The position numbers and the translations under genes are program-made. The notes under the pieces were generated by a model. That model was not told where the DNA came from and searched no databases. It saw nothing but the letters and a program-made list of their open reading frames with translations. 64,000 bases of DNA from positions 3,534,001-3,598,000 of the forward strand of contig NZ_VIWU01000001.1 in assembly GCF_007994075.1 (NCBI RefSeq). The letters are read 5' to 3'. Each line of letters opens with the position of its first letter. The first letter of the stretch is position 1. This stretch comes from Pseudonocardia hierapolitana (GTDB lineage Bacteria > Actinomycetota > Actinomycetes > Mycobacteriales > Pseudonocardiaceae). Shown here in pieces: positions 1-64,000 of this stretch.

Positions 1-891
1 CGCGGCCAGGCGCAGCCCGTCGTCGGCGAATTCCATGCGGACCTGGGCCACGCGGTCGGTGACGAGGGCCACGCGCTTGATCGCCTCGACGAGCGGGGCG
101 ACGTCGACGACGGCGGCGCTCGTGTGCTCGGTGGGGATCAGCTGGCGGAAGCGCGGGAACTCGGCGTCGAGCAGGCGGGTGGTGGCGCGGCGGCCGCCGC
201 CCGTGATGCCCAGCATGCCGTCGCCCGCCGACAGCGCGATCTCCACGGTGCCGGCGCCGGACAGCGTCTTCGCGACCTCGGCGAGCGTGCGCGCCGGGAT
301 GAGCACCGCGCTCGACTGCGCGTCGTCCTCGGGGGTCCAGTCCAGCTCGCGGACGGCGAGCCGGAACCGGTCGGTGGCCGCGAGCGTGAGCCGATCACCC
401 TCGATCTCCAGCCGGATGCCGGTGAGCATCGGCAGCGTGTCGTCGCGGCCTGCTGCGACGGCCACCTGCGCTACGGCCTCGGCGAGCTCGCTCGCGGCCA
501 CGGTGCCGGCGAGCTGGGGCATGGCCGGCAGCTGTGGATAGTCCTCGACCGGCATCGTCGGCAGGCTGAACCGGCTGCTCCCGCAGTTGATCGTGGCGCG
601 GGCGCCGTCGACGACGAGATCGACCGGCTTCGACGGCAGAGCGCGGGTGATGTCCGCGAGCAGCCGGCCCGACACGAGGACGCGGCCCGGGTCGCCGATC
701 GTGGCGTCGAGCTCGACCCGCGCGGACGTCTCGTAGTCGAACCCGGAGACCGTGAGGCGGTCGCCGTCGGCCCCGCCGGCGGCCTCGATGAGAACGCCGC
801 CGAGCACCGGGACCGGCGGTCGCGCCGGGAGGCTGCGCGCCACCCAGGCAGCGGCGTCGGCGAGGACGTCGCGTTCGACCCGGAACTTCAT
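1..891 (-). CDS. dnaN: DNA polymerase III beta subunit (sliding clamp), 3' end outside window
   Basis: Ring-shaped processivity clamp that tethers DNA polymerase III to the template. The visible 297 codons begin with ATG at 891 ([16 protein letters not shown]) and contain the clamp pattern of alternating strands such as [21 protein letters not shown] and [13 protein letters not shown]; the last part of domain 3 is missing because the window ends. Family members are roughly 370-400 residues, so about a quarter is missing. It lies downstream of dnaA in the same direction across an 807-base spacer, the usual dnaA-oriC-dnaN arrangement of actinobacteria. Identity is secure; only the C-terminus is unseen. 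Confidence 0.96.
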
Positions 892-1698
892 GAGGGGACC
901 TCTCGCGCTGGGGACGACTCGGGGTCGCCGGCTCCATGCCGGCGGGCGTTGTGGGTGCGGCGCCCGGACGCCGCTGCGGTGCCGGGAAGACCCGGGCCGG
1001 GGAGACCCACCGTAGAGCCTCCGGACCGCGGGTGTCATCCCGGCCATGGGGGTACCCGATCGGGAGCGCCCGTCCGATTCCATCCACGTCGCTTCTTCTC
1101 TCTCAGATGTTCAAAGAGAGAGATCCAGCAGTAGTGACAGGTCCTGTGCGCAGTGTGGATGGACGGCATTGGCGCTGGCCAGAGGCCGTGTCCGGATGTG
1201 GACGACTGGGTGGGAGCGCCGGTGGGCGGATGAGGTCGTCCGTGGATGCCTCAACGGAGCGGGTAGCTGTCCCCGCGGTGGACACCGGTTTTCCACCGCT
1301 CGAGCACGATCCGTCCACCGGACTCTCAGCGACCATCCACAGAGTTGTCCCCAGATGTGGGTGAAGAGTGGTCGCGTGGGGACGCAGCGCGACCGGATCC
1401 GGCCCGTGCTCCTCACTCTGAGCAACCCGCCGACGCTCTCTCGTCGCACATGGGTGACGACGTCCGTGTGGGTTCCCGTGCACGGGGAGCGACCGTCCTC
1501 GACCTCGCGCGCTCCGCGTCGGCCCGTGCATCCCGTCGACGGGACGCATCGGCGGAAGAGAGGTGCACGACAGGAGAAGAGGCGCGTCGGCCGGCGCGAG
1601 GCGCGTGCGCCGGGACGCCTTGTGAGTGAGCCGCTCACGCCCGCCCGCGCCGCGCTCCATGTCTCGGTTCACGCACCGGTTCTCCGGGCGCGCGGTGG
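892..1698. other. oriC: Putative chromosomal origin oriC (dnaA-dnaN spacer)
   Basis: No convincing gene lies in this 807-base spacer. Between 1154 and 1364 there is a run of degenerate DnaA boxes on both strands: TGTGGATGG (1154), TGTGGACGA (1197), GGTGGACAC (1277), TTTTCCACC (1289), CCATCCACA (1333), TTGTCCCCA (1345) and TGTGGGTGA (1356), compared with TTGTCCACA. Actinobacterial oriC is known to sit between dnaA and dnaN with many imperfect GC-adapted boxes. No strongly AT-rich unwinding element is obvious by eye. The ORFs that can be drawn through this stretch are arginine-rich antisense artefacts. Confidence 0.85.
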
Positions 1699-3318
1699 TC
1701 AGTGGCGGGCGCGCTGCTTGATCCGCGCCGTGAGCTCCTGGACCTGTTCGAAGGTCTTGCGGCGCTGTGCGATCTCGTTGCGGATCTTCTTGTCGGCGTG
1801 CATGACGGTGGTGTGGTCACGGCCGCCGAAGGTCTGCCCGATGCGCGGCAGGGAGAGGTCGGTGAGCTCGCGGCACAGATACATGGCGATCTGGCGCGGC
1901 TGGGCGTGCGCCTTCGACTTCCCCGGCCCGCACAGCTCGTCGATCGTGACGCCGAAGAACTCGGCGGTGACCGCCATGATCGTGGGCGCCGTGATCTCGG
2001 ACGCCGCGGAGTCGGGGATGAGGTCGCGCAGCACGATCTCGGCGAGCTGCGTGTCGACCGGCTGCCGGTTCAGCGACGCGAACGCCGTGACGCGGATGAG
2101 CGCGCCCTCCAGCTCGCGGATGTTGCGCTCGATGCGCTCGGCGATGAACTCCAGCACGTCACCGGGGACGGCGAGGCGGTCCTGCGCGGCCTTCTTCCTC
2201 AGGATCGCGATGCGGGTCTCCAGCTCGGGTGGCTGGATGTCGGTGATGAGGCCCCACTCGAACCGCGTGCGCATCCGGTCCTCGAGGGTCTCGAGGCGCT
2301 TCGGCGGCCGGTCGGACGACACGACGATCTGCTTGTTGGCGTTGTGGAGGGTGTTGAAGGTGTGGAAGAACTCCTCCTGCGTCCCTTCCTTGCCCTCCAG
2401 GAACTGGATGTCGTCCACCAGCAGGACGTCGACGTCGCGGTAGCGGCGCTGGAACGCCACCTTGCGGTCGTCGCGCAGCGAGTTGATGAAGTCGTTCGTG
2501 AACTCCTCGGTGGAGACGTACCGCACGCGCATGCCGGGGAACAGCCGCTGCGTGTAATGGCCGACCGCGTGGAGCAGGTGCGTCTTGCCCAGCCCGGAGT
2601 CGCCCCAGATGAAGAGGGGGTTGTACGCGCGGGCCGGAGCCTCGGCCACGGCGACCGCCGCCGCGTGGCTGAAGCGGTTGGACGCCCCGATGACGAAGGT
2701 GTCGAAGGTGTACTTCTCGTTGAGCCGCGTCTGGGAGCGCGGGGTGACGGCCTCGCCCGCCGGCGGGCCGGAGTAGGTGGGCCACACCTCGGGGGAGCGC
2801 CCGTCGCCCGACTCGCGGGGGCCGCCGTTCGTCCGCGCGCCGTCGGCGTCCACCACCGCTGCGAGCGGACCGGGAGTGGGCAGGGCGACTCCGTCGGAGC
2901 CGTGGGGCTCCTCGGGCTGCTCCGCGGGTGGGCGGTCTCCGTTCGCCTCGACACCGGGGGATACGGAGGCGGCCGTGCGGGCCGGCATCCCCGCCATCCC
3001 CGGCGGGTCGGGCACCTCGGTGCCGCCGGACGCCGCGGAGGCGTCGACGACGACGGCGAGGTTCACCGTGACGCCCAGGTGCCGGCCGAGTGCGTCGCTG
3101 ATCGGTCGCCGCAGGATCCGCTCGATCGCGTCCTTGGCGAACTCGCTCGGCGCCGCGAGCAGCGCCGTGCCGTCGATCAGACCGAGTGGGCGCGTGAGGC
3201 GGAGGAAGGCGCGCTGCTGAGGGGAGAGCGACTGGTGACCCGATCCCGCCGCGGCGCCGGAGAGATCGGCGATGACGCGGTTCCAGACCTGTCCCAAGTC
3301 TCCTGGCTGGTCGGCCAC
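1699..3318 (-). CDS. dnaA: Chromosomal replication initiator DnaA
   Basis: AAA+ initiator that binds DnaA boxes, melts oriC and loads the DnaB helicase. The 539-residue product has N-terminal domain I ([15 protein letters not shown]), a long acidic/proline-rich domain II typical of actinobacteria (about residues 100-195), the AAA+ core with Walker [14 protein letters not shown] and Walker [14 protein letters not shown], and domain IV with the box-recognition motif [15 protein letters not shown] near the C-terminus. The start is GTG at 3318, preceded by GGAGGGGAG. It diverges from the rpmH operon. A perfect DnaA box lies just upstream at 3391, compatible with autoregulation. Confidence 0.98.
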
Positions 3319-3854
3319 CGGTCCGCGCTCCCCTCCGGTCGTCGCCCGGACGATCCACGCACCCCGGGTTAGGGCCGATCATCCCCAGACTTGTCCACAC
3401 CTGTGCGCAAGACGGTACGCGGGCACGCAGCGTGAAAAGCGCGCGGGCCCGTGCAGCCTGGTGACTTGGCGATCCCCCCGGATCCAACTGTGGAGGAGGC
3501 ACGCTAACAACGTCGGGCGGTTGCCACAAGTCGCCGGCGGCGCGCAATCGGACAACAGGATGATCGCCGGCGAAGGAGCGTCCCAGGCCCCCGGAGCGTC
3601 CCCGCCCTTCCGATGCCCGGGCGCTCCTCGCGGCTCCGTGCGCCTCCCCCGCGGGACGACGCAGGCCGACGTGCCATGTACCCTGGTCACAACCGTGCCC
3701 GTGCATGCGGGTCGTGTGCTGCCCGTGGTGCGCCCAGTCGCGCGCCGGGAGCTGCGCCCGATCCGCACGGGCGCCGAAGCACCACCGTCCGAAGCACCCG
3801 AATGATGATCAGCGACGGCCTGCCCAGCATCGCCGTCGACCAGGAGAGCCGACC
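3319..3854. promoter_or_regulatory. Divergent dnaA / rpmH control region with DnaA box
   Basis: This 536-base gene-free stretch separates the divergent dnaA and rpmH genes. A perfect DnaA box TTGTCCACA lies at 3391-3399, with weaker box-like words CTGTGGAGG near 3489 and TTGCCACAA near 3531. A likely -10 element TACCCT lies at 3679-3684 in the context TACCCTGGTCAC, the same word found at the leuS leader promoter. That leaves an rpmH leader of roughly 165 bases. DnaA autoregulation through the 3391 box is an inference from position. Confidence 0.6.
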
Positions 3855-3998
3855 GTGAGCAAGGGCAAGCGCACCTTCCAGCCCAACAACCGCCGCCGGG
3901 CCCGCACGCACGGCTTCAGGCTGCGCATGCGCACCCGCGCCGGGCGCGCCATCGTCGCGGCCCGCCGTGGCAAGGGCCGCCAGCGGCTCTCCGCCTGA
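3855..3998 (+). CDS. rpmH: 50S ribosomal protein L34
   Basis: Small basic protein of the large ribosomal subunit. The 47-residue product starts with GTG at 3855 ([20 protein letters not shown]) and ends KGRQRLSA, the canonical L34 pattern and length. It heads the rightward operon rpmH-rnpA-yidD-yidC-jag-rsmG-parA-parB. The rnpA start chosen here lies 13 bases after the stop codon. Upstream GAGAGCCGACC offers a modest ribosome binding site. Confidence 0.98.
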
Positions 3999-4011
3999 TC
4001 CGGCCGGCCCG

Positions 4012-4380
4012 GTGCTGCCGGCCGCGTCCCGGCTCAGGCACCGGGACGAGTTCGTCGCCGTCCTCCGGCGAGGTCGGCGCAGCGGCCGGAGCAGGCTCGT
4101 GGTCCACATGCACGGTTCAGACGGTGGCGCCCCGCGCGCCGGGCTGGTGGTGAGCAAGGCCGTGGGTGGCTCCGTGGTCCGGCACCGGGTGAGCCGCCGG
4201 TTGCGTCACCTACTGGCGCCGCGGCTCGGCGAGCTCCCGGCCGGGGCCATGCTCGTGGTCAGGGCGTTGCCGCCCGCGGCCGACGCCACGTCCGCCGAGC
4301 TGGGCGACGACCTCGACGCCGGCATCCGCGGCGTCCTGCGGAAGCAAGCGAAGCCGCAAGGTGGAGCGCGCCGTGGCTGA
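4012..4380 (+). CDS. rnpA: Ribonuclease P protein component
   Basis: Protein cofactor of RNase P, which trims tRNA 5' leaders. The 122-residue product starting at GTG 4012 ([22 protein letters not shown]) carries the family signature [20 protein letters not shown] in the middle, which contacts the catalytic RNA. A longer in-frame start at 3967 would overlap rpmH and lacks family similarity, so it was rejected. The 3' end overlaps the yidD start by 8 bases, so translational coupling is likely. Confidence 0.95.
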
Positions 4381-4657
4381 CGAGCGGCGTTCCCCGCTGA
4401 CGCGGCTGCCCGTCGCGCTCCTGCGCGGCTACCAGCGCTGGATCTCCCCCGCGCTCCCCCCGACCTGCCGCTTCTACCCCACCTGCAGCGCGTACGCGAT
4501 CGAGGCGTTGCAGGTGCACGGGCTGCTGGGCGGTTCGTGGCTCACGGTCCGGCGCTTGGCGCGCTGCGCACCATGGCACCCTGGCGGAGTCGACCCGGTG
4601 CCGCCGCGCCGTTCCCGCCCGGCCCGGAAGAACATCGAGGAGCAAGCCCCGTGCTGA
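4373..4657 (+). CDS. yidD: Membrane protein insertion efficiency factor YidD
   Basis: Small amphipathic membrane-associated protein that helps YidC insert membrane proteins. The product (94 residues from GTG 4373) shows the strongly conserved block [19 protein letters not shown] followed by HG...[24 protein letters not shown], with the paired cysteines of the family. GTG at 4361 is an alternative start; 4373 was preferred because GGTGGAG lies just before it. The gene overlaps rnpA upstream and yidC downstream by a few bases. Confidence 0.93.
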
Positions 4658-5766
4658 ACTTCATCTACTACCCGGTCTCGTTCATCCTCTGGGTCTGGCA
4701 CGAGGTCTTCGGGTTCCTCCTCGGACCGGACAACGGCATCGCCTGGGCGCTGTCGGTGATGTTCCTGGTCTTCACGCTGCGGGCGATCCTCTACAAGCCG
4801 TTCGTCCACCAGGTGCGGTCGATGCGGCGGATGCAGGAGTTCCAGCCGGAGATCGCCAAGATCCGCAAGAAGTACGGCAACGACCGGCAGAAGCAGGCCG
4901 AGGAGATGCAGCGGCTCCAGAAGGAGCACGGCGTCAACCCGCTCGGCGGCTGCCTGCCCGTCCTGGTGCAGGTGCCGGTGTTCATCGGCCTGTTCCACGT
5001 GCTGCGCGAGTTCGGTCCCACCAACGGCGACGGCTCGCCGCGCACCGAGAACTACTTCTTCGGACTGGAGGAGGTCCAGTCCTTCAACCGCTCCGACCTG
5101 TTCGGGGCGAAGCTCGGCAACTGGGTGCTGCAGGGCGAGGAGTTCCTCAACGCCGCCGGCACGTCGGTCGCCTCGATGTTGATCGTCATGATTCCGCTGA
5201 TGATCGCCGCGGGCATCTTCACCCACATCACCGCCCGGCACTCGGTGGCCCGGCAGACGGCGGCGCAGGCGGAGAACCCGCAGACCGCGATCATGAACCG
5301 GCTGATGCTGTACGTGTTCCCGATCGGCGTGGTCGTCGGTGCACCGTTCCTGCCGCTCGCCGTGCTCCTCTACTGGGTGTCGAACAACCTGTGGACGCTC
5401 GGGCAGCAGTGGGTCGTGTACCGGAAGATCGACGTGGAGGAGAGCGCCAAGCGGGAGCAGGCGGCGGTCGACCGACAGGCGCGGGCTCCGCGCCCCGGTC
5501 AGAAGCCGGTGCGGCCGGAGACGGCGCAGGCCGACGAGCCGAAGCAGCCGGCGAAGCGCCCGGGCGCCAAGCCGGTCACCCGCAAGCAGGCCGGTTCCGA
5601 ATCGAACGGCGCCGCTCCGGCCACCGAGCCGAAGGACACGTCCGGCAACGGCGCGGGCAACGGCACGGGCAAGAGCCTGGGCGGCAGCCAGAGCGGTACC
5701 GAGCGCGGTGCGCGCAGCGGAGGCGGCAACAGGCCGCCGGCGCGCCGCCCGCGCAAGCGCCGCTGA
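4651..5766 (+). CDS. yidC: Membrane protein insertase YidC
   Basis: Integral membrane insertase that places proteins in the cytoplasmic membrane with or after SecYEG. The 371-residue product from GTG 4651 ([20 protein letters not shown]) has the Gram-positive-type layout: an N-terminal hydrophobic helix, the core block [21 protein letters not shown], and hydrophobic segments near residues 170-255 ending in [20 protein letters not shown]. After residue ~260 it continues as a long basic, proline/alanine/glycine-rich cytosolic tail, which in the family can contact the ribosome. It overlaps yidD by 7 bases; GAGGAGCAAG is the ribosome binding site. Confidence 0.96.
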
Positions 5767-5858
5767 CCCACGAGCCATCCGCGGTCGCCCACCGGCGGCC
5801 GCAGCGGTGCGTTCCGGGCCACCGGGCGCGCCGCACCTGTTCAGAGAGGAGACGCATC

Positions 5859-6359
5859 GTGCCGAAGACCGCGCAGGACGGGGCCACTTCCGCCGAGGAC
5901 CAGCTGGTGCGCGAGGGCGACATCGCAGGCGACTACCTCGAGCAGCTCCTGGACATCCTGGACTACGACGGCGACATCGACCTCGACGTCGAGGCGGGGC
6001 GCGCGATCGTCAGCATCGTCGGTGGCGACGACCTCGACAAGCTCGTCGGGGAGCGCGGCGCGGTGCTCGAGGCCCTCCAGGAGCTCACCCGGCTCGCGGT
6101 GCAGCAGGTGTCGGGCAACCGCAGCCGGCTGATGCTCGACATCGCACGGTGGCGGGAGGGCCGCCGTGACGAGCTCACCGCCCTCGGCACCCGCACCGCC
6201 AACGACGTGCTCGAGACCGGCGAGTCCGTGCGCCTTCGTCCGATGACGCCCTTCGAGCGCAAGGTCGTGCACGACGCGGTCGCGAAGATCAAGGGCGTGT
6301 CGAGCGAGAGCGAGGGCGAGGAGCCGCGCCGGCAGGTCGTCATCTTCCGCAGTGCCTGA
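5859..6359 (+). CDS. jag: Jag/KhpB-type RNA-binding protein (KH and R3H domains)
   Basis: Single-strand RNA-binding protein linked to cell elongation and small-RNA biology in Gram-positives. The 166-residue product starts at GTG 5859 behind GAGAGGAG. It has a KH-type domain (about residues 40-95, with VGERGAVLEALQELTRLAV) followed by an R3H domain (about 100-160, with MTPFERKVVHDAVAKIKGVSS). No N-terminal Jag-N domain is present, as is common in actinobacteria. Its 3' end overlaps rsmG by 8 bases, and the yidC-jag-rsmG order is conserved. Confidence 0.93.
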   Translation: MPKTAQDGATSAEDQLVREGDIAGDYLEQLLDILDYDGDIDLDVEAGRAIVSIVGGDDLDKLVGERGAVLEALQELTRLAVQQVSGNRSRLMLDIARWREGRRDELTALGTRTANDVLETGESVRLRPMTPFERKVVHDAVAKIKGVSSESEGEEPRRQVVIFRSA

Positions 6360-7047
6360 TTCCCTGGGGCCCGGTACGGGTCCTGCGGAAGTGAACCGGG
6401 ACGCCGCTGTCTTCGGCGAGCGCCTCCCGCTCGCCCGGCGGTACGCCGAGCACCTCGCCACCTCCGGCGTCGAGCGCGGGCTCATCGGTCCGCGAGAGGC
6501 GGACCGGGTCTGGGAGCGCCACGTACTCAACTGCGCGGTCGTCGCGGCGCTCGTGCCGGACGGCGCGCGCCTGGTGGACGTGGGTTCGGGAGCAGGCCTT
6601 CCCGGGATACCGTTGGCACTGGCCCTGCCCGATGTCAGCATCGTCCTCGTGGAACCGCTCGCTCGTCGAGTCGAGTGGTTGCGCGAGGTGATCGCCGATC
6701 TCGGCGTGGCGGTGGAGGTGGAGCGGGGCCGGGCCGAGGAAGATGACGTGCGGCGGCGATGGGAGGGAGCCGACGTGGTGACCGCTCGTGCCGTCGCGCC
6801 GCTGGCTCGTCTCGCCGGCTGGTGCCTGCCGCTGGTCCGGCCGGGTGGGTACATGCTCGCGATCAAGGGTGCCGCCGCGGCGGACGAGGTTGAGCGGGAC
6901 GCGGCCGCCGTGCGACGACTCGGCGGTGGGGTCCCCCGGATCGAGCGGTGCGGCTCGGGGATCATCGATCCCCCGAGCACGGTGGTCGTCGTCGAGCGGG
7001 AGGCCGGTGCCGCGGTCCGCACGACGCGCAGGAGAGGGCGGGCGTGA
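6352..7047 (+). CDS. rsmG: 16S rRNA (guanine-N7) methyltransferase RsmG (GidB)
   Basis: SAM-dependent enzyme that methylates a guanine in the 530 loop of 16S rRNA; loss confers low-level streptomycin resistance in other bacteria. The 231-residue product has the SAM-binding motif LVDVGSGAGLPGIPLALA and the downstream block DVVTARAVAPLARLAGWCLPLV. GTG 6352 was taken as start, overlapping jag; GTG 6391 is possible. The stop codon overlaps the parA start (GTGA at 7044-7047), which indicates translational coupling to the partition genes. Confidence 0.94.
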   Translation: MPDSLGPGTGPAEVNRDAAVFGERLPLARRYAEHLATSGVERGLIGPREADRVWERHVLNCAVVAALVPDGARLVDVGSGAGLPGIPLALALPDVSIVLVEPLARRVEWLREVIADLGVAVEVERGRAEEDDVRRRWEGADVVTARAVAPLARLAGWCLPLVRPGGYMLAIKGAAAADEVERDAAAVRRLGGGVPRIERCGSGIIDPPSTVVVVEREAGAAVRTTRRRGRA

Positions 7048-8006
7048 CGTTCAAGGTGTCCCAGTACGAGATCTCCCCTGACCATGTTTCACGTGAAACA
7101 CCCGGGTGGACCCCGATCGCGGAGGAGGCCGCACGCGCGGCGCGCGTGCTGCACCCGGACCGCTACCGGATGCCCCGCCCGAGCCACCGACGCGTGCTGA
7201 CCGTCGCCAACCAGAAGGGCGGCGTCGGGAAGACCACCAGCACCGTCAACCTGGCCGCTGCCCTGGCGATGCACGGCGTGCGGGTGCTCGTGATCGACCT
7301 CGATCCGCAGGGCAACGCGAGCACCGCGCTCGGTGTGGACCATCGGCTGGGCACACCGTCGGTGTACGAGGCGCTGCTGGGCGAGATCCGGCTCGCCGAG
7401 GCGGCGGCCGTGAGCACGGCCTCGCCGAACCTGTTGTGCGTGCCGGCGACGATCGACCTCGCCGGGGCGGAGATCGAGCTCGTCAGCATGGTGGCGCGGG
7501 AGAACCGCCTGCGCCAGGCCCTCTCCCCCGAGGCGCTCGACGAGCTCAACGTGGACTACGTCTTCGTGGACTGTCCGCCCTCGCTCGGCCTGCTCACGGT
7601 CAACGCGCTCGTGGCGGCCAACGAGGTGCTGATCCCGATCCAGTGCGAGTACTACGCGCTGGAGGGTCTGGGCCAGCTGCTGAGCAACATCGACCTCGTG
7701 CGTGCACACCTCAACACCAGCCTGCACGTCTCGACGATCCTGCTGACCATGTACGACGGGCGCACGAAGCTCGCCGACCAGGTCACCAGCGAGGTGCGCG
7801 AGCACTTCGGGTCCACGGTGCTGCGCACCGTGATCCCGCGCAGCGTCAAGGTCTCCGAAGCGCCCGGATACAGCCAGACGGTGCTGGCCTACGATCCGGG
7901 CTCACGCGGCTCGATGAGCTATGTCGATGCGGCCCGCGAGATCGCCGAGCGTGGCGCGGAGATGTCCGTGCCGCCTGACCGGGATGGCGGTAGCCGCAAT
8001 GCCTGA
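7044..8006 (+). CDS. parA: Chromosome partitioning ATPase ParA (Soj)
   Basis: Deviant Walker-type ATPase that drives segregation of ParB-bound origins. The 320-residue product contains the deviant Walker [13 protein letters not shown], Walker A' [16 protein letters not shown] and Walker [16 protein letters not shown] motifs. The start is GTG 7044, overlapping rsmG. The first ~50 residues precede the core fold. Within codons 14-20 the DNA contains a perfect parS site, so the stretch HVSRET is encoded by the ParB target itself. It overlaps parB by 8 bases. Confidence 0.96.
7085..7100. other. parS: parS site inside parA
   Basis: TGTTTCACGTGAAACA is a perfect 16-bp palindrome identical to the universal ParB target. 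It lies inside the 5' coding part of parA, 41 bases after its start codon. It is one of five sites in the first 11.4 kb, all within about 11 kb of the putative origin. Confidence 0.95.
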
Positions 8007-9039
8007 GCGCCCCACAGCCCCGAAGTCCGCCCCGCAGCGGAAGGGCGGGCTGGGGCGCGGGCTGGCCGCGCTCATTCCCACCGCCCCAGCCCAAGCGGAC
8101 GGTCCCGCGCCGCACACCGTGGGCTCGGGCGTCGCGACCCGGCCCGTCCCCGTGGCGCCGGGCCCGACCATCCCGGCACCCAGCCAGCCACGGGCCTCCG
8201 AGCGCACCACCGATCCGGCGGCACCGGTTCCGGTCGCCGGGGCCGTGTACCGCGAGATCGACCTCTCGGCCATCCAGCCGAACGCGAAGCAGCCCCGCAC
8301 CCAGTTCGACGAGGAGGCGCTCGCCGAGCTCGAGCACTCCATCCGTGAGTTCGGGCTGCTCCAGCCGATCGTCGTGCGTGAGGTTGCCCCGAGCTCCTAC
8401 GAGCTCGTCATGGGCGAGCGGCGCTGGCGCGCCGCGCAGCGCGCAGGCCTCACCCGCCTCCCGGCGATCGTGCGCCGCACCGGCGACGACTCGATGCTGC
8501 GCGACGCGCTACTGGAGAACATCCACCGCGTCCAGCTCAACCCCCTCGACGAAGCGGCGGCCTACGAGCAGTTGCTGGCCGAGTTCGGCGTCACGCAGAC
8601 CGAGCTCGCCGACCGCCTCGGCCGCAGCCGTCCTGTCGTCACCAACACGATCCGGCTGCTGAAGTTGCCGGTGTCGGTCCAGCGGCGGGTCGCGGCGGGC
8701 GTGCTGTCGGCCGGGCACGCACGCGCTCTGCTCGGCATCGAGGACGCGGGGCGGCAGGAGGAGCTCGCCGCCCGCATCGTCGCCGAAGGCATGTCGGTGC
8801 GCGCCACCGAGGAGGCGGTGGTGCTCCTCAGGCGCGAAGCCCCCTCGAGCGCCAAGCCGGCTCGCCGCAGGCCGATGCAGGCTCCCGGGCTGCAGGATCT
8901 CGCCGAGCGCCTGTCGGACGCATTCGACACCCGCGTGAAGGTCGAGCTCGGGCAGCGCAAGGGGCGAATCGTCGTCGAGTTCGGTTCGGTGGAGGACCTG
9001 GAGCGGATCGCCAAGCTGATGGACCGTTCCGAGAGCTGA
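7999..9039 (+). CDS. parB: Chromosome partitioning protein ParB (Spo0J)
   Basis: CTP-dependent DNA clamp that loads at parS and spreads. The 346-residue product from ATG 7999 begins with the conserved basic [13 protein letters not shown] segment. It continues through a proline-rich linker, the N-terminal nuclease-like domain (residues ~85-180, with [17 protein letters not shown] and the CTP-binding [10 protein letters not shown]), the helix-turn-helix domain (~185-260, with [22 protein letters not shown]), and a C-terminal dimerization tail ([17 protein letters not shown]). ATG 7984 is an alternative start. It is the last gene of the operon; a gene desert with further parS sites follows. Confidence 0.96.
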
Positions 9040-9665
9040 CCTCTCCCTCGTCCCCTCCCATATCCACCCACTCACGCGGCCGTCAGCGGCCTTCTCAGGG
9101 CGCCCTGTGCGCCACGCTGGCGGCCTCGCGGCGGGTCGGCTAGGGGTTTTGCTGCCAGATTTTCTGATCATGCTCTGGGCGCTGCCAGGCCCGTTTCAGG
9201 CGGCTGGTCGCCCGGATGATCGCGGAAGTTCGGATCCCCGGGCGCACGAGTCGTTCTGGTCGGGTGAGGTGCGGTGAGCGCGACCCGGCCCGGGCCGCAC
9301 GGCGAACGATCTCTCTTCGAGGCCGGGGCGGGTTCACTGCCTGGGTGCCACCCCACTGGCGGTGGTCCCGACCCTCACGCCCAGCCCGCCCGGGCGAGTC
9401 GCGGTGAGATCAACGCGGGGTCGGCCCGTGGCGGTCCTGAACCGCACTGGGGGCCTGTTGCCCGCTATTGCGTGGAGCGGCGCTGGCTGGCCCCGCAGAC
9501 CGGGAGTGTCAACGTCGGTCGGGACGGGCCAGGACGTGCACGGTGTGGAGTGCCGCACTCTGCCACCGGCCGCTGATCCACCTGGGCAGCACAGCAGAGT
9601 CGCCGCGGCAGCAGCGGCGTACTGCTCGGACCGATCACACCCGGTTGAGCGCCGGGAGCAGCACA

Positions 9666-10000
9666 TCAGTGCAGATGCGGCAGCAATGAGGTGCTGCTCG
9701 GGTCGATCACGACGGTGATGCGGCGGGCGCCGACCGGGCCCTCACGACGGGGAATCAGCCTGTAGGTGCGGTTCGTGTCGTGCTCCGGCCGATCATGCTT
9801 CGGATCCTGGGAGTGGCCGGATGGAACGGGCCCACAGCCAATCGCGTGGCACCCGCGCGCACGATCTCGTCGGGAACGGGCGTCCGCCAGCGCAACCCGG
9901 GGATCGGTAGTTGACCCAATTCGGCCCACCCCGTACCGGTTGGGGCGTGGGGCGAACCGGATCCACACGCCAGCCGCCCTCGGGCCGCGGGCGTGAGGTA
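9666..10000 (-). pseudogene. Decayed coding fragment of unknown family
   Basis: Read on the minus strand, three frames each give short coding-like stretches that would join if frameshifts were corrected: PNWVNYRSPG, then RWRTPVPDEIVRAGATRLAV, then RTYRLIPRREGPVGARR ending DPSSTSLLPHLH and a stop at 9666. Third codon positions are mostly G or C in each piece, as in the real genes nearby, while the other frames are arginine/proline-rich noise. I do not recognise the family. It could also be chance in GC-rich DNA; confidence is low. Confidence 0.3.
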
Positions 10001-10225
10001 GTGCGGTCCGGGCCGGGCACGCCGCGCCCACGAGACGGTTCACTCCACAGCGGCGCCCGCGCCGAAGCCCTGATCGGCGGTTGGGCGCGAACGCGGCGGG
10101 ATCCGGCCGTTCTCGCAGCGACCCGCCGATCACGGGGGTGACGCCCCTGAGGCCGTCGGACCCCGGCGGCCGGGAAGCCCTCGTGCACGGACGCAACGAG
10201 TGCAACCGGAGTGCTCGGGCAGGGA

Positions 10226-10255
10226 AGGTCGGTGTTTCACGTGAAACACCGACCT
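10226..10255. other. parS: parS site inside a 30-bp perfect palindrome
   Basis: The 16-bp parS TGTTTCACGTGAAACA at 10233-10248 is extended on both sides by matching flanks (AGGTCGG on the left, CCGACCT on the right). The whole 30 bases therefore form one uninterrupted palindrome. It lies in the gene desert 1.2 kb after parB. Confidence 0.95.
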
Positions 10256-10559
10256 CTTGGGACGGGCAGCCGAGGGGCGGAGCCCTTACACCGCTCTGAT
10301 CATTGAATCGGTGTTCCTACGTCCCACTGCAGAACGCTCCCCCGACCTCATACACGTCGCTCCGGGTCGGCGATCACGCGACGAGATCAGGCGCGGTGTG
10401 GATTGGCACGTCGTCCCCGTCTCGAGGGACGAATGCAGCTCCCCCGCTCCCCCGCGCCCGAAATGCGGATCCTCGCGGTCGCGGCGCCGCGGCGCGCCGT
10501 CCTGGCAGCGGGCGCTCAGCGAGCCAGGCGCGGCAACACCGGTCGAGCCGGCGACACAT

Positions 10560-10911
10560 CGACGTGGCCCGCCCAGCTCGGCACTGGGCCCGGGGGCGGC
10601 GGCGCTCGACCGGCGATGGCCGGACGAGGTCTCCTTCGGGCGCGGTCGGCTGCGAGAAGTCCAGCGCACGGGAGACCACGCCCAACTCGCCTTCGGCACG
10701 CGTTTGCGCGAGCAGTAGCTCATGCAGGGGCGCGTGGCCGCTGCCCGCCGGTCAGCTCGAACCAGCCGATCACGGTGTCGGACCGCTGGTTCCAGACGAC
10801 TCCGGCTCTGAGTACGGACGGGTCCCGGCCAGGGCGACCCGTCGTCGGCGGGTGGCCGACCGGGAAGCGTCTGCGCCGTGGCGGCGGGCCGAGCAGCAGT
10901 GGTGCATCCAC
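10560..10911 (-). pseudogene. Second decayed coding fragment of unknown family
   Basis: On the minus strand, a stretch reading AGVVWNQRSDTVIGWFELTG (about 10740-10810) ends in a stop. A neighbouring frame immediately continues with ELLLAQTRAEGELGVVSRAL and FSQPTAPEGDLVRPSPVE (about 10610-10720). Both have the GC-rich third positions of coding DNA. One frameshift would join them, consistent with a broken gene. No family was recognised. It shares strand and condition with the fragment at 9666-10000. Confidence 0.3.
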
Positions 10912-11321
10912 ACGGCGGGCAGCTCTCGCCGTCGCTCCACCGGCTTCGAGCCGGGCAGGTGCTGCGCAGATCGCGTGCCGACGCCGTCAGCCCTGCGTCC
11001 CCGGTCTGTTCTGCGGGCAGACGACTCGATCGAGCAGCGGGTGGACCGGCGGGTCATCCCCGGTGCCGAGGGCGGGGAGCGGAGGGACGGTCCCCGGGCA
11101 GTCCTCGCCCGGATGTGAGTCGCCGATCCGATCCTCTCGATCAAGGCAGCGTGGACGCCCGGGCGGGCGCCCCGTGATCGCTCCACATCGGCGACACGTC
11201 GATCGAGCCGGCCATAATGATCGGCGGCTCTCGGGCAGGTCGGGCTTGCCGGTCGCGGCTGCCCGCTGGTTCCGAGCCTGCCGGTTGGCGTCTACGTGGG
11301 GACGAGGAGACCGGCCGGTCG

Positions 11322-11337
11322 TGTTTCACGTGAAACA
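11322..11337. other. parS: parS site
   Basis: Perfect TGTTTCACGTGAAACA palindrome in the gene desert, the first of three sites packed into about 90 bases just downstream of ddl. The start-to-start spacing to the next site is 34 bases. Confidence 0.95.
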
Positions 11338-11355
11338 GCGCGCCGGGGCTTCTCG

Positions 11356-11371
11356 TGTTTCACGTGAAACA
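11356..11371. other. parS: parS site
   Basis: Perfect TGTTTCACGTGAAACA palindrome; with its flanks CG/CG the symmetry extends to 20 bases. It is the middle member of the three-site cluster next to the ddl 3' end. Confidence 0.95.
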
Positions 11372-11393
11372 CGTCGCGGGCGGCCTGCCCAGG

Positions 11394-11409
11394 CGTTTCA
11401 CGTGAAACG
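11394..11409. other. parS: parS site spanning the ddl stop codon
   Basis: CGTTTCACGTGAAACG keeps the 14-bp parS core GTTTCACGTGAAAC with changed outermost bases. The minus-strand ddl gene ends inside it: its last codons and TGA stop (11400-11398) are read from the palindrome. Confidence 0.85.
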
Positions 11410-12351
11410 GGACCGGGCGATCGCGCGCTCGACGAGGGACGAGTAGAGCCGGCCCAGCTCCATCCCTGCGGCCCGGACCGACATGGGGAGCAACGACGTC
11501 TCGGTGATCCCCGGGGAGACGTTCACCTCGAGCACCTGGATCCGGCCGTCGGAGTCGACCACGGCGTCCGTCCGGGACACGTCCCGGAGCCCGAGCAGGT
11601 GATGCGCGGCGAGCGCCGTCTCCTCGAGGCGGGAGAGGGTGTCGTCGTCCAGCCGGGCCGGGCAGTGGAAGGAGACGGTGCCCGGCGTGTAGCGCGCGGT
11701 GTAGTCGTAGACGCCGCCCCTGGCGTCGATCTCCACCGCGGGCAGCGCGCGCACGGTTCCGTCGTCGACGACCGTGACGGCGACCTCGGTGCCGCGCACG
11801 AAGCGCTCCGCGAGCACCGTGTCCGAGTAGGCGAGGCAACTGACCATCGCCGCGGGAAGCTCGGACCGGGCGGTGACGACCTGCGCTCCGAGCGCCGATC
11901 CGCCCTGATCCGGCTTCACCATCAACGGGAGGCCGAGCCGGTCGACCATCGCGTCGAGAACGGCCTGTGCCCCGAGCGCGCGGAACGTGGCGTGCGGCAG
12001 CGCCACCCAGTCCGGCGTGTCGAGGCCTGCGCCGGCGAGCTCCGCCTTCGCCGTGGGCTTGTCCCACGCCCGTCGGCACGCCTGTGCGGGCGTGCCGACG
12101 AACGGTACGTCGAGCAGCTCGAGGACGGCCTGAACCGATCCGTTCTCGCCCTCTCCCCCGTGCAGCGCGATCGCGACCGCGTCGGGCGGGTCGCTGCGCA
12201 GCCGCGTGACGAGCGCGCCGTCGACGTCCCACTCCCGCACGTCGGCGCCCGCGGCGCGCAGCGCGGTGGCGAGCCGCCGGCCGGACCGCAGGGAGACCTC
12301 GCGTTCGTGGGAGAGCCCACCGGCCAGCACGGCCACGGTTCGTTCGATCAC
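11398..12351 (-). CDS. D-alanine--D-alanine ligase family protein (ATP-grasp)
   Basis: ATP-dependent ligase that would join two D-alanines for peptidoglycan. The 317-residue product from GTG 12351 has the N-terminal glycine-rich VAVLAGGLSHEREVSLRSG, AIALHGGEGENGSVQAVLE, the ATP-grasp block MVKPDQGGSALGAQVV, and the C-terminal metal-binding IQVLEVNVSPGITETSLLP. The order matches Ddl. Because many actinobacteria have a main Ddl elsewhere, this may be a second, origin-linked ligase. It starts 27 bases after the aminotransferase, in the same direction, so an operon is likely. Its stop codon lies inside a parS palindrome. Confidence 0.9.
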   Translation of the reverse strand: MIERTVAVLAGGLSHEREVSLRSGRRLATALRAAGADVREWDVDGALVTRLRSDPPDAVAIALHGGEGENGSVQAVLELLDVPFVGTPAQACRRAWDKPTAKAELAGAGLDTPDWVALPHATFRALGAQAVLDAMVDRLGLPLMVKPDQGGSALGAQVVTARSELPAAMVSCLAYSDTVLAERFVRGTEVAVTVVDDGTVRALPAVEIDARGGVYDYTARYTPGTVSFHCPARLDDDTLSRLEETALAAHHLLGLRDVSRTDAVVDSDGRIQVLEVNVSPGITETSLLPMSVRAAGMELGRLYSSLVERAIARSRFT

Positions 12352-12377
12352 GGCCGCATTCTGCGGCACTGGCGCGA

Positions 12378-13733
12378 TCAGGGAGTGTGCGGGCTGGGTG
12401 CCTGCGGTCCCCCGCCGAGCGCCGGGCGTGCCGAGCTGCCGAACGTGCGCATGACGTCGAGCTCGGCCCCGAGCACACCGGCCAGCCGGCGCACACCCTC
12501 GGTGATCCGCTCCGGCGTCGGGTAGCAGTAGGACAGCCGCAGCTGCCGGCTGCCGAACCCGTCGGCGTAGAAGCCCGTGCCCGACGCGTACGCGACCCGG
12601 GCCGTGACGGCCCGCGGCAGCATCGCCTTGGTGTCCACACCCTCGGGCACGCCGAGCCAGACGTAGAAGCCGCCGTCCGGCACGTTCCACGTGCAACCCT
12701 CGGGCATGTACGTGGCGAGCGCCTCGAGCATGGCGTCGCGCCGGTCGCGGTACACCTCGGTGTAGGTCTTGATCTGAGCGCGCCAGTCGTGCGCCGCGAG
12801 GTAGCGCGACACGAGCATCTGCGTGAAGCTCGGCGGGCACAGCGACGCCGACTCCGCGGCGAGCACGAGCCGGTCCCGCACCGCGGGCGGCACGAGCGCC
12901 CAGCCCACCCGCAGTCCGGACGCGAACGTCTTCGAGAACGACCCGAGGTACACGACGTCGCGGGAAAGAGAGCGCAGCGCCGGGTACGTGCGCCCGCTGA
13001 ACCCGAGCAGGCCGTACGGGTTGTCCTCGACGACGGCCACCCCGTACGACGCGCAGATCTCGAGCACCTCGGCGCGCCGCTCGACGGCGAGCGTGACGCC
13101 AGCGGGGTTGTGGAAGTTCGGGATCGTGTACAGGAACTTCGGGGTAATCCCCTCGGCGGCGAGCGAACCGAGTGCGTCGCGCAGCAGATCGGGGACGAGG
13201 CCGTGCTCGTCCATCGCGACGTGGACGACGCGCGCCTGGTACGCGGCGAAGCTGCCGAGCGCCCCGACGTAGGACGGGCCTTCGGCCAGCACGACGTCGC
13301 CGGGGTCGCAGTAGATGCGCGTGACGAGGTCGAGCGCCATCTGCGAGCCGACGGTGACGACGACGTCGTCGGGGTCGGCTCGGATGCCCTCGAGCGCCAT
13401 CACCTCGCAGATCTGCTCGCGCAGCGCCGGGACACCCTGCGCGGAGCCGTACTGCAGCGCCACCTGGCCCTCGCGGGCGACGAGATCGGCCACCTCGGCG
13501 GCGAGCGCGTCGAGCGGAAGGGCCGCGAGGTTCGGCATCCCGCCGGCGAGCGAGACCACCTCGGGCCGGCTCGCCACCGCGAACAGCGCGCGGATCTCGG
13601 AGGCGGTCATGCCGGCCGTACGCGCGGCGAACCGCTCCGTCGGCTCCGGCCGCGGCGCGCCCGCCGCCGCTGCCGCCGCTGCGCCCGCGGGAACGGCGTC
13701 GAACGGCGATGGGGGCGTGGCCGGCTGCGGCAC
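12378..13733 (-). CDS. PLP-dependent aminotransferase, MocR/Aro8-like fold type I
   Basis: Pyridoxal-phosphate enzyme transferring amino groups, resembling the 2-aminoadipate/valine-pyruvate type aminotransferase family. The 451-residue product from GTG 13733 (GGGAGG six bases upstream) shows PEVVSLAGGMPN near the N-terminus, LQYGSAQGVPALREQI, TIPNFHNPAGVTL, VVEDNPYGLL and the PLP lysine motif LGSFSKTFASGLRVGW. The first ~45 residues are a low-complexity alanine/proline leader. The substrate cannot be read from sequence. Its position before a D-Ala ligase could suggest supply of an amino acid for cell-wall work, which is only an inference. Confidence 0.88.
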   Translation of the reverse strand: MPQPATPPSPFDAVPAGAAAAAAAGAPRPEPTERFAARTAGMTASEIRALFAVASRPEVVSLAGGMPNLAALPLDALAAEVADLVAREGQVALQYGSAQGVPALREQICEVMALEGIRADPDDVVVTVGSQMALDLVTRIYCDPGDVVLAEGPSYVGALGSFAAYQARVVHVAMDEHGLVPDLLRDALGSLAAEGITPKFLYTIPNFHNPAGVTLAVERRAEVLEICASYGVAVVEDNPYGLLGFSGRTYPALRSLSRDVVYLGSFSKTFASGLRVGWALVPPAVRDRLVLAAESASLCPPSFTQMLVSRYLAAHDWRAQIKTYTEVYRDRRDAMLEALATYMPEGCTWNVPDGGFYVWLGVPEGVDTKAMLPRAVTARVAYASGTGFYADGFGSRQLRLSYCYPTPERITEGVRRLAGVLGAELDVMRTFGSSARPALGGGPQAPSPHTP

Positions 13734-13995
13734 GATGGACCTCCCGGATCCTCTGCGACTTCGACCGCCCGAGTCTATGGGGTGCGTGGGCCTACCCGGC
13801 CGCGGTCGTCGGGAACGCCACTCGCGCTCCGATAGCCGGAATGGGGGAACCTGCGACCGATCGTCGTGGTAGGGGCACCGGTCGCAGCAGCTGGGGTGTC
13901 GCTCCGGGCTGGATCGATCTATGGTCTCGGGGTCGGCGCGGCGAACGGCGCCGTATGTCCGTATTCGCGATGGCTCCTCGCCGCCGGAGGTTGGT

Positions 13996-14700
13996 TTGTC
14001 CTGGCACGTGGCGGCGCTCACTCTGGACAATCTGGACGATCTGCCCAAGCGGTGCAGGCGGTGCGTCTTCTGGGAGCTGTCGGAGAACCTCGGCAAGCAG
14101 GCGGCCGACTTCGGCTCCACCGAGCTGGAGAAGGAGGCGTGGGTCTCCGAGGTGCTGCTCGAGTGGGGCTCCTGCGGTCGCGTCGTCTACATGGCCGGAG
14201 CGCCCGCGGGATACGTGATGTACGCGCCCCCCTCTGCGGTCCCGCGTGCGGCCGAGATGCCCACCGGCCCGGTGTCCGCCGACGCCGTCCTGCTCACCAC
14301 GATGCAGGTCCTTCCCGAGTTCTCGGGTGAGGGCCTGGGACGGATGCTCGCCCAGGCCGTCGTGCGTGACCTCACCCGCCGCGGCGTCAAGGCCATCGAG
14401 GTGTTCGGTGAGCAGCGGCCGGGCACCGAGCCGGGTTGCCTCATCCCCGCCGACTTCCTCCGAGGGGTGGGCTTCAAGACCATCCGTCCCCACCCCCGCT
14501 TCCCACGGCTGCGCATGGAACTGCGTTCCGCGATGACGTGGAAGGAAGACGTGGAGGCAGCGCTGGAGCAGCTGCTCGGCACGATCACCATTCCGATGCA
14601 GCAGGCGAGCGGCGCCCGGTCCGAGCCCGTTCGTTCGGTACCCACCCGGTCCGGAGCGACCGTCAGCGGCCCGTTCAGGGCGCTCTGTACGCCCCGCTGA
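13996..14700 (+). CDS. GNAT-family acetyltransferase (origin-linked actinobacterial type)
   Basis: Probable acetyl-CoA-dependent N-acetyltransferase. The 234-residue product starts at TTG 13996 (SWHVAALTLDNLDDLP) with GGAGG five bases upstream. It carries a cysteine pair in LPKRCRRCVFWELS and the GNAT acetyl-CoA loop region VLPEFSGEGLGRMLAQAVV. The remainder follows the pattern of the conserved gene found between parB and cwlM in mycobacteria. An upstream GTG/ATG start (e.g. 13921) would add a low-complexity leader. The acceptor substrate is unknown. Confidence 0.85.
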   Translation: MSWHVAALTLDNLDDLPKRCRRCVFWELSENLGKQAADFGSTELEKEAWVSEVLLEWGSCGRVVYMAGAPAGYVMYAPPSAVPRAAEMPTGPVSADAVLLTTMQVLPEFSGEGLGRMLAQAVVRDLTRRGVKAIEVFGEQRPGTEPGCLIPADFLRGVGFKTIRPHPRFPRLRMELRSAMTWKEDVEAALEQLLGTITIPMQQASGARSEPVRSVPTRSGATVSGPFRALCTPR

Positions 14701-14756
14701 AGGCTGCGTGGCACCCACCTGACCCGATGGGCGCGACGCGAGGGATGGATCGTCTC

Positions 14757-15917
14757 TCAGATGGCCTGGGCCCCGCCGCGCTCGAGTTCGCGCGCGAGCA
14801 CGTCCGAGAAGGTGAACGTCCCGGTCGGTTGATCGTCCTGGCCGAGCAGGTACAGCCGTTTGACGGCCACGAGGATGCCTTCGGCCACCACGTCGCGGAA
14901 CGCCGGGTCGAGCAGCCGGCGCCGGTCGCCGATGTGGGTGAGGTAGCCGATCTCCACGCGGACGGTGGGCATCCGGGTGAGCCGCAGCAGCTCCCAGGTG
15001 CGTGCCTGGGTTCGGCAGTCCTGCATGCCGGTGCGGGTGAGCAGCTCGCGCTGGATGAAGCCGGCGAGCGCCTCCCCGACCGTGGAGGTGGCGCCGGACC
15101 CGTTGCCGAAGTGGAACGTGGCCAGGCCCTGGGCGTGCATGCTGCGGTTGGCGTCGGTGTGCAGCGACAGCACGAGGTCGGCGGCCGCGCCGTTGGCGAA
15201 CGCGGCGCGCTCGGTCTCGCTGGGGCAGGTGTCCTCCTGCCGGGACAGCATGGCGTCCATGCCGGTGGCGGTCATCCGGCCGACGAGCCGGCGCGCCATG
15301 TCCCACACGATGTCGGCCTCGGAAACGCCGGCGACCACGACGCCGCGGTCGGGCCCGCCGTGACCCGGGTCGACCACGATCCGCTTGCCGCGCAACCGCG
15401 GCCCCGCCTGGCGCAGCAGCTCCTGCTCACGGAGCAGCCGGGGGCGGCCGCCGGTGACCTTGCGGCCGAGCTGGCGCAGCGAACGAAGGGTGGCCGGCCC
15501 GCACAGCCCGTCGGGGACGAGCCCGTACTCGCGCTGGAACTTCCTCAGCGCGGCCTCGGTCTGCTCGTCGAACACCCCGCCCGGACGGCCAGGGTCGTAG
15601 CCGAGCTCGAGGAGGCGCTCCTGGAGCGCGACGACGTCGTCGCCGCTCATCGGAGCGGAGATCATGAGGGCGAGCATCCGGTCGCCCAGCTGCCAGCCGG
15701 CCTCGCGCAGCGCGCGGTACGTGGCAGGCCCGACGATCCCGTCGGTGATGAGGCCCCGCTGTTGCTGGAACGCGCGGACCGCCTGCTCCACGTCTGCGTC
15801 GAAGACGTCCTCGCGGAGCCCGTTCGCGGCGGCTGCGGGCAGCAGACCGAACCGTCGCAGCGTGGACCGGATCTCGACGACACCCGGACCGCTGTCACCT
15901 CGGCGCAGCAGCTGCAT
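14757..15917 (-). CDS. cwlM: CwlM-type amidase-fold regulator with two peptidoglycan-binding domains
   Basis: In mycobacteria CwlM is a cytoplasmic amidase-fold protein that, once phosphorylated by PknB, stimulates MurA and so controls peptidoglycan precursor supply. The 386-residue product from ATG 15917 has two PG_binding_1 repeats (residues ~5-75 and ~80-150, e.g. FDEQTEAALRKFQREYGL). An Amidase_3 domain follows, with DPGHGGPDRG, SLHTDANRS and VEIGYLTHIGDRRRL. No signal peptide is present, matching a cytosolic role. Putative zinc ligands (His in DPGHGG, Glu in SEADIVWD, His in SLHTD) are kept, so catalysis cannot be excluded. It follows trxA after a strong terminator. Confidence 0.9.
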   Translation of the reverse strand: MQLLRRGDSGPGVVEIRSTLRRFGLLPAAAANGLREDVFDADVEQAVRAFQQQRGLITDGIVGPATYRALREAGWQLGDRMLALMISAPMSGDDVVALQERLLELGYDPGRPGGVFDEQTEAALRKFQREYGLVPDGLCGPATLRSLRQLGRKVTGGRPRLLREQELLRQAGPRLRGKRIVVDPGHGGPDRGVVVAGVSEADIVWDMARRLVGRMTATGMDAMLSRQEDTCPSETERAAFANGAAADLVLSLHTDANRSMHAQGLATFHFGNGSGATSTVGEALAGFIQRELLTRTGMQDCRTQARTWELLRLTRMPTVRVEIGYLTHIGDRRRLLDPAFRDVVAEGILVAVKRLYLLGQDDQPTGTFTFSDVLARELERGGAQAI

Positions 15918-16053
15918 GCACCCCTCGCTCGCTGTCGTGGCTTCCCGTTCTCGGACCGCCCGCCCCCGATCCGGGCCGCAGACCATTGTGCCCTGCCGCT
16001 CGGGAAAGCGCGGACAGCGGGCCGTGTCCGGACGTGTTCGTGTCGTGATAAAA

Positions 16054-16092
16054 CCGGTGCCCCGCCCCCGACGGACGGGAGCGGGGCACCGG
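16054..16092 (-). terminator. Rho-independent terminator after trxA
   Basis: A 12-bp perfect stem, CCGGTGCCCCGC (16054-16065) with GCGGGGCACCGG (16081-16092), lies just past the trxA stop codon. On the minus strand it is followed by TTTTATC, giving a classical intrinsic terminator. It separates trxA from cwlM, so cwlM probably has its own promoter or depends on readthrough. Confidence 0.88.
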
Positions 16093-16102
16093 CGGTGGAT
16101 GC

Positions 16103-16429
16103 TCAGGCGAGGTAGTCGGCCAGGTCGGAGAGCAGCGCGGCCTTGGGCTTGGCGCCGACGATCTGCTTCACCGGCTTGCCGTCCTTGAACACGATCATCG
16201 TGGGGATGGACATCACCTGGTAGTCGCGGGCCGTCGCCGGGTTGGCGTCGATGTCCAGCTTCGCGATGGTGACCTTGTCCTTGTTCTCCCCCGCGATCTC
16301 GTCGAGCACGGGAGCGACCATCTTGCACGGCCCGCACCAGGTGGCCCAGAAGTCGACCACGACGGGCTTGTCGCTCTTGAGGACGGCGCTCTCGAACGAG
16401 GCGTCGGTGACCTCGACGGTGTTGGCCAT
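16103..16429 (-). CDS. trxA: Thioredoxin
   Basis: Small dithiol oxidoreductase in the cytosol. The 108-residue product has the active site FWATWCGPCKMVAPVLDEIA and the cis-proline loop MSIPTMIVFKDGKPV, with canonical length. ATG 16429 is preceded by ACGGAG. It lies 58 bases downstream of trxB in the same direction, so electrons from NADPH pass TrxB to TrxA within one operon. Confidence 0.97.
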   Translation of the reverse strand: MANTVEVTDASFESAVLKSDKPVVVDFWATWCGPCKMVAPVLDEIAGENKDKVTIAKLDIDANPATARDYQVMSIPTMIVFKDGKPVKQIVGAKPKAALLSDLADYLA

Positions 16430-16487
16430 GTGTACTCCGTTCCCTGGAAACTTGCCCCGGTACTCGATGGGGATGTTGTCTGGTGGT

Positions 16488-17501
16488 TCAGGCGGTGACG
16501 GCCGCGACCTGCTCGGAAGCGGCGCCGTAGCCACCGCCGACCAGCTCGCTGGGTACCGGGGCCTCGGCGAGCCAGCGCTCGGCGTCGATGGCCGCGGCAC
16601 AGCCGGAGCCGGCCGCGGTGACGGCCTGGCGGTAGACGTGGTCGACGAGGTCGCCCGCGGCGAACACGCCGGGGATCGCCGTGCGGGTGCTCGGCGACTC
16701 CACCTGCACGTAGCCGTTCTCGTCGGTGGCGAGCACGTCCTTCACGAGCTGGCTGCGCGGGTCGTGACCGATCGCGACGAACATTCCGCTGACGTCGAGG
16801 ACCGACTCCTCGCCGGTCGTCGTGTCACGCAGCCGAAGGCCGGAGACGCTGCCCTCGCCGAGCACCTCGACGACCTCCGCGCCCAAGCGCCAGCGCATCT
16901 TCGGGTCGTCCTGCGCGCGCTTGAGCATGATCTTCGAGGCGCGGAACTCGTCGCGGCGGTGCACGATCGTGACCGATCGGGCGAACCGCGTGAGGAAGGT
17001 GGCCTCCTCCATCGCCGAGTCGCCGCCGCCGATCACCGCGATGTCCTTGTCGCGGAAGAAGAAGCCGTCACAGGTGGCACAGGCGCTCACCCCGCGTCCG
17101 AGCAGCTTCTGCTCGCCGGGGACGTGCAGGTAGCGGGCCGCGGCACCCATCGCGAGGATGATCGCCCGGGAGCGGTAGGTGACGCCGTTCGCCACCACCG
17201 ACTTGACCTCGCCCTCGAGCGAGATCTCCTCCACGTCCTCGGCGCGGAGCTCGGCACCGAAGCGCTGCGCCTGGCCGCGCATCTGCTCCATCAGCTCCGG
17301 GCCCATGATCCCGTCGGTGAAGCCGGGGTAGTTCTCGACCTCGGTGGTGGTCATGAGCGCGCCGCCGAACTGAGTGCCCTCGAACACGAGGGGGCGCAGC
17401 TGGGCGCGGGCCGCGTACACCGCTGCGGTGTAGCCCGCCGGACCCGATCCGACGATGATCAGTTCGCGAACCTCGCCGGTGCTCGCTCGATCGCTGGTCA
17501 C
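16488..17501 (-). CDS. trxB: Thioredoxin-disulfide reductase
   Basis: FAD-dependent NADPH:thioredoxin reductase. The 337-residue product from GTG 17501 (RBS GGGAGG) shows the FAD site [19 protein letters not shown], the redox-active ACATCDGFF, the NADPH site [16 protein letters not shown] and the C-terminal FAD motif [20 protein letters not shown]. It forms an operon with trxA. Its upstream neighbours are the sigM/anti-sigma pair, as in mycobacteria, where redox control of these genes is linked to sigma factors. Confidence 0.97.
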
Positions 17502-17598
17502 GGGTTGCGTCCTCCCTCGTCGCGTACAGGCCGTGCAACACCTTCCCAGGAACGGGCATTCCACAGCGGGCGGGGGCCGCACCGGCAGGTGACGGGGC

Positions 17599-18258
17599 TC
17601 ACCCCCCGATCGTCCGCGCGTCGAGCAGCACGCCACCCTCCGGGCCGCAGCCGGGCGCGACGACGACGATGTGCAAGCGGCCGCGCTCACCCGTCGCCAT
17701 CAGCAGGAGTACCCCGTCGCGCCCGTCGAGAACGACATCACGACCGCCCAGGAGCGGGGAGTCCGGCGCCACGCCGGGGGGCGCGACCGAGCGCAGGCAT
17801 CCGGCCCGGCGGGTGGGATCGGCCAGTTCGCCCACGTCGACGTCGCCCCGGACGGCGAGGGCCGCGGTCACCAGGTCCACGCCGTCGAGCGACATCGGGG
17901 ACGGCTCACGTGGCGTCCAGAGCAGGCCCGCGACGACGGTGGCGGCGAGCACGGCTGCCGCGACGAGCGCCGGGCGCACCCCGCGCCGGCACGGCCGGCC
18001 GCCGACCGGTGGGAGCGCGGCCGACTCCGCGGCGAGCGCGGCGTCCCACCGCGCGGCGTACTCCGCCGGCACCGGCGGATCTGCGAGCTCACCCAGCTCG
18101 GCGCGGGTGGTGGCCAGGCCGGCCAGCACGGCGCCCGCCTCGGGATCCTGTGCGGCGGCGGCCCGGACCTCGGCCGCCGTGTCGGCGTCGAGCAGGCCGG
18201 CGTCGAGGTCGGCGAGGAGGTCGGCGGGCAGGGGGGCACGCTCGTGCGGCTCGCTCAT
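17599..18258 (-). CDS. Membrane-anchored anti-sigma factor partner of SigM
   Basis: Likely holds the ECF sigma factor encoded just upstream. The 219-residue product overlaps sigM by four bases (ATGA at 18255-18258). It has an N-terminal acidic, alanine-rich cytosolic part (~1-90), one membrane helix ([18 protein letters not shown], about 95-113) and a C-terminal extracytoplasmic domain. This matches the layout of the SigM-linked Rv3912-type regulator. No clear HCC zinc motif is seen. Role is inferred from position and topology. Confidence 0.8.
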
Positions 18259-18800
18259 CGCTCCTCCTCCCGCAGGTGGCCCAGCAGTGCACCGAGCCGG
18301 ACCCGGCCGCGGGCGCAGCGGCTCTTCACGGTGCCGACGGGGACCTCCAGCACCTCGGCGACCTCATCGAGGGGCCAACCTTGCACGTCGACGAGCACCA
18401 CCGCCACCCGCTGGTGTGCGGGCAGCTCGGCGAGCGCGTCCACCACGGACAGCCGGGTGACCACGTCCATCGCCACGTCCGGGCGCCGCTCCCGTGGCTC
18501 GGCCTCCGGGAGCGGCACCGTGTCGTGGCGGCGTTCCTTGCGGAGCCGGTCGATGCAGGCGTTGAGCAGGATGCGGTGGAGCCAAGTGCGGACCGACGCC
18601 TCGCCGCGGTAGGTACCCGCCCGCCGGTAGGCCGCCACGAGTGCCTCCTGCACGGCGTCGGCGGCGTCCTCGGGGTGGCGCAACGTGCGCAGGGCGATGC
18701 CCCACAGCCGGTTCCGGTACCGGGCGACCAGTTCGCCGAACGCGTGCCGGTCGCCCGCCAGATGCGCGGCGAGCAGCTCCGCATCGCTCGGCGCGCCCAT
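18255..18800 (-). CDS. sigM: ECF RNA polymerase sigma factor, SigM type
   Basis: Group 4 sigma factor. The 181-residue product has region 2 (AFGELVARYRNRLWGIALRT followed by EDAADAVQEALVAAYRRA) and region 4 (LPAHQRVAVVLVDVQGWPLD then VPVGTVKSRCARGRVRLGAL), with no region 1.1 or 3. ATG 18800 is the start. The position between murJ/DUF6049-type genes and trxB and the overlap with an anti-sigma gene match SigM of mycobacteria. Confidence 0.92.
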   Translation of the reverse strand: MGAPSDAELLAAHLAGDRHAFGELVARYRNRLWGIALRTLRHPEDAADAVQEALVAAYRRAGTYRGEASVRTWLHRILLNACIDRLRKERRHDTVPLPEAEPRERRPDVAMDVVTRLSVVDALAELPAHQRVAVVLVDVQGWPLDEVAEVLEVPVGTVKSRCARGRVRLGALLGHLREEER

Positions 18801-18840
18801 GATCGGACAGTAGGTGGGGACGGCCCGCTCCCGCGGGCGT

Positions 18841-18859
18841 TTCGGAGAACTCGTCCGAA
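18841..18859. promoter_or_regulatory. Inverted repeat in the sigM / MerR divergent promoter
   Basis: TTCGGA (18841) and TCCGAA (18854) form a perfect 6-bp inverted repeat with a 7-base spacer, 19 bp in all. MerR proteins bind near-palindromes of this size between promoter elements. The neighbouring MerR-type regulator starts 7-22 bases downstream, so autoregulation or control of sigM is plausible but unproven. Confidence 0.45.
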
Positions 18860-18865
18860 CGACAC

Positions 18866-19591
18866 GTGCGGCCCATCAGAATGTCGCTCGTGAAGCGACT
18901 GCGCCCTGTCGACCTCGCCCGGGAGGTGGGCATCTCGACGCAGCAGGTGCGCAACTACGAGGCCGGGGGCATCCTCCCGCCCGCACCGCGCAGCGAGAGC
19001 GGCTACCGCAGCTACGGCCCGGAGCACCTCGAGGCGCTGCGCACCTTCCGGGCGCTGGTGCCGGGGTTCGGCATCGGCGCGGCCACGGCGATCATGCTCG
19101 CCGTCCACGACGGCGACCGGACACGAGCGCTCCGGTTGGTCGACGAAGGCCACGCGACCCTGCACGAGCAGCGGCTGGCCACCGAAGCCGCAGGCGAGGC
19201 CCTCGACGCGCTCGCGGTGCGGTTCCGCCCGGAACCGGAGCCCGGGCCGGCGCTGCGGGTAGGCGAGCTGGCGGCCCGGCTGCGGGTGCGCCCGTCGACG
19301 CTGCGGGTCTGGGACGCGGCCGGGCTGCTCACCCCCACCCGCGAGCGCGGCACGGCGTACCGCAGGTACGGGCCCGTCGAGGTCCGCGACGCGCGGATCA
19401 TCGCGATGCTGCGGCAGGGGCACTACGGTTTCGAGCAGATCAGGCCGGTGCTCGAGGGGCTGCGGCGCACGGGGAGCCCAGAGGCCCTGCGCGCCGCGGT
19501 GGCCGAACGACGCGCAGCGCACGACCGGCGGAGCCGCGACATGCTGCGCGGCGGGTCACTCCTGGACGCCTACCTCTCGCGGGAGGGCTGA
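18866..19591 (+). CDS. MerR-family regulator with two tandem MerR DNA-binding domains
   Basis: Transcription factor of unusual layout. The 241-residue product has one MerR winged helix at about residues 13-65 (PVDLAREVGISTQQVRNYEA, then GILPPAPRSESGYRSYGPEH). A second lies at about 130-190 (VGELAARLRVRPSTLRVWDA, then GLLTPTRERGTAYRRYG). They are linked by a ~65-residue helical stretch. Ordinary MerR proteins have one DNA-binding domain followed by a dimerization helix and sensor; here a second head replaces the sensor. GTG 18866 or ATG 18881 may start. It diverges from sigM and converges on the pseudokinase gene. Confidence 0.85.
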   Translation: MRPIRMSLVKRLRPVDLAREVGISTQQVRNYEAGGILPPAPRSESGYRSYGPEHLEALRTFRALVPGFGIGAATAIMLAVHDGDRTRALRLVDEGHATLHEQRLATEAAGEALDALAVRFRPEPEPGPALRVGELAARLRVRPSTLRVWDAAGLLTPTRERGTAYRRYGPVEVRDARIIAMLRQGHYGFEQIRPVLEGLRRTGSPEALRAAVAERRAAHDRRSRDMLRGGSLLDAYLSREG

Positions 19592-19616
19592 TCCTCCCCG
19601 CCTCCGGAGGGGAGGA
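19592..19616. terminator. Bidirectional hairpin between convergent stop codons
   Basis: TCCTCCCC (19592-19599) and GGGGAGGA (19609-19616) form a perfect 8-bp stem that exactly fills the gap between the stop codons of the MerR gene and the pseudokinase gene. No U-tract follows on either strand, so termination would be of the GC-hairpin type common in actinobacteria. Confidence 0.6.
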
Positions 19617-21356
19617 CTAGGCGCCGGCGCGGTGGAACTCGACCTCGCTGATCTCGCTCGAGTACGACGAGTCGTCCCCGGACAGCTTGGTGATCCACAG
19701 CAGCACGTGCTCGACGGGCTGGCTCCCGTCCAGCGACACCGGCGTGCGGCCGCTCCCCAGCGTGGCCTCGGTGATCTTCTCCGTCTCCGACAGCGGGGCG
19801 TCGGCCGACGGGGCCGAGCGGACCTCGATCACGGTGCCGCGGCTCCGCGACTCGATCGTGAGCTCGGACAGCTGCACCGCCGACGCGAACGACACCATGA
19901 TCCCGATGCCGGGGCGGTACACCGGGAACTGCTGGTAGTACGTGGAGGTGTTCCAGGCGGTGGCCGGATCGTGGTCGATGATCCGGGTGGCCCGCTCGGC
20001 GTTGTCGGGATCGCCGCCCTTGTCGTAGACCTCCACGGCGAGGCCGCCGACCGCCGGCCCGGCCGGCGCCGGTACGACCTGCGGCTGCCCCTGCTCGGGC
20101 TGGACCGGCTCGCCCTCGACGACGATCGGCGGACCGCCGCTCTCGACGAACATGTCGCCGAGCTGAACGCCGAGGTAGCCGAGGACCATGAGGACAGCGG
20201 CGCCGAGCGCCGTGAGCGCGATCGTCATCTTGCGGCGGCGCTGCGGGTCGGGAGGGCTGATGGTGCGGCCGCGGTCCTGCCAGACGTCCTCCGGCGAGGA
20301 CGGAACACCGTCGTGGGCCGGCGGGAACAGCGCCATCCTGTCGTCCTCGGCCACCACCTCGGTGAGCAGGCGCTGCACCGCTGCGGCGGTGTGGACGTGC
20401 CCCGGCGCGCCGTCGGGCCCGAGGGTGCCACTGGTGAGCGTGTCGAGCTCGACCGGCACGCCGGGCCGCAGCTCGGACGGGGGCAGCAGCGCCCCGCCCG
20501 CAGTGCGCTCCGCGGCGGCCAGCCCGGCGCGGGCGGCATCGGCGGAGGACAGCGGCCAGTGGCTGGTGAGCAGCGTGTAGAGCACGGCGCCGAGGCCGCG
20601 GACGTCGTCGGCAGGCGTGACGTCCGATCGGGGCATCGCGAAGCAGAGCTGGGCGCGGCCGTCCGGGGTGATCCGGACGCGCTGCGGGTGGTCGCAGCCG
20701 AGCACGAGGCCGTGCCGGTGGGCGGCCTCCGCGGCGGCGGCCAGCGGCGCGACGGCGCGGGCGGCGGCGAGCGGCTTGACCAGGCCGTCGGCCACCACCT
20801 CGCCCAGGCTGCGCCCGGGGACCCACTCGGTGACCGCGGCGCCCAGCACGTCGTCGGGCACGCTCGCGGCGCCCGGCGTGAGCACGTCGAGCAGCCGGGC
20901 GCAGCCGTTGTGCTCGAAGCTGCCGGAACGCAGCGCCCGCACCACCATCTGCTCCGCACGGGCCACGTCGGTCAGGTCGTCGTCGAACACCGCCCCGGGT
21001 GCCGGGCGCCGCAGCACGGTGACGGCGACGTCGCGGCGCAGGATCGTGTCCTCGGCCCGCCAGAACTCCGCGCACGCGGCGGGGTCGGTGCCGACGCGGG
21101 TGCGCAGCCGGTAGCGGCTTGCCAGCAGGCTGCCGGCGATGGTGCCCGACGGCACCGGCGGCACCGCGGGCGCGGTGGGGAGGTCGGTGGCCGGCGCGGT
21201 GCGCACCGTGGGCTGCTCGGCATCCTGCTCGGCCGGGCGGTCGTCCGTGCGTTGCTGTTCGGGGACGCGCGGTGCGGTGTCCCCCGGGGCGGCCGTGTCG
21301 TCGGCCGACTCGCCGGGCGCGGCGGCACCGGAAGGTGGGCTCGCCAACTCACTCAC
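19617..21356 (-). CDS. Pseudokinase with membrane helix and extracytoplasmic sugar-binding-like domain
   Basis: Counterpart of the C-terminal half of mycobacterial MviN (Rv3910), whose pseudokinase domain is phosphorylated by PknB and binds the FHA protein FhaA to restrain peptidoglycan export. From GTG 21356 (579 residues) it has a disordered N-terminus and a kinase-like domain at ~80-365. A membrane helix follows (TIALTALGAAVLMVLGYLGV), then a discoidin-like domain (IIDHDPATAWNTSTYYQQFP). Kinase residues are lost: the VAVK lysine reads VAVTVL, and HRD and DFG motifs are absent. It follows murJ by 55 bases as a separate gene, unlike the mycobacterial fusion. Confidence 0.85.
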   Translation of the reverse strand: MSELASPPSGAAAPGESADDTAAPGDTAPRVPEQQRTDDRPAEQDAEQPTVRTAPATDLPTAPAVPPVPSGTIAGSLLASRYRLRTRVGTDPAACAEFWRAEDTILRRDVAVTVLRRPAPGAVFDDDLTDVARAEQMVVRALRSGSFEHNGCARLLDVLTPGAASVPDDVLGAAVTEWVPGRSLGEVVADGLVKPLAAARAVAPLAAAAEAAHRHGLVLGCDHPQRVRITPDGRAQLCFAMPRSDVTPADDVRGLGAVLYTLLTSHWPLSSADAARAGLAAAERTAGGALLPPSELRPGVPVELDTLTSGTLGPDGAPGHVHTAAAVQRLLTEVVAEDDRMALFPPAHDGVPSSPEDVWQDRGRTISPPDPQRRRKMTIALTALGAAVLMVLGYLGVQLGDMFVESGGPPIVVEGEPVQPEQGQPQVVPAPAGPAVGGLAVEVYDKGGDPDNAERATRIIDHDPATAWNTSTYYQQFPVYRPGIGIMVSFASAVQLSELTIESRSRGTVIEVRSAPSADAPLSETEKITEATLGSGRTPVSLDGSQPVEHVLLWITKLSGDDSSYSSEISEVEFHRAGA

Positions 21357-21411
21357 CGCTCCGCCCTCCCCGGCATTCGCGAACCACACCTCGCCCGGGG
21401 CTGAGCCTACG

Positions 21412-23079
21412 TCAGCGGTGGTTGCCGCGCCGAGGCTTCCCCCTGTCGACGATCCGTTCGAGTCGCTTCAGGACGACACCGACCTCACGTACTCCTATCA
21501 GCCGCATGACCAGCACCGTTACCGGTCCACCCAGGACCACAGCGATACCCAGCTCGGCCCACGCCCTGGCGAGCGGGGCCAGCGTGGCGAGGGGGCCTGC
21601 GGCCAGCAGCGCGATCACCCCTGCGGCGAGCAGCATCCCCGCTGCGGCAGCCAGCACCACACGACCTGCTGTGGCGAGCACCACACCCGTCGGCACCCCG
21701 CCGAGCATTCGCCTCAGGATCAGCTGGCCGATCACCGCACCCACCACGAACGCGGCGCTGTTGGCGGCCGCGAGGCCGAGCACGACGTCCTCGGGGGCGA
21801 GCAACGCCGCGCAGGCGAGCATCAGCGGGATCTTCGTCGCCACTACGCAGAGCTGCACGAACGTCGCCGTGCGGTGGGCCGTGAGTGCGTAGAACACGCG
21901 CGCCTGCAGCATCGTGAAGGCGAAGGGCAGCAACCCGAACGCCGACACCGCGAGCGCGGCACCGAGCCGGGCGGCGCCGTCGAGGTTGCCCGGACGCAGG
22001 CCGAAGAGCGCGACGCCCACCGGGGTGCCGAACACCGTGAGCAGCACCGAGATCGGCACCAGCAGCACCGAGGCGAGCTTGCCGCCCAGCCCGAGGTCGG
22101 CCGCGACGTCGCCGGTGCGGCCCTCGGCCGCGGCCCGCGACATGCGCGGCATGAGCGCGGTGAGCAGCGACACCCCGAGCACGCCGTAGGGCACCTGCAG
22201 GAGCAGCCACGCGTTCGTGTAGATCGCGAACGCCCCGGCGTCGGACCCGGTGGCCACCCGCGTGGTGACGATCAGGCCGGCCTGCCCGATCAGCACGTAG
22301 GCCACCGCCCACGCGCCGAGGCCCGCCGCCTTCGTCAGGCGAGGATCCCAGCCCCACAGCGGGCGGTAGGAGAAGCCGACGCGGCGTGCGGCGGGCAACA
22401 GCACGAGCGTCTGCGCGGCGATCCCGAGCGTGGTGCCGACGCCCAGCACGAGCAGACGGGCGCCCTCGGGCACGACGAGGTAGACGCCCACCACGGCGAG
22501 CACGACGACGTTGTTCAGCACCGGTGCCCAGCCGAACGCGCCGAACGAGCCGCGGCTGTTGAGCACGGCGCCGAGCAGCGCCCCCAGGCCGTAGAAGAAG
22601 ATCTGCGGCAGGAGCATGTAGGCGAGCGTGGTGGCGAGCTGCGGGTCGGCCGTGGAGCTCGCCTGCCCGCCCAGGTAGAGCTGGGTCAACAGTGGCGCGG
22701 CGAGCATCCCGGCCGCAGTGGCGAGCAGCAGCGCCGCGCCGGCGATGGTGATCAGCTTGCGGGTGTAGGCATCGCCGCCGTCGGGATCCTCGCGCTGGGC
22801 CCTGACCAGCAGCGGGATCATCATGCTGCTCAGGGCGCCACCGATGAGCAGCTCGTAGACGATGTTGGGCAGGGTGTTGGACAGCGTGTAGGAGTCGTTG
22901 AGCACGGTGGCGCCGAGCACCGTGAACAGCGCGACCTGCCGCAGGAAGCCGGTGATCCGGCTGGCCAGGCTGCCCAGCGCCATCAGGCTGCTGGACCGGC
23001 CGAGCGACGGTTCGGCGCGCGGCGCGGGCACGATCGGGATCCGCTCGGTGATCGCGTCGTCCGGCGCCGGGTCGGTCAC
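21412..23079 (-). CDS. murJ: Lipid II flippase MurJ (MviN)
   Basis: Polytopic membrane protein that flips the peptidoglycan precursor lipid II. The 555-residue product from GTG 23079 has 14 predicted hydrophobic segments typical of the MATE/MOP superfamily, with the family block SRITGFLRQVALFTVLGA near the N-terminus and VPYGVLGVSLLTALMPRMSR midway. The start overlaps the DUF6049 stop (GTGA). Length matches stand-alone MurJ, so the mycobacterial C-terminal kinase extension is absent and is encoded next door. Operon order: Nudix, DUF6049, murJ, pseudokinase. Confidence 0.94.
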   Translation of the reverse strand: MTDPAPDDAITERIPIVPAPRAEPSLGRSSSLMALGSLASRITGFLRQVALFTVLGATVLNDSYTLSNTLPNIVYELLIGGALSSMMIPLLVRAQREDPDGGDAYTRKLITIAGAALLLATAAGMLAAPLLTQLYLGGQASSTADPQLATTLAYMLLPQIFFYGLGALLGAVLNSRGSFGAFGWAPVLNNVVVLAVVGVYLVVPEGARLLVLGVGTTLGIAAQTLVLLPAARRVGFSYRPLWGWDPRLTKAAGLGAWAVAYVLIGQAGLIVTTRVATGSDAGAFAIYTNAWLLLQVPYGVLGVSLLTALMPRMSRAAAEGRTGDVAADLGLGGKLASVLLVPISVLLTVFGTPVGVALFGLRPGNLDGAARLGAALAVSAFGLLPFAFTMLQARVFYALTAHRTATFVQLCVVATKIPLMLACAALLAPEDVVLGLAAANSAAFVVGAVIGQLILRRMLGGVPTGVVLATAGRVVLAAAAGMLLAAGVIALLAAGPLATLAPLARAWAELGIAVVLGGPVTVLVMRLIGVREVGVVLKRLERIVDRGKPRRGNHR

Positions 23080-25514
23080 GGGCTCGGGACGCGCGGCGGG
23101 CCAGGGGGCGGGCGCTCGCCGCGGTGCCGCACCGCCGGGAGGCGGTCCGTGACGGCCAGCGGGTCCGGGAACGGGTCGCCGGTGTGGTGGGAACGCGGGC
23201 CCGGCGGCGCCTCCGGGAGGGGCGGCGGGGGCGGGCCCGATCCGGGCGGTGGGTTCCGTGGTTCCCCACGGATCCGGCGCACGATCCGATGGCCGGCCAG
23301 CACCACGAGGAGGATGCCCGCGCTCGCCGTCAACCACACCGTGATGGTGCCGTAGGCGGTGGAGCGCACCCGCAACCGGCTCGGCTGCCCGAGCAGTTCG
23401 CCGTCGGGTGTACGCACCGCCGCCTGCACGCTGAACTGACCGGACCTGATCACCTCCGCGCTCACGCGCACCTGGCGCCTGCCCAGCGGAGGCACCTCCT
23501 GCGGCTCGATGGGGGCCACGCGCAGGCCGGAGGAGGGCAGGATCTCCACGTCCACCCGCATGGTGACCGGGAGGCCGTTCGCCACCGTGATCAGGATCGG
23601 CGCGTCCGACGTGCCGAGCGAGTACGGGCCGGGCGGCTCGAGCACGCGGATCGAGCCCCGGAGCACCGCCACCCGGTCGGCCATCTCCGTCGCGGCGGAT
23701 TCGGCGGCCTCCGGACGGGTCCGCCACGCCGACGACAGCGGACGCAGGAGACCGCGCCGCAGGGGCGTGAAGGCCTCCTCCGGGCTCACGCCGACGCCGG
23801 AGTTCGGTACGGCGGCGGAGGCCAGATCCGCGATGTCCGCGGCGGTGGTGCGGAGCGTGTCGACCGCGGGCCCGGTCACCTCACGGCCCCCGACGTGCAA
23901 CGGGTAGATGATCGGTAGCGCCGCCGCACCCGTCGGCGGCCCGACGGCCAGTACGCCGTCGAGCCCGCGCGGCACGATCCGCCCGACGTCGAGCAGCTGG
24001 TCCACGGCGCCGAACAGCGCGTCCGCGGCGGGACCGTCGGCCGTCCACTGGTGCGGCGGGGCGAGCACGAGCGGCCCACCCGCGGGCGCCGCGACGTCCC
24101 CCGGCTCCTGGGTGCGGAACGCGAGCGCGCCGATGAGGTCCTGGGTGGAGAGCGGGCTCGCGGTGCCTGCCGGGCTGACCGACGGGGCCGAGCCGCTGCG
24201 CACCGCACCCAGGTCTCCGCCGGGTACGTCCGGGAGGCCGGCCGCCGCCCGGGTGAGCAGCGGATCGGTCAGCACCGTGAACTGGGCGCGCTGCCCACCC
24301 GCGATCGGGAGAACGCCCGAGTTGCGCGTCGTCCGCCCTTGCTCGACGGCGTCCGCCGCGAGCAGCAGCGAACGGCCCTCCGCCCTGGCGGCCATCGCGA
24401 GCGTCTCGTCGTCGACCGCGCCTTCGACCGGCCAGGTGACGTCCGGCACGACCTGTGTCTGGAGGATCTCCTGCAGCACCTGCCGGCCGTCGGTGATCGC
24501 CGAGGTGGCGAGATCGGCCATGCCGGCCCGCGTGAGCGCGACCAGATCGGCGTCGGCGTACGGCAGCGCGACCACGCAGCCCTCACGCGCCACCGACGCG
24601 AGCTGGTCGAGCCACTGGCCCGCCACCGCCCCGCCGGTGCCCGGCACCGGGTTGCCGTCCGGACCGACGACCCGGTAGCCGTTCGGGCTCCGCATCAGGG
24701 CCGCGGTCTCCACCAGGTCCGGGTCGACCGCGAGGCACGTCGCCTCGCGCACCCGGGAATCCGCGGGCGCGTTGCGGGCGAGCGCGGCGACGAGCCCGCC
24801 GAGGCGCCCGTCGGGAGCGAAGGAGGCCGCCAGGTAGTCGTCGGTGAGCAGCGTGGGCTCACCTGGGACCGTGGCGAGCCGGCGCGGGGTGTCGGCGATC
24901 GGAACGAGCAGCGCGAACGGGGTGGCCCCGCCGGTGGTGGCCGGCGGCACCTGGTCGGGAGAGGCCGGGTCCGGCGGCAGCGACAGCACCGGGAGGAGCA
25001 TCCGCGCCGCGGCGAGCCGCGCGCGCGCCCCGTCCCCCGGCGACCCGTTGACGTTCACGAGCAGCTCGTGCACACCGGTGGCGTTCAGCGCGAGGCTGGT
25101 CTCGGGTGATCCGCGCAGCGGGAGGGTCAGCCGTACGGGCAGCTGCGCACCGGGCGCGAGCTCGCCCGGGAGCGGCATGAACTGGGGGGTGACCGCGTCG
25201 GTACGGGCCGTGCCGTCCAGCGCGTCCCGCAGCGCACCCTCCGTCTCGAGCGGGTTGCCGCGCTGCACCCGGATCGTCAGGTCGCGCACCGGGACCTCGC
25301 CGGTGTTGGTGAGCGTGCCGACCACCACGAGGTCGCGGGTCCCGCCGGTCGTGACCACCCGTGGGGACATCTCCTGGAGCTCCAGCCGCAGCGGACCGTC
25401 CGCCACCTGCCCCGGTGCCGCGGGAGCCGCGGCCGCACCGGGGACCGGGCCGGGGCCGAACAGCCCGGCCAGCGTCAGCAGGGTGATCGCGACAAGGGTC
25501 GCGACCGGCTTCAC
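23076..25514 (-). CDS. DUF6049 family secreted, membrane-anchored protein
   Basis: Envelope protein of unknown function that is a constant neighbour of murJ in actinobacteria (Rv3909-like). The 812-residue product from GTG 25514 has a signal peptide ([20 protein letters not shown]). A long extracytoplasmic region follows, with an Ig-like N-terminal part ([20 protein letters not shown]) and a C-terminal Ig-like part. One membrane helix near residue 720 ([19 protein letters not shown]) precedes a basic proline-rich cytosolic tail. Start and stop overlap both neighbours by four bases, so it is translated with mutT-like and murJ genes. A role in lipid II export or wall assembly is an inference from context. 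Confidence 0.85.
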
Positions 25515-26005
25515 GCGGACTCCTCCAGCAGCTCGGTGGCTCGCCTGATCAAGCGGCGTTCGTCGGCGTAGGCGAGGCGGTCCTCGAGCTCGTCGAGCGG
25601 CACCCACGCCACCTCGGCGACCTCGACGTCGTCGTCGGACAGCTCCCCGCCGAGCGCCTGCAGCAGGAAGTGGTGGACCGTCTTGTGGACGCGGCGGTCC
25701 TCGGCGACGAACCAGAAGTCGATCGTGCCGAGCGGTGCGACCACGCGGCCGATGATGCCGGTCTCCTCCTCGACCTCGCGCACCGCCGCCTCCTCGGCCG
25801 TCTCACCGGCCTCGATGTGGCCCTTGGGCAGCGACCACAGCAGACGCCCCCTGCGGTCGAGGCGGCCGATCACCGCGGCCGCGCCGGTGGCGTGGTCGAC
25901 GACGAGCCCGCCGGCCGACGTCTCGTCGACCGTGCGCAGCCGTCTGCGGCGTTCGGCCGGACGACCCCCGCGACGCCCCCCGGAGCGGCCGCGGGATGAG
26001 GACAT
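25511..26005 (-). CDS. Nudix hydrolase (MutT4-type)
   Basis: Hydrolase of nucleoside diphosphate derivatives. The 164-residue product from ATG 26005 begins with a basic arginine-rich tail, then the Nudix fold with the box [20 protein letters not shown] followed by TGI, which keeps all metal-binding glutamates. It corresponds by position to mutT4 (Rv3908) between pcnA and DUF6049. It diverges from pcnA and heads the murJ operon. Substrate is not predictable from sequence. Confidence 0.9.
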
Positions 26006-26136
26006 GTGGGGATCGTAACGAGCGCGGGGCGTTGAACGCCGCCGCGAGCCGCGTGCCGTGTCCCGGCCGAACGGCGTCCGCTGCGCCCCCGCCCGCTCGC
26101 CACCCCGTCCTCGTCGCCCCCCTCGACGGCTACGCA

Positions 26137-26150
26137 TAGACTGGCGCGCC
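26137..26150 (+). promoter_or_regulatory. Likely leaderless promoter of pcnA
   Basis: TAGACT at 26137-26142 matches the TANNNT -10 element and lies eight bases before the GTG start codon of pcnA, with no ribosome binding site between. The arrangement implies that transcription starts at or next to the start codon. Confidence 0.5.
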
Positions 26151-27611
26151 GTGTCTGCACCCGCCACGGCATCCGGCGCCGCGCCCCCCGAGCTTCTCCG
26201 AGCCCAGGAGAATGCGGTCGTGCAGATGGTCACGGTCGGCCCCGTCGCCGAGGAGCTCGCAAGCCGGTTCGCCGATGCCGGCCACCGGCTCTACCTGGTC
26301 GGCGGCAGCGTCCGGGACGCGCTCATCGGCCGCGAGGTGTCCGACCTGGACTTCACCACGGACGCCCGGCCCGAGGAGATCCTCGACGTCGTCCGCGGCT
26401 GGACCGACGCCGTCTGGGACACCGGCATCGCCTTCGGCACGGTCGGGGCCCGCAAGCGCGGCACCACCGTCGAGATCACGACGTTCCGCGCCGACGCCTA
26501 CGACCGCGTCTCCCGAAACCCGATCGTGCGTTTCGGTGACTCGATCGAGGACGACCTCGTGCGGCGGGACTTCACCGTCAACGCGATGGCGGTGGAGCTC
26601 ACCGGCCCGGAGCGGCGGTTCGTCGACCCGTACGGCGGGCTCGCCGCGCTCTCCGCCGGCACCCTCGACACGCCCGCCGCCCCGGAGGACTCCTTCGCCG
26701 ACGACCCGCTGCGGATGCTGCGGGCCGCCCGGTTCGTCTCGCAGCTCGGACTCACCCCGGCTCAGCGGGTTGTCGTCGCAATGACGAACATGGCGGACGA
26801 GCTGGACCGCATCACGCGCGAGCGCGTGCAGGCCGAGCTCAGCAAGCTGATCCTCGGCACGCACCCGCGGCGCGCCATCGAGCTGATGGTCGACACCGGG
26901 CTGTGCGAGCACGTGCTCCCCGAGGTCCCCGCCATGCGGCTCGCGATCGACGAGCACATGCAGCACAAGGACGTCTACACGCACTCTCTCGTGGTCATGG
27001 AGCAGGCGATCGACCGCGAGACCGACGGACCCGACCTCGTGCTGCGGCTCGCCGCGCTGCTGCACGACATCGGCAAGCCCGACACGCGGCGCAAGGAGCC
27101 GGACGGCCGCGTGAGCTTCCACCACCACGAGGTGGTCGGGGCGAAGATGGTGCGCAGGCGGCTGCGTGAGCTGAAGTACCCCAAGGCGATCGTGGACGAC
27201 GTCGCCCAGCTCGTGTTCCTGCACCTGCGCTTCCACGGCTACTCGGGCGGCGAGTGGACCGACTCCGCGGTCCGCCGCTACGTCACCGACGCAGGCCCGC
27301 TGCTCGAGCGGCTGCACAAGCTCGTGCGCTCGGACTGCACCACCCGCAACCGCAGGCGGGCCGCTGCGCTGCAGCGCAGCTACGACTCGCTCGAGGAGCG
27401 GATCGCCAGCCTGCGCGAGAAGGAGGCGCTCGACGCCATCCGGCCCGACCTGGACGGGAACGAGATCATGCGGCTGCTGGGCGTCCCACCGGGCCCGCAG
27501 GTCGGCAGGGCCTACAAGCACCTGCTGGCCCTGCGCATGGAGCGCGGTCCGCTCTCCCGCGAGGAGGCGGAAGCCGAGCTGCGCGCGTGGGCGGCCGACA
27601 ATCTGGGCTGA
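26151..27611 (+). CDS. pcnA: CCA tRNA nucleotidyltransferase / polyA polymerase family
   Basis: Adds or repairs the CCA end of tRNAs. The 486-residue product has the class II nucleotidyltransferase head ([24 protein letters not shown] catalytic aspartates), the [10 protein letters not shown] motif, and RNA-binding head region [20 protein letters not shown]-terminal HD domain ([27 protein letters not shown]) follows, typical of the actinobacterial form. It starts at GTG 26151 directly after a -10 element and diverges from the Nudix gene. Confidence 0.95.
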
Positions 27612-27794
27612 GCGCGTCCGCACGCGGGCGAGTTGGCCGCCGTCGCGCGCGGGGTGCCGGGAACGGCGCGCCCGAGCCGCGCATTACATGATCAAGTCGA
27701 AAACACGGGTCTCGGATCGGGGTCGAACACCCATGGTGTCGACATGATCATGCACATCATGGGTCCGGAGCCCTCCGGGCCCTGACGCTGAAAG
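27612..27794. other. Spacer between convergent pcnA and MFS genes
   Basis: No gene is seen in these 183 bases. GGGTCCGGAG...CTCCGGGCCC (about 27759-27782) forms a compact hairpin that could stop transcription of both converging genes. ATGATC words recur three times nearby (27688, 27743 and the complementary half at 27750). In the standard mycobacterial order the two genes flanking this spacer lie on opposite arms of the chromosome. Confidence 0.4.
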
Positions 27795-29153
27795 TCAGGA
27801 AAGTGGCTTCGCTGACATCGCGTCGAGCCGGCGGCCGCGGCGCAGCTGCATGTCGTGGCCCAGGTAGCCGAGCACGTACAGCAGGGCGGCCGTGCCGAAC
27901 AGCCACGGCGCGGCACCGTCCGGCGGGCTGAGCAGGGCAGCCGCGGCCACCGCCAGTACGTACCCGAGGTTGAACACGATGTCGTAGAGGGCGAACACCC
28001 GCCCGAGCACTTCGTCGCGCACCTCGCCCTGCACGGCGGCGTCGGCGCAGAGCTTCACGATCTGGCCGGTGAGCCCCAGTACGAACGCGGCCACCATCAC
28101 GATGGGCAGCGAGAGCAGCGCGGCAAGGGTGAGCTGCGTGACCGTGGCGACCACGAGCGACACCCGCACCGTGCGCGGCCGTCCCCACCTGCGCACCATC
28201 CACGGGGCGAGCAGCGCCGCCGTGCCCAGCCCGGCCGCGGCGAGCACGACCGCCTCGCCCAGGCCGGCCATGCCGGCGCGCAGCGGGCCGGCATCGGTGA
28301 AGGCGTAGCGGAACAGCAGCAGCGAGAGCAGCGTCGAGACGCCGAACGCGAGCCGGTGCGTCCCCAGCGCCAGGAACGACGCCGCCACCGACGGGGTGGC
28401 GATCGTCGCCCGTGCCCCGTCGGCGAAACCGTGCAGCACGCTGCCCGCCGTCGACCGGCGGCCATCGGTGCGGTCGGGTCCGAGCCTGCCGCGGCGGAAC
28501 CCGGCCGCCAGCACCGCCGCCGTCAACGAGCCGGCGATCCCGATCAGCGTCACCGCGCCCGAGCCCGCGTCGCCCGTGCCGACGAGCTCGCGCAGCCCGA
28601 TCGCCGTCGCCCCGCCGATGGCGGCTGTCGCGGCGCCCGCGGTGACGGCGAAGGTGTTGGCCTCCACCAGGTGCCGGCGCGGCACGACGTGGGGCAGTGC
28701 GACCGACAGCGCGGCGAGCACGAACCGGTTCACCCCGGCCGCGGCCAGTGCGGGCAGGTACAGCGCCACGCCGGACGCGCCGGACATCACCACGGCCGCG
28801 ACGACCACCACGAGCGCCGCGCGGACGACGTTGGCACCCATGAGAACCCGCTTGCGGTCCCAGCGGTCGATGAGCGCGCCCGCGAACGGCCCGATCAGCG
28901 AGTACGGCAGCAGCAGCACGGCGAGCCCGGCCGCCACGGCGATCGGGTCGGCCTGCCGCTCCGGGTTGAACAGCACGGCCCCGCCCAGCGCGGCCTGGAA
29001 CATGCCGTCGCCCCACTGCGTGGCGAAGCGCACGGCCAGCAGCCGGCGGAAGCCCCGGGTGCGCACTAGCCGGACGAGGCCGAGGCGCACGTGCGGCGTC
29101 GCGCCGGAGACCTCGGCGGCGGCGGACGGCAGCCCGGGTCCCGATGACGGCAC
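27795..29153 (-). CDS. Major facilitator superfamily transporter
   Basis: Twelve-helix membrane transporter, probably a drug or metabolite exporter. The 452-residue product from GTG 29153 contains the MFS loop motif ALIDRWDRKRVLMGANVVRA between helices 2 and 3. Its C-terminal half has a related loop and the GEVRDEVLGRVFALYDIVFN block common to MFS-3 type permeases. Substrate is unknown. The neighbouring YqgE gene diverges 42 bases away, the same pair as Rv0037c-Rv0038 in mycobacteria. Confidence 0.85.
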   Translation of the reverse strand: MPSSGPGLPSAAAEVSGATPHVRLGLVRLVRTRGFRRLLAVRFATQWGDGMFQAALGGAVLFNPERQADPIAVAAGLAVLLLPYSLIGPFAGALIDRWDRKRVLMGANVVRAALVVVVAAVVMSGASGVALYLPALAAAGVNRFVLAALSVALPHVVPRRHLVEANTFAVTAGAATAAIGGATAIGLRELVGTGDAGSGAVTLIGIAGSLTAAVLAAGFRRGRLGPDRTDGRRSTAGSVLHGFADGARATIATPSVAASFLALGTHRLAFGVSTLLSLLLFRYAFTDAGPLRAGMAGLGEAVVLAAAGLGTAALLAPWMVRRWGRPRTVRVSLVVATVTQLTLAALLSLPIVMVAAFVLGLTGQIVKLCADAAVQGEVRDEVLGRVFALYDIVFNLGYVLAVAAAALLSPPDGAAPWLFGTAALLYVLGYLGHDMQLRRGRRLDAMSAKPLS

Positions 29154-29195
29154 GGCTGGAGGCTACTGCGCCGAGCGGGGTGCGACGATGGGCGC

Positions 29196-29795
29196 GTGGT
29201 GGACGAGCGCTCCCGTTCTGGTTCGGCTCCCGGTTCGGAGGTGGCGCCAGGCACGTTGTTGGTGGCGGCTCCCGGACTGCTCGACCCCCACTTCCGGCGC
29301 ACTGTGATCTACGTCATCGAACACCGTCCGCGGGGCACCCTCGGCGTCGTCCTCAACCGCCCGAGCGAGGTCACGGTGCGCGACGTCCTCCCGTCGTGGG
29401 CGCCGCTGTCGTCGCAGCCGCCCGCGGTCTTCGTCGGAGGGCCGGTGGAGAGCGAGACGGCACTGTGCCTCGCGGCCGTGCGAACCGGCCAGGACCCGGG
29501 CGCGGTCGACGGGCTGATCACGGTGCGCGGCCCGGTGGCGCTCGTCGACCTCGACTCCGACCCGGCCGCGATCGCGCCGAGGCTGCGCGGCCTGCGCGTG
29601 TTCGCCGGCTACTCGGGCTGGGACGCCGGGCAGCTCGCGGGTGAGATCGAGCGGGGCGACTGGATCGTCGTGCCCGCGATCCCGGACGACGTGCTGGCCC
29701 GCCACGACGGGCGCCTGTGGGGGCACGTGCTGCGCCGGCAGGGCATGCCGCTGGCGCTGCTCGCGACCTACCCGCTGGACCTGAGGAACAACTAG
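29196..29795 (+). CDS. YqgE/AlgH family protein (UPF0301)
   Basis: Conserved cytosolic protein of unclear role. The 199-residue product starts at GTG 29196 and shows the family features GTLLVAAPGLLDPHFRRTVI, RGTLGVVLNRPSEV, VFVGGPVESETALCL and FAGYSGWDAGQLAGEIERGD. The length is typical. GTG 29199 is an equally possible start. It is followed by a 347-base spacer with repeats. Confidence 0.92.
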   Translation: MVDERSRSGSAPGSEVAPGTLLVAAPGLLDPHFRRTVIYVIEHRPRGTLGVVLNRPSEVTVRDVLPSWAPLSSQPPAVFVGGPVESETALCLAAVRTGQDPGAVDGLITVRGPVALVDLDSDPAAIAPRLRGLRVFAGYSGWDAGQLAGEIERGDWIVVPAIPDDVLARHDGRLWGHVLRRQGMPLALLATYPLDLRNN

Positions 29796-30142
29796 AGCGC
29801 TCCAGCTGTCGGTCGCTGTGCCCGTGCGTGGAGGGCTTCCGCGGGAGGCGGGCACTGGCGTCGTCGTGATCGACGGGTAGTCGGGGGGATCTGACCCCGG
29901 TTCGCGCGCCGAGCCCACCGGAACCCCGCCCGACCGGACCGACTCGACGGGACCCGATCGAGGGGCGACGGGCTCAGGCCCGGCGGCTGCCCCGAGCTGC
30001 GGCCACGGCCTCACCGGCCGGGATGCTCATGATCCGAACTGTCGGTTGCCCATGACCATGAGCACCCGCCACCGCAGATCATGAGCGCCAAGATCGCAAG
30101 TATCGGTTGCCCATGGCTGTCACCACAGCCATGGCCAACCGT
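29796..30142. other. Intergenic region with direct repeat and long hairpin
   Basis: No gene is seen in these 347 bases. The word TCGGTTGCCCATG occurs at 30042 and again at 30103 inside longer similar stretches. The second copy begins a hairpin: a 16-bp stem with one mismatch (30105-30120 against 30125-30140, arms ending CCATGGCTGT and ACAGCCATGG) around the loop CACC. The hairpin lies just past the stop codon of the leftward SdpI-like gene and could be its terminator, although no U-tract follows. Confidence 0.55.
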
Positions 30143-30592
30143 TCAGAGCTGCTGCTGGGCCCCGGCCGCCGCGGTGCGGCAGCCGGCGACGAGGTCGCAG
30201 CCCGCGCACGTCCCGCCGCACACCGACGGGCCGGGCTCCGGCGGCGGCACGGCAGCCGCCGCGCGATCTCCCGCCACACCCCCGACCCCGGTGAGGACGA
30301 AGGCCGCGACCGCGCTCACCACGACGAGGGTCCAGCCGAGCAGGCCGGTGGCTCCTGCCAGCAGTGCGCCGCCGCCTGCGACGGACACGGCGCCCGCCGC
30401 GCCGAGCGGGGCCGCCGCCACCTGGTTGGCCACGGCGAACGCGGCGTCGGAGCGCAGGCTCGCAGCCGTGCGCACCCCTGCCCAGCGGTTGCGCCTCAGC
30501 TTCCGGCGCAGTCCGAGGATCGCGATCGTGAGCAGCGCGGCACCGAGCACGACGAGCAGGGCACCCAGGGTGAGGCGGACGGGGAGCGGCAC
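30143..30592 (-). CDS. SdpI-family membrane protein with cysteine-rich tail
   Basis: Small membrane protein related to SdpI, the immunity/signal protein against the SDP toxin of Bacillus. The 149-residue product from GTG 30592 has three hydrophobic segments (about 5-27, 58-82, 86-108) and the SdpI loop NRWAGVRTAASLRSDAAFAV between the first two. Its C-terminal tail carries four cysteines (SVCGGTCAGCDLVAGC), an unusual possible metal or disulfide site. Immunity function is not shown; many SdpI-like proteins have no known toxin partner, and none is visible here. Confidence 0.75.
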   Translation of the reverse strand: MPLPVRLTLGALLVVLGAALLTIAILGLRRKLRRNRWAGVRTAASLRSDAAFAVANQVAAAPLGAAGAVSVAGGGALLAGATGLLGWTLVVVSAVAAFVLTGVGGVAGDRAAAAVPPPEPGPSVCGGTCAGCDLVAGCRTAAAGAQQQL

Positions 30593-30691
30593 GACGAACA
30601 GGCTACGCGGTGCTCATGGCCTCCGCTCCGCTTCGGCGGCTCGCGCCCGCACGCTCGCTGTACCCGATCGCGCAGGCCGGACCGCCGGCGC

Positions 30692-30838
30692 TACCCTGGT
30701 CACGTGGCCCGCCGACTTCTTCTCGAGGCCGCGCCGCACTGAGCGTGTCACACACGCTACGGCGCGGCCGACCCCTTCTGCCTCGAGCAGGGGGGTCTTC
30801 TGGTTTTCGGGCCCCCACGGACTTCCCAGGAGCGGGAC
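30692..30838 (+). promoter_or_regulatory. leuS leader: promoter, leader peptide and attenuator-like structure
   Basis: A -10 element TACCCT (30692-30697) lies six bases before the GTG of a 12-codon leader ORF rich in leucine codons. The end of the ORF overlaps a long stem: GGCCGCGCCG (30727-30736) with CGGCGCGGCC (30760-30769), enclosing AGCGTGT (30742) with ACACGCT (30752). A second hairpin follows, CCCCTTCTGC (30772) with GCAGGGGGG (30787), then TCTTCTGGTTTT, like an intrinsic terminator. The layout fits ribosome-mediated attenuation sensing charged tRNA-Leu. An antiterminator pairing could not be defined by eye. Confidence 0.65.
30704..30742 (+). CDS. Leucine-rich leader peptide of leuS
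   Basis: Twelve-codon ORF starting with GTG 30704 and ending TGA 30742; the product is MARRLLLEAAPH. Three consecutive leucine codons (CTT CTT CTC) occur, of which CTT is rare in this GC-rich genome, as expected for a stalling site. The start codon lies at the predicted transcription start, so the peptide would be translated leaderless. Its 3' end is part of the first arm of the attenuator stem. No family comparison is possible for such a short peptide. Confidence 0.6.
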   Translation: MARRLLLEAAPH

Positions 30839-33745
30839 ATGAGCACGGACACGACCGCAGCCGCGTCGGAGCGCGCCGAGGCACCCGGCAACGAGGGTGC
30901 CCCGCTGTTCCGCTACGGCGCCGCGCTGGCCGCGCAGATCGAGCGTCGGTGGCAGGACCGGTGGGAGAGCGAGGGCACGTTCCACGCGCCCAACCCGTCC
31001 GGGCCATGGGCTGATCCCACCCGCCTGGATCCCGAGGCCACGGGGCGCGAGAAGGTCTACCTGCTGGACATGTTCCCGTACCCGTCCGGCGCGGGGCTGC
31101 ACGTCGGCCACCCGCTGGGCTTCATCGGCACCGACGTGCTGGGCCGCTACCTGCGGATGAACGGCCGCACCGTGCTGCACGCCATGGGCTTCGACGCGTT
31201 CGGGCTGCCCGCCGAGCAGTACGCGGTGCAGACCGGCACGCACCCGCGGAAGACCACCGAGGAGAACATCAAGCGCTACAAGGCGCAGCTGCGCCAGCTG
31301 GGCCTGGCCCACGACGAGCGCCGCTCGGTGGCCACCACCGACGTCGAGTTCTACCGCTGGACGCAGTGGATCTTCCTGCAGATCTTCAACAGCTGGTACG
31401 ACGAGAAGCAGCAGAAGGCCCGGCCCATCGCCGAGCTGGAGGCCGAGTTCGCGCGGGACGAGCGCCGGACGCCGGATGGCCGCGGTTGGTGCGAGCTGAC
31501 GCGGGCCGAGCAGCGCAGCGTGATCGACGGCTACCGGCTGGCCTACATCTCCGAGGCGCCGGTGAACTGGTGCCCCGGTCTGGGCACGGTGCTGGCCAAC
31601 GAGGAGGTCACCGCCGACGGGCGCAGCGAGCGGGGCAACTTCCCCGTGTTCCGCCGCAACCTGAAGCAGTGGATGATGCGGATCACGGCCTACGCCGACC
31701 GCCTGATCGACGACCTGGACCGGCTGGACTGGCCGGACTCGATCAAGACGATGCAGCGGAACTGGATCGGTCGCTCCGCGGGCGCGCAGGTCCGCTTCCC
31801 CGTCGACGGCGCGGAGATCGAGGTCTTCACCACCCGGCCGGACACGCTGTTCGGCGCCACGTACATGGTGCTGGCGCCCGAGCACCCGCTGATCGACACG
31901 ATCGTCCCCGAGCGGTGGCCCGACGGCGTCGACTCCCGGTGGACCGGCGGAGCGGCCGGACCGCGGGAGGCGATCGGTGCGTACCAGGAAGCCGCATCGC
32001 GCAAGTCCGAGCTGGACCGCCAGGAGAACAAGGAGAAGACCGGCGTCTTCACCGGCGCGTACGCCATCAACCCGGTGAACGGCGAGCGGATCCCGGTCTT
32101 CGTCGCCGACTACGTGCTGATGGGCTACGGCACCGGCGCGATCATGGCCGTTCCCGGGCAGGACCAGCGCGACTGGGACTTCGCCCAGGCCTTCGGCCTG
32201 CCGATCGTGCGCACCGTCCAGCCCAGCGAGGGCTGGGACGGCGAGGCGTACACCGGTGACGGTCCCGCGATCAACTCGGCCAACGACGAGATCAGCCTGA
32301 ACGGCATGGGCGTCGCCGAGGCGAAGCAGGCCATCACCGGGTGGCTGGCCGCGCGCGGAGCGGGCGAGGCCGTCGTGCAGTACAAGCTGCGCGACTGGCT
32401 GTTCTCCCGCCAGCGGTACTGGGGTGAGCCGTTCCCGATCGTGTGGGACGAGGACGGCCCGGTCGCGCTGCCCGCCGACCAGCTGCCGGTCGAGCTGCCC
32501 GACGTCGACGACTACTCCCCCAAGACCTACGACCCGGACGCCGCCGACACCGAGCCGGAGCCGCCGCTGTCGCGTGCCACCCAGTGGGTCGAGACCGACC
32601 TGGACCTGGGTCCCGCCGACGGCAACAGGGGGCTGCAGCACTACCGCCGCGAGACCAACACCATGCCCCAGTGGGCCGGCTCGTGCTGGTACCCGATCCG
32701 GTACCTGGACCCGGAGAACCACGAGCGGTTCGTCGACGCCGACGTCGAGCAGTACTGGATGGGCAAGGACCCGTCGCGGCCGGGCGACCCCGGTGGCGTC
32801 GACCTGTACGTCGGCGGCGTCGAGCACGCCGTGCTGCACCTGCTGTACGCCCGGTTCTGGCACAAGGTCCTGTACGACCTGGGCCACCTGAGCTCGGAGG
32901 AGCCGTTCCGCAGGCTGGTCAACCAGGGCTACATCCAGGCCTACGCCTACACCGACGCCCGCGGTGCCTACGTCCCGGCCGAGGAGGTGGTCGAGGACGA
33001 GGAGGGGCGTTTCACGTGGAACGGTCAGCCGGTGCGGCGCGAGTACGGGAAGATGGGCAAGTCGCTGAAGAACGTGGTGACGCCCGACGAGATGTGCGAC
33101 CGCTACGGCGCCGACACCTTCCGCTTGTACGAGATGTCCACGGGCCCGCTGGAGGTCTCCCGGCCCTGGTCCACCCGTGACGTGATCGGTTCGCACCGGT
33201 TCCTGCAGCGCGTCTGGCGCAACCTGGTGGACGAGCAGACCGGCGCGGTCCGCGTCACCGAGGACGAGCCCGACACCGAGACGCTGCGGGTGCTGCACAG
33301 GGTGATCGCCGGCGTGCACAGCGACTACGCCGCGCTGCGCTACAACACGGCTGCGGCCAAGCTGATCGAGCTGAACAACCACCTGACCAAGGTCTACGGC
33401 ACGGTCGGCGTGCCCCGCTCCGTCGCGGAGCCGCTGGTGCTGATGATGGCGCCGCTGACGCCGCACATCGCGGAGGAGCTGTGGTCGTTGCTGGGCCACG
33501 AGGGCTCGCTGGCCTATCACTCGTTCCCGGTGGCCGACGAGCAGTACCTGGCCGCAGACACCGTCGAGTACCCGATCCAGATCAACGGCAAGGTGCGCTC
33601 GCGCGTCACGGTGGCGGCCGACGCCACGGCCGATCAGGTGGAGGCCGCCGCGTTGGCCGACGAGAAGGTCGTCGCCGCGCTGGCCGGCCGGGCGCCCCGC
33701 AAGGTGATCGTGGTGCCCGGCCGACTGGTCAACGTGGTGATCTGA
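30839..33745 (+). CDS. leuS: Leucyl-tRNA synthetase
   Basis: Class I synthetase that charges tRNA-Leu. The 968-residue product from ATG 30839 has the HIGH-type motif [18 protein letters not shown], the CP1 editing insertion ([20 protein letters not shown]) and the KMSKS-type motif [18 protein letters not shown]-terminal anticodon-binding domain ends [14 protein letters not shown]. Length is typical of actinobacteria. The ribosome binding site is CCAGGAGCGGG. Expression is probably controlled by the leucine leader upstream. A near-parS word (GTTTCACGTGGAAC) lies in its coding sequence at 33009. Confidence 0.98.
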
Positions 33746-33751
33746 GGTCGG

Positions 33752-33997
33752 TCACCGGGTCAACCAGCGGCCGAACCAGCGCTGGATCCGAGGCAGTACG
33801 CCCCAGACCACGGTCGCGGTCATGATCGGCACGACCACGATGAAGCGCACGGCGGCCGGGAGCTCGTGCACGACCGGATCCGTCAGCGTGACGATGACGA
33901 GGATCAGCGGGTAGATCGCGCAGGTCAGCAGCACCCACATCTTCCAGCGTCGCGGGGCGGTGGAGGTGGGCTGCTCGCGCAGCGGGGTCGTCGGCAT
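33752..33997 (-). CDS. Small two-helix membrane protein
   Basis: The 81-residue product has a basic N-terminus (MPTTPLREQPTSTAPRRWKM) and two hydrophobic helices (about 21-38 and 46-66), ending RIQRWFGRWLTR. This resembles the membrane tail found on some antibiotic-biosynthesis-monooxygenase domain proteins, here as a stand-alone protein. It is divergent from the XRE regulator at 34105, which may control it. Function is unknown. Confidence 0.7.
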   Translation of the reverse strand: MPTTPLREQPTSTAPRRWKMWVLLTCAIYPLILVIVTLTDPVVHELPAAVRFIVVVPIMTATVVWGVLPRIQRWFGRWLTR

Positions 33998-34104
33998 GTC
34001 CCCACGGTGCGCGCGCGGACGCGAGCCGTTCAGGGCGCGCCGTTCCTGGTTGCGGCCTCGGTGGCAGTCGCAGGGCCACCCACGACCGTTGCGTCGCTGG
34101 GACG

Positions 34105-34953
34105 ATGGTCGTCGTGAGCTCGACAGCGCTTGCCGCCTTCCTGCGGGCCCGCCGGGCCCGGATCCGCCCCGAGGACGTCGGGTTGCCCGGTGGCGTGGGA
34201 CTGCGGCGCACCCCCGGCCTTCGACGGGAGGAGCTGGCCGCGCTCGCGGGAGTGAGCGTCGACTACTACATCCGGCTGGAACAGGGCAAGGAGACGAACC
34301 CGAGCAGCGCGGTGCTCGGCGCGCTGGCCGGCGCGTTGCGGCTCGACGACGAAGCGCGGTCCCACCTGTTCGCGCTCGCCGACCACGTCGCCAGGCGCAG
34401 GCGGGTGCACCGCCCGCCGGACCGCGCGGTCACAGCGAGCATGCGGCTGCTCCTGGAGAACCTGCGCCCGTGCCCGGCACTGCTGCTGAGCCGCACCAGC
34501 GATGTGCTCGCCGCCAATCCCGAGGGCCTCGCGCTCTACCACGGTCTGGTCGAGTGGCCGCCCGGCCGGAGGAACACGATCCGCTACATGTTCCGGCATC
34601 CGGGGGCGCCTGCGCTGTTCGGGGACTGGCGGTCGTCGGCGGCGGGAGCGGTTGCGGACCTGCGCACGGTGCTCGCCACCGACCCGGACGCGCCCGACGT
34701 CGCCGCGCTGGTCGAGGAACTGTCGGCGGTGAGCCCGGAGTTCGCCTCGCTCTGGGAGCGCCACGACGTCCGTCGCAAGAGCGGCGCGCAGAAGGTCTTC
34801 CACCACCCGGCGGTGGGGACGCTCTCCCTGGTGTGGGAGGTGCTGCGCTCGGGTGACGGCAGTACCCGGCTCACCGTCCACCAGGCTGCACGGGGCACGC
34901 CGGACCACGACGCGCTCTCGCTGTTGGCGATCGCCGCCGACGCCGCCCGGTAG
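34105..34953 (+). CDS. XRE-family regulator with MmyB-like ligand domain
   Basis: Helix-turn-helix transcription factor. The 282-residue product has an N-terminal XRE domain (TPGLRREELAALAGVSVDYY, IRLEQGKETNPSSAVLGALA) and a C-terminal MmyB-like LBD of PAS fold (RTSDVLAANPEGLALYHGLV, NTIRYMFRHPGAPALF, GTLSLVWEVLRSGDGS) that may bind a fatty acid or other lipid ligand. Such regulators usually control the adjacent divergent gene, here the small membrane protein at 33752. ATG 34105 or GTG 34114 may start. Confidence 0.88.
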   Translation: MVVVSSTALAAFLRARRARIRPEDVGLPGGVGLRRTPGLRREELAALAGVSVDYYIRLEQGKETNPSSAVLGALAGALRLDDEARSHLFALADHVARRRRVHRPPDRAVTASMRLLLENLRPCPALLLSRTSDVLAANPEGLALYHGLVEWPPGRRNTIRYMFRHPGAPALFGDWRSSAAGAVADLRTVLATDPDAPDVAALVEELSAVSPEFASLWERHDVRRKSGAQKVFHHPAVGTLSLVWEVLRSGDGSTRLTVHQAARGTPDHDALSLLAIAADAAR

Positions 34954-34956
34954 CTC

Positions 34957-35370
34957 TCAGGCGCCCTTCTCCTTCTTGCCGAGCGCGCCCGCGACGAGGA
35001 CCGCGGCCCAGATCCCGAGCGGGATCGCGGGCCAGAACGAGTGCAAGGAGCCGGACAGCAGTGAGGTGCCGCCCCAGATGGCGATCATGATGATCGCGCC
35101 GCCCAGCCACTCGCGCCACTCGTTCGTCCACTTGCGGTGCTCGAGGGCCGCGGCCGGCTGCGCGACGGCGGGCACCGTGACCGGTGGGAGATCGGCGGTG
35201 ATGGGCTCGAGCTCGCCGTAGGTGGTTGCGGCGTACGCCGAGCGCACGCGGTCGTCGTACTCGGAGAGATCGAGCCGGCCCTCGTCGAGCGCGATCCGCA
35301 GCCGCTCGGCCGTGGCAGCGCGGTCGGCATCGGAGATGCGCATGCGGCTGCGGTCGGCGTCGGGGCTCAC
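34957..35370 (-). CDS. DUF1707 membrane protein
   Basis: Actinobacterial protein with an N-terminal DUF1707 domain (RISDADRAATAERLRIALDE, GRLDLSEYDDRVRSAYAATT) followed by two hydrophobic segments (GGAIIMIAIWGGTSLLSG and PAIPLGIWAAVLVAGALG). The 137-residue product is taken from GTG 35370, which follows TACGAT by seven bases, a leaderless arrangement; ATG 35343 is the shortest option. DUF1707 is a small helical cytosolic domain of unknown function, often tied to membrane stress proteins. Confidence 0.8.
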   Translation of the reverse strand: MSPDADRSRMRISDADRAATAERLRIALDEGRLDLSEYDDRVRSAYAATTYGELEPITADLPPVTVPAVAQPAAALEHRKWTNEWREWLGGAIIMIAIWGGTSLLSGSLHSFWPAIPLGIWAAVLVAGALGKKEKGA

Positions 35371-35430
35371 GAGCCCGATCGTACGAGCGACGGCCGGGCC
35401 GGGCATCGATCCTTCGGCGGACCTCGTGGG

Positions 35431-35970
35431 TCAGATCCGGCGGGCGGAGTTGAACTTCATCCGGCCCATGTCGGAGATCTTGACCGGGCTCTTCCGGGTG
35501 CTGGCGTGCACGACCTTGCCGTCGCCGATGTAGATGCCGACGTGGCTCACCGGCTTGTAGAAGAACACGAGGTCGCCGGGCTGCAGCTCGCCGCGCGAGA
35601 CGGGCGTGCCGACCTTCGACTGCGCTCGACTGGTGCGCGGCAACGACTTGCCCGCCTTCTTGAACGCCCACGAGACGAGGCCGGAGCAGTCGAAGGCGTT
35701 CGGGCCGCTCGCCCCGTACCGGTACGGGGAGCCGACCTTGCTCATTGCGTGGTCGACGGCTGCGGCCCGCGTTGCAGCGGCTGCCGCACCGGCAACGGCG
35801 GGCTCGGCGAGCACGGGCGCACTCTGGACGACCGGGGTGACGGTCACCGCGACGGGGGCGGCGGGAGCGGCCTCGGCGGCGCCGGGGAGCACGGCGAAGA
35901 CGGAGGCGGCGGCAGCGGCGGTGGTCACGACGGCGGCGCGAACCGCGAGAGCGGGGAGGTGCTTGGGCAC
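35431..35970 (-). CDS. Secreted NlpC/P60 cell-wall peptidase
   Basis: Cysteine peptidase that would cut peptide stems of peptidoglycan outside the cell. The 179-residue product from GTG 35970 has a signal peptide (ALAVRAAVVTTAAAAASVFA, cleavage near AEAAPA), an alanine-rich linker, and a C-terminal NlpC/P60 domain with Cys95 in FDCSGLVSW, His143 in SHVGIYIGDG and His155 in VVHAST. The small size matches single-domain enzymes of the RipB/RipD type. It has a long structured leader, so expression is probably RNA-controlled. Confidence 0.9.
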   Translation of the reverse strand: MPKHLPALAVRAAVVTTAAAAASVFAVLPGAAEAAPAAPVAVTVTPVVQSAPVLAEPAVAGAAAAATRAAAVDHAMSKVGSPYRYGASGPNAFDCSGLVSWAFKKAGKSLPRTSRAQSKVGTPVSRGELQPGDLVFFYKPVSHVGIYIGDGKVVHASTRKSPVKISDMGRMKFNSARRI

Positions 35971-36160
35971 GGGGTGGTCCTCGGGGTAGCACCGACGGAC
36001 GGGTCCCGCGGGCCGGGGGAGCCCGCAGGAACCGACGGGATGCGTCCTGCACGGCCCCATCTCGCATCCGGGCCGTGCCACATCCCGCCTGTCCGGCGGT
36101 GACCCTGCGCCCGCCGCTCCCGTTGAGCGTCGGTGGCGCAGAGCCGTCCGGCAGATTACG
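35971..36160 (-). promoter_or_regulatory. Structured leader of the NlpC/P60 gene with potential pseudoknot
   Basis: Read on the minus strand, the leader holds a compound hairpin (CTGCGCC/GGCGCAG at 36105-36111 and 36135-36141, with an inner GCTC/GAGC stem). Next comes a short hairpin (CCGCC/GGCGG, 36085-36099), then a 9-bp hairpin GCACGGCCC/GGGCCGTGC (36049-36057 and 36070-36078). The loop of the last one includes CGCATCC (+ strand 36063-36069), complementary to GGATGCG at 36038-36044 just downstream, so an H-type pseudoknot can form. Cell-wall hydrolase genes in actinobacteria are often under riboswitch control. The c-di-AMP ydaO consensus words were not convincingly found. Confidence 0.5.
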
Positions 36161-36423
36161 AACGCATTTCAATGCCCAGTCATGACGAAGCTCTCAATTC
36201 ATCGGTCGCTATCCGGTGAACCTGCTCACCGTCGATTGGGCCGAATAGGGCACGTTCCGGACGCGCGTACTGCTCCGTGACCGGGTTGATCTCCGCAGCA
36301 TGGGTGACCTGCGGCACAAGATGTGACGAGATGCGTTCGTGATTGCATCAGACGAGTGAAGTTGCTTCCGGAATGGAACGGAGGCGGAGTTTTGGGAAAG
36401 GTTGTCGATCTGCAAACGAATCA
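36161..36423. other. AT-richer spacer upstream of the NlpC/P60 leader
   Basis: No gene is seen. This stretch is visibly less GC-rich than its surroundings and should contain the promoter of the NlpC/P60 transcription unit. On the minus strand, ATGACT and TAATCT lie 19 bases apart about 36158-36190, a possible -35/-10 pair with a slightly long spacer. Nothing else was recognised. Confidence 0.35.
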
Positions 36424-36457
36424 GCCCCGGTCGTGGCGGTAGGGCCACGGCCGGGGC
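36424..36457 (-). terminator. Terminator downstream of ino1
   Basis: GCCCCGGTCGTGGC (36424-36437) pairs with GCCACGGCCGGGGC (36444-36457): 14 bp with one G-T pair and a 6-base loop. On the minus strand it is followed by TGATTCGTTTGC, moderately T-rich. It lies 30 bases past the ino1 stop codon. Confidence 0.75.
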
Positions 36458-36487
36458 CGGATGGGGTGCCGGAGCCGGTGGAGGGGG

Positions 36488-37567
36488 TCAGCGCTCCCGT
36501 TCGCCGCGGATGAACTCCTCCACCGCCTGGCGGGCGACGTCGTCGCTGTACTGCTCGGGCGGGGACTTCATGAAGTAGCTCGCCGCGGAGAGCACGGGCC
36601 CGCCGATTCCCCGGTCCTTGGCGAGCTTGGCCGCGCGTACGGCGTCGATGATGATCCCCGCGGAGTTGGGTGAGTCCCAGACCTCGAGCTTGTACTCCAG
36701 GTTCAGCGGCACGTCGCCGAACGCCCTGCCCTCGAGCCGGACGTAGGCCCACTTGCGGTCGTCGAGCCACGCGACGTAGTCCGACGGCCCGATGTGGACG
36801 TTCTCCTTGCCGAGGTCGCGGTCGACCTGCGACGTGACCGACTGGGTCTTCGAGACCTTCTTCGACTCCAGCCGCTCCAGCTCCTTCATGTTCAGGAAGT
36901 CCATGTTCCCGCCCACGTTGAGCTGCATGGTGCGGTCGAGCTGCACGCCGCGATCCTCGAACAGCCGGGCGAGTACGCGGTGGGTGATGGTGGCGCCGAC
37001 CTGGCTCTTGATGTCGTCGCCGATGATCGGCACGCCCGCGACGCGGAACTTCTCGGCCCACTCCGGGTCGGAGGCGATGAACACCGGCAGGGCGTTGACG
37101 AACGCGACGCCCGCGTCGAGGGCCGCCTGCGCGTAGAAGCGGTCGGCCGCCTCGCTACCGACCGGGAGGTAGGACACGACCACGTCGGCGCGGGTGTCGC
37201 GGAGCACCTGCGCGACGTCGACCGGCTCGTCGTCGGACTCGTCGATCGTCTCGCGGTAGAACCGGCCCAGCCCGTCGAGCGTGTGGCCGCGCTGCACCGG
37301 AACGCCGAGCGGCGGGACGTCGCAGATCTTGATCGTGTTGTTCTCGCTGGCCGAGATCGCCTCGGAGAGGTCGCGCCCGACCTTCTTGGCGTCGACGTCG
37401 AACGCGGCCACGAACTTGACGTCGCGCACGTGGTACCCACCGAAGTCGACGTGCATCAGGCCGGGCACGCGCGTGGCCGGATCGGCGTCCGCGTAGTAGT
37501 GCACGCCCTGCACCAGCGACGCCGCGCAGTTCCCCACGCCGACGACGGCGACACGGACCTCACTCAT
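36488..37567 (-). CDS. ino1: Inositol-3-phosphate synthase
   Basis: NAD-dependent enzyme converting glucose 6-phosphate to myo-inositol 3-phosphate, the entry to phosphatidylinositol, mannosides and mycothiol in actinobacteria. The 359-residue product has the NAD-binding [40 protein letters not shown], the active-site region [20 protein letters not shown] and [12 protein letters not shown]. It is the short actinobacterial form. Its start overlaps the PadR stop by 8 bases, so regulator and enzyme share a transcript. Confidence 0.96.
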
Positions 37568-38147
37568 TGCGGCTCCTTCTCTCGTCTTCCTGGTCTGCGG
37601 GTTCCGCCTCGCCCTGCGCCGCGCGCTCGGTGGCGATCAGCTCGTTGAGCCACCGCACCTCCCGCTCGCAGGTGTCGAGGCCGAGCTGGTGGAGCTGCTG
37701 GGTGTAGTTGTCGATCTGCTCCCGCGCCCGGACGAGGGCCGCCCGCAGCCCTTCACGGCGCTCCTCGACCGCCCTCCTGCGGCCCTCGAGGATCCGCATG
37801 CGCGTCTCCGCGGGTGTGCGGGAGAAGAACGCGAGGTGGACGCCGAAGCCCTCGTCGTCCCACGCGTGCGGTCCGGCCTCGGAGAGCAGCTCGGCGAGGC
37901 GCTCCTTGCCCTCGGCTGTGATCCGGTACACACGACGGCTCCGCCGGGGCCACGCCCCGGGTTCCGGTGCCGGCTGCTCGGGGTCCTCGACGATCAGGCC
38001 GGCGCGGGTGAGGCGGCGCAGCGCCGGGTACAGCGACCCGTAGGAGAACAGCCGGAAGCCGCCCAGCCTCAGCCCGAGCTGCTTGCGCAGCTCGTAGCCG
38101 TGGACCGGGGCCTCCTGGAGCAGGCCGAGGATCGCCAGCTCGAGCAC
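37560..38147 (-). CDS. PadR-family transcriptional regulator
   Basis: Winged-helix repressor. The 195-residue product from GTG 38147 (RBS GGAGGTGAGG) has the PadR N-terminal domain [40 protein letters not shown] and [21 protein letters not shown] long C-terminal coiled-coil dimerization helix follows (about 115-180). It is co-transcribed with ino1, the pairing seen in mycobacteria (Rv0047c-Rv0046c). A palindrome over its promoter suggests autoregulation and therefore control of ino1. Confidence 0.9.
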
Positions 38148-38201
38148 GACGACCTCACCTCCGTTGCCGCGCCGCGATACCACGTGCCGATAGCGCGAGG
38201 C

Positions 38202-38218
38202 AGTATATCGGGCCGATA
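38202..38218 (-). promoter_or_regulatory. padR-ino1 promoter with overlapping palindrome
   Basis: On the minus strand TATACT (38207-38202) is a good -10 element about 55 bases before the padR start. TATCGG (38206-38211) and CCGATA (38213-38218) make a 13-bp palindrome with a single central base that overlaps the upstream edge of this -10. The position is right for repressor binding, most simply PadR itself. Confidence 0.5.
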
Positions 38219-38326
38219 CATCATGGCGCAGTCCCGAGATCGGGCGCGGGTGATCCGCCGTAGATCGATCGGGCTGCCGGAGGCGTTCACGCGCGTTCGC
38301 GGGTGGGGTCCGCGTACCCTGACCGG

Positions 38327-38737
38327 GTGCGCACCCAGCGGCAGGTGGTCGACTACGCGTTGCAGCGCCGTGCGCTGCTCGCTGAGGTCCACTCCGGTCG
38401 GGTCGGTGTCGCCGAGGTGTGCGACGCGAGCCCGTACCTGCTCCGAGCAGCGCGTTTCCACGGTGAGCCCACCGATCGCCAGTGCCCGGTCTGCCGCAAG
38501 GAGCGGCTCACGCAGGTCTCGTGGATCTTCGGTGACGAGCTCAAGCACGCCGCGGGATCAGCACGCAAGCCAGAGGAGATCGAGCAGCTGGCGAACGTCT
38601 ACGCCGACTTCTCCGTGTACGTGGTGGAGGTCTGCCGCACCTGCAGCTGGAATCACCTCGTTCTGTCCTACGTGATGGGCACCGGCGACGCTCCCCACAG
38701 CCGCAGGTCCGACCGACGCAGGACCGCCGCCGAGTGA
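38327..38737 (+). CDS. DUF5318 family protein
   Basis: Conserved actinobacterial protein encoded just before ponA. The 136-residue product from GTG 38327 (RTQRQVVDYALQRRALLAEV) has a zinc-ribbon-like cysteine set, CPVCRKE and CRTCSWNH, and the block FADFSVYVVEV-type helix between them. TACCCT lies six bases before the start codon, so the mRNA is probably leaderless. It is followed after 34 bases by ponA, as in mycobacteria (Rv0049-Rv0050). Function is unknown; a role with the penicillin-binding protein is an inference from constant linkage. Confidence 0.85.
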   Translation: MRTQRQVVDYALQRRALLAEVHSGRVGVAEVCDASPYLLRAARFHGEPTDRQCPVCRKERLTQVSWIFGDELKHAAGSARKPEEIEQLANVYADFSVYVVEVCRTCSWNHLVLSYVMGTGDAPHSRRSDRRRTAAE

Positions 38738-38771
38738 CCGCAAACCCTTCCCCCGAACCCCCGGAGCAGCG

Positions 38772-41282
38772 GTGAGTGATCAGCGCGACCCCCGGTTCGA
38801 CGCGCCGCGGGGCCGTCCCCGCAACCAGTACGGTGGCCCGCCGCCCCGGCCCGGTGGCCCGGGCGCGCCGCCCGGCGCGCAGCGCAGGCAGGGCCCGCCA
38901 CCGGACCCCCGCGTTCCGCCGCAGCGCTACCGGGCCGACGGTCCGCCGCTCCAGGGCAGGCGGCCCCCGGGGTCCAGGCAGGCGGTCCCCCTGCTCACCC
39001 ACGATGACGACGACGACCCCACCGCCATCGTGTCCGGTCACGGCCCCCGCACCGCGCCCGCGGATCGCCCCCGCCGACCCGCACCGGGCGGTCGCGGGCG
39101 CAAGAAGGTCTCGCCGTGGCGCCGCGTGCGCCGGATCTCCTACGTCGTGCTCGGACTGCTGCTGCTCGGCCCGTTCGTCGCGTTCGTCGTCGGCTGGTTC
39201 ATCTTCCCGGTGCCGTCGTCGCAGGACGTGGCGCTCGCGCAGGTGGCCACCTTCAAGTTCGCGGACGGTGGGGACCTCGCCACCGTGCGCCCGGACAACG
39301 AGAACCGCATCGCGGTCACGCTCGACAAGGTCCCGAAGCACGTGCGCGACGCGGTGCTGTCCGCGGAGGACCGCTCCTTCTACTCGAACCCCGGCTTCGA
39401 CTTCATGGGTATCGGCCGCGCGGTCTACAACCAGCTCACCGGCGGTGTCGGTGGTGGTTCCACCATCACCCAGCAGTACATCAAGGTCTCCACCGGCGAG
39501 GACGACTTCTCCCTCTGGCGCAAGTACAAGGAGGTCGTCCTCGCGGTCAAGATCTCCAGGGAGAAGACCAAGGACGAGATCCTCGAGAACTACCTCAACA
39601 CGATCTACTGGGGACGAGGGGCGTCCGGCGTCCAGGCGGCGGCGCACGCGTACTTCAACAAGGACGTCGGGCAGCTGACGGTGTCGGAGGGTGCGATGCT
39701 CGCCGGCGTCATCCAGGCCCCGTCGCGTTGGGACCCCGCGAAGAACCCCGAGCGTTCGCAGGAGCGGTGGAACTTCGTGCTCGACGGCATGGTCGAGCAG
39801 GGATGGCTCGACCGGGCCGAGCGGGCCACGCAGACCTTCCCCGCGCTCCCGGAGGTCCAGGAGAACTCCGGCGGTGGCGTCCCCGACGACGACCGGTTCC
39901 ACATCTACGAGCGCGCCCTCGCCGAGCTCGAGGCCAAGGGGGTAAGCCAGGACCTGATCGCGACCCGTGGCGTCACCGTCACCACCACGGTCCAGCAACC
40001 GCTGCAGGCCGAGGCCGTGGACGTCGTGAAGAAGCAGATGGCGCGGCAGCCCGACAACCTGCGCAGCGGCTTGGTCTCCATCGACCCGAAGACGGGGGCG
40101 ATCCTCAGCTACTACGGCGGGACCAACGGGCTGGGCATCGACTACGCGGGCGAGGCCTTCCGCCAGCCCGGGTCGTCGTTCAAGCCCTTCGTGCTGGCCG
40201 CCGCGCTGGAGGGGAACGACGGCTTCGGCCTCGGAACCCAACTCGACGGCAGCGGACCACGGGCGTTCACCGGCCGGCCCGGCGTGGTGCGCAACGTCGA
40301 GGGCGTCAGCTGTGAACTGTGCGGCGCGAAGTACGCGATGACAGAGTCGATCAACACCTGGTTCTACGAGCTGGGCATCAAGGTCGGACCGGACAACGTC
40401 GCCAAGGCCGCCCACCAGGCCGGCATCCCGGACGACCTCCTGCCCAACCCGACCGGTGGTATCGCGCTGGGCGACAAGGAGGTGCACCCGGTCGACATGG
40501 CCTCCGCCTACGCCACGTTCGCCGCCGAGGGCGTCTACCACGAGCCCTACATCGTGTCGCGGGTCGAGGCCGCCGACGGTGAGGTCCTCTACGAGCACAG
40601 CGACGACACCGGACGGCAGGTGATGTCGCAGCAGGTCGCGCGCAACGTCATCGAGGCGATGCTCGACGTGGCCGGCAAGAAGGGATACGGCCTGCCGGGC
40701 CGCCAGGTCGCGGCGAAGACCGGCACCGCGCAGCTCGAGGGCAGCGCCACCGACAACCGCGACGCCTGGTTCGTCGGGTTCACCCCGGGGAAGGCCACGG
40801 CCGTCTGGGTGGGAACGGACAAGAGCGATCCGATCCGCAACGCGCAGAATCGCCCGATCTTCGGCAGCGGTCTGCCCGGCCAGATCTGGCACGGGTTCAT
40901 GAAGACGGCCACCGAGGACGACCCGCCGGAGCAGTTCTCCACCTTCGTCCCCATCGGTGATCCGCCCACCGACGAGTCGTTCGACTCCGAGGAGTCGTCC
41001 TCATCCGACGAGGACGACGAGGACGACGAGGACTCGGACAGCGACGAGGACCGGGACAGCGACTCGAGCCGGTCGTCCGACGACGACAACGGTTCCTCGG
41101 GAGACAACAACTCCCGGTCGAACAACTTCAGCGGAGACGAGGACGGCGGCCGGAGCAGCGACCAGCCGACGTCCGCGGACACGCAGGACACGGGCACGTC
41201 CGGGACGTCGGGATCGGCGAGCCGCGGTCAGTCGGACCGCTCGGCCGTGGACCGCACGTCCGACAGCGGTCCCGTCGGGTGA
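38772..41282 (+). CDS. ponA: Bifunctional penicillin-binding protein 1A
   Basis: Class A PBP that polymerises glycan strands and cross-links peptides. The 836-residue product has a proline/arginine-rich cytosolic N-terminus (~115 residues) and one membrane helix ([20 protein letters not shown]). The glycosyltransferase domain carries [17 protein letters not shown] and [11 protein letters not shown]. The transpeptidase has SSFK in [16 protein letters not shown] in [10 protein letters not shown] and KTGTAQ. Its C-terminal ~120 residues are an acidic serine/aspartate-rich tail outside the cell, longer and more acidic than usual. It overlaps the GT87 gene by four bases (GTGA). Confidence 0.96.
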
Positions 41283-42790
41283 GTCGGCGGGTGCGGGAGC
41301 CGGACAACCCGCCCGCCCGTGTCGTTCCCACCTGGTCCGAGCCGCTCGCGGTCGCCGCGAGCCGGCTGATCGGCGGGCCGCTCGGCAGGCACGCCCTCGT
41401 CGGCCGGAGCCGGTTCTGGACGCCGCTGCGCGTGATCCTGCTGCTCGCGGTGGCGGTGCTGGCGCTCGGTTGGATGGGCAAGGCCCCCTGCCTGCAGCAG
41501 TACACCACCGATGACGGCACGGTCGCGCTGGACTGGCGCAACAACCGCCAGTACGTCGCGATGTGCTACTCGGACACGGTCCCGCTCTGGGGGATCGAAG
41601 GGCTCGACCGCGGTGCCGTGCCCTACCGCGACCCGTGGATCGAGGGAGAGGGCACCGACGACGAGCAGGTGCGGTACATGGAGTACCCGGTGCTCACAGG
41701 GTACTTCCAGTACGTCAACGCGCGGCTCGCCGATGCGTGGGTGTCGGCAGCGAACGTGGTCCCGCTCCTGCCCTCGGCGCTCCCCGTCGTCGTCTACTTC
41801 GACATCAGCGCCGCATGGCTGGCGCTGGCCTGGCTCGTGGCCGTGTGGGCGGTGCACGCGCTGCGGCCGAGTCGTCCGTGGGACGCGGTGCTGGTCGCGC
41901 TGTCCCCGCTGGTGGCGGTGCACGTGTTCACCAACTTCGACGCGCTCGCCGTCGCCTGCGCCACCGCGGGGATGCTCGCGCTCGCCCGGCGGAGGCCGCT
42001 GCTCGCCGGCGCGCTGCTCGGGATCGGTGGCGCCTTCAAGTTCTACCCGCTGATGTTGCTCCTGCCTGTCCTGCTCGTGGCGTTGCGCACGCGCCGGATC
42101 AGCACGGCCCTGCGCACGATCGGTGCAGCGGTGGGAGCGTTCGTGCTCGTCAACGCGCCGGTGGCGCTGCTGTACCTCACGGGATGGGCGGAGTTCTTCC
42201 GGCTCAACCGCACCCGCCCGGCCGACCCGGACTCGCTCTACTTCGTCGTGCAGTACTTCACCGGATGGCACGGCTTCGACGGCAAGCTCGCTGACGGCGA
42301 GCCGCCCGCCGTGCTCAACGCCGTGTCGGCCGCGCTCTTCGTGCTCTGCTGCGTCGCGATCTGCGTGCTGGCGCTGCGCGCACCGCAGCCGCCGCGGCTG
42401 GCATCGCTCGCCTTCCTCACGGTTGCGTCGTTCCTGTTGGTGAACAAGGTGTGGAGCCCTCAGTACTCGCTGTGGCTCGTGCCGCTCGCCGTGCTCGCGC
42501 TCCCGCACTGGCGGCTGTTGCTGGCGTGGATGGCGGTGGACGCGCTGGTGTGGGCACCGCGGATGTACTACTACCTGACCCCGGCGAACAAGGGCCTGCC
42601 GCCGGACTGGTTCCTCGGCACGGTGGTGCTGCGCGACGCGGTCGTCGTGCTGCTGTGCGTGCTGGTGGTGCGCACAGTGCTCCGCCCGGACACCGACCCG
42701 GTGCGGAGGGCGCGGGAAGCGGTCGACGCGGACCCGGACTGGCCCGCGGCGACGAGCTCTCCCCCGAAGGTGGTCAGCACGACCGCCTGA
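41279..42790 (+). CDS. GT87-type polyprenol-phosphate mannosyltransferase-like membrane protein
   Basis: Polytopic glycosyltransferase of the GT-C fold, probably using polyprenyl-phosphate mannose outside the membrane. The 503-residue product from GTG 41279 has about ten hydrophobic segments, an early extracytoplasmic loop with [20 protein letters not shown] and YRDP, and the conserved [17 protein letters not shown] helix. The block [20 protein letters not shown] follows further on. It overlaps ponA, as Rv0051 follows ponA1 in mycobacteria, suggesting a role in lipoglycan or cell-wall glycan assembly. A paralogue lies at 44090. Confidence 0.85.
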
Positions 42791-42809
42791 CCGCTGGCAC
42801 GCTTCCGGT

Positions 42810-43403
42810 GTGCCCGTCTCCCGCGATCACGTCGACGCCGCGTTGCGGCGCTTCTCCCGGCAGCCGCTGGATCGGCCGGACCTCAAGCCGGCAGCCGTCG
42901 GGATCACCCTCGTCGCGGACGGCACGGCGTTCCTGCTCACGCGGCGCGCGGCGACGTTGCGCGGGCACGCCGGTCAGTGGGCGCTACCGGGCGGCCGGAC
43001 GGACCCGGGCGAGGCCCCGGCCGCGGCAGCCCGTCGCGAGCTCGCCGAGGAGCTCGGCCTCGTGCTGGACGCCGACGCCGAGCTGGGCCTCCTCGACGAC
43101 TACGCCACGCGGTCCGGGTACCTGATCACGCCGGTGGTGCTGTGGGCGGGCATCGAGCCGGTGTTGCGGCCCAACCCGGTGGAGGTGTCCGAGGTGCACC
43201 GGGTGTCCCTCGACGCGATCGACGTGGACCCGCGGTTCGTCACGATCACCGAGTCGGATGCACCCGTGATCCAGCTGCCGATACTCGGCCGGTACGTGCA
43301 CGCGCCCACCGCTGCCGTGCTCCACCAGTTCCGCGAGGTGGTGCTGCAGGGCCGTTCGACCCGCGTGGCCCACTTCGAGCAGCCGGTGTTCGCCTGGCGG
43401 TAG
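42810..43403 (+). CDS. Nudix hydrolase, CoA-pyrophosphatase-like
   Basis: The 197-residue product from GTG 42810 has a Nudix box GRTDPGEAPAAAARRELAEE followed by LGL, which keeps the metal-binding glutamates. N- and C-terminal parts resemble the CoA pyrophosphatase (NudL/YeaB) group, including LLTRRAATLRGHAGQWALPG. It probably hydrolyses CoA or a related dinucleotide-like substrate. It lies 19 bases after the GT87 gene in the same direction and converges on the TSCPD gene. Confidence 0.85.
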   Translation: MPVSRDHVDAALRRFSRQPLDRPDLKPAAVGITLVADGTAFLLTRRAATLRGHAGQWALPGGRTDPGEAPAAAARRELAEELGLVLDADAELGLLDDYATRSGYLITPVVLWAGIEPVLRPNPVEVSEVHRVSLDAIDVDPRFVTITESDAPVIQLPILGRYVHAPTAAVLHQFREVVLQGRSTRVAHFEQPVFAWR

Positions 43404-43415
43404 CTGCGCCGGGAA

Positions 43416-43907
43416 TCAGGAGCGCGCCACCCGGACGGGCCTGCGCAGCGGGGTGGGCGCGTACGCGTCGGCCGGAAGCTCGGCTTCCTCGTCGGGGGTC
43501 AGGAGGTCGAGCTCCTTGCGGGAGCCGACGTCCAGCCAGTCGTGGGCGAGCCGACGGGCGAGGTAGTCGCCCACCGAACTGGCCTGGGGGATGTCGGGGT
43601 CGTCCGTCATGCCCATCGGCTCGAAGCGTTGGTTGCGGAACTTCGCCACGAACTCCTCCAGCGGGACGCCGTGCTGCAGGCCGAGCGAGACGGCGATCGA
43701 GAGCAGGTCCATCAGACCGGCCGTGGTGGAGCCCTCCTTGCCGAACCTGGCGAACACCTCCCCCAGCGACCCGTGCTCGTCGGCGTTCGCGATGACGCAG
43801 AACTCGGTGCCCGCGACCTGGAACGAGGTGGTGGTACCCCGGCGGGAGCGGGGCATCCGCTGCCGCGCCGAGTGGGCTGGGTCGCTGGTGCGTGCGGGAA
43901 GCGCCAT
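43416..43907 (-). CDS. TSCPD-domain protein, stand-alone tail of class II ribonucleotide reductase type
   Basis: The 163-residue product matches the C-terminal region of B12-dependent ribonucleotide reductase (NrdJ) without the catalytic barrel: EFCVIANADEHGSLGEVFAR, KEGSTTAGLMDLLSIAVSLG, GVPLEEFVAKFRNQRFEPMG. The usual TSCPD cysteines are not obvious. ATG 43907 has GGAAAGGAC upstream. Two NrdR-box-like sites lie in its promoter, supporting a tie to deoxynucleotide supply. Whether it acts with a full-length NrdJ elsewhere is unknown. Confidence 0.82.
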   Translation of the reverse strand: MALPARTSDPAHSARQRMPRSRRGTTTSFQVAGTEFCVIANADEHGSLGEVFARFGKEGSTTAGLMDLLSIAVSLGLQHGVPLEEFVAKFRNQRFEPMGMTDDPDIPQASSVGDYLARRLAHDWLDVGSRKELDLLTPDEEAELPADAYAPTPLRRPVRVARS

Positions 43908-43929
43908 GAACGGGCCGGTGTCCTTTCCG

Positions 43930-43976
43930 ATGCCACATGTAGGTGATCCACGCGACATCGCCACTAGATGTTGTGG
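43930..43976 (-). promoter_or_regulatory. Tandem NrdR-box-like sites before the TSCPD gene
   Basis: CCACTAGATGTTGTGG at 43961-43976 matches 13 of 16 positions of the NrdR consensus acaCwAtATaTwGtgt, including all strongly conserved ones. A weaker copy, ATGCCACATGTAGGTG, starts at 43930 and keeps the core C.A.AT.TAG. The two are 31 bases apart, the three-helical-turn spacing typical of NrdR box pairs. Confidence 0.6.
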
Positions 43977-44089
43977 TTCGCACGGTACCGCGAGGGGCCG
44001 ACAATCCAGCGGCGAAACGCCGTCCCCACCGGGGGTTGGCGACGATCGGGTGCTCCGGTGCGGCCCCTCGGGGTGCGCTGTACCGGTGC

Positions 44090-45538
44090 CTAACCCACCG
44101 ACTCGGCCAACGGCGTGCGCCGCGGCGACGCCGCGACCGCGAGCCGGTCGTGGACGCGCAGGAACACGACGAACAACGCGACGAGCAGCGCCGCCCGGCC
44201 CCACACCCCGACCGTGACGGCCTGCGCGGCGAAGCCGTCGTATATGCCGGACGGGAGGCCGGCATGGAGCTGGTAGTACCAGCGGAAGATGCCGATCCCC
44301 ATCGCGAGGTCCGCGACGAGGTAGGCACCGACCAGCGACCACGGCACCCGCACCAGGACGAAGAACGGCAGGAGCCACAGGGTGTACTGCGGTGAGTGGA
44401 CCTTGTGCAGCAGCAGGAAGCCGCACAGCATCGCCGCACTCACCCCTACCCACGGGTAGATGCCCTCGCGGCGGTAGCGCCACCAGCCCACCGCGACGGC
44501 CACCGCGAACGACAGCAGCACGAGGGTGGGCGAGAGCCAGTCCATGGTCGACTGGAAGTCGACGTTGTCGGGGTCGGACTCGGGGCGGAATCCCCAGAAC
44601 CAGATCGAGTTGGTGGTGAAGTCCACCTTGCGCAGCTGCTGGAACGTGAACGACGCCCGCCAGCCCTCGTAGCCGGCGAGCATGAACGGCACGTTCACCA
44701 GGACCACGGTGGCCGCTGCCGCGAGCGGCCCCCGGACCGCCGCGCGCCAGTCCAGCCGGCCGGGCTGCGAGGCCACGAGGACGTACAGCGCGAGCGGCAG
44801 CACGAAGGCACCCGGGTACAGCTTGAACGCGAAGCCCAGCCCGAGCAGCACGCCCGCCACGGTGCCGCGCTGGGCGAGCGTGCGGTCGGTGCGCCAGCCG
44901 TGCACGGCGAACACCGCGGCCACGGCGCAGGCCACCACCGGGAGGTCCCAGTTGTGGAACGCGTAGAGCACGAGGGGCGGCCCGAGCGCCCACAACAGCG
45001 CCCGCCATCGCGCGAGCCGGCCCAGCAGCCAGCCGGTGACCAGCCCGAACGGCGCCATCAGCAGCGCCGACCCGAGGAGGAAGCCTGCGTCGGTGTCGGC
45101 GAACAGTGCGCCACCCCAGATGAGCAGCCCGGTGAGCACCGGGTACTCCACGGAGCCCCCGAGCAGCTGGCCCTCCGGGCTGATCGACCCGCTGACGTAG
45201 GGGAAGACGTGGCGGTCGATGTCCCGGCCGATCCACAGGTGCTGGATGTCGGAGTAGCAGACGTCGCGCTCGATGCGGACCCTGTAGTCGGGTGCGCTGC
45301 GGCCGGCCTGGTCGAACTCGGGGCCCGTGCAGCGGGCCTTGTTCTCGTAGCCGAGCAGCAGCGTGACGCCGGTGAGCAGCACGAGCGCCGCGAGCACCAG
45401 CCGGCCGGCGCGGGCGGCCGGGTGCACCGCGGCCGAGACCTGCTCCCCCGGTGCGGTGCCCACCGCTGCGCCGGTCACGGCCCGGACCCGCGGACGGGTT
45501 CCGCCACTGCCACCGGCGTCACGCTCCGAGCCGCTCAC
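44090..45538 (-). CDS. GT87-type membrane glycosyltransferase (second copy)
   Basis: GT-C fold membrane protein paralogous to the one at 41279. The 482-residue product (from GTG 45538; GTG 45478 also possible) has around ten helices. An early loop contains CYSDIQHLWIGRDIDRHVFP, and FAFKLYPGAFVLPLALYVLV and LLHKVHSPQYTLWLLPFFVL align with the same blocks in the paralogue. Its start overlaps the end of the endonuclease IV gene by about 20 bases. Probably a mannosyl- or other glycosyltransferase using a polyprenyl-phosphate donor; the acceptor is unknown. Confidence 0.82.
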   Translation of the reverse strand: MSGSERDAGGSGGTRPRVRAVTGAAVGTAPGEQVSAAVHPAARAGRLVLAALVLLTGVTLLLGYENKARCTGPEFDQAGRSAPDYRVRIERDVCYSDIQHLWIGRDIDRHVFPYVSGSISPEGQLLGGSVEYPVLTGLLIWGGALFADTDAGFLLGSALLMAPFGLVTGWLLGRLARWRALLWALGPPLVLYAFHNWDLPVVACAVAAVFAVHGWRTDRTLAQRGTVAGVLLGLGFAFKLYPGAFVLPLALYVLVASQPGRLDWRAAVRGPLAAAATVVLVNVPFMLAGYEGWRASFTFQQLRKVDFTTNSIWFWGFRPESDPDNVDFQSTMDWLSPTLVLLSFAVAVAVGWWRYRREGIYPWVGVSAAMLCGFLLLHKVHSPQYTLWLLPFFVLVRVPWSLVGAYLVADLAMGIGIFRWYYQLHAGLPSGIYDGFAAQAVTVGVWGRAALLVALFVVFLRVHDRLAVAASPRRTPLAESVG

Positions 45539-46289
45539 GCAGGAATGCGATGTCGGCGGCCTGACCCTCGGCCGGTGTCTCGACCACGACCGGGGCGCCC
45601 GCCGCGGCGCACACGGCGACCAGTGCTTCGGGATCGATCGTGCCGTCGGCGATGTTGGCGTGGCGGTCGCGGGAGGAGCCGAACTCGTCGCGCGAGTTGT
45701 TGAGGTGGACCAGGTCGATCCGGCCGGTGATGGCCTTGGCGCGGTCGACGACGTCAACCAGCTCCACGCCCGCGGAGAACGCGTGGCAGGTGTCGAGGCA
45801 GAAACCCACGCCGAACTCGCCGACCGCGTCCCACAGGCGGGCCAGGTCCTCGAACCGGCGGGCCATCGCGTTCTCCCCGCCGGCCGTGTTCTCGATGAAG
45901 ATCGGGACCGCGAACCCGCCCGCGTCCATCTGCCGCTCGATGAACTTGCGCCAGTTCTCGAAGCCCTTCGCGGCGTCCTCGCCCTGGGTGACGTGCCCGC
46001 CGTGGACGACGAGGCCGATCGCCCCGAGCTCGGCGGCGAGCTCCGCGTGCTGCACCACGATCTTGCGGGACGGGATGCGGATGCGGTTGTTCAGCGAAGC
46101 CAGGTTGACGGGGTAGGGAGAGTGGACCACGACCGTGAGGTCGCTCTCCCGCAGCTGGGCGGCCTGAGGGTGGCTCGGCGGCTTCTTCCAGCTCTGCGGG
46201 TCGGCGAGGAACAGCTGCACGATGTCGGCGTCGCGTTCCGCCGCCGAGACGAGCGGGTCGTCCTCGCGCGCGTGTGCCCCGATGAGCAT
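45519..46289 (-). CDS. nfo: Deoxyribonuclease IV (AP endonuclease IV)
   Basis: Zinc-dependent TIM-barrel enzyme that cuts DNA at abasic sites in base-excision repair. The 256-residue product from ATG 46289 shows HSPYPVNLAS, GLVVHGGHVTQGED, FIENTAGGENAMARRF, FCLDTCHAFSAGVEL, DLVHLNNSRDEFGSSRDRHA and VETPAEG, which carry the conserved His, Glu and Asp zinc ligands in order. The length is slightly short for the family. It precedes and overlaps the second GT87 gene. Confidence 0.92.
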   Translation of the reverse strand: MLIGAHAREDDPLVSAAERDADIVQLFLADPQSWKKPPSHPQAAQLRESDLTVVVHSPYPVNLASLNNRIRIPSRKIVVQHAELAAELGAIGLVVHGGHVTQGEDAAKGFENWRKFIERQMDAGGFAVPIFIENTAGGENAMARRFEDLARLWDAVGEFGVGFCLDTCHAFSAGVELVDVVDRAKAITGRIDLVHLNNSRDEFGSSRDRHANIADGTIDPEALVAVCAAAGAPVVVETPAEGQAADIAFLRERLGA

Positions 46290-46465
46290 GCGGGCCAGAG
46301 TAGTGACCACCCCCGACGGCGGCGCCATGGGTGCGTGTGCGATCGCGAACGCCGGTCCCGCGCGCGGGTCGCAGCGTTCGCGCTGGTAGCCTCGATGCGT
46401 CACCCCGACCGGCGCTCGCCGAGCGCCGCGCGCCGCCGATGGCGGCGATTGTTGTCGGGGTCCGA

Positions 46466-46527
46466 TGAGAACCTCCTGTCGCGGAAGGACCGCGGCCGTT
46501 CCAGTCCATAGGAGGTGAGTGGTTCTC
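46466..46527 (+). promoter_or_regulatory. rpsF leader with sequestered ribosome binding site (S6:S18-type)
   Basis: GAGAACC-TCCT (46467-46477) can pair with AGGA (46510-46513) and GGTTCTC (46521-46527). The pairing would lock the ribosome binding site AGGAGG and end one base before the ATG. Inside lies a small hairpin GCGG-AAGGA-CCGC (46481-46493) and a CCG triplet. Leaders before rpsF in many bacteria bind the S6:S18 dimer through such a structure and repress translation; the fit here is by eye. Confidence 0.5.
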
Positions 46528-46878
46528 ATGCGTCATTACGAGCTGATGGTCATCCTCGACCCCAGCCTGGACGAGCGCACTGTGACGCCGTCCCTGGAGA
46601 CGTTCCTCAACGTCGTTCGCAGCGACAAGGGCACTGTCGAGAAGATCGAGGTGTGGGGCAAGCGCAGGCTCGCCTACGAGATCGCCAAGCACGCCGAGGG
46701 CATCTACGCCGTCCTCGAGGTCACCTGCGAGCCGGCCACCGTCGCGGAGCTCGACCGCCAGCTGGGCCTCAACGAGTCCGTGCTGCGCACCAAGGTGCTG
46801 CGTCGCGAGCCGAAGAAGGCGGCCGCGCGCGCGGCCGTTGCCGAGCCGAAGCGGGCCGCGCCCGCCACCGCGGGCTGA
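46528..46878 (+). CDS. rpsF: 30S ribosomal protein S6
   Basis: Small-subunit protein that pairs with S18. The 116-residue product from ATG 46528 ([19 protein letters not shown]) has the family blocks [20 protein letters not shown] and [19 protein letters not shown], with a basic alanine-rich tail. The RBS AGGAGGTGAG is inside a leader hairpin. First gene of rpsF-ssb-rpsR-rplI, so S6 and S18 are made from one transcript. Confidence 0.97.
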
Positions 46879-46891
46879 GGGCGCCGACGCG

Positions 46892-47401
46892 ATGGCCGGC
46901 GAGACCGTCATCACGGTGATCGGCAACCTCACCGCCGACCCCGAGCTGCGCTTCACCCCGTCCGGGGCCGCGGTCGCCAACTTCACGGTGGCGTCCACCC
47001 CGCGCACCTTCGACCGCCAGTCCGGCGAGTGGAAGGACGGCGACGCGCTGTTCCTGCGGTGCAACGTCTGGCGGCAGGCGGCGGAGAACGTCGCCGAGTC
47101 GCTCACGCGCGGAATGCGCGTGATGGTGTCCGGGCGCCTGCGGCAGCGGTCGTTCGAGACCCGCGAGGGCGAGAAGCGCACCGTCGTCGAGCTCGAGGTC
47201 GACGAGGTCGGCCCGTCGCTCCGCTACGCCACGGCCAAGGTCAACAAGGTGAACCGGGGCGGCGGCAGCGGAGGCTACGGCGGCGGTGGCGGCGGCGGTG
47301 GTGGCGGCGGGTACTCCGGTGGAGCCCCCGCCGACGACCCGTGGGGATCCGCGCCGCCTGCCGGCAGCGGCCCCATCGCCGACGACGAGCCCCCCTTCTG
47401 A
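46892..47401 (+). CDS. ssb: Single-stranded DNA-binding protein
   Basis: Tetrameric OB-fold protein that coats single-stranded DNA. The 169-residue product from ATG 46892 has the OB fold in the first ~115 residues ([38 protein letters not shown]). A glycine-rich flexible linker and the acidic tip ADDEPPF follow, which recruits partner proteins. It lies between rpsF and rpsR, the actinobacterial order. Confidence 0.97.
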
Positions 47402-47436
47402 CCCCACGCCTCTCGTAACAACCAGGAGTACTACCC

Positions 47437-47673
47437 ATGGCCAAGCCCGTCCTGCGCAAGCCGAAGAAGAAGGTGTGCGCGTTCTGCAAGGACAAGGCCC
47501 AGGAGATCGACTACAAGGACACCGGCCTGCTGCGGAAGTTCATCTCCGACCGCGGCAAGATCCGGGCCCGCCGGGTCACCGGCAACTGCCGTCAGCACCA
47601 GCGTGACGTCGCGGTCGCGGTCAAGAACTCCCGCGAGGTCGCGCTGCTGCCCTACACCTCGACCGCTCGCTGA
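47437..47673 (+). CDS. rpsR: 30S ribosomal protein S18, cysteine-containing (C+) form
   Basis: Small-subunit protein binding S6 and 16S rRNA. The 78-residue product starts at ATG 47437 after AGGAGTACTACCC. CAFCKDK near residue 14 and NCRQHQ later form a CxxC...CxxH zinc-ribbon-like set, marking the C+ paralogue. Actinobacteria often also carry a zinc-independent copy elsewhere. The 3' end is 14 bases from rplI. Confidence 0.96.
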
Positions 47674-47687
47674 GGAGGAGTACCGGT

Positions 47688-48137
47688 ATGAAGCTCATCC
47701 TCACCGCCGACGTGCCCAACCTGGGTGCTCCGGGCGACATCGTCGAGGTCAAGGACGGCTACGGCCGCAACCTCCTGCTCCCCCGCAAGCTGGCCATCGT
47801 GGCCACCCGGGGCGCGGAGAAGCAGGTGGCGGCGATCCAGCGCGCCCAGCGCGCCCGCCAGATCCGCGACCTCGGCCACGCCAAGGAGGTCGCCGGCCAG
47901 CTCGGCGCGCTCAGCGTCACGGTCAAGGCCAAGGCGGCGGGCGACTCCGGTCGCCTGTTCGGTTCGGTCACGGCCGCCGACGTGGTCGAGGCCGTCCGCA
48001 CCGCGGGCGGCCCCGCGCTCGACCGGCGCACCGTCGAGGTGTCCGGGCAGATCAAGACCGTCGGCACCCACAAGGTCGCCGTGCGGCTGCACCCCGAGGT
48101 CACCGCCGAGCTGGACGTGAACGTCGTCGCCAGCTGA
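47688..48137 (+). CDS. rplI: 50S ribosomal protein L9
   Basis: Large-subunit protein with two globular domains joined by a long helix. The 149-residue product from ATG 47688 (RBS GAGGAG) begins [20 protein letters not shown]. It has [14 protein letters not shown], the helical linker around residues 42-75, and the C-terminal domain [20 protein letters not shown]. Canonical length. Last gene of the ribosomal operon, followed by a strong hairpin. Confidence 0.97.
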
Positions 48138-48157
48138 TCGACCTCATCGCACGAGCC

Positions 48158-48197
48158 GAGCGAGCCGTGTCCGCACCTCCGCGGACACGGCTCGCTC
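48158..48197 (+). terminator. Terminator after rplI
   Basis: A 17-bp perfect stem, GAGCGAGCCGTGTCCGC (48158-48174) with its complement at 48181-48197, around the loop ACCTCC, followed by GTTTCTGT. It ends the rpsF-rplI operon. Confidence 0.85.
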
Positions 48198-48227
48198 GTT
48201 TCTGTACAGCCGTCGCTGTTACTCAGA

Positions 48228-48277
48228 GTGAACGGGGCGGAACGTGGATCAGGGATCCACCGTTCCGCCCCGTTCAC
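48228..48277. repeat. Long near-perfect inverted repeat
   Basis: The left arm, 23 bases from 48228 (GTGAACGGGGCGGAACG...), and the right arm, 24 bases ending at 48277 (...CGTTCCGCCCCGTTCAC), are complementary with only one bulged base, around the 3-base loop AGG. No T-run follows on either strand, and the rplI terminator has already occurred 31 bases upstream. It may be a small mobile or protein-binding repeat, or a second terminator. It lies in the rplI-dnaB spacer. Confidence 0.75.
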
Positions 48278-48738
48278 ATTTCCGCGGACTCCGGAGAGGT
48301 GTCGAGCCACCCGTCCAGGTGGCGCGCCGAGAAGTGACGGCGGCGTCGCCGAGTGCTCGGCCGAAGGCGCCGAGTGGGCGGTCTCCGCGGCGTGGCGACA
48401 CGCCGAGAGCGCCTCGTCCGGCGTGTCGCGAGAGAAAGTTGTCCACATCTGCCTATAGTGCTTTGACCTGCACATACGCCGAAGATTGACTAGTTGTCCC
48501 CACGTCTTCCACAGGTTGCCCCCTGTGTCTTCCCTGCGCGGCACCGATCCGTCCCCAGCCCGTCCACAGCTTCGCGCACAGGCTGGTTTGGTCGCTTCGG
48601 AGCAGGCCCTTAACCTGCCTTGCGGGGTGCGAGGACTCGACTCGGCCGACGGTTCCCGTTCTCCGGGACGTCATCCGGACGTCGTCGAGCTTATCGAACC
48701 TTTGTTCGATACAATGGCGGCAGGGGGTGACGCTACGT
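48278..48738 (+). promoter_or_regulatory. dnaB upstream region with DnaA boxes and LexA-type box
   Basis: No gene is seen. A perfect DnaA box TTGTCCACA lies at 48439-48447, with close variants TTGTCCCCA (48494), TCTTCCACA (48505) and CCGTCCACA (48560). Near the gene, TCGAAC-CTTT-GTTCGA (48694-48709) is a perfect match to the actinobacterial LexA/SOS box, and it abuts the -10 element TACAAT (48710-48715). Initiator and SOS repressor could both act on dnaB here. Confidence 0.65.
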
Positions 48739-50142
48739 ATGGCTCTGGCTGACGACCGTCCGGCGGGGAGACCGCGTCCGGTCCGCCCCGCGGGCGAGGG
48801 GCCTGACACGAACGGTGTGTTCGACCGGCAGCCCCCGCAGGACCTCACGGCCGAGCAGTCGGTGCTCGGCGGCATGCTCCTGTCCAAGGACGCCATCGCC
48901 GACGTCGTCGAGATCCTGCGGCCCGACGACTTCTACAAGCCGGCCCACCAGACGGTCTACGACTGCATCCTCGACCTGTACGGCCGGGGTGAGCCCGCCG
49001 ACGCCGTCACCGTGTCCGCGGAGCTGCAGCGCCGCGGCGAGCTGATCCGGCTCGGCGGCGCGCCCTACCTGCACACGCTGATCGCGACGGTGCCCACGGC
49101 CGCCAACGCGGCCTACTACGCCGAGATCGTCGCCGAGAAGGCGATCCTCCGCCGGCTCGTCGAGGCGGGCACGCGCATCGTGCAGCTCGGCTACCACGGC
49201 GCCGACGGAGCCGAGGTCAACGACGTCGTCGACCGCGCGCAGGCGGCGATCTACGAGGTCACCGAGCGGAGCACCAGCGAGGACTTCGTCCCGCTCGAGG
49301 AGCTGCTGCAGCCCACGATGGACGAGATCGACGCCATCGCATCGCGCGGCGGCGTGGCCCTCGGCGTGCCCACCGGCTTCGCCGACCTCGACGCCGTCAC
49401 CAACGGCCTGCACCCCGGCCAGATGATCGTCGTGGCGGCGCGGCCCGGTCTCGGGAAGTCGACCCTGGGGCTGGATTTCGCCAGGTCGTGCTCGGTGAAG
49501 CACGGCCTCACGAGCGTCGTGTTCTCGCTGGAGATGAGCAAGTCCGAGATCGTCATGCGCCTGCTGTCGGCCGAGGCGCGGATCCGGCTGGCCGACATGC
49601 GCGCCGGCCGGATGAGCGACGACGACTGGACGCGCATGGCGCGGCGCATGAGTGAGATCAGCGAGGCGCCGCTGTTCATCGACGACTCGCCCAACCTCAC
49701 GCTGATGGAGATCCGCGCCAAGGCGCGGCGGCTCAAGCAGCGCCACGACCTCAAGCTCGTCATCCTCGACTACCTGCAGCTGATGACGTCCGGCCGCAAG
49801 GTCGAGTCCCGGCAGCAGGAGGTGTCGGAGTTCTCCCGGCAGATCAAGCTCCTCGCGAAGGAGCTGGAGGTGCCGGTCGTGGCGATGAGCCAGCTGAACC
49901 GTGGCCCCGAACAGCGCACCGACAAGCGCCCGCAGCTGTCCGACCTGCGTGAGTCCGGGTCGATCGAGCAGGACGCCGACATGGTGATCCTGCTGCACCG
50001 CCCCGATGCGTTCGAGCGCGACGACCCGCGGGCGGGCGAGGCCGACCTGATCCTGGCCAAGCACCGGAACGGGCCCACGAGCACCATCACGGTGGCCCAC
50101 CAGCTGCACTACAGCCGCTTCTCCGACCTGGCCCACGGCTGA
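48739..50142 (+). CDS. dnaB: Replicative DNA helicase DnaB
   Basis: Hexameric helicase that unwinds the fork. The 467-residue product from ATG 48739 (GGGGGTGA upstream; GTG 48727 possible) has the N-terminal domain DLTAEQSVLGGMLLSKDAIA. The RecA-like core carries Walker A AARPGLGKSTLGLDFARS, FSLEMSKSEIVMRLL, Walker B LVILDYLQLM and the arginine-finger region DLRESGSIEQDADMVILLHR. No intein interrupts it, unlike some mycobacterial dnaB genes. Confidence 0.97.
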   Translation: MALADDRPAGRPRPVRPAGEGPDTNGVFDRQPPQDLTAEQSVLGGMLLSKDAIADVVEILRPDDFYKPAHQTVYDCILDLYGRGEPADAVTVSAELQRRGELIRLGGAPYLHTLIATVPTAANAAYYAEIVAEKAILRRLVEAGTRIVQLGYHGADGAEVNDVVDRAQAAIYEVTERSTSEDFVPLEELLQPTMDEIDAIASRGGVALGVPTGFADLDAVTNGLHPGQMIVVAARPGLGKSTLGLDFARSCSVKHGLTSVVFSLEMSKSEIVMRLLSAEARIRLADMRAGRMSDDDWTRMARRMSEISEAPLFIDDSPNLTLMEIRAKARRLKQRHDLKLVILDYLQLMTSGRKVESRQQEVSEFSRQIKLLAKELEVPVVAMSQLNRGPEQRTDKRPQLSDLRESGSIEQDADMVILLHRPDAFERDDPRAGEADLILAKHRNGPTSTITVAHQLHYSRFSDLAHG

Positions 50143-50387
50143 CGCGCCGGCGGAGCGCCGATTCGTGGTCGACACCCTGCTCGCCCACGAGGCCGCGGTC
50201 ACGAAGGCGCTTGCCGGAGACCCAGCCCTCCCGCGGTAAGGCGCCCGAAATCGGTTGCACCACCCGATGCGGGTGGTGACGATCACCGGCGTCCTCGTTC
50301 CCGGCGACCGGAGCCCCCCGATGCGCGAACTCCTCGGAACACCCCAGCGTCCCCATCGCTCCGTGGTATTCGAGGACTTCGTCGCCC
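50143..50387. other. Spacer between dnaB and the tetM-like gene
   Basis: No gene is evident. CACCACCC (50258) and GGGTGGTG (50271) form an 8-bp hairpin about 110 bases before the tetM-like gene. It could end dnaB transcription or belong to the leader. No ribosome-stalling leader peptide of the tet(M) type was convincingly seen. Confidence 0.35.
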
Positions 50388-52268
50388 ATGCCCCTCAACA
50401 TCGGGATTCTCGCTCACGTCGACGCCGGTAAGACCAGCCTCACCGAGCGCCTGCTCTTCGACACCGGCGCCATCGCGCGCCTCGGCAGTGTCGATGGCGG
50501 CGACACCCAGACCGACACCGGCGCCATCGAGCGGCAGCGCGGGATCACCGTCCGCTCAGCGGTGGCGGCTTTCACGGTCGGCACCACCCAGGTCAACCTC
50601 ATCGACACCCCGGGCCACCCGGACTTCATCGCGGAGGTCGAGCGCGCGCTCGGCGTGCTCGACGGGGTGGTGCTCGTTCTCTCCGCCGTCGAGGGGGTGC
50701 AGGCGCAGACGCGGGTGCTGATGCGCACGGTGTGGGACATGCGGCTGCCCACCCTGCTGTTCGTCAACAAGATCGACCGCCGCGGCGCGCGGCACGAGGA
50801 GCTGCTCGCCGAGGTCAGGCGAACGATCGCCCCGAATCCGATCAGGATGACGAGAACCAGCGGCCTCGGGACGCGGGTGGCTGCTGCGCTCGCGGAGCCG
50901 CTCGACGCGCCCGAGATCGTGGAGGCGCTCGCCGAGGCCGACGACCGCGTGCTCGCCCGCGTCGTGGACGGCCCGCCGCTGACGACCGCCGAGGTCGTGG
51001 ACGCGCTGGCGGCCGGTACCGCCGCCGGGCGGGTCCACCCGCTGTACGCGGGTTCCGCGGTGAGCGGTGCGGGCATCCCGGCGCTGCTCGACGGGATCGT
51101 GCGGCTGCTCCGGCCCGCACCGGTGGTGGCCGCGGCCGAGCCGCAGGGCACCGTGTTCGCCGTCGAGCGGACGCCGTCCGGGGAGAAGCTCGCCTACCTG
51201 CGGCTCTTCGCGGGAGAGGTGCGGCCGCGGCAGCACGTCGTGATCCACAGGCGCCACCGGGACGGCGGCTGCGAGGAGCGGGAGGCGCAGGTGACGTCCC
51301 TCCGGGTGATCGGGCGGAACGGCACCGCACGGCTGTCGGCCGGTGACATCGGCCGGCTGGGCGGCCTGGAACCGAAGGTGGGTGACCGGATCGGCCTGGA
51401 CGGTGACGAGGAAGGCCCGCGTTTCGCCCGCCCGACGCTGCGCACGGCCGTGCAGCCACGCGACCCGGCCGATGCGGGCCGCCTGCACGCGGCGCTCATG
51501 AGCCTCGCGGACGAGGACCCGCTGATCCACGCGCAGGTGGTCCCGGGCGGCGCCACCGAGGTGCTGCTGTACGGCGAGGTGCAGAAGGAGGTCATCGCGG
51601 AGCGGCTCACCGTCGAGCACGGCGTCGAGGCGGACTTCACGCCGAGCCGGATCGAGTGCGTCGAGCGGCCGGTCGGCGTGGGCGAGGCCGTCGAGGAGTT
51701 CGGACGGCGCGGGCCTGCGCTCGGCCGCTTCTGGGCGACGGTCGGCCTGCGCGTCGAGCCGGGGCCCCGCGACAGCGGTGTGACGTTCCGGTACGTGACC
51801 GAGCTCGGGGCGCTCCCGCGCGCGTTCCACACCGCCATCGAGGAGACCGTGCACCTCGCGAGCAGGCAGGGACCGCAGGGGTGGTCCGTGACCGACTGCC
51901 GGGTCACGCTCGTCCGCTCCGGCTTCCTCGCCCCGATGAGCGTGGCCGCCGACTTCCGAGGCCTGACCGCGGTGGTGCTGGCCACGGCACTGGAACGCGC
52001 GGGCACGCAGGTGTACGAGCCGTACCACGCGTTCGAGCTGGAGATCCCGGCCGACGTGCTCAGCGAGGTCGCCTCGCGCATCACCGCGCTCGGGGCGCGC
52101 ATCGCGGAGACCGCCGGCGACGCCGGCCGGTGGCGGCTCAGGGGCACCGTTCCGGCCCGCCGGACGGACGCGGTGCAGCGCAGCCTCCCCGGCCTCACCC
52201 GTGGAGAGGCGGTGTGGTGGACCCGTCCCTCGGCCGATCAGCCGGCCGCGGGCGTGGGTCTCACCTGA
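50388..52268 (+). CDS. TetM/OtrA-type ribosomal protection GTPase
   Basis: EF-G-like translational GTPase of the tetracycline-resistance ribosomal protection family. The 626-residue product from ATG 50388 has the G1 motif AHVDAGKTSLTERLLFDTG, G2 RGITVRSAV, G3 DTPGHPDF and G4 NKID. Domains II-V include VGVGEAVEEFGRRGPALGRF and a C-terminal EF-G domain V (EPYHAFELEIPADVLSEVAS). Length (TetM is ~640) and the absence of EF-G insertions fit this family rather than EF-G. Drug resistance is a prediction; in antibiotic-producing actinobacteria such genes often serve self-protection. Confidence 0.88.
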   Translation: MPLNIGILAHVDAGKTSLTERLLFDTGAIARLGSVDGGDTQTDTGAIERQRGITVRSAVAAFTVGTTQVNLIDTPGHPDFIAEVERALGVLDGVVLVLSAVEGVQAQTRVLMRTVWDMRLPTLLFVNKIDRRGARHEELLAEVRRTIAPNPIRMTRTSGLGTRVAAALAEPLDAPEIVEALAEADDRVLARVVDGPPLTTAEVVDALAAGTAAGRVHPLYAGSAVSGAGIPALLDGIVRLLRPAPVVAAAEPQGTVFAVERTPSGEKLAYLRLFAGEVRPRQHVVIHRRHRDGGCEEREAQVTSLRVIGRNGTARLSAGDIGRLGGLEPKVGDRIGLDGDEEGPRFARPTLRTAVQPRDPADAGRLHAALMSLADEDPLIHAQVVPGGATEVLLYGEVQKEVIAERLTVEHGVEADFTPSRIECVERPVGVGEAVEEFGRRGPALGRFWATVGLRVEPGPRDSGVTFRYVTELGALPRAFHTAIEETVHLASRQGPQGWSVTDCRVTLVRSGFLAPMSVAADFRGLTAVVLATALERAGTQVYEPYHAFELEIPADVLSEVASRITALGARIAETAGDAGRWRLRGTVPARRTDAVQRSLPGLTRGEAVWWTRPSADQPAAGVGLT

Positions 52269-52272
52269 GGAA

Positions 52273-52917
52273 TCACCTCCGCCAGAACAGGTGGTGCGTC
52301 ACGCCGCTCGGGCTGGGCACGATCTCGAGGTGGAAGCGGTCGAGCAGCTCGTCGGGCGACTCCCAGAGCCGCACCCCGGATCCGAGCTCCACCTGTGAGA
52401 CCGCCACGTGCATGGTGTCGACGAGGTCGGCGTCGAGGAACTCCCGGATGGTGGTGGGGCCGCCACCGAGCCGGACGTCCTTGCCGCAGGCCGCCTCCCG
52501 CGCCTGCTCGAGGACGGCGGCCGGGTCGCCGTCGACGAAGTGGAACGTGGTGTCGGAGAGGGTGAACGAGGGGCGTTCGTGGTGGGTCAGCACGAACACC
52601 GGCGTGCGGAACGGGGGCTCGTCGCCCCACCAGCCACGCCAGTCGTGGTCGCGCCACGGGCCGCGCAGCGGGCCGAACTTGTTGCGGCCCATGATCTCGG
52701 CACCGATGTTGTTGGCGTAGTCCCGGGTGAGGTAGTCGTCGAGGCCCCGGCTTCCGCCGGGGTCGGTGCGCATGGGCCAGCTCGCCGTGGCGCCGGCCCA
52801 GGCGAACATGTCGCCCGGGTCGGCATGACCGAACGGCCTCTCGAGGCTCTGGCGCTCGCCCGCGCCGAACCCGTCCCGCGAGACGTTGAAGTTCTGGACT
52901 CTCAGCAGTTGCTCCAC
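52273..52917 (-). CDS. Dihydrofolate-reductase-like (RibD C-terminal fold) oxidoreductase
   Basis: The 214-residue product from GTG 52917 has the RibD_C/DHFR-like fold: VQNFNVSRDGFGAGERQSLE at the start, NNIGAEIMGRNKFGP, TPVFVLTHHERPSF, DVRLGGGPTTIREFLDADLV and DTMHVAVSQVELGSGVRLWE. Such single-domain proteins are NADPH-dependent reductases of unknown substrate, not true folate reductases. It converges with the tetM-like gene (4 bases apart). No strong ribosome binding site is seen. Confidence 0.85.
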   Translation of the reverse strand: MEQLLRVQNFNVSRDGFGAGERQSLERPFGHADPGDMFAWAGATASWPMRTDPGGSRGLDDYLTRDYANNIGAEIMGRNKFGPLRGPWRDHDWRGWWGDEPPFRTPVFVLTHHERPSFTLSDTTFHFVDGDPAAVLEQAREAACGKDVRLGGGPTTIREFLDADLVDTMHVAVSQVELGSGVRLWESPDELLDRFHLEIVPSPSGVTHHLFWRR

Positions 52918-52972
52918 GCGAAGAGGTCGGAGCCGGGGCAGGGCTCTTGTCACGGCAGCTGAGTGATGGCCG

Positions 52973-53722
52973 TCACAGTCGGCTGAGGTGGTCCCGGGCC
53001 GCCCTCGCGACGTCGGCGGGAACGCCGAGCTCGTCGAGCATCGAGGCGGCCGCCGCCATCTCCGCCGTGCGGCGCACCGCGTGCCGGTAGGACCCGGTGA
53101 CCAGCCGCTCCACCGTGGTGGCGTCGGCACGCGTGAGCTCGTTCTCGATGAGCCCCCGGAGCCAGTCCTCGCACCCCGCGGCCCGGGCCGCGGTCAGGGC
53201 CTCGACCACAGCGGCCGACATCCCCTTGAAGAACACGCTCCGCAGCAGCTTGCGTTCGGCCGCCAGCCCGGCCGGCCCGGCCATGACCTCGACCGACGCG
53301 CCGAACGGACGCAGGATCTCCGCCACGCGCATGGCGCCCTCTCCCGTGGCGAGCATCGGCACCCGCAGCCCGTGCCCCGGGACCGGCGCCATGATCGCCA
53401 CGTCGGCGAACGGCACCCCGTGGGCCGCCGCGATCTCGGCGAGCCGACGCTTCGTCCCGGGGGACGCCGTGTTGAGGTCGGCCCACATCGCGGCGGCGCC
53501 GACCCCGGCGGTCAGCGCGTCGACAGCGGCGGACGCGCTGTTCACGCTCAGCACGACGTCGGCGCCCTCGGCGGCCTCGGCCTCGGAACCCGTGTCGAGC
53601 ACGCCGTCCGTCGCGGGGACGGCGGGGTCGTAGCCCCGCACCACGGCGCCCGCCGCGAACAGGTCGCGGGCCAGCGCGCCGCCGGCCTCGCCCAGGCCGA
53701 GCACGGCGATCGTTGCGGTCAT
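52973..53722 (-). CDS. NAD(P)-binding 3-hydroxyisobutyrate-dehydrogenase-like oxidoreductase
   Basis: The 249-residue product from ATG 53722 (RBS GAGGAGAGGAAG) has an N-terminal Rossmann motif IAVLGLGEAGGALARDLFAA, SPGTKRRLAEI and a C-terminal helical domain with RSVFFKGMSAAVVEALTAAR. It is shorter than classical 3-hydroxyisobutyrate dehydrogenases and resembles the DUF1932-type branch. A palindromic operator lies between it and the divergent DUF6282 gene, so the two may serve one catabolic route. Substrate unknown. Confidence 0.82.
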   Translation of the reverse strand: MTATIAVLGLGEAGGALARDLFAAGAVVRGYDPAVPATDGVLDTGSEAEAAEGADVVLSVNSASAAVDALTAGVGAAAMWADLNTASPGTKRRLAEIAAAHGVPFADVAIMAPVPGHGLRVPMLATGEGAMRVAEILRPFGASVEVMAGPAGLAAERKLLRSVFFKGMSAAVVEALTAARAAGCEDWLRGLIENELTRADATTVERLVTGSYRHAVRRTAEMAAAASMLDELGVPADVARAARDHLSRL

Positions 53723-53773
53723 GGGCTTCCTCTCCTCGGCGGCACGACGGACCGCCTTGATGCTGCCGCCATG

Positions 53774-53785
53774 ATTGTCGACAAT
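53774..53785. promoter_or_regulatory. Palindromic operator between dehydrogenase and DUF6282 genes
   Basis: ATTGTCGACAAT is a perfect 12-bp palindrome with the NNGTCGACNN core typical of GntR/FadR-type operators. It lies midway in the 92-base divergent promoter, where one repressor could control both genes. No GntR gene is adjacent in this window. Confidence 0.5.
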
Positions 53786-53814
53786 TCGGGCGGCGGTTGC
53801 AGCGAAGGAGATCC

Positions 53815-54765
53815 ATGACCGGCCATCCACGCCCATCGGCCCACGCTCGCGAGCTGGTGCGCGGTGCCTACGACGTGCACATCCACGTCGCGCCCGACGT
53901 GATGCGACGGCGGATCGACGACGTCACCCTCGCGGAGCGGTTCGCGGCCGTCGGCATGGCGGGCTTCGTCCTCAAGTCGCACTACGCACCCACCGCGGAA
54001 CGGGCGGAGGTGGTCCGGCGGGCCCATCCCGGCGTCGACGCGCTCGGGGCCATCACGCTCAACGCCTCCGTCGGCGGGCTCAACCCGATCGCGGTGGAGA
54101 TCGCCGGCCGCGGGGGAGCGCGGTTCGTGTGGCTGCCCACCGTGGACAGCGCCAACCAGCGCTCCTGCCTGGCCGAGGAGCCAGAGGGTGCGAAACCGCC
54201 GATGTGGGCGCAACTGCAGGCCGACCTCGCCGCGGCCGGCATGGCCGCCGATCCGGTGGACGTGCTGGACCCGGATGGCGAGGTGCTGGAGCGCACGCGG
54301 CAGGTTCTGCGGCTCGTCGCCAAGCACGACATGACGCTCGCCACCGGGCACCTGCACCAGGACGAGTCGGCGGCGGTCATCGACGCCGCGCTCGACGAAG
54401 GCGTGCGGCGGATCGTCGTCACGCACCCGGAGTTCACCTCGCAACGCATCGGCGTGCAGCGCCAGCGCGCGCTCGCGGCGAAGGGCGCCGTGCTGGAACG
54501 TTGTTACACAACCCCGTACACCGGCAAGGTGTCCTGGGACGTGTGGCTGGGGAACATCCGCGAGGTCGGGCCGCGCCACTCGGTGATCTCGAGCGACCTG
54601 GGCCAGCCGTTCAACCCGCCGGTCGAGGACGGGCTCGCGCTGGCCGCCGACCGCCTGCTGGCCGCCGGGTTCACCGACGACGAGGTGCGGCTGATGACCG
54701 TCCACAACAGCCGCAGGCTGGCCGGTGCCGATCCGCTGCCCGACGCGCCCGCGGATCCGCCGTGA
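53815..54765 (+). CDS. DUF6282 family amidohydrolase-like protein
   Basis: The 316-residue product from ATG 53815 (AAGGAG eight bases upstream) looks like a metal-dependent TIM-barrel hydrolase: AYDVHIHVAPDVMRRRIDDV supplies a HxH pair on strand 1, further metal-ligand candidates are in ATGHLHQDES and VVTHPEF, and SSDLGQPFNPP ends the barrel. The family is uncharacterised and often found with hydroxy-acid dehydrogenases and carboxylic-acid catabolic genes. Here it is divergent from such a dehydrogenase. Confidence 0.82.
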   Translation: MTGHPRPSAHARELVRGAYDVHIHVAPDVMRRRIDDVTLAERFAAVGMAGFVLKSHYAPTAERAEVVRRAHPGVDALGAITLNASVGGLNPIAVEIAGRGGARFVWLPTVDSANQRSCLAEEPEGAKPPMWAQLQADLAAAGMAADPVDVLDPDGEVLERTRQVLRLVAKHDMTLATGHLHQDESAAVIDAALDEGVRRIVVTHPEFTSQRIGVQRQRALAAKGAVLERCYTTPYTGKVSWDVWLGNIREVGPRHSVISSDLGQPFNPPVEDGLALAADRLLAAGFTDDEVRLMTVHNSRRLAGADPLPDAPADPP

Positions 54766-54792
54766 CCTGGCCTCGCCGCCGCTGCTGCGATC

Positions 54793-55566
54793 TCAGGCCG
54801 GGTGAGCGGCCACGTGCTCCTCGATCAGCCTCGTCGCCTCGTCGGCGGCCTCGATCGTGGCGAGGTGGGCGGCCTCCAGCACCTCCAGCCGCGCGCCGGG
54901 GATGCCCTCGACGATCGTGCGTGCGTGCGGTTCCACGGGCGTGGACGGGTCGGCGGAACCGGCGATCACCAGCGTGGGCGCCGTGATCGCGCCGAGCCGG
55001 TCGCGGTGGTCCCACACCTCCAGCGCCTGGCAGCAGGCGAGGTAGCCGTCGTCCGGGGTGCCCGCGACCCACGCCGCCGCCTCGGCGACCGCGTCCGGGT
55101 GCGCCGCGGCCCAGCCGGGCGTGAACCACCGCGACACGATGCCCTCCGCGAGCGGTGCGGTGCCGCCGGAGGAGACCGCCGCGATGCGCTCCTTCCAGAC
55201 CGTGGTGTCGGGGAAGTTCGAGGAGGTGCAGCACAGGGTGAGGCTCGAGACCCGTTCGGGCGCCTCGGACCCCAGGTACATCCCGATCATCCCGCCCATC
55301 GACAGCCCGCACCACGCCACCCGCTCCAGGCCGAGCCGGTCGAGCAGGGCGAGCACGTCGCCCGCGAGGTCGGCGATCACGTACGGGCCGGGCGGCACCG
55401 GGGAGCCGCCGTGCCCGCGGTGGTCCACCCGGATCACCCGGAACCGCTCCGTGAGCGGCGCGACCTGCGGCCGCCACATGTCCAGCGTGGAACCGAGCGA
55501 CCCGGACAGCACGAGCGCGGGCGCGTCGCGCGGCCCCTCGTCGACGTGGTGCAGCTCGACGCTCAC
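54793..55566 (-). CDS. pcaD: Alpha/beta hydrolase, 3-oxoadipate enol-lactonase-like
   Basis: Probable enol-lactonase of the beta-ketoadipate pathway. The 257-residue product from GTG 55566 has FRVIRVDHRGHGGSPVP, the nucleophile elbow WCGLSMGGMIGMYLG, LVIAGSADPSTPVEPHA with the acid, and EAAHLATIE with the histidine. It overlaps the CoA-transferase beta gene by four bases (GTGA) and is third in the pcaI-pcaJ-pcaD operon. Other alpha/beta hydrolase functions are possible; the CoA-transferase neighbours support PcaD. Confidence 0.82.
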   Translation of the reverse strand: MSVELHHVDEGPRDAPALVLSGSLGSTLDMWRPQVAPLTERFRVIRVDHRGHGGSPVPPGPYVIADLAGDVLALLDRLGLERVAWCGLSMGGMIGMYLGSEAPERVSSLTLCCTSSNFPDTTVWKERIAAVSSGGTAPLAEGIVSRWFTPGWAAAHPDAVAEAAAWVAGTPDDGYLACCQALEVWDHRDRLGAITAPTLVIAGSADPSTPVEPHARTIVEGIPGARLEVLEAAHLATIEAADEATRLIEEHVAAHPA

Positions 55567-56366
55567 GAGGTCCCCTTCTCGCCGACGGTGCGCATGGAGC
55601 GCAGCGTCTCCAGCTCGGTCGTGCTGGGCGGCGCGGTGATGACCAGATCGGCGGCGACCTGCAGCGGCCACCCGGTCTCGGCCCGCACCTGCTCCACCGT
55701 CACGCCCTGGTGCAGCGCGGTGAGCACCAGCTCGGCCGTGTCCGGGTCCGGTTCGAGGACGCCGAGATCGGTGATCACGCGGACGGGGCCGGCCCCGCGC
55801 AGCCCGAGCAGCTCCCGGTCGCCTCGCCCGCTGCCGTGCCCGACGGAGGTCACGAAGTCGACCTGCTCGACGAACGCCCGCAGCCGGTGCCGCATCACGA
55901 CGATCACCTCGCGGCACGAGGCGGCGATCTCGGGAGCGCCTCCCGAGCCGGGCAGGCGGACGGCCGGCTCGTCGTACTCGCCGATCACGGTCGTGTTGAT
56001 GTTTCCGAGCCGGTCGATCTGGGCGCCGGAGAGGAACCCGACGTCGATGCGGCCCGGCTGCAGCCAGTAGTTGAAGATCTCCGGGACGCTGACGACGGTG
56101 AGCGCGGAGTCGGCGAGGATGCCGTCGCCGATGGAGAGCGGCAGCTCCGCCGGCGTGGTGTCGAGGGTGCCCGACTCGTAGATGAGCACCAGCCGCGGGG
56201 CGTGCAGCCTGCGGGCGAGGTTGGCGGCCGTGGACGGCAGGCCGATCCCGACGAAGCAGGCCTGCCCGTCGCGCAGGGCGCGGGAAGCCGCGATGCTCAT
56301 CATCTCGTCGGCGCTCCAGGTCGTCGCCGACTGCGTTCCGGCCACGGGCTCCGCGGTGCCGGTCAT
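55563..56366 (-). CDS. pcaJ: 3-oxoadipate CoA-transferase-like subunit B
   Basis: Beta subunit of a class I CoA-transferase. The 267-residue product from ATG 56366 shows [20 protein letters not shown], the catalytic-glutamate motif [29 protein letters not shown] and [11 protein letters not shown]. The ATGA overlap with subunit A indicates equimolar production. The likely reaction moves CoA from succinyl-CoA to 3-oxoadipate; other short dicarboxylates cannot be excluded. Confidence 0.87.
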
Positions 56367-57169
56367 GCCGCCTCCTCGATCGTGCGTCGCCAGCGCAGGA
56401 ACGCCTCCCGGTCGCGGCTGATCGCGTCCCAGGCCCGGTACGCGGCGTTGTCGCGCTCGTAGTACCCGTGTGCGTACGACGGCGCCGCGCCTCCCGGAGC
56501 CGTCGCCACGGCGTCGAGCACCCACCCGGGCAGCACCACGGCCCCCGGCACCGGCGTCAGCTCGTCGACGATCTCCTCGACGGTGGCGAGCGAACGGCGG
56601 GCCGCGAGCACGGCCTCCTTCTGCACGCCCGTGATGCCCCACAGCTGGACGTTGCCGTCGCGGTCGGCGCGCTGGGCGTGCACGATCGCGACGTCGGGGT
56701 TGAGCGCGGCGACGGCGGCCAGCCGTTCGCCCGTGAACGGGCACTGCACGGTGGAGATCGTGTCGGTGTGGTGGGGCAGATCGGTGCCGCTGTAGCCGCG
56801 GAGCACCGCGAACGGCAGCCCGGAGGCGCCTGCCACGTACCGGTTGGCCATGCCGGCGTGGCTGTGCTCCTCGATCTCGAGCGGGACGGGCCAGCCGGTG
56901 GCGAGCGCGTCGCGCATCCGGTGCAGCGACCCGACGCCGGGGTTGCCGCCCCAGGAGAACACCAGCCGAGACGCGCAGCCGGCGCCGATCATCTGGTCGT
57001 AGATGAGGTCGGGGGTCATCCGCACGAGCGTGAGGTCTCGCCGGTGCTGGCGAATGATCTCGTGACCAGCGGCGAACGGGATCAGGTGCGTGAAACCCTC
57101 GAGGGCGACGGTGTCCCCGTCGTGCACGAGCTCCGACACGGCCTGCGGCAACGGCACGATCTTGGCCAC
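56363..57169 (-). CDS. pcaI: 3-oxoadipate CoA-transferase-like subunit A
   Basis: Alpha subunit of the same enzyme. The 268-residue product from GTG 57169 ([20 protein letters not shown]) has [55 protein letters not shown] and [26 protein letters not shown] ends six bases before the GTG, so the mRNA may be leaderless; ATG 57220 is an alternative start. First gene of the pca-like operon, divergent from the aldo/keto reductase. The upstream enzymes of the pathway are not in the window. Confidence 0.88.
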
Positions 57170-57307
57170 GCCGGAACGGTAGTGCGCCTGCCCGGACCCG
57201 GCAATCGAGGACGCTCCCATTCCTGCGTGTGGCACCAGCGGGTGATCCCCATGACGCTGGGCGAGGCGCCTGTCACGTTCTGCGGCGGTCCGGCAAGGGC
57301 CGGTGCA

Positions 57308-58195
57308 ATGGTGTGCGGGGTGAGCACCCTCTCCGACACCCGCCCCGCCGCCGCATCCGGCCGCTTCAGCCTGGGCGGCGAGCAGGGCCGCCCGGTCCAC
57401 CGTCTCGGCTTCGGCACGATGCGGCTCACCGGCCCGGGCGTGTGGGGACCGCCCGCCGATCGCGACGCCGCCGTGGCCGTGCTGCGACGTGCGGCCGACC
57501 TCGGGGTCGACCTGTTCGACACCGCCGACTCCTACGGCCCCGACGTGGCCGAGGAACTCCTGCGCGAGGCGCTGCACCCCTACGACGGCCTGACGATCGC
57601 CACGAAGGCCGGCCTGCTGCGCACCGGTCCCGACGAGTGGCACGCCTACGGCAGGCCCGAGTACCTGCGCCAGCAGTGCGACCAGAGCCTGCGCAAGCTC
57701 GGCGTCGAGCGGATCGACCTGTTCCAGCTGCACCGCGTCGACCCGCAGGTGCCCGCCGACGAGCAGTTCGGCGCGCTCGCCGAGCTGCAGTCGGTGGGCA
57801 AGGTGGCCGCCGTCGGCCTGTCCGAGGTCGGGGTCGACCAGATCGAGGCCGCCCGCCTCGTGGTCGACGTCGCCACCGTGCAGAACCGGTACAACATCGC
57901 CGACCGCAGCAGCGACGACGTGCTGCGCTTCTGCACCGAGCAAGGCATCGGCTTCATCCCGTGGGCGCCGATCGCGGCCGGACGGTTGGCGGAGCCCGGT
58001 GGCGCGCTGGACGGGACGGCACAGCGGCTCGGCGCCACCCCGGCACAGGTCGCGCTCGCCTGGTTGCTTCAGCGCTCGTCGGTGATGCTGCCGATCCCGG
58101 GCACCGGCGATGTCGGGCACCTGGAGGAGAACGTCCGCGCGGCGGCCCTCCCGCTGGACCTCGACACCGTCGACGAGCTCGACACCGCGGCCTGA
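57308..58195 (+). CDS. Aldo/keto reductase
   Basis: NADPH-dependent carbonyl reductase with a TIM barrel. The 295-residue product from ATG 57308 (GTG 57320 possible) shows [35 protein letters not shown] with catalytic Asp and Tyr, IATKAGLL with the Lys, DLFQLHRVD with the His, and [20 protein letters not shown] near the NADP pocket. Typical length. Physiological substrate unknown; divergent from the pca-like operon. Confidence 0.9.
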
Positions 58196-58430
58196 TCTCG
58201 GCGCGCCGCGGCGGAGACTGCGCGTGGTGCCCGTTACTCGGGAGAGCGTCGCGACGCGCCGGATCCACCCGATCGAGCGGAATCGGCTCGTGCCCCGGTA
58301 ACGGGCGTGATCCAGCCGTTTCCCCGCCCGGGTGTCCCCGTTGTGGGTGGTAGATGCGCCGGACGGCCCTGCCGGTAGGGGGCCGCATGCGGGAATCGAC
58401 GGCGCATGGGGATCACGACGGAGGTGACGT
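58196..58430. other. Structured intergenic region after the aldo/keto reductase
   Basis: No gene is seen in these 235 bases. GCCCGTTAC (58229-58237) pairs with GTAACGGGC (58298-58306), enclosing GCGTC/GACGC and other short stems, an ~80-base closed structure that could be a terminator or small RNA. The last 20 bases hold the ribosome binding site of the next gene. Confidence 0.35.
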
Positions 58431-58733
58431 GTGTCCGAGATTGTGACGGACCTCGACTGGTGGGCGGCCACCCGCTATCCGAACGCGGACGAGGAGTGGG
58501 GACCGGCTTCCGGCCGCCACTCCTACAGCGAGGAAGCCGCGCTGACGCCGATCTTCCACGCACTGACGCGGCGCGGCTGGCGCAGTCGCCAGCACGAACA
58601 GGCCTACTCGGCCGATCCGGTCGACGAGTTCCACCGCGACCCGCTCACCGCGCCGATCCCCGTCCAGCCCCCCGCGTCGACGCGTCGCTGCCGCGAGCTG
58701 CCCGAGACGGGTCGCCACCACCGCGTCCGCTAG
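58431..58733 (+). CDS. Small hypothetical protein
   Basis: The 100-residue product starts at GTG 58431, six bases after GGAGGTGA, a strong ribosome binding site. The first 50 residues (IVTDLDWWAATRYPNADEEW) have ordinary protein composition, but the C-terminal third is proline/arginine-rich. No signal peptide, membrane helix or known family is recognised. It converges on the amidohydrolase gene. Confidence 0.6.
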   Translation: MSEIVTDLDWWAATRYPNADEEWGPASGRHSYSEEAALTPIFHALTRRGWRSRQHEQAYSADPVDEFHRDPLTAPIPVQPPASTRRCRELPETGRHHRVR

Positions 58734-58761
58734 GCCCCCGCTGGTCCGAGGTGCGCGGGAC

Positions 58762-60096
58762 TCACGTCCGGGCGGGGTGGGGGCCGCGGAGCCGGGCCGC
58801 CACGTCCCGCAGGGCGACCGTGGCGGCCCGCCGGTCCACCCGGGTCGGCTCGCCGTCGGCGAGCACCTGCTCCCCGGCGACCCACACGTCCCGCACCAGG
58901 CGGGACCCCCCGGCCCACACCAGGTTCGACAGCAGCTGGGGGTCGTCCTCGGGAGCGACGAAGGCCGGGTCGTCCAGGTCCACGTGCACGAGGTCGGCCC
59001 AGCGCCCCGCTTCGAGGGCGCCGATGTCGGCGCGGCCGATGGCGGCGGCGCCGTCCCGGGTGGACATCAGCAGCAGCTCGGCCGCCGTGAGGGCGGCGGC
59101 GTCCCCGCTGCCCACGCGGGCGAGCAGGCCGGCGAGGCGGGCCTCGGCCCACATGTCGAGGTCGTCGCCGGACGCGGGGCCGTCGGTCCCGAGGCCGACC
59201 CGGATCCCGGCCCGCCGCAGCGCCGTCACGCGGGCGATGCCTGCGGCGAGCTTGGCGTTGGATCCCGGGCAGTGGGCGACTGCGGCGCCTCGGGAGGCGA
59301 GCAGGGCGATGTCGGCCTCGGAGAGGTGCACGCCGTGGGCGGCGAGGACCCGGCCGCCGAGCGCGCCGACCTCGTCGAGCAGGGCGGGCACCGACCCGTG
59401 CGACGCCCGCTGGGCCTGATCCTCCTCCACGGTCTCGGCCACGTGGATGTGCATCAGCGCGTCGCGGGCGCGGGCGTGCTCGGCCACCGACGCGAGCGCG
59501 TGGGGCGGGAGCGTGTACGCCGCGTGCGGGCCGTAGCCGAGCTCGATCCGCTTCCCGGGCCCGGACCGGACGCCGATCGCGTCGATCCGGGCTGAGACGT
59601 CGTCACGCATCTGCTCCCAGGTGCCGAGGCGATCCCATCCCGGCGCGGCGATGATCCCCGGGGTCAGCACCACCCGGGACCCGACGGTCGACACCGCGTC
59701 GATCACCGCGTCGGTGAAGAAGTACATCTCGACGCTCGTCGTGCAGCCGGTGCGCAGCAGCTCGATGCAGCCGGACGTCATGGCGACGTGCACGTCGTCC
59801 GCATCGAGCCGACCCTCGGCCGGCCACATCACGTCCTGCAGCCAGCGCATCAGCGGGAGGTCCCCGCCCATGCCCCGCAGCGCGATCATGGGCGTGTGCG
59901 CGTGGGTGTTCACCAGGCCGGGGAGCAGCGCGCCCGGCAGCATCCGCACGGGGCCCGCGCCGGCAGGCGCGCTCGCCCGCGGGCCGACGTAGGCGATCCT
60001 GCCGTCGGCGTCGACGTCCACCACGGCGTCGCGCAGCACCGAGCAGCCGGGGTCGCACGGCAGCACCACCGGCGCGACGAGCCGGATGGCCGTCAT
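58762..60096 (-). CDS. Amidohydrolase, S-adenosylhomocysteine/5-methylthioadenosine deaminase-like
   Basis: Metal-dependent deaminase of the MtaD/TrzA group. The 444-residue product from ATG 60096 has the metal motif PGLVNTHAHTPMIALRGMGG, IHVAETVEEDQAQ, LAAHGVHLSEADIALLASRG, VAHCPGSNAKLAAGIARV and GLGTDGPASGDDLDMW, giving the HxH, His, His and Asp set in order. It overlaps the NYN gene by four bases (ATGA). Adenosine-type or guanine-type substrates are possible; the exact one cannot be told. Confidence 0.88.
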   Translation of the reverse strand: MTAIRLVAPVVLPCDPGCSVLRDAVVDVDADGRIAYVGPRASAPAGAGPVRMLPGALLPGLVNTHAHTPMIALRGMGGDLPLMRWLQDVMWPAEGRLDADDVHVAMTSGCIELLRTGCTTSVEMYFFTDAVIDAVSTVGSRVVLTPGIIAAPGWDRLGTWEQMRDDVSARIDAIGVRSGPGKRIELGYGPHAAYTLPPHALASVAEHARARDALMHIHVAETVEEDQAQRASHGSVPALLDEVGALGGRVLAAHGVHLSEADIALLASRGAAVAHCPGSNAKLAAGIARVTALRRAGIRVGLGTDGPASGDDLDMWAEARLAGLLARVGSGDAAALTAAELLLMSTRDGAAAIGRADIGALEAGRWADLVHVDLDDPAFVAPEDDPQLLSNLVWAGGSRLVRDVWVAGEQVLADGEPTRVDRRAATVALRDVAARLRGPHPART

Positions 60097-60719
60097 CGGC
60101 GTGGCTCCAGCAGCGAGCGCAGCGAGCGGAACGGCGGCAGCCACGCCCCGGTGTCGGGCAGGCTGTCGAGCGTGATGCGTGGGAGCGGCTCTCGGAACAC
60201 CCCGTCGATGTCCTCCAGGTCGACGAACTCGATCACCTCGGAGTTGAGCGCGAAGCTCGCGTGCTCGCGGAACCCGATGACCGTGACGGCCGTGCCCGCG
60301 GCGTCGAGCTCCTCCAGCGGCTCGCGGAACGCGCGGCCGTCGCCGGACGCGACCACGAGGTGCCGCAGGGCGCCTTCCGAGGCGCGCAGGCTGATGTGGG
60401 CGAGCATGTCGTCGTCCACGTCGGAGTCCTCGGTGAGCTTCGGTTTCGCGAACACCGCGAAGCCCACGTTGCGCAGCGCCTCGACCCATGGCCGGACCAC
60501 CTCGGTGCTGCCCGGCGCCACGTTGGTGAACACGGTGGCCTCCGCCACCGAGTCCGGCCCGGCGAGCTCGAGCAGCCAGCGTCCCACGGCGTCGAACCGC
60601 GGCCGGAACGCCGCGGTGGGGCGAGCCCCGAGCAGCGAGCCGAGGCTCATGTCCATGTTCGGCGCATCCCACACGAGGAGCGCGCGCGGTGCCGGGGGCA
60701 CCGTCCCGGTCGGGATCAT
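60093..60719 (-). CDS. NYN-domain (PIN-like) putative ribonuclease
   Basis: The 208-residue product from ATG 60719 has LLVWDAPNMDMSLGSLLG at the N-terminus, VDDDMLAHISLRA and LVVASGDGRAFREPLEELDA, which supply the acidic residues of a PIN/NYN nuclease. VTVIGFREHASFALNSEVIE follows. Such proteins are metal-dependent RNases of unknown targets, common in actinobacteria. Overlap with the amidohydrolase start is ATGA, so they are co-translated, an odd pairing of RNA and nucleoside enzymes. Confidence 0.85.
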   Translation of the reverse strand: MIPTGTVPPAPRALLVWDAPNMDMSLGSLLGARPTAAFRPRFDAVGRWLLELAGPDSVAEATVFTNVAPGSTEVVRPWVEALRNVGFAVFAKPKLTEDSDVDDDMLAHISLRASEGALRHLVVASGDGRAFREPLEELDAAGTAVTVIGFREHASFALNSEVIEFVDLEDIDGVFREPLPRITLDSLPDTGAWLPPFRSLRSLLEPRR

Positions 60720-60749
60720 CGGACGACCCTATCCGGATAGCATCCAGCG

Positions 60750-61166
60750 GTGATGGACGAGCTGCGCGACCGCTGTGCCGCCCAGATCGACGGCCTGCAC
60801 CGGGTCATCGAGGACTGGCTCACCGGCCGCGCCCCGCGCACGGCCGAGGCGTTCGCCGCCTTCGTCGACGCGCACTCGCCGGAGTTCACGATGGTCGCGC
60901 CGGACGGCGCGCTGCTGCGCAGGGACGAGCTCCTGCCCGGCTTCGAAGGCGCGCACGGCACCGCTCCCGGTCTGCGGATCCGCATCTCAGAGGTCGCGCT
61001 CGTCCATGCCGACGCCGGTGGTGTCGTCGTGACGTACGAGGAATGGCAGGACGGTCCGGCGGGCCGGTCGGGCCGGCGCAGCACCGTGCTGCTGGAGCCG
61101 CACACCTCCGCGCCGCACGGCCTGCGCTCGCGGCACCTGCACGAGACGTGGATCGATACCCGGTGA
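60750..61166 (+). CDS. SnoaL/DUF4440-like NTF2-fold protein
   Basis: The 138-residue product (GTG 60750 or ATG 60753) has a small alpha+beta NTF2-like pattern: helix RCAAQIDGLHRVIEDWLTGR, PEFTMVAPDGALLRRDELLP, and strands VVVTYEEWQDGP and RHLHETWID. Members include small lyases, isomerases and ligand binders, so function is open. TAGCAT ends six bases before the start codon, pointing to a leaderless mRNA. It diverges from the NYN gene. Confidence 0.72.
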   Translation: MMDELRDRCAAQIDGLHRVIEDWLTGRAPRTAEAFAAFVDAHSPEFTMVAPDGALLRRDELLPGFEGAHGTAPGLRIRISEVALVHADAGGVVVTYEEWQDGPAGRSGRRSTVLLEPHTSAPHGLRSRHLHETWIDTR

Positions 61167-61222
61167 GCGGCGGTGCCGCGGAGGCCCGCGAGCCCGCCGG
61201 AGCGAAGCGGAGGCGATCCAAC

Positions 61223-61648
61223 ATGGCCGATGAGCTCGAGGTCGCCCGGGGGACGGCCGCGGCGATGGAGCTGGCCGACGCCGCGGGCCGCGGGGTGGGC
61301 GTGCGGCTGCTCGACGTCGCGCCGGGCCGGGCCCGCGTCGCGCTGACCGTCGAAGAGCGGCACGTCAACGGGCACGGCATCTGCCACGGTGGATACCTGT
61401 TCTTCCTGGCCGACGCCGCGCTCGCGTACGCGTCCAACAGCTACGGCACGTCCGCCGTCGCGGCCGGTGCCGACATCACGTTCCTGCGTCCCGTCGCGCT
61501 GGGCGCCGAGCTCGTCGCCGAGGCGGTCGAGCGGGCCCGGGTGGGCCGCTCGGGGCTCTACGACGTCACGGTCCGGGTCGGGGAGGACCCGGTGGCCGAG
61601 TTCCGTGGCCGCACCCGCCAGGTCCCCGGCCTCCCGGCGCCCGGCTGA
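61223..61648 (+). CDS. paaI: PaaI-type hotdog thioesterase
   Basis: Acyl-CoA thioesterase resembling PaaI of phenylacetate catabolism. The 141-residue product from ATG 61223 ([11 protein letters not shown]) has the hotdog block HVNGHGICHGGYLFFLADAA, LAYASNSYGTSAVAAGADIT and FLRPVALGAELVAEA. A GTG at 61163 overlapping the previous stop is an alternative start with a 20-residue extension. No other paa genes are nearby, so it may serve general CoA-ester release. Confidence 0.85.
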   Translation: MADELEVARGTAAAMELADAAGRGVGVRLLDVAPGRARVALTVEERHVNGHGICHGGYLFFLADAALAYASNSYGTSAVAAGADITFLRPVALGAELVAEAVERARVGRSGLYDVTVRVGEDPVAEFRGRTRQVPGLPAPG

Positions 61649-61666
61649 CGGCGCTGCACGAACGCC

Positions 61667-61820
61667 GGACTCGCCCCGCGCGAACGTCGGACTCGCCGTG
61701 CCGGGACGCTGGACTCGCCGTGCCGGGACGCTGGACTCGCCGTGCCGAGACGATGGACTCGCCGTGTTGAGACGTCGGACTCGCCGTGCCGAGACGTCGG
61801 ACTCGCCGTGCCGAGGAACC
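61667..61820. repeat. Array of seven 22-bp tandem repeats
   Basis: Seven back-to-back 22-base units start at 61667, 61689, 61711, 61733, 61755, 61777 and 61799. Each begins GGACTCGCC and most continue GTGCCG(G/A)GACG. The first unit and the last six bases of the final unit diverge most. The array has no spacers, so it is not CRISPR. Read on the minus strand it would encode HGES/RRV-type peptide repeats, which are probably not translated. The array directly abuts the broken end of the nitric oxide synthase remnant. Confidence 0.9.
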
Positions 61821-62082
61821 GGCGCGACTCGTTGTGGTGGTCGGCCATCGTCACGCCCGCGAGGTCGAACGAGTCCTGCACGGCCCGCACCATCTCGACG
61901 AGCGCGCGGTCGCGCCACAGCGTCCGCTCGGAACTCGTGTCCAGGCCGAGCCGCTCGGCGATCACCGGGAGGAGGTCGTAACGGTCGGCGTCGACGAGGT
62001 TGCGCGCGCCGATCTCCGTGCCGAGGTACCAGCCGTTGAACGGTGCGGCGGGATACGTCACGCCGCCGATCTCGAGCCGGTC
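61816..62082 (-). pseudogene. Fragment of nitric oxide synthase oxygenase
   Basis: About 89 codons on the minus strand match the C-terminal part of bacterial nitric oxide synthase oxygenase: EIGGVTYPAAPFNGWYLGTE, IGARNLVDADRYDLLPVIAE, RTLWRDRALVEMV and GVTMADHHNESRRF. These form part of the arginine/heme and tetrahydrobiopterin region. The heme-cysteine N-terminal two thirds are missing, and the C-terminus ends at the tandem repeat array. Full enzymes have ~360 residues. It lies just beyond the trmB stop codon, so no start signal of its own is expected. Confidence 0.82.
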
Positions 62083-62107
62083 AGGGGCCCCCGACCTTCC
62101 TACCCGG

Positions 62108-62854
62108 CTACGGTCCGTCGTCGCGAGGTGCTTCCGCGTGACGAGCCCGATACAGGAGGTCACGCACAGTGCGCCCTTCGAGGCGCGCCCGCTGCTCGAA
62201 CTTCGTGACCGGTCGCCAGTCCGGGCGCGGGGTCCAGCCGCCGGGCCGGCCGGCGGCGGTGTTCTCGAGCGCCGGTTCGGCGTCGCACACGGCGCGCATC
62301 TGCACCGCGTAGTCGTCCCAGTCGGTGGCGAGGTGCAGGAAGCCGCCCGGCTCCAGCCGCGACGCCGCGAGCGCGATGAAGTCCGGCTGGACGAGGCGGC
62401 GCTTGCGGTGGCGCCGCTTGGGCCACGGGTCCGGGAAGAAGATCCGGATCCCGGCCAGCGACGCCGGCGGCACCTGCTCCCGCAGCAGCGCCACGGCGTC
62501 GCCGCGCAGCAGGGTGACGTTGGTGAGCCCCGCGTCGGCGAGCCGCATCAGCAGCTGGGCGAGCCCCGGCTCGTACACCTCGACGGCGATGTGGTCGATC
62601 TCGGGGGCCGCCGCGGCGAGCGCGGCCGTGGACTCCCCCATCCCGGATCCGATCTCCAGCACGAGCGGGGCCGTGCGCCCGAACCAGGCAGGCGGGTCGT
62701 ACGGTTCGGCGCCGCTCAGGATGGCGCTGACGTCCCGGCCGCGTTCCGGCCACCAGCGGTCCCACGCGTGCTGCTGGCCCTCGGTGAGCCGGCTGCGGTG
62801 GTGGACGAAGGTGGGGATCGGCGGGTGTGGTGCCTCGGCCACCCCAGGCCTCAT
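62108..62854 (-). CDS. trmB: tRNA (guanine-N7-)-methyltransferase
   Basis: SAM-dependent enzyme making m7G46 in tRNA. The 248-residue product from ATG 62854 has the SAM site LVLEIGSGMGESTAALAAAA, VEVYEPGLAQLL, and the family signature IRIFFPDPWPKRRHRKRRLV followed by GGFLHLATDWDDYAVQMRAV and TKFEQRARLEGRTVRDL. The ATGA overlap at 62851-62854 couples it to the upstream glycosyltransferase. Downstream lies the nitric oxide synthase remnant. Confidence 0.94.
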   Translation of the reverse strand: MRPGVAEAPHPPIPTFVHHRSRLTEGQQHAWDRWWPERGRDVSAILSGAEPYDPPAWFGRTAPLVLEIGSGMGESTAALAAAAPEIDHIAVEVYEPGLAQLLMRLADAGLTNVTLLRGDAVALLREQVPPASLAGIRIFFPDPWPKRRHRKRRLVQPDFIALAASRLEPGGFLHLATDWDDYAVQMRAVCDAEPALENTAAGRPGGWTPRPDWRPVTKFEQRARLEGRTVRDLLYRARHAEAPRDDGP

Positions 62855-63864
62855 CCGGCGCTGTGCTGGCGGGCGGCCTCGGCGGCGGGCAACCGCACGC
62901 CGGACGTGGCACCGGGGAGCTTGCCGCGCACGTAGCCGGCGGTGGTGCAGGCCAGTGCGGTGACGACGGCGGCCGCGGACGACACGCGGCCCTCCTTGAG
63001 CTCGCGCAGCACGGCGATGGGCAGCACCCGCGCCACGTAGCTCCGCTCGGTGGACAGGGCGTCGTCGCTGCCCACGAGCTTGGAGACGGCCGCCTTCGAC
63101 AGGCCTTCCGACCAGCTGCGCCGCCGCAGGTAGGCCCACTCGACGCGGTCGGCGCTCACGCGGTGGTCGACGACGGCGCCGGGCTCGAACAGGATCCGGA
63201 TCTTCTCGCCCGCCCGCTGGTAGTGCTGCCGGGCCCGGATGCAGAGCTCGGTCTCCTCGCAGCCCAGCGGGTTCTTGCCGATGCGCCCGATGTCCTCGGC
63301 GAAGCCGCCGACCCGCTCGAACACTTCGCGTCGGAACGACATGTTGCAGCCCATGAGGTTGCGCACCTCGGCCTGGCGGAGGGGCTGGCCGGTGTACGTG
63401 CACCCGACGATCCAGTCGAGCTCGCCGGTGGCGTTGGGGTCGTACGGCGCGGCGCCGGGCAGCACCCGCGGCCGGTTGACCGGCCAGCGCGGGTGCGCCA
63501 CGCCGCCAACGGCCTTGACGGCCGGGTCGCCGTAGGGCGCGAGGAGCGCGGCGAGCCAGCCGAGCCGGGCAGCGGCGTCGTCGTCGAGGAACACCACGAC
63601 GTCGCCGACCGCCTCGGCGATGGCCGTGTTGCGCGCCCCGGACAACCCCTGCTTGTGGGCGTTCGGCAGCACCCGGACACCACGCGGACCGAACTCCTGC
63701 TGCGCCCGCGAGAGCAGCGCCGGGTTGTGGTCGACGATCACGAGGGTCTCCGCCGCCGCCACGTCCTGCGCGGCGACCGAGGCCACGGCGGCGACGATGT
63801 CGTCCCACCGCTTCTCGGTGTACACGCAGACCACGACGGTCGCCGTGACGGCCGCACTCTCCAC
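62851..63864 (-). CDS. Family 2 glycosyltransferase
   Basis: GT-A fold enzyme. The 337-residue product from GTG 63864 (RBS AGGAGGAG) has VVVCVYTEKRWDDIVAAVAS, KQGLSGARNTAIAEA, the DxD motif in VVFLDDDAAARLGWL, GCNMSFRREVFERVGGF and CEETELCIRARQHYQ. A hydrophobic stretch near residues 300-318 may peripherally anchor it. Donor and acceptor are unknown. A second, cut glycosyltransferase gene lies just upstream, so a polysaccharide or lipid glycosylation cluster probably continues beyond the window. Confidence 0.87.
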   Translation of the reverse strand: MESAAVTATVVVCVYTEKRWDDIVAAVASVAAQDVAAAETLVIVDHNPALLSRAQQEFGPRGVRVLPNAHKQGLSGARNTAIAEAVGDVVVFLDDDAAARLGWLAALLAPYGDPAVKAVGGVAHPRWPVNRPRVLPGAAPYDPNATGELDWIVGCTYTGQPLRQAEVRNLMGCNMSFRREVFERVGGFAEDIGRIGKNPLGCEETELCIRARQHYQRAGEKIRILFEPGAVVDHRVSADRVEWAYLRRRSWSEGLSKAAVSKLVGSDDALSTERSYVARVLPIAVLRELKEGRVSSAAAVVTALACTTAGYVRGKLPGATSGVRLPAAEAARQHSAG

Positions 63865-63893
63865 GGGGTCTCCTCCTACCGAGCGACCGCGCG

Positions 63894-64000
63894 TCAGGAG
63901 CGGCGGTCGGACTTCCGGCGGTCGGCCCGCCGGTGCTCGGCCAGAAGGGTACGCAGCACCCGTGCGCCGTCGGCGAAGGTGCGCAGGTTGGTGTCCCCGA
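63894..64000 (-). CDS. Glycosyltransferase C-terminus, partial (5' end outside window)
   Basis: The last 35 codons of a leftward gene end with TGA at 63896-63894. The tail GDTNLRTFADGARVLRTLLA followed by EHRRADRRKSDRRS matches the C-terminal end of family 2 glycosyltransferases that act on polyprenyl or surface glycans. Only this tail is visible, so the assignment is tentative. It is in line with the next gene, 29 bases downstream. Confidence 0.55.
   Translation of the reverse strand, partial: GDTNLRTFADGARVLRTLLAEHRRADRRKSDRRS

Follow-up and report, generated by a model that had tools for sequence, protein, structure and literature searches.

How the leucyl-tRNA synthetase gene leuS of Pseudonocardia hierapolitana might respond to leucine is a question raised by the DNA in front of it, which carries a short leucine-rich open reading frame (ORF) followed by what resembles a transcription terminator. 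T-boxes sense uncharged tRNA and control synthetase genes, and the original prediction for this locus noted that no T-box is visible and proposed ribosome-mediated attenuation governed by a leader peptide. We analysed this element in a 64,000-nt stretch of the genome, referred to as the window, and in relatives. As set out below, we consider it probable (roughly 0.8) that the window element attenuates leuS transcription in response to leucine by a ribosome-mediated mechanism, a reading drawn from sequence comparison and predicted folding.

The features of the element are listed in Table 1. As had been predicted, a TACCCT box is followed six bases on by an ORF of 12 codons with three consecutive Leu codons, two of which are CTT. 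The start codon had to be corrected from ATG to GTG (30704), and the leader peptide reads, letter by letter, VARRLLLEAAPH. The end of the ORF indeed provides one arm of a 10-bp stem, here called P1, which closes over a 7-bp hairpin, and a terminator-like hairpin and a T-rich stretch follow before the next gene, which is leuS. The stretch 30704-30841 has a predicted free energy of -72.5 kcal/mol, lower than that of all 200 dinucleotide shuffles (z -3.96), and the 10-bp P1 is contained in the predicted folds of both this stretch (0.99) and 30725-30797 (1.0). In the fold of 30704-30808, P1 is replaced by a shifted stem (30733-30737 with 30764-30768; 0.97), which wins because the leader 5' end pairs with a P1 arm.

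Table 1. The element upstream of leuS (window coordinates), and loci at other genes, in other actinobacteria, with the stem-terminator layout.
Feature	Position	Strand	Basis
-10 element TACCCT of the leader promoter	30692..30697	+	sequence
Leader ORF VARRLLLEAAPH, 12 codons, GTG start, stop codon TGA at 30740-30742, presumably leaderless	30704..30742	+	sequence
Leu codon run CTT 30716, CTT 30719, CTC 30722; proposed sensor	30716..30724	+	sequence
P1 5' arm GGCCGCGCCG, spanning the end of codon 8 through codon 11; pairs with 30760-30769	30727..30736	+	folding; P1 family covariation
Inner 7-bp hairpin AGCGTGT/ACACGCT (30742-30748/30752-30758), caps P1; strain-local	30742..30758	+	sequence, folding
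P1 3' arm CGGCGCGGCC, adjoins the terminator without a gap	30760..30769	+	folding
Terminator hairpin GACCCCTTCTGC-CTCGA-GCAGGGGGGTC	30770..30797	+	folding; family covariation
T-rich stretch TCTTCTGGTTTTC, overlaps and then continues past the terminator hairpin	30796..30808	+	sequence
leuS ribosome-binding region CCAGGAGCGGGAC	30826..30838	+	by eye
leuS, leucyl-tRNA synthetase, 968 aa	30839..33745	+	NCBIfam TIGR00396 leuS_bact, 900.7 bits, cut-off 548.4
cimA loci L234, L235, L236, L240, L248
ilvB loci L230, L231, L232, L237, L238, L239, L246
leuA (2-isopropylmalate synthase) locus L241

On both strands of the window, this is the sole TANNNT box with an ATG or GTG ORF of 5-30 codons and three consecutive Leu codons located 5-8 nt further on, and the leader is also the sole ORF of this kind when the box is disregarded. 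CTT is rare here, as the original prediction had stated, since eight window ORFs taken as genes use it for 5 of their 304 Leu codons; among the Leu codons of the retrieved leuS genes its share is 1.9%. No Rfam family reached the threshold in the window region 28000-34500, where a T-box match was likewise absent up to an E value of 10, in agreement with the earlier observation. A search covering five loci did not give an Rfam match at threshold either, the best being a Pseudomonas sRNA far below the cut-off. GC-rich DNA folds easily, so that the combination of short ORF, GC-rich stem and terminator might have arisen by chance, but the window contains no second ORF of this type, and the conservation and covariation in relatives described below refute such an assembly, to which we assign hardly any probability at all.

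To follow the leader through relatives, two sets were used. The family set comprised the leuS loci of 60 genomes, from which 56 upstream regions were used (one genome gave no match, and three gave a divergent leuS only), and the database set comprised 80 leuS loci from a public genome collection, including L131, which came without upstream sequence. A leader was defined as an ORF with at least two consecutive Leu codons whose start codon stands 4-9 nt behind a TANNNT box, and the box is therefore present in all leaders by selection. Such a leader was found at 51 of the 56 family loci and at 35 of the 80 database loci. Two loci were common to both sets, and 84 of the 86 leader stretches are distinct. 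The typical leader peptide is M/V-STARLLLSRPR. Database loci with a leader include those of Pseudonocardia, Lentzea, Amycolatopsis, Saccharopolyspora, Saccharomonospora, Micromonospora, Paractinoplanes, Streptomyces, Actinomadura, Phytoactinopolyspora, Georgenia and Ornithinimicrobium, and the scan gave no match at database loci including those of Actinomycetospora, Nocardia, Mycobacterium, Corynebacterium, Bifidobacterium and Acidimicrobiia. In the mycobacterial relatives L081, L082 and L087, where the scan detected no attenuator, a TACCCT box precedes the start codon of leuS itself by 6 nt, and this gene looks leaderless there. Of the 86 leaders, 84 close the Leu run with CTT and two, those of the window and L057, with CTC, and the penultimate codon is CTC in 47, CTT in 32 and CTG in 7. 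The second CTT of the window aligns with the last CTT of the other leaders, in a column that is CTT in 58 of the 61 elements aligned below.

The 86 leaders were combined with 31 chosen Pseudonocardia elements to give 117 elements (L173 would have been a 32nd but did not fit the terminator pattern); removal of near-duplicates left 88, of which 61 were aligned. The 27 that were left out are for the most part elements with a long loop or an unusual leader, or degenerate forms from Pseudonocardia (L026, L027, L030, L052, L057, L063, L073, L076, L086, L095, L100, L143, L147, L149, L151, L153, L158, L160, L163, L175-L178, L183, L185, L188 and L189). One folding run was confined to 31 chosen elements, and the automatic P1 search misplaced P1 at a few loci, e.g. 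L008 and L020. In the alignment, P1 consists of 12 pairs, with 88.9% of the cells paired and its six basal pairs formed in all 61 elements, and the loop beyond these 12 pairs measures 4 to 19 nt. Two-sided changes were found in 7 of the 12 pairs and in 33 cells, compared to 11.1 in shuffles, and none of 500 shuffles scored as high, while sliding the partner by 1-3 columns lowered the pairing to 28-48%. With 18 further pair types, however, P1 was not unusual, as 58 of the 500 shuffles reached this number. An example of compensation is a C-G pair that has become U-A in Micromonospora leaders, which end in Pro-Cys and not in Pro-Arg. Moreover, the P1 arm is kept in the 10 of 86 leaders whose stop codon precedes that arm, and P1 is therefore no by-product of a conserved peptide.

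The terminator consists of 11 pairs, with 95.8% of the cells paired against 93.7% in shuffles, and shows two-sided changes in 5 pairs, which 5 of 500 shuffles equalled. Its hairpin pattern is present in all 86 leaders, and 83 of them pass a stricter search demanding five or more T among the ten bases that follow (L025, L026 and L086 fail). Elements without the pattern did not enter the alignment, so that selection accounts for part of its conservation; P1 played no role in this selection. P1 and the terminator adjoin directly (0 nt) in 39 of the aligned elements and are separated by 1 nt in 21 others and by 2 nt in the remaining one. Unaided, RNAalifold returned the same two stems, with eight pairs each. 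A further hairpin, P0, which joins the first leader codons to the Leu run, is common in the folds and was rejected, with 2 pairs showing two-sided changes versus 2.7 in shuffles. The original prediction had proposed an alignment of relatives as its own check, and it withstood this check: the ORF, the Leu run, P1 with compensatory changes and the terminator do recur in many genera. At the level of sequence, the comparison thus shows that the ORF, its Leu run with a preference for CTT, P1 and the terminator are conserved, as are the order of these parts and the minimal distance, close to zero, between P1 and the terminator.

How could these parts act together? Transcription would start at or next to the leader GTG, and ribosomes would load on the leaderless 12-codon ORF. 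With ample charged Leu-tRNA, the ribosome would reach the stop codon and leave, P1 and the adjoining terminator would form in the released leader, and most transcripts would end before leuS. With scarce charged Leu-tRNA, the ribosome would stall on the last Leu codons, and RNA polymerase would read past the weakened P1 into leuS more often. Toeprints place the leading edge of a stalled ribosome about 12 nt past the first base of the codon in its A site. With codon 30722 in the A site it would reach to approximately 30734 and cover about eight of the ten P1 5'-arm bases, and a stall at the first Leu codon would cover two, therefore the last codons would be the effective sensors. We infer from this geometry that P1 depends on the position of the ribosome. 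In simulations over the 117 elements, a stall halved P1, from a median of 11.8 expected pairs in the released state to 6.5 in the stalled state, and in the window the expected pairs fell from 10.9 to 6.0. The simulated stall weakens P1 without removing it, partly because the shifted stem can form, and this tempers the proposed mechanism. At equilibrium, the terminator forms with P1 masked in 58 of 61 elements, the exceptions being L116, L125 and L159.

Classical attenuation requires a competing antiterminator, and such hairpins are stated for the two Streptomyces leuS leaders in PMC1262725. A variant of the leucine-attenuator explanation, and compatible with it, is a three-way switch, in which the freed P1 3' arm would form an antiterminator with the upper terminator, through GGC and GCC around the CCCCUC arm, and this pairing rather than the weakened P1 would rescue the transcript. 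These positions are able to pair in 53, 59 and 60 of the 61 aligned elements, and when the bases up to alignment column 41 are masked, before the terminator 3' arm is made, the pairing dominates in 49 of 61 elements, against none of 61 with P1 free. However, GGC:GCC does not covary in the alignment, and swapped partners did at least as well in 194 of 200 swaps in the short-loop group and in 170 of 200 in the long-loop group. The stalled pairing of region 2 with the terminator loop (2:3) has a median of 2.7 pairs versus 3.7 in shuffles and lies above its own control in 49 of 117 elements. In the window, the predicted fold contains GGC:GCC when the ribosome edge is set at 30734, but not with the column-based mask, and its expected 2:3 pairs were 3.8, compared to 3.0 in its own shuffled control. 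An 8-base complement, CTCGAGGC (30722-30729) with GCCTCGAG (30780-30787), occurs in the window and L137 but is not whole in L138, L139, L140 and L190, and was rejected as a candidate. Neither covariation nor shuffled controls nor swapped partners thus revealed an antiterminator above chance, and P1 and the terminator alone explain the conservation. The attenuation layout that was originally proposed is supported by the conserved ORF, Leu run, P1 and terminator, but not by an antiterminator, and we regard the three-way switch as possible, at clearly less than even odds. Two published results for Streptomyces coelicolor also count against the leucine-attenuator reading: replacing the candidate regulatory codons of the ilvB leader was without effect, and mutations in the leuA leader did not agree with classical attenuation (PMC1262725).

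This raises the question whether such attenuators need any antiterminator. In a tandem-hairpin design without a dedicated one, P1, sitting flush (0-1 nt) on the terminator, would be needed for efficient termination, and a ribosome on the last control codons would weaken P1 and thereby disarm the terminator; the same design, with Ile, Leu or Val codons, would then serve leuS, ilvB, cimA and some leuA genes. We put this forward as a speculative and rather doubtful extension, whose odds are lowered because the simulated stall only halves P1 and because the P1 of the window has two registers.

Control might also, or instead, be exerted on translation if the Leu run, or else the 5' end of the leader, paired with the region around the leuS start, as has been proposed for the LEU element of leuA. 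The minimum free energy fold of the window element does join the leader 5' end to the leuS start, and positions 30711 and 30833 form G-C in 10, A-U in 4, G-U in 3 and A-C in none of the 17 comparable of 26 Pseudonocardia rows, two of which are the same DNA. In addition, over 62 leaders the Leu run paired better with its own downstream region than with swapped ones (-11.75 versus -10.90 kcal/mol), beating all 20 swaps in a comparison that ignores kinship. Against shuffled sequence, however, the leader-to-start pairing was above control in 11 of 21 Pseudonocardia loci, which is no better than shuffled, and at 77 other loci it was hardly better, with 13.5 versus 12.7 pairs and 48 loci above control. 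Furthermore, GAGCGGGAC before leuS is also present in relatives that have no leader, e.g. L002. We therefore consider translational control of this kind unlikely. A G-rich motif, GGRGC, occurs within 34 nt past the terminator at 35 of 62 Pseudonocardiaceae loci, against 12% in shuffled sequence. Its pairing with the Leu run was considered and set aside; own partners exceeded swapped ones with kinship ignored, and whole-transcript folding gave no clear support.

Variation within Pseudonocardia was surveyed in 62 genomes, 60 of which yielded leuS and 58 an upstream region that could be examined (two matches began at contig ends). Among these 58 regions, a run of at least three Leu codons is found in 16, a run of two in 13, single Leu codons only in 18, no leader in 10 and a truncated leader in one. 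The 16 leaders with at least three Leu codons all contain at least one CTT, and their runs end in CTC in 13 cases and in CTT in 3. The terminator-like pattern is kept in 13 of 15 single-Leu leaders found by script, and a TACCCT-like box is kept in several upstream regions that have no leader, e.g. L002 and L058. Across L001-L003 and L137-L191 the leader appears to decay stepwise, from three Leu codons to two, to one and then to no leader, and this graded loss provides natural variants of each state. The loss of the Leu run or of the whole leader within the same genus was counted against the attenuator explanation. It could mean that in Pseudonocardia the element is a relic, in which leader and terminator persist and the leucine response has gone, as the spread over the 58 regions, with only 16 runs of at least three Leu codons and 10 regions without a leader, would fit. 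However, the window peptide is letter-identical in L137, L138, L139, L140 and L190 (L138 being the same DNA stretch as L057), where the first Leu codon alternates between CTT and CTC and the middle one is always CTT, and the arms of P1 and the terminator are still readable in these five genomes. For these reasons we judge a relic very unlikely and retain the leucine attenuator as the preferred reading.

A covariance model built from the 61-element alignment scored the window element, which is one of its training sequences, at 56 bits (E 7e-10) in its own genome, where the runner-up reached 21 bits (E 0.23). The model matched 170 of 296 genomes of the class, many of them twice, and not all matches lie at leuS. 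Of the best 30 loci, 26 were assigned to leuS by a motif script and 4 remained without assignment. A further 20 places, mostly second matches, comprised 6 leuS-like loci, 7 ilvB, 5 cimA, 1 leuA and a weak, chance-like match in the own genome (Table 1); above the NCBIfam cut-offs were all 7 acetolactate synthases, all 5 citramalate synthases, the leuA and 1 of the 6 leuS. The Ile, Leu and Val codons of these leaders fit the genes, e.g. MFYGLLIIGRRAG before cimA and VRFGILVLH before ilvB; for a cimA leader, no relevant paper was among the open PubMed Central matches listed. The own genome also holds two leuA-like loci with a Leu leader behind a -10-like box, VARLLLRRRGGV (CTG CTC CTT) at L192:1258-1310 and VSWSALLLRSHGGA (CTT CTC CTT) at L193:1284-1341, and both Leu runs end in CTT.

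Compared with known systems, a T-box would likewise serve synthetase control, whereas the sensor in the window is a putative translated ORF and a T-box match is absent. T-boxes have been described for ileS in actinobacteria (PMC1262725). The LEU element of leuA shares with the window element a leader ORF with a Leu codon run, but it has a pseudoknot and pairs its Leu run with the leuA Shine-Dalgarno box (PMC1262725), whereas the window has a terminator, and the corresponding leader-to-start pairing was not above shuffled sequence. Attenuation has also been proposed for Mycobacterium tuberculosis ilvB1, for which PMC13236596 mentions reporters. The actinobacterial ilvB attenuators resemble the window element in combining a short ORF rich in codons for pathway amino acids with a Rho-independent terminator and a proposed read-through upon starvation, but ilvB1 differs in its codons and its gene, its leader of 166 nt, and the presence of both a terminator and an antiterminator (PMC13236596).

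The closest relatives are found in Streptomyces. The original prediction remarked on finding this layout at a synthetase gene; such control of a synthetase is not new, since classical attenuators were already predicted before leuS of S. avermitilis and S. coelicolor (PMC1262725). In S. lividans, LeuL2 (MRAVRLLLSEPR) is reported to be leaderless and to precede leuS, followed by a hairpin and a U stretch (PMC8079986). The window element thus shares with LeuL2 and the Streptomyces leuS attenuator the same gene, a 12-residue Leu leader, a hairpin and a U stretch (PMC1262725, PMC8079986). It differs from LeuL2 in its peptide VARRLLLEAAPH, its GTG start, a longer terminator and one extra codon between the conserved CTT and P1, and the antiterminator published for Streptomyces (PMC1262725) has no above-chance counterpart here. 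The LeuL2 letters occur before leuS in many of the best 30 covariance-model loci, and the Leu leader, P1 and terminator of Streptantibioticus L094 and Streptomyces L110 can be aligned with the window element. Judged by these alignments, the window element belongs to the kind of leuS attenuator already predicted in Streptomyces. What is added here is the range of this kind, its decay in Pseudonocardia, the near-zero spacing between P1 and the terminator, and the same layout at some ilvB, cimA and leuA genes, so that, with an alignment and a model, a prediction for two Streptomyces species is widened to the leuS genes of many actinobacterial genera.
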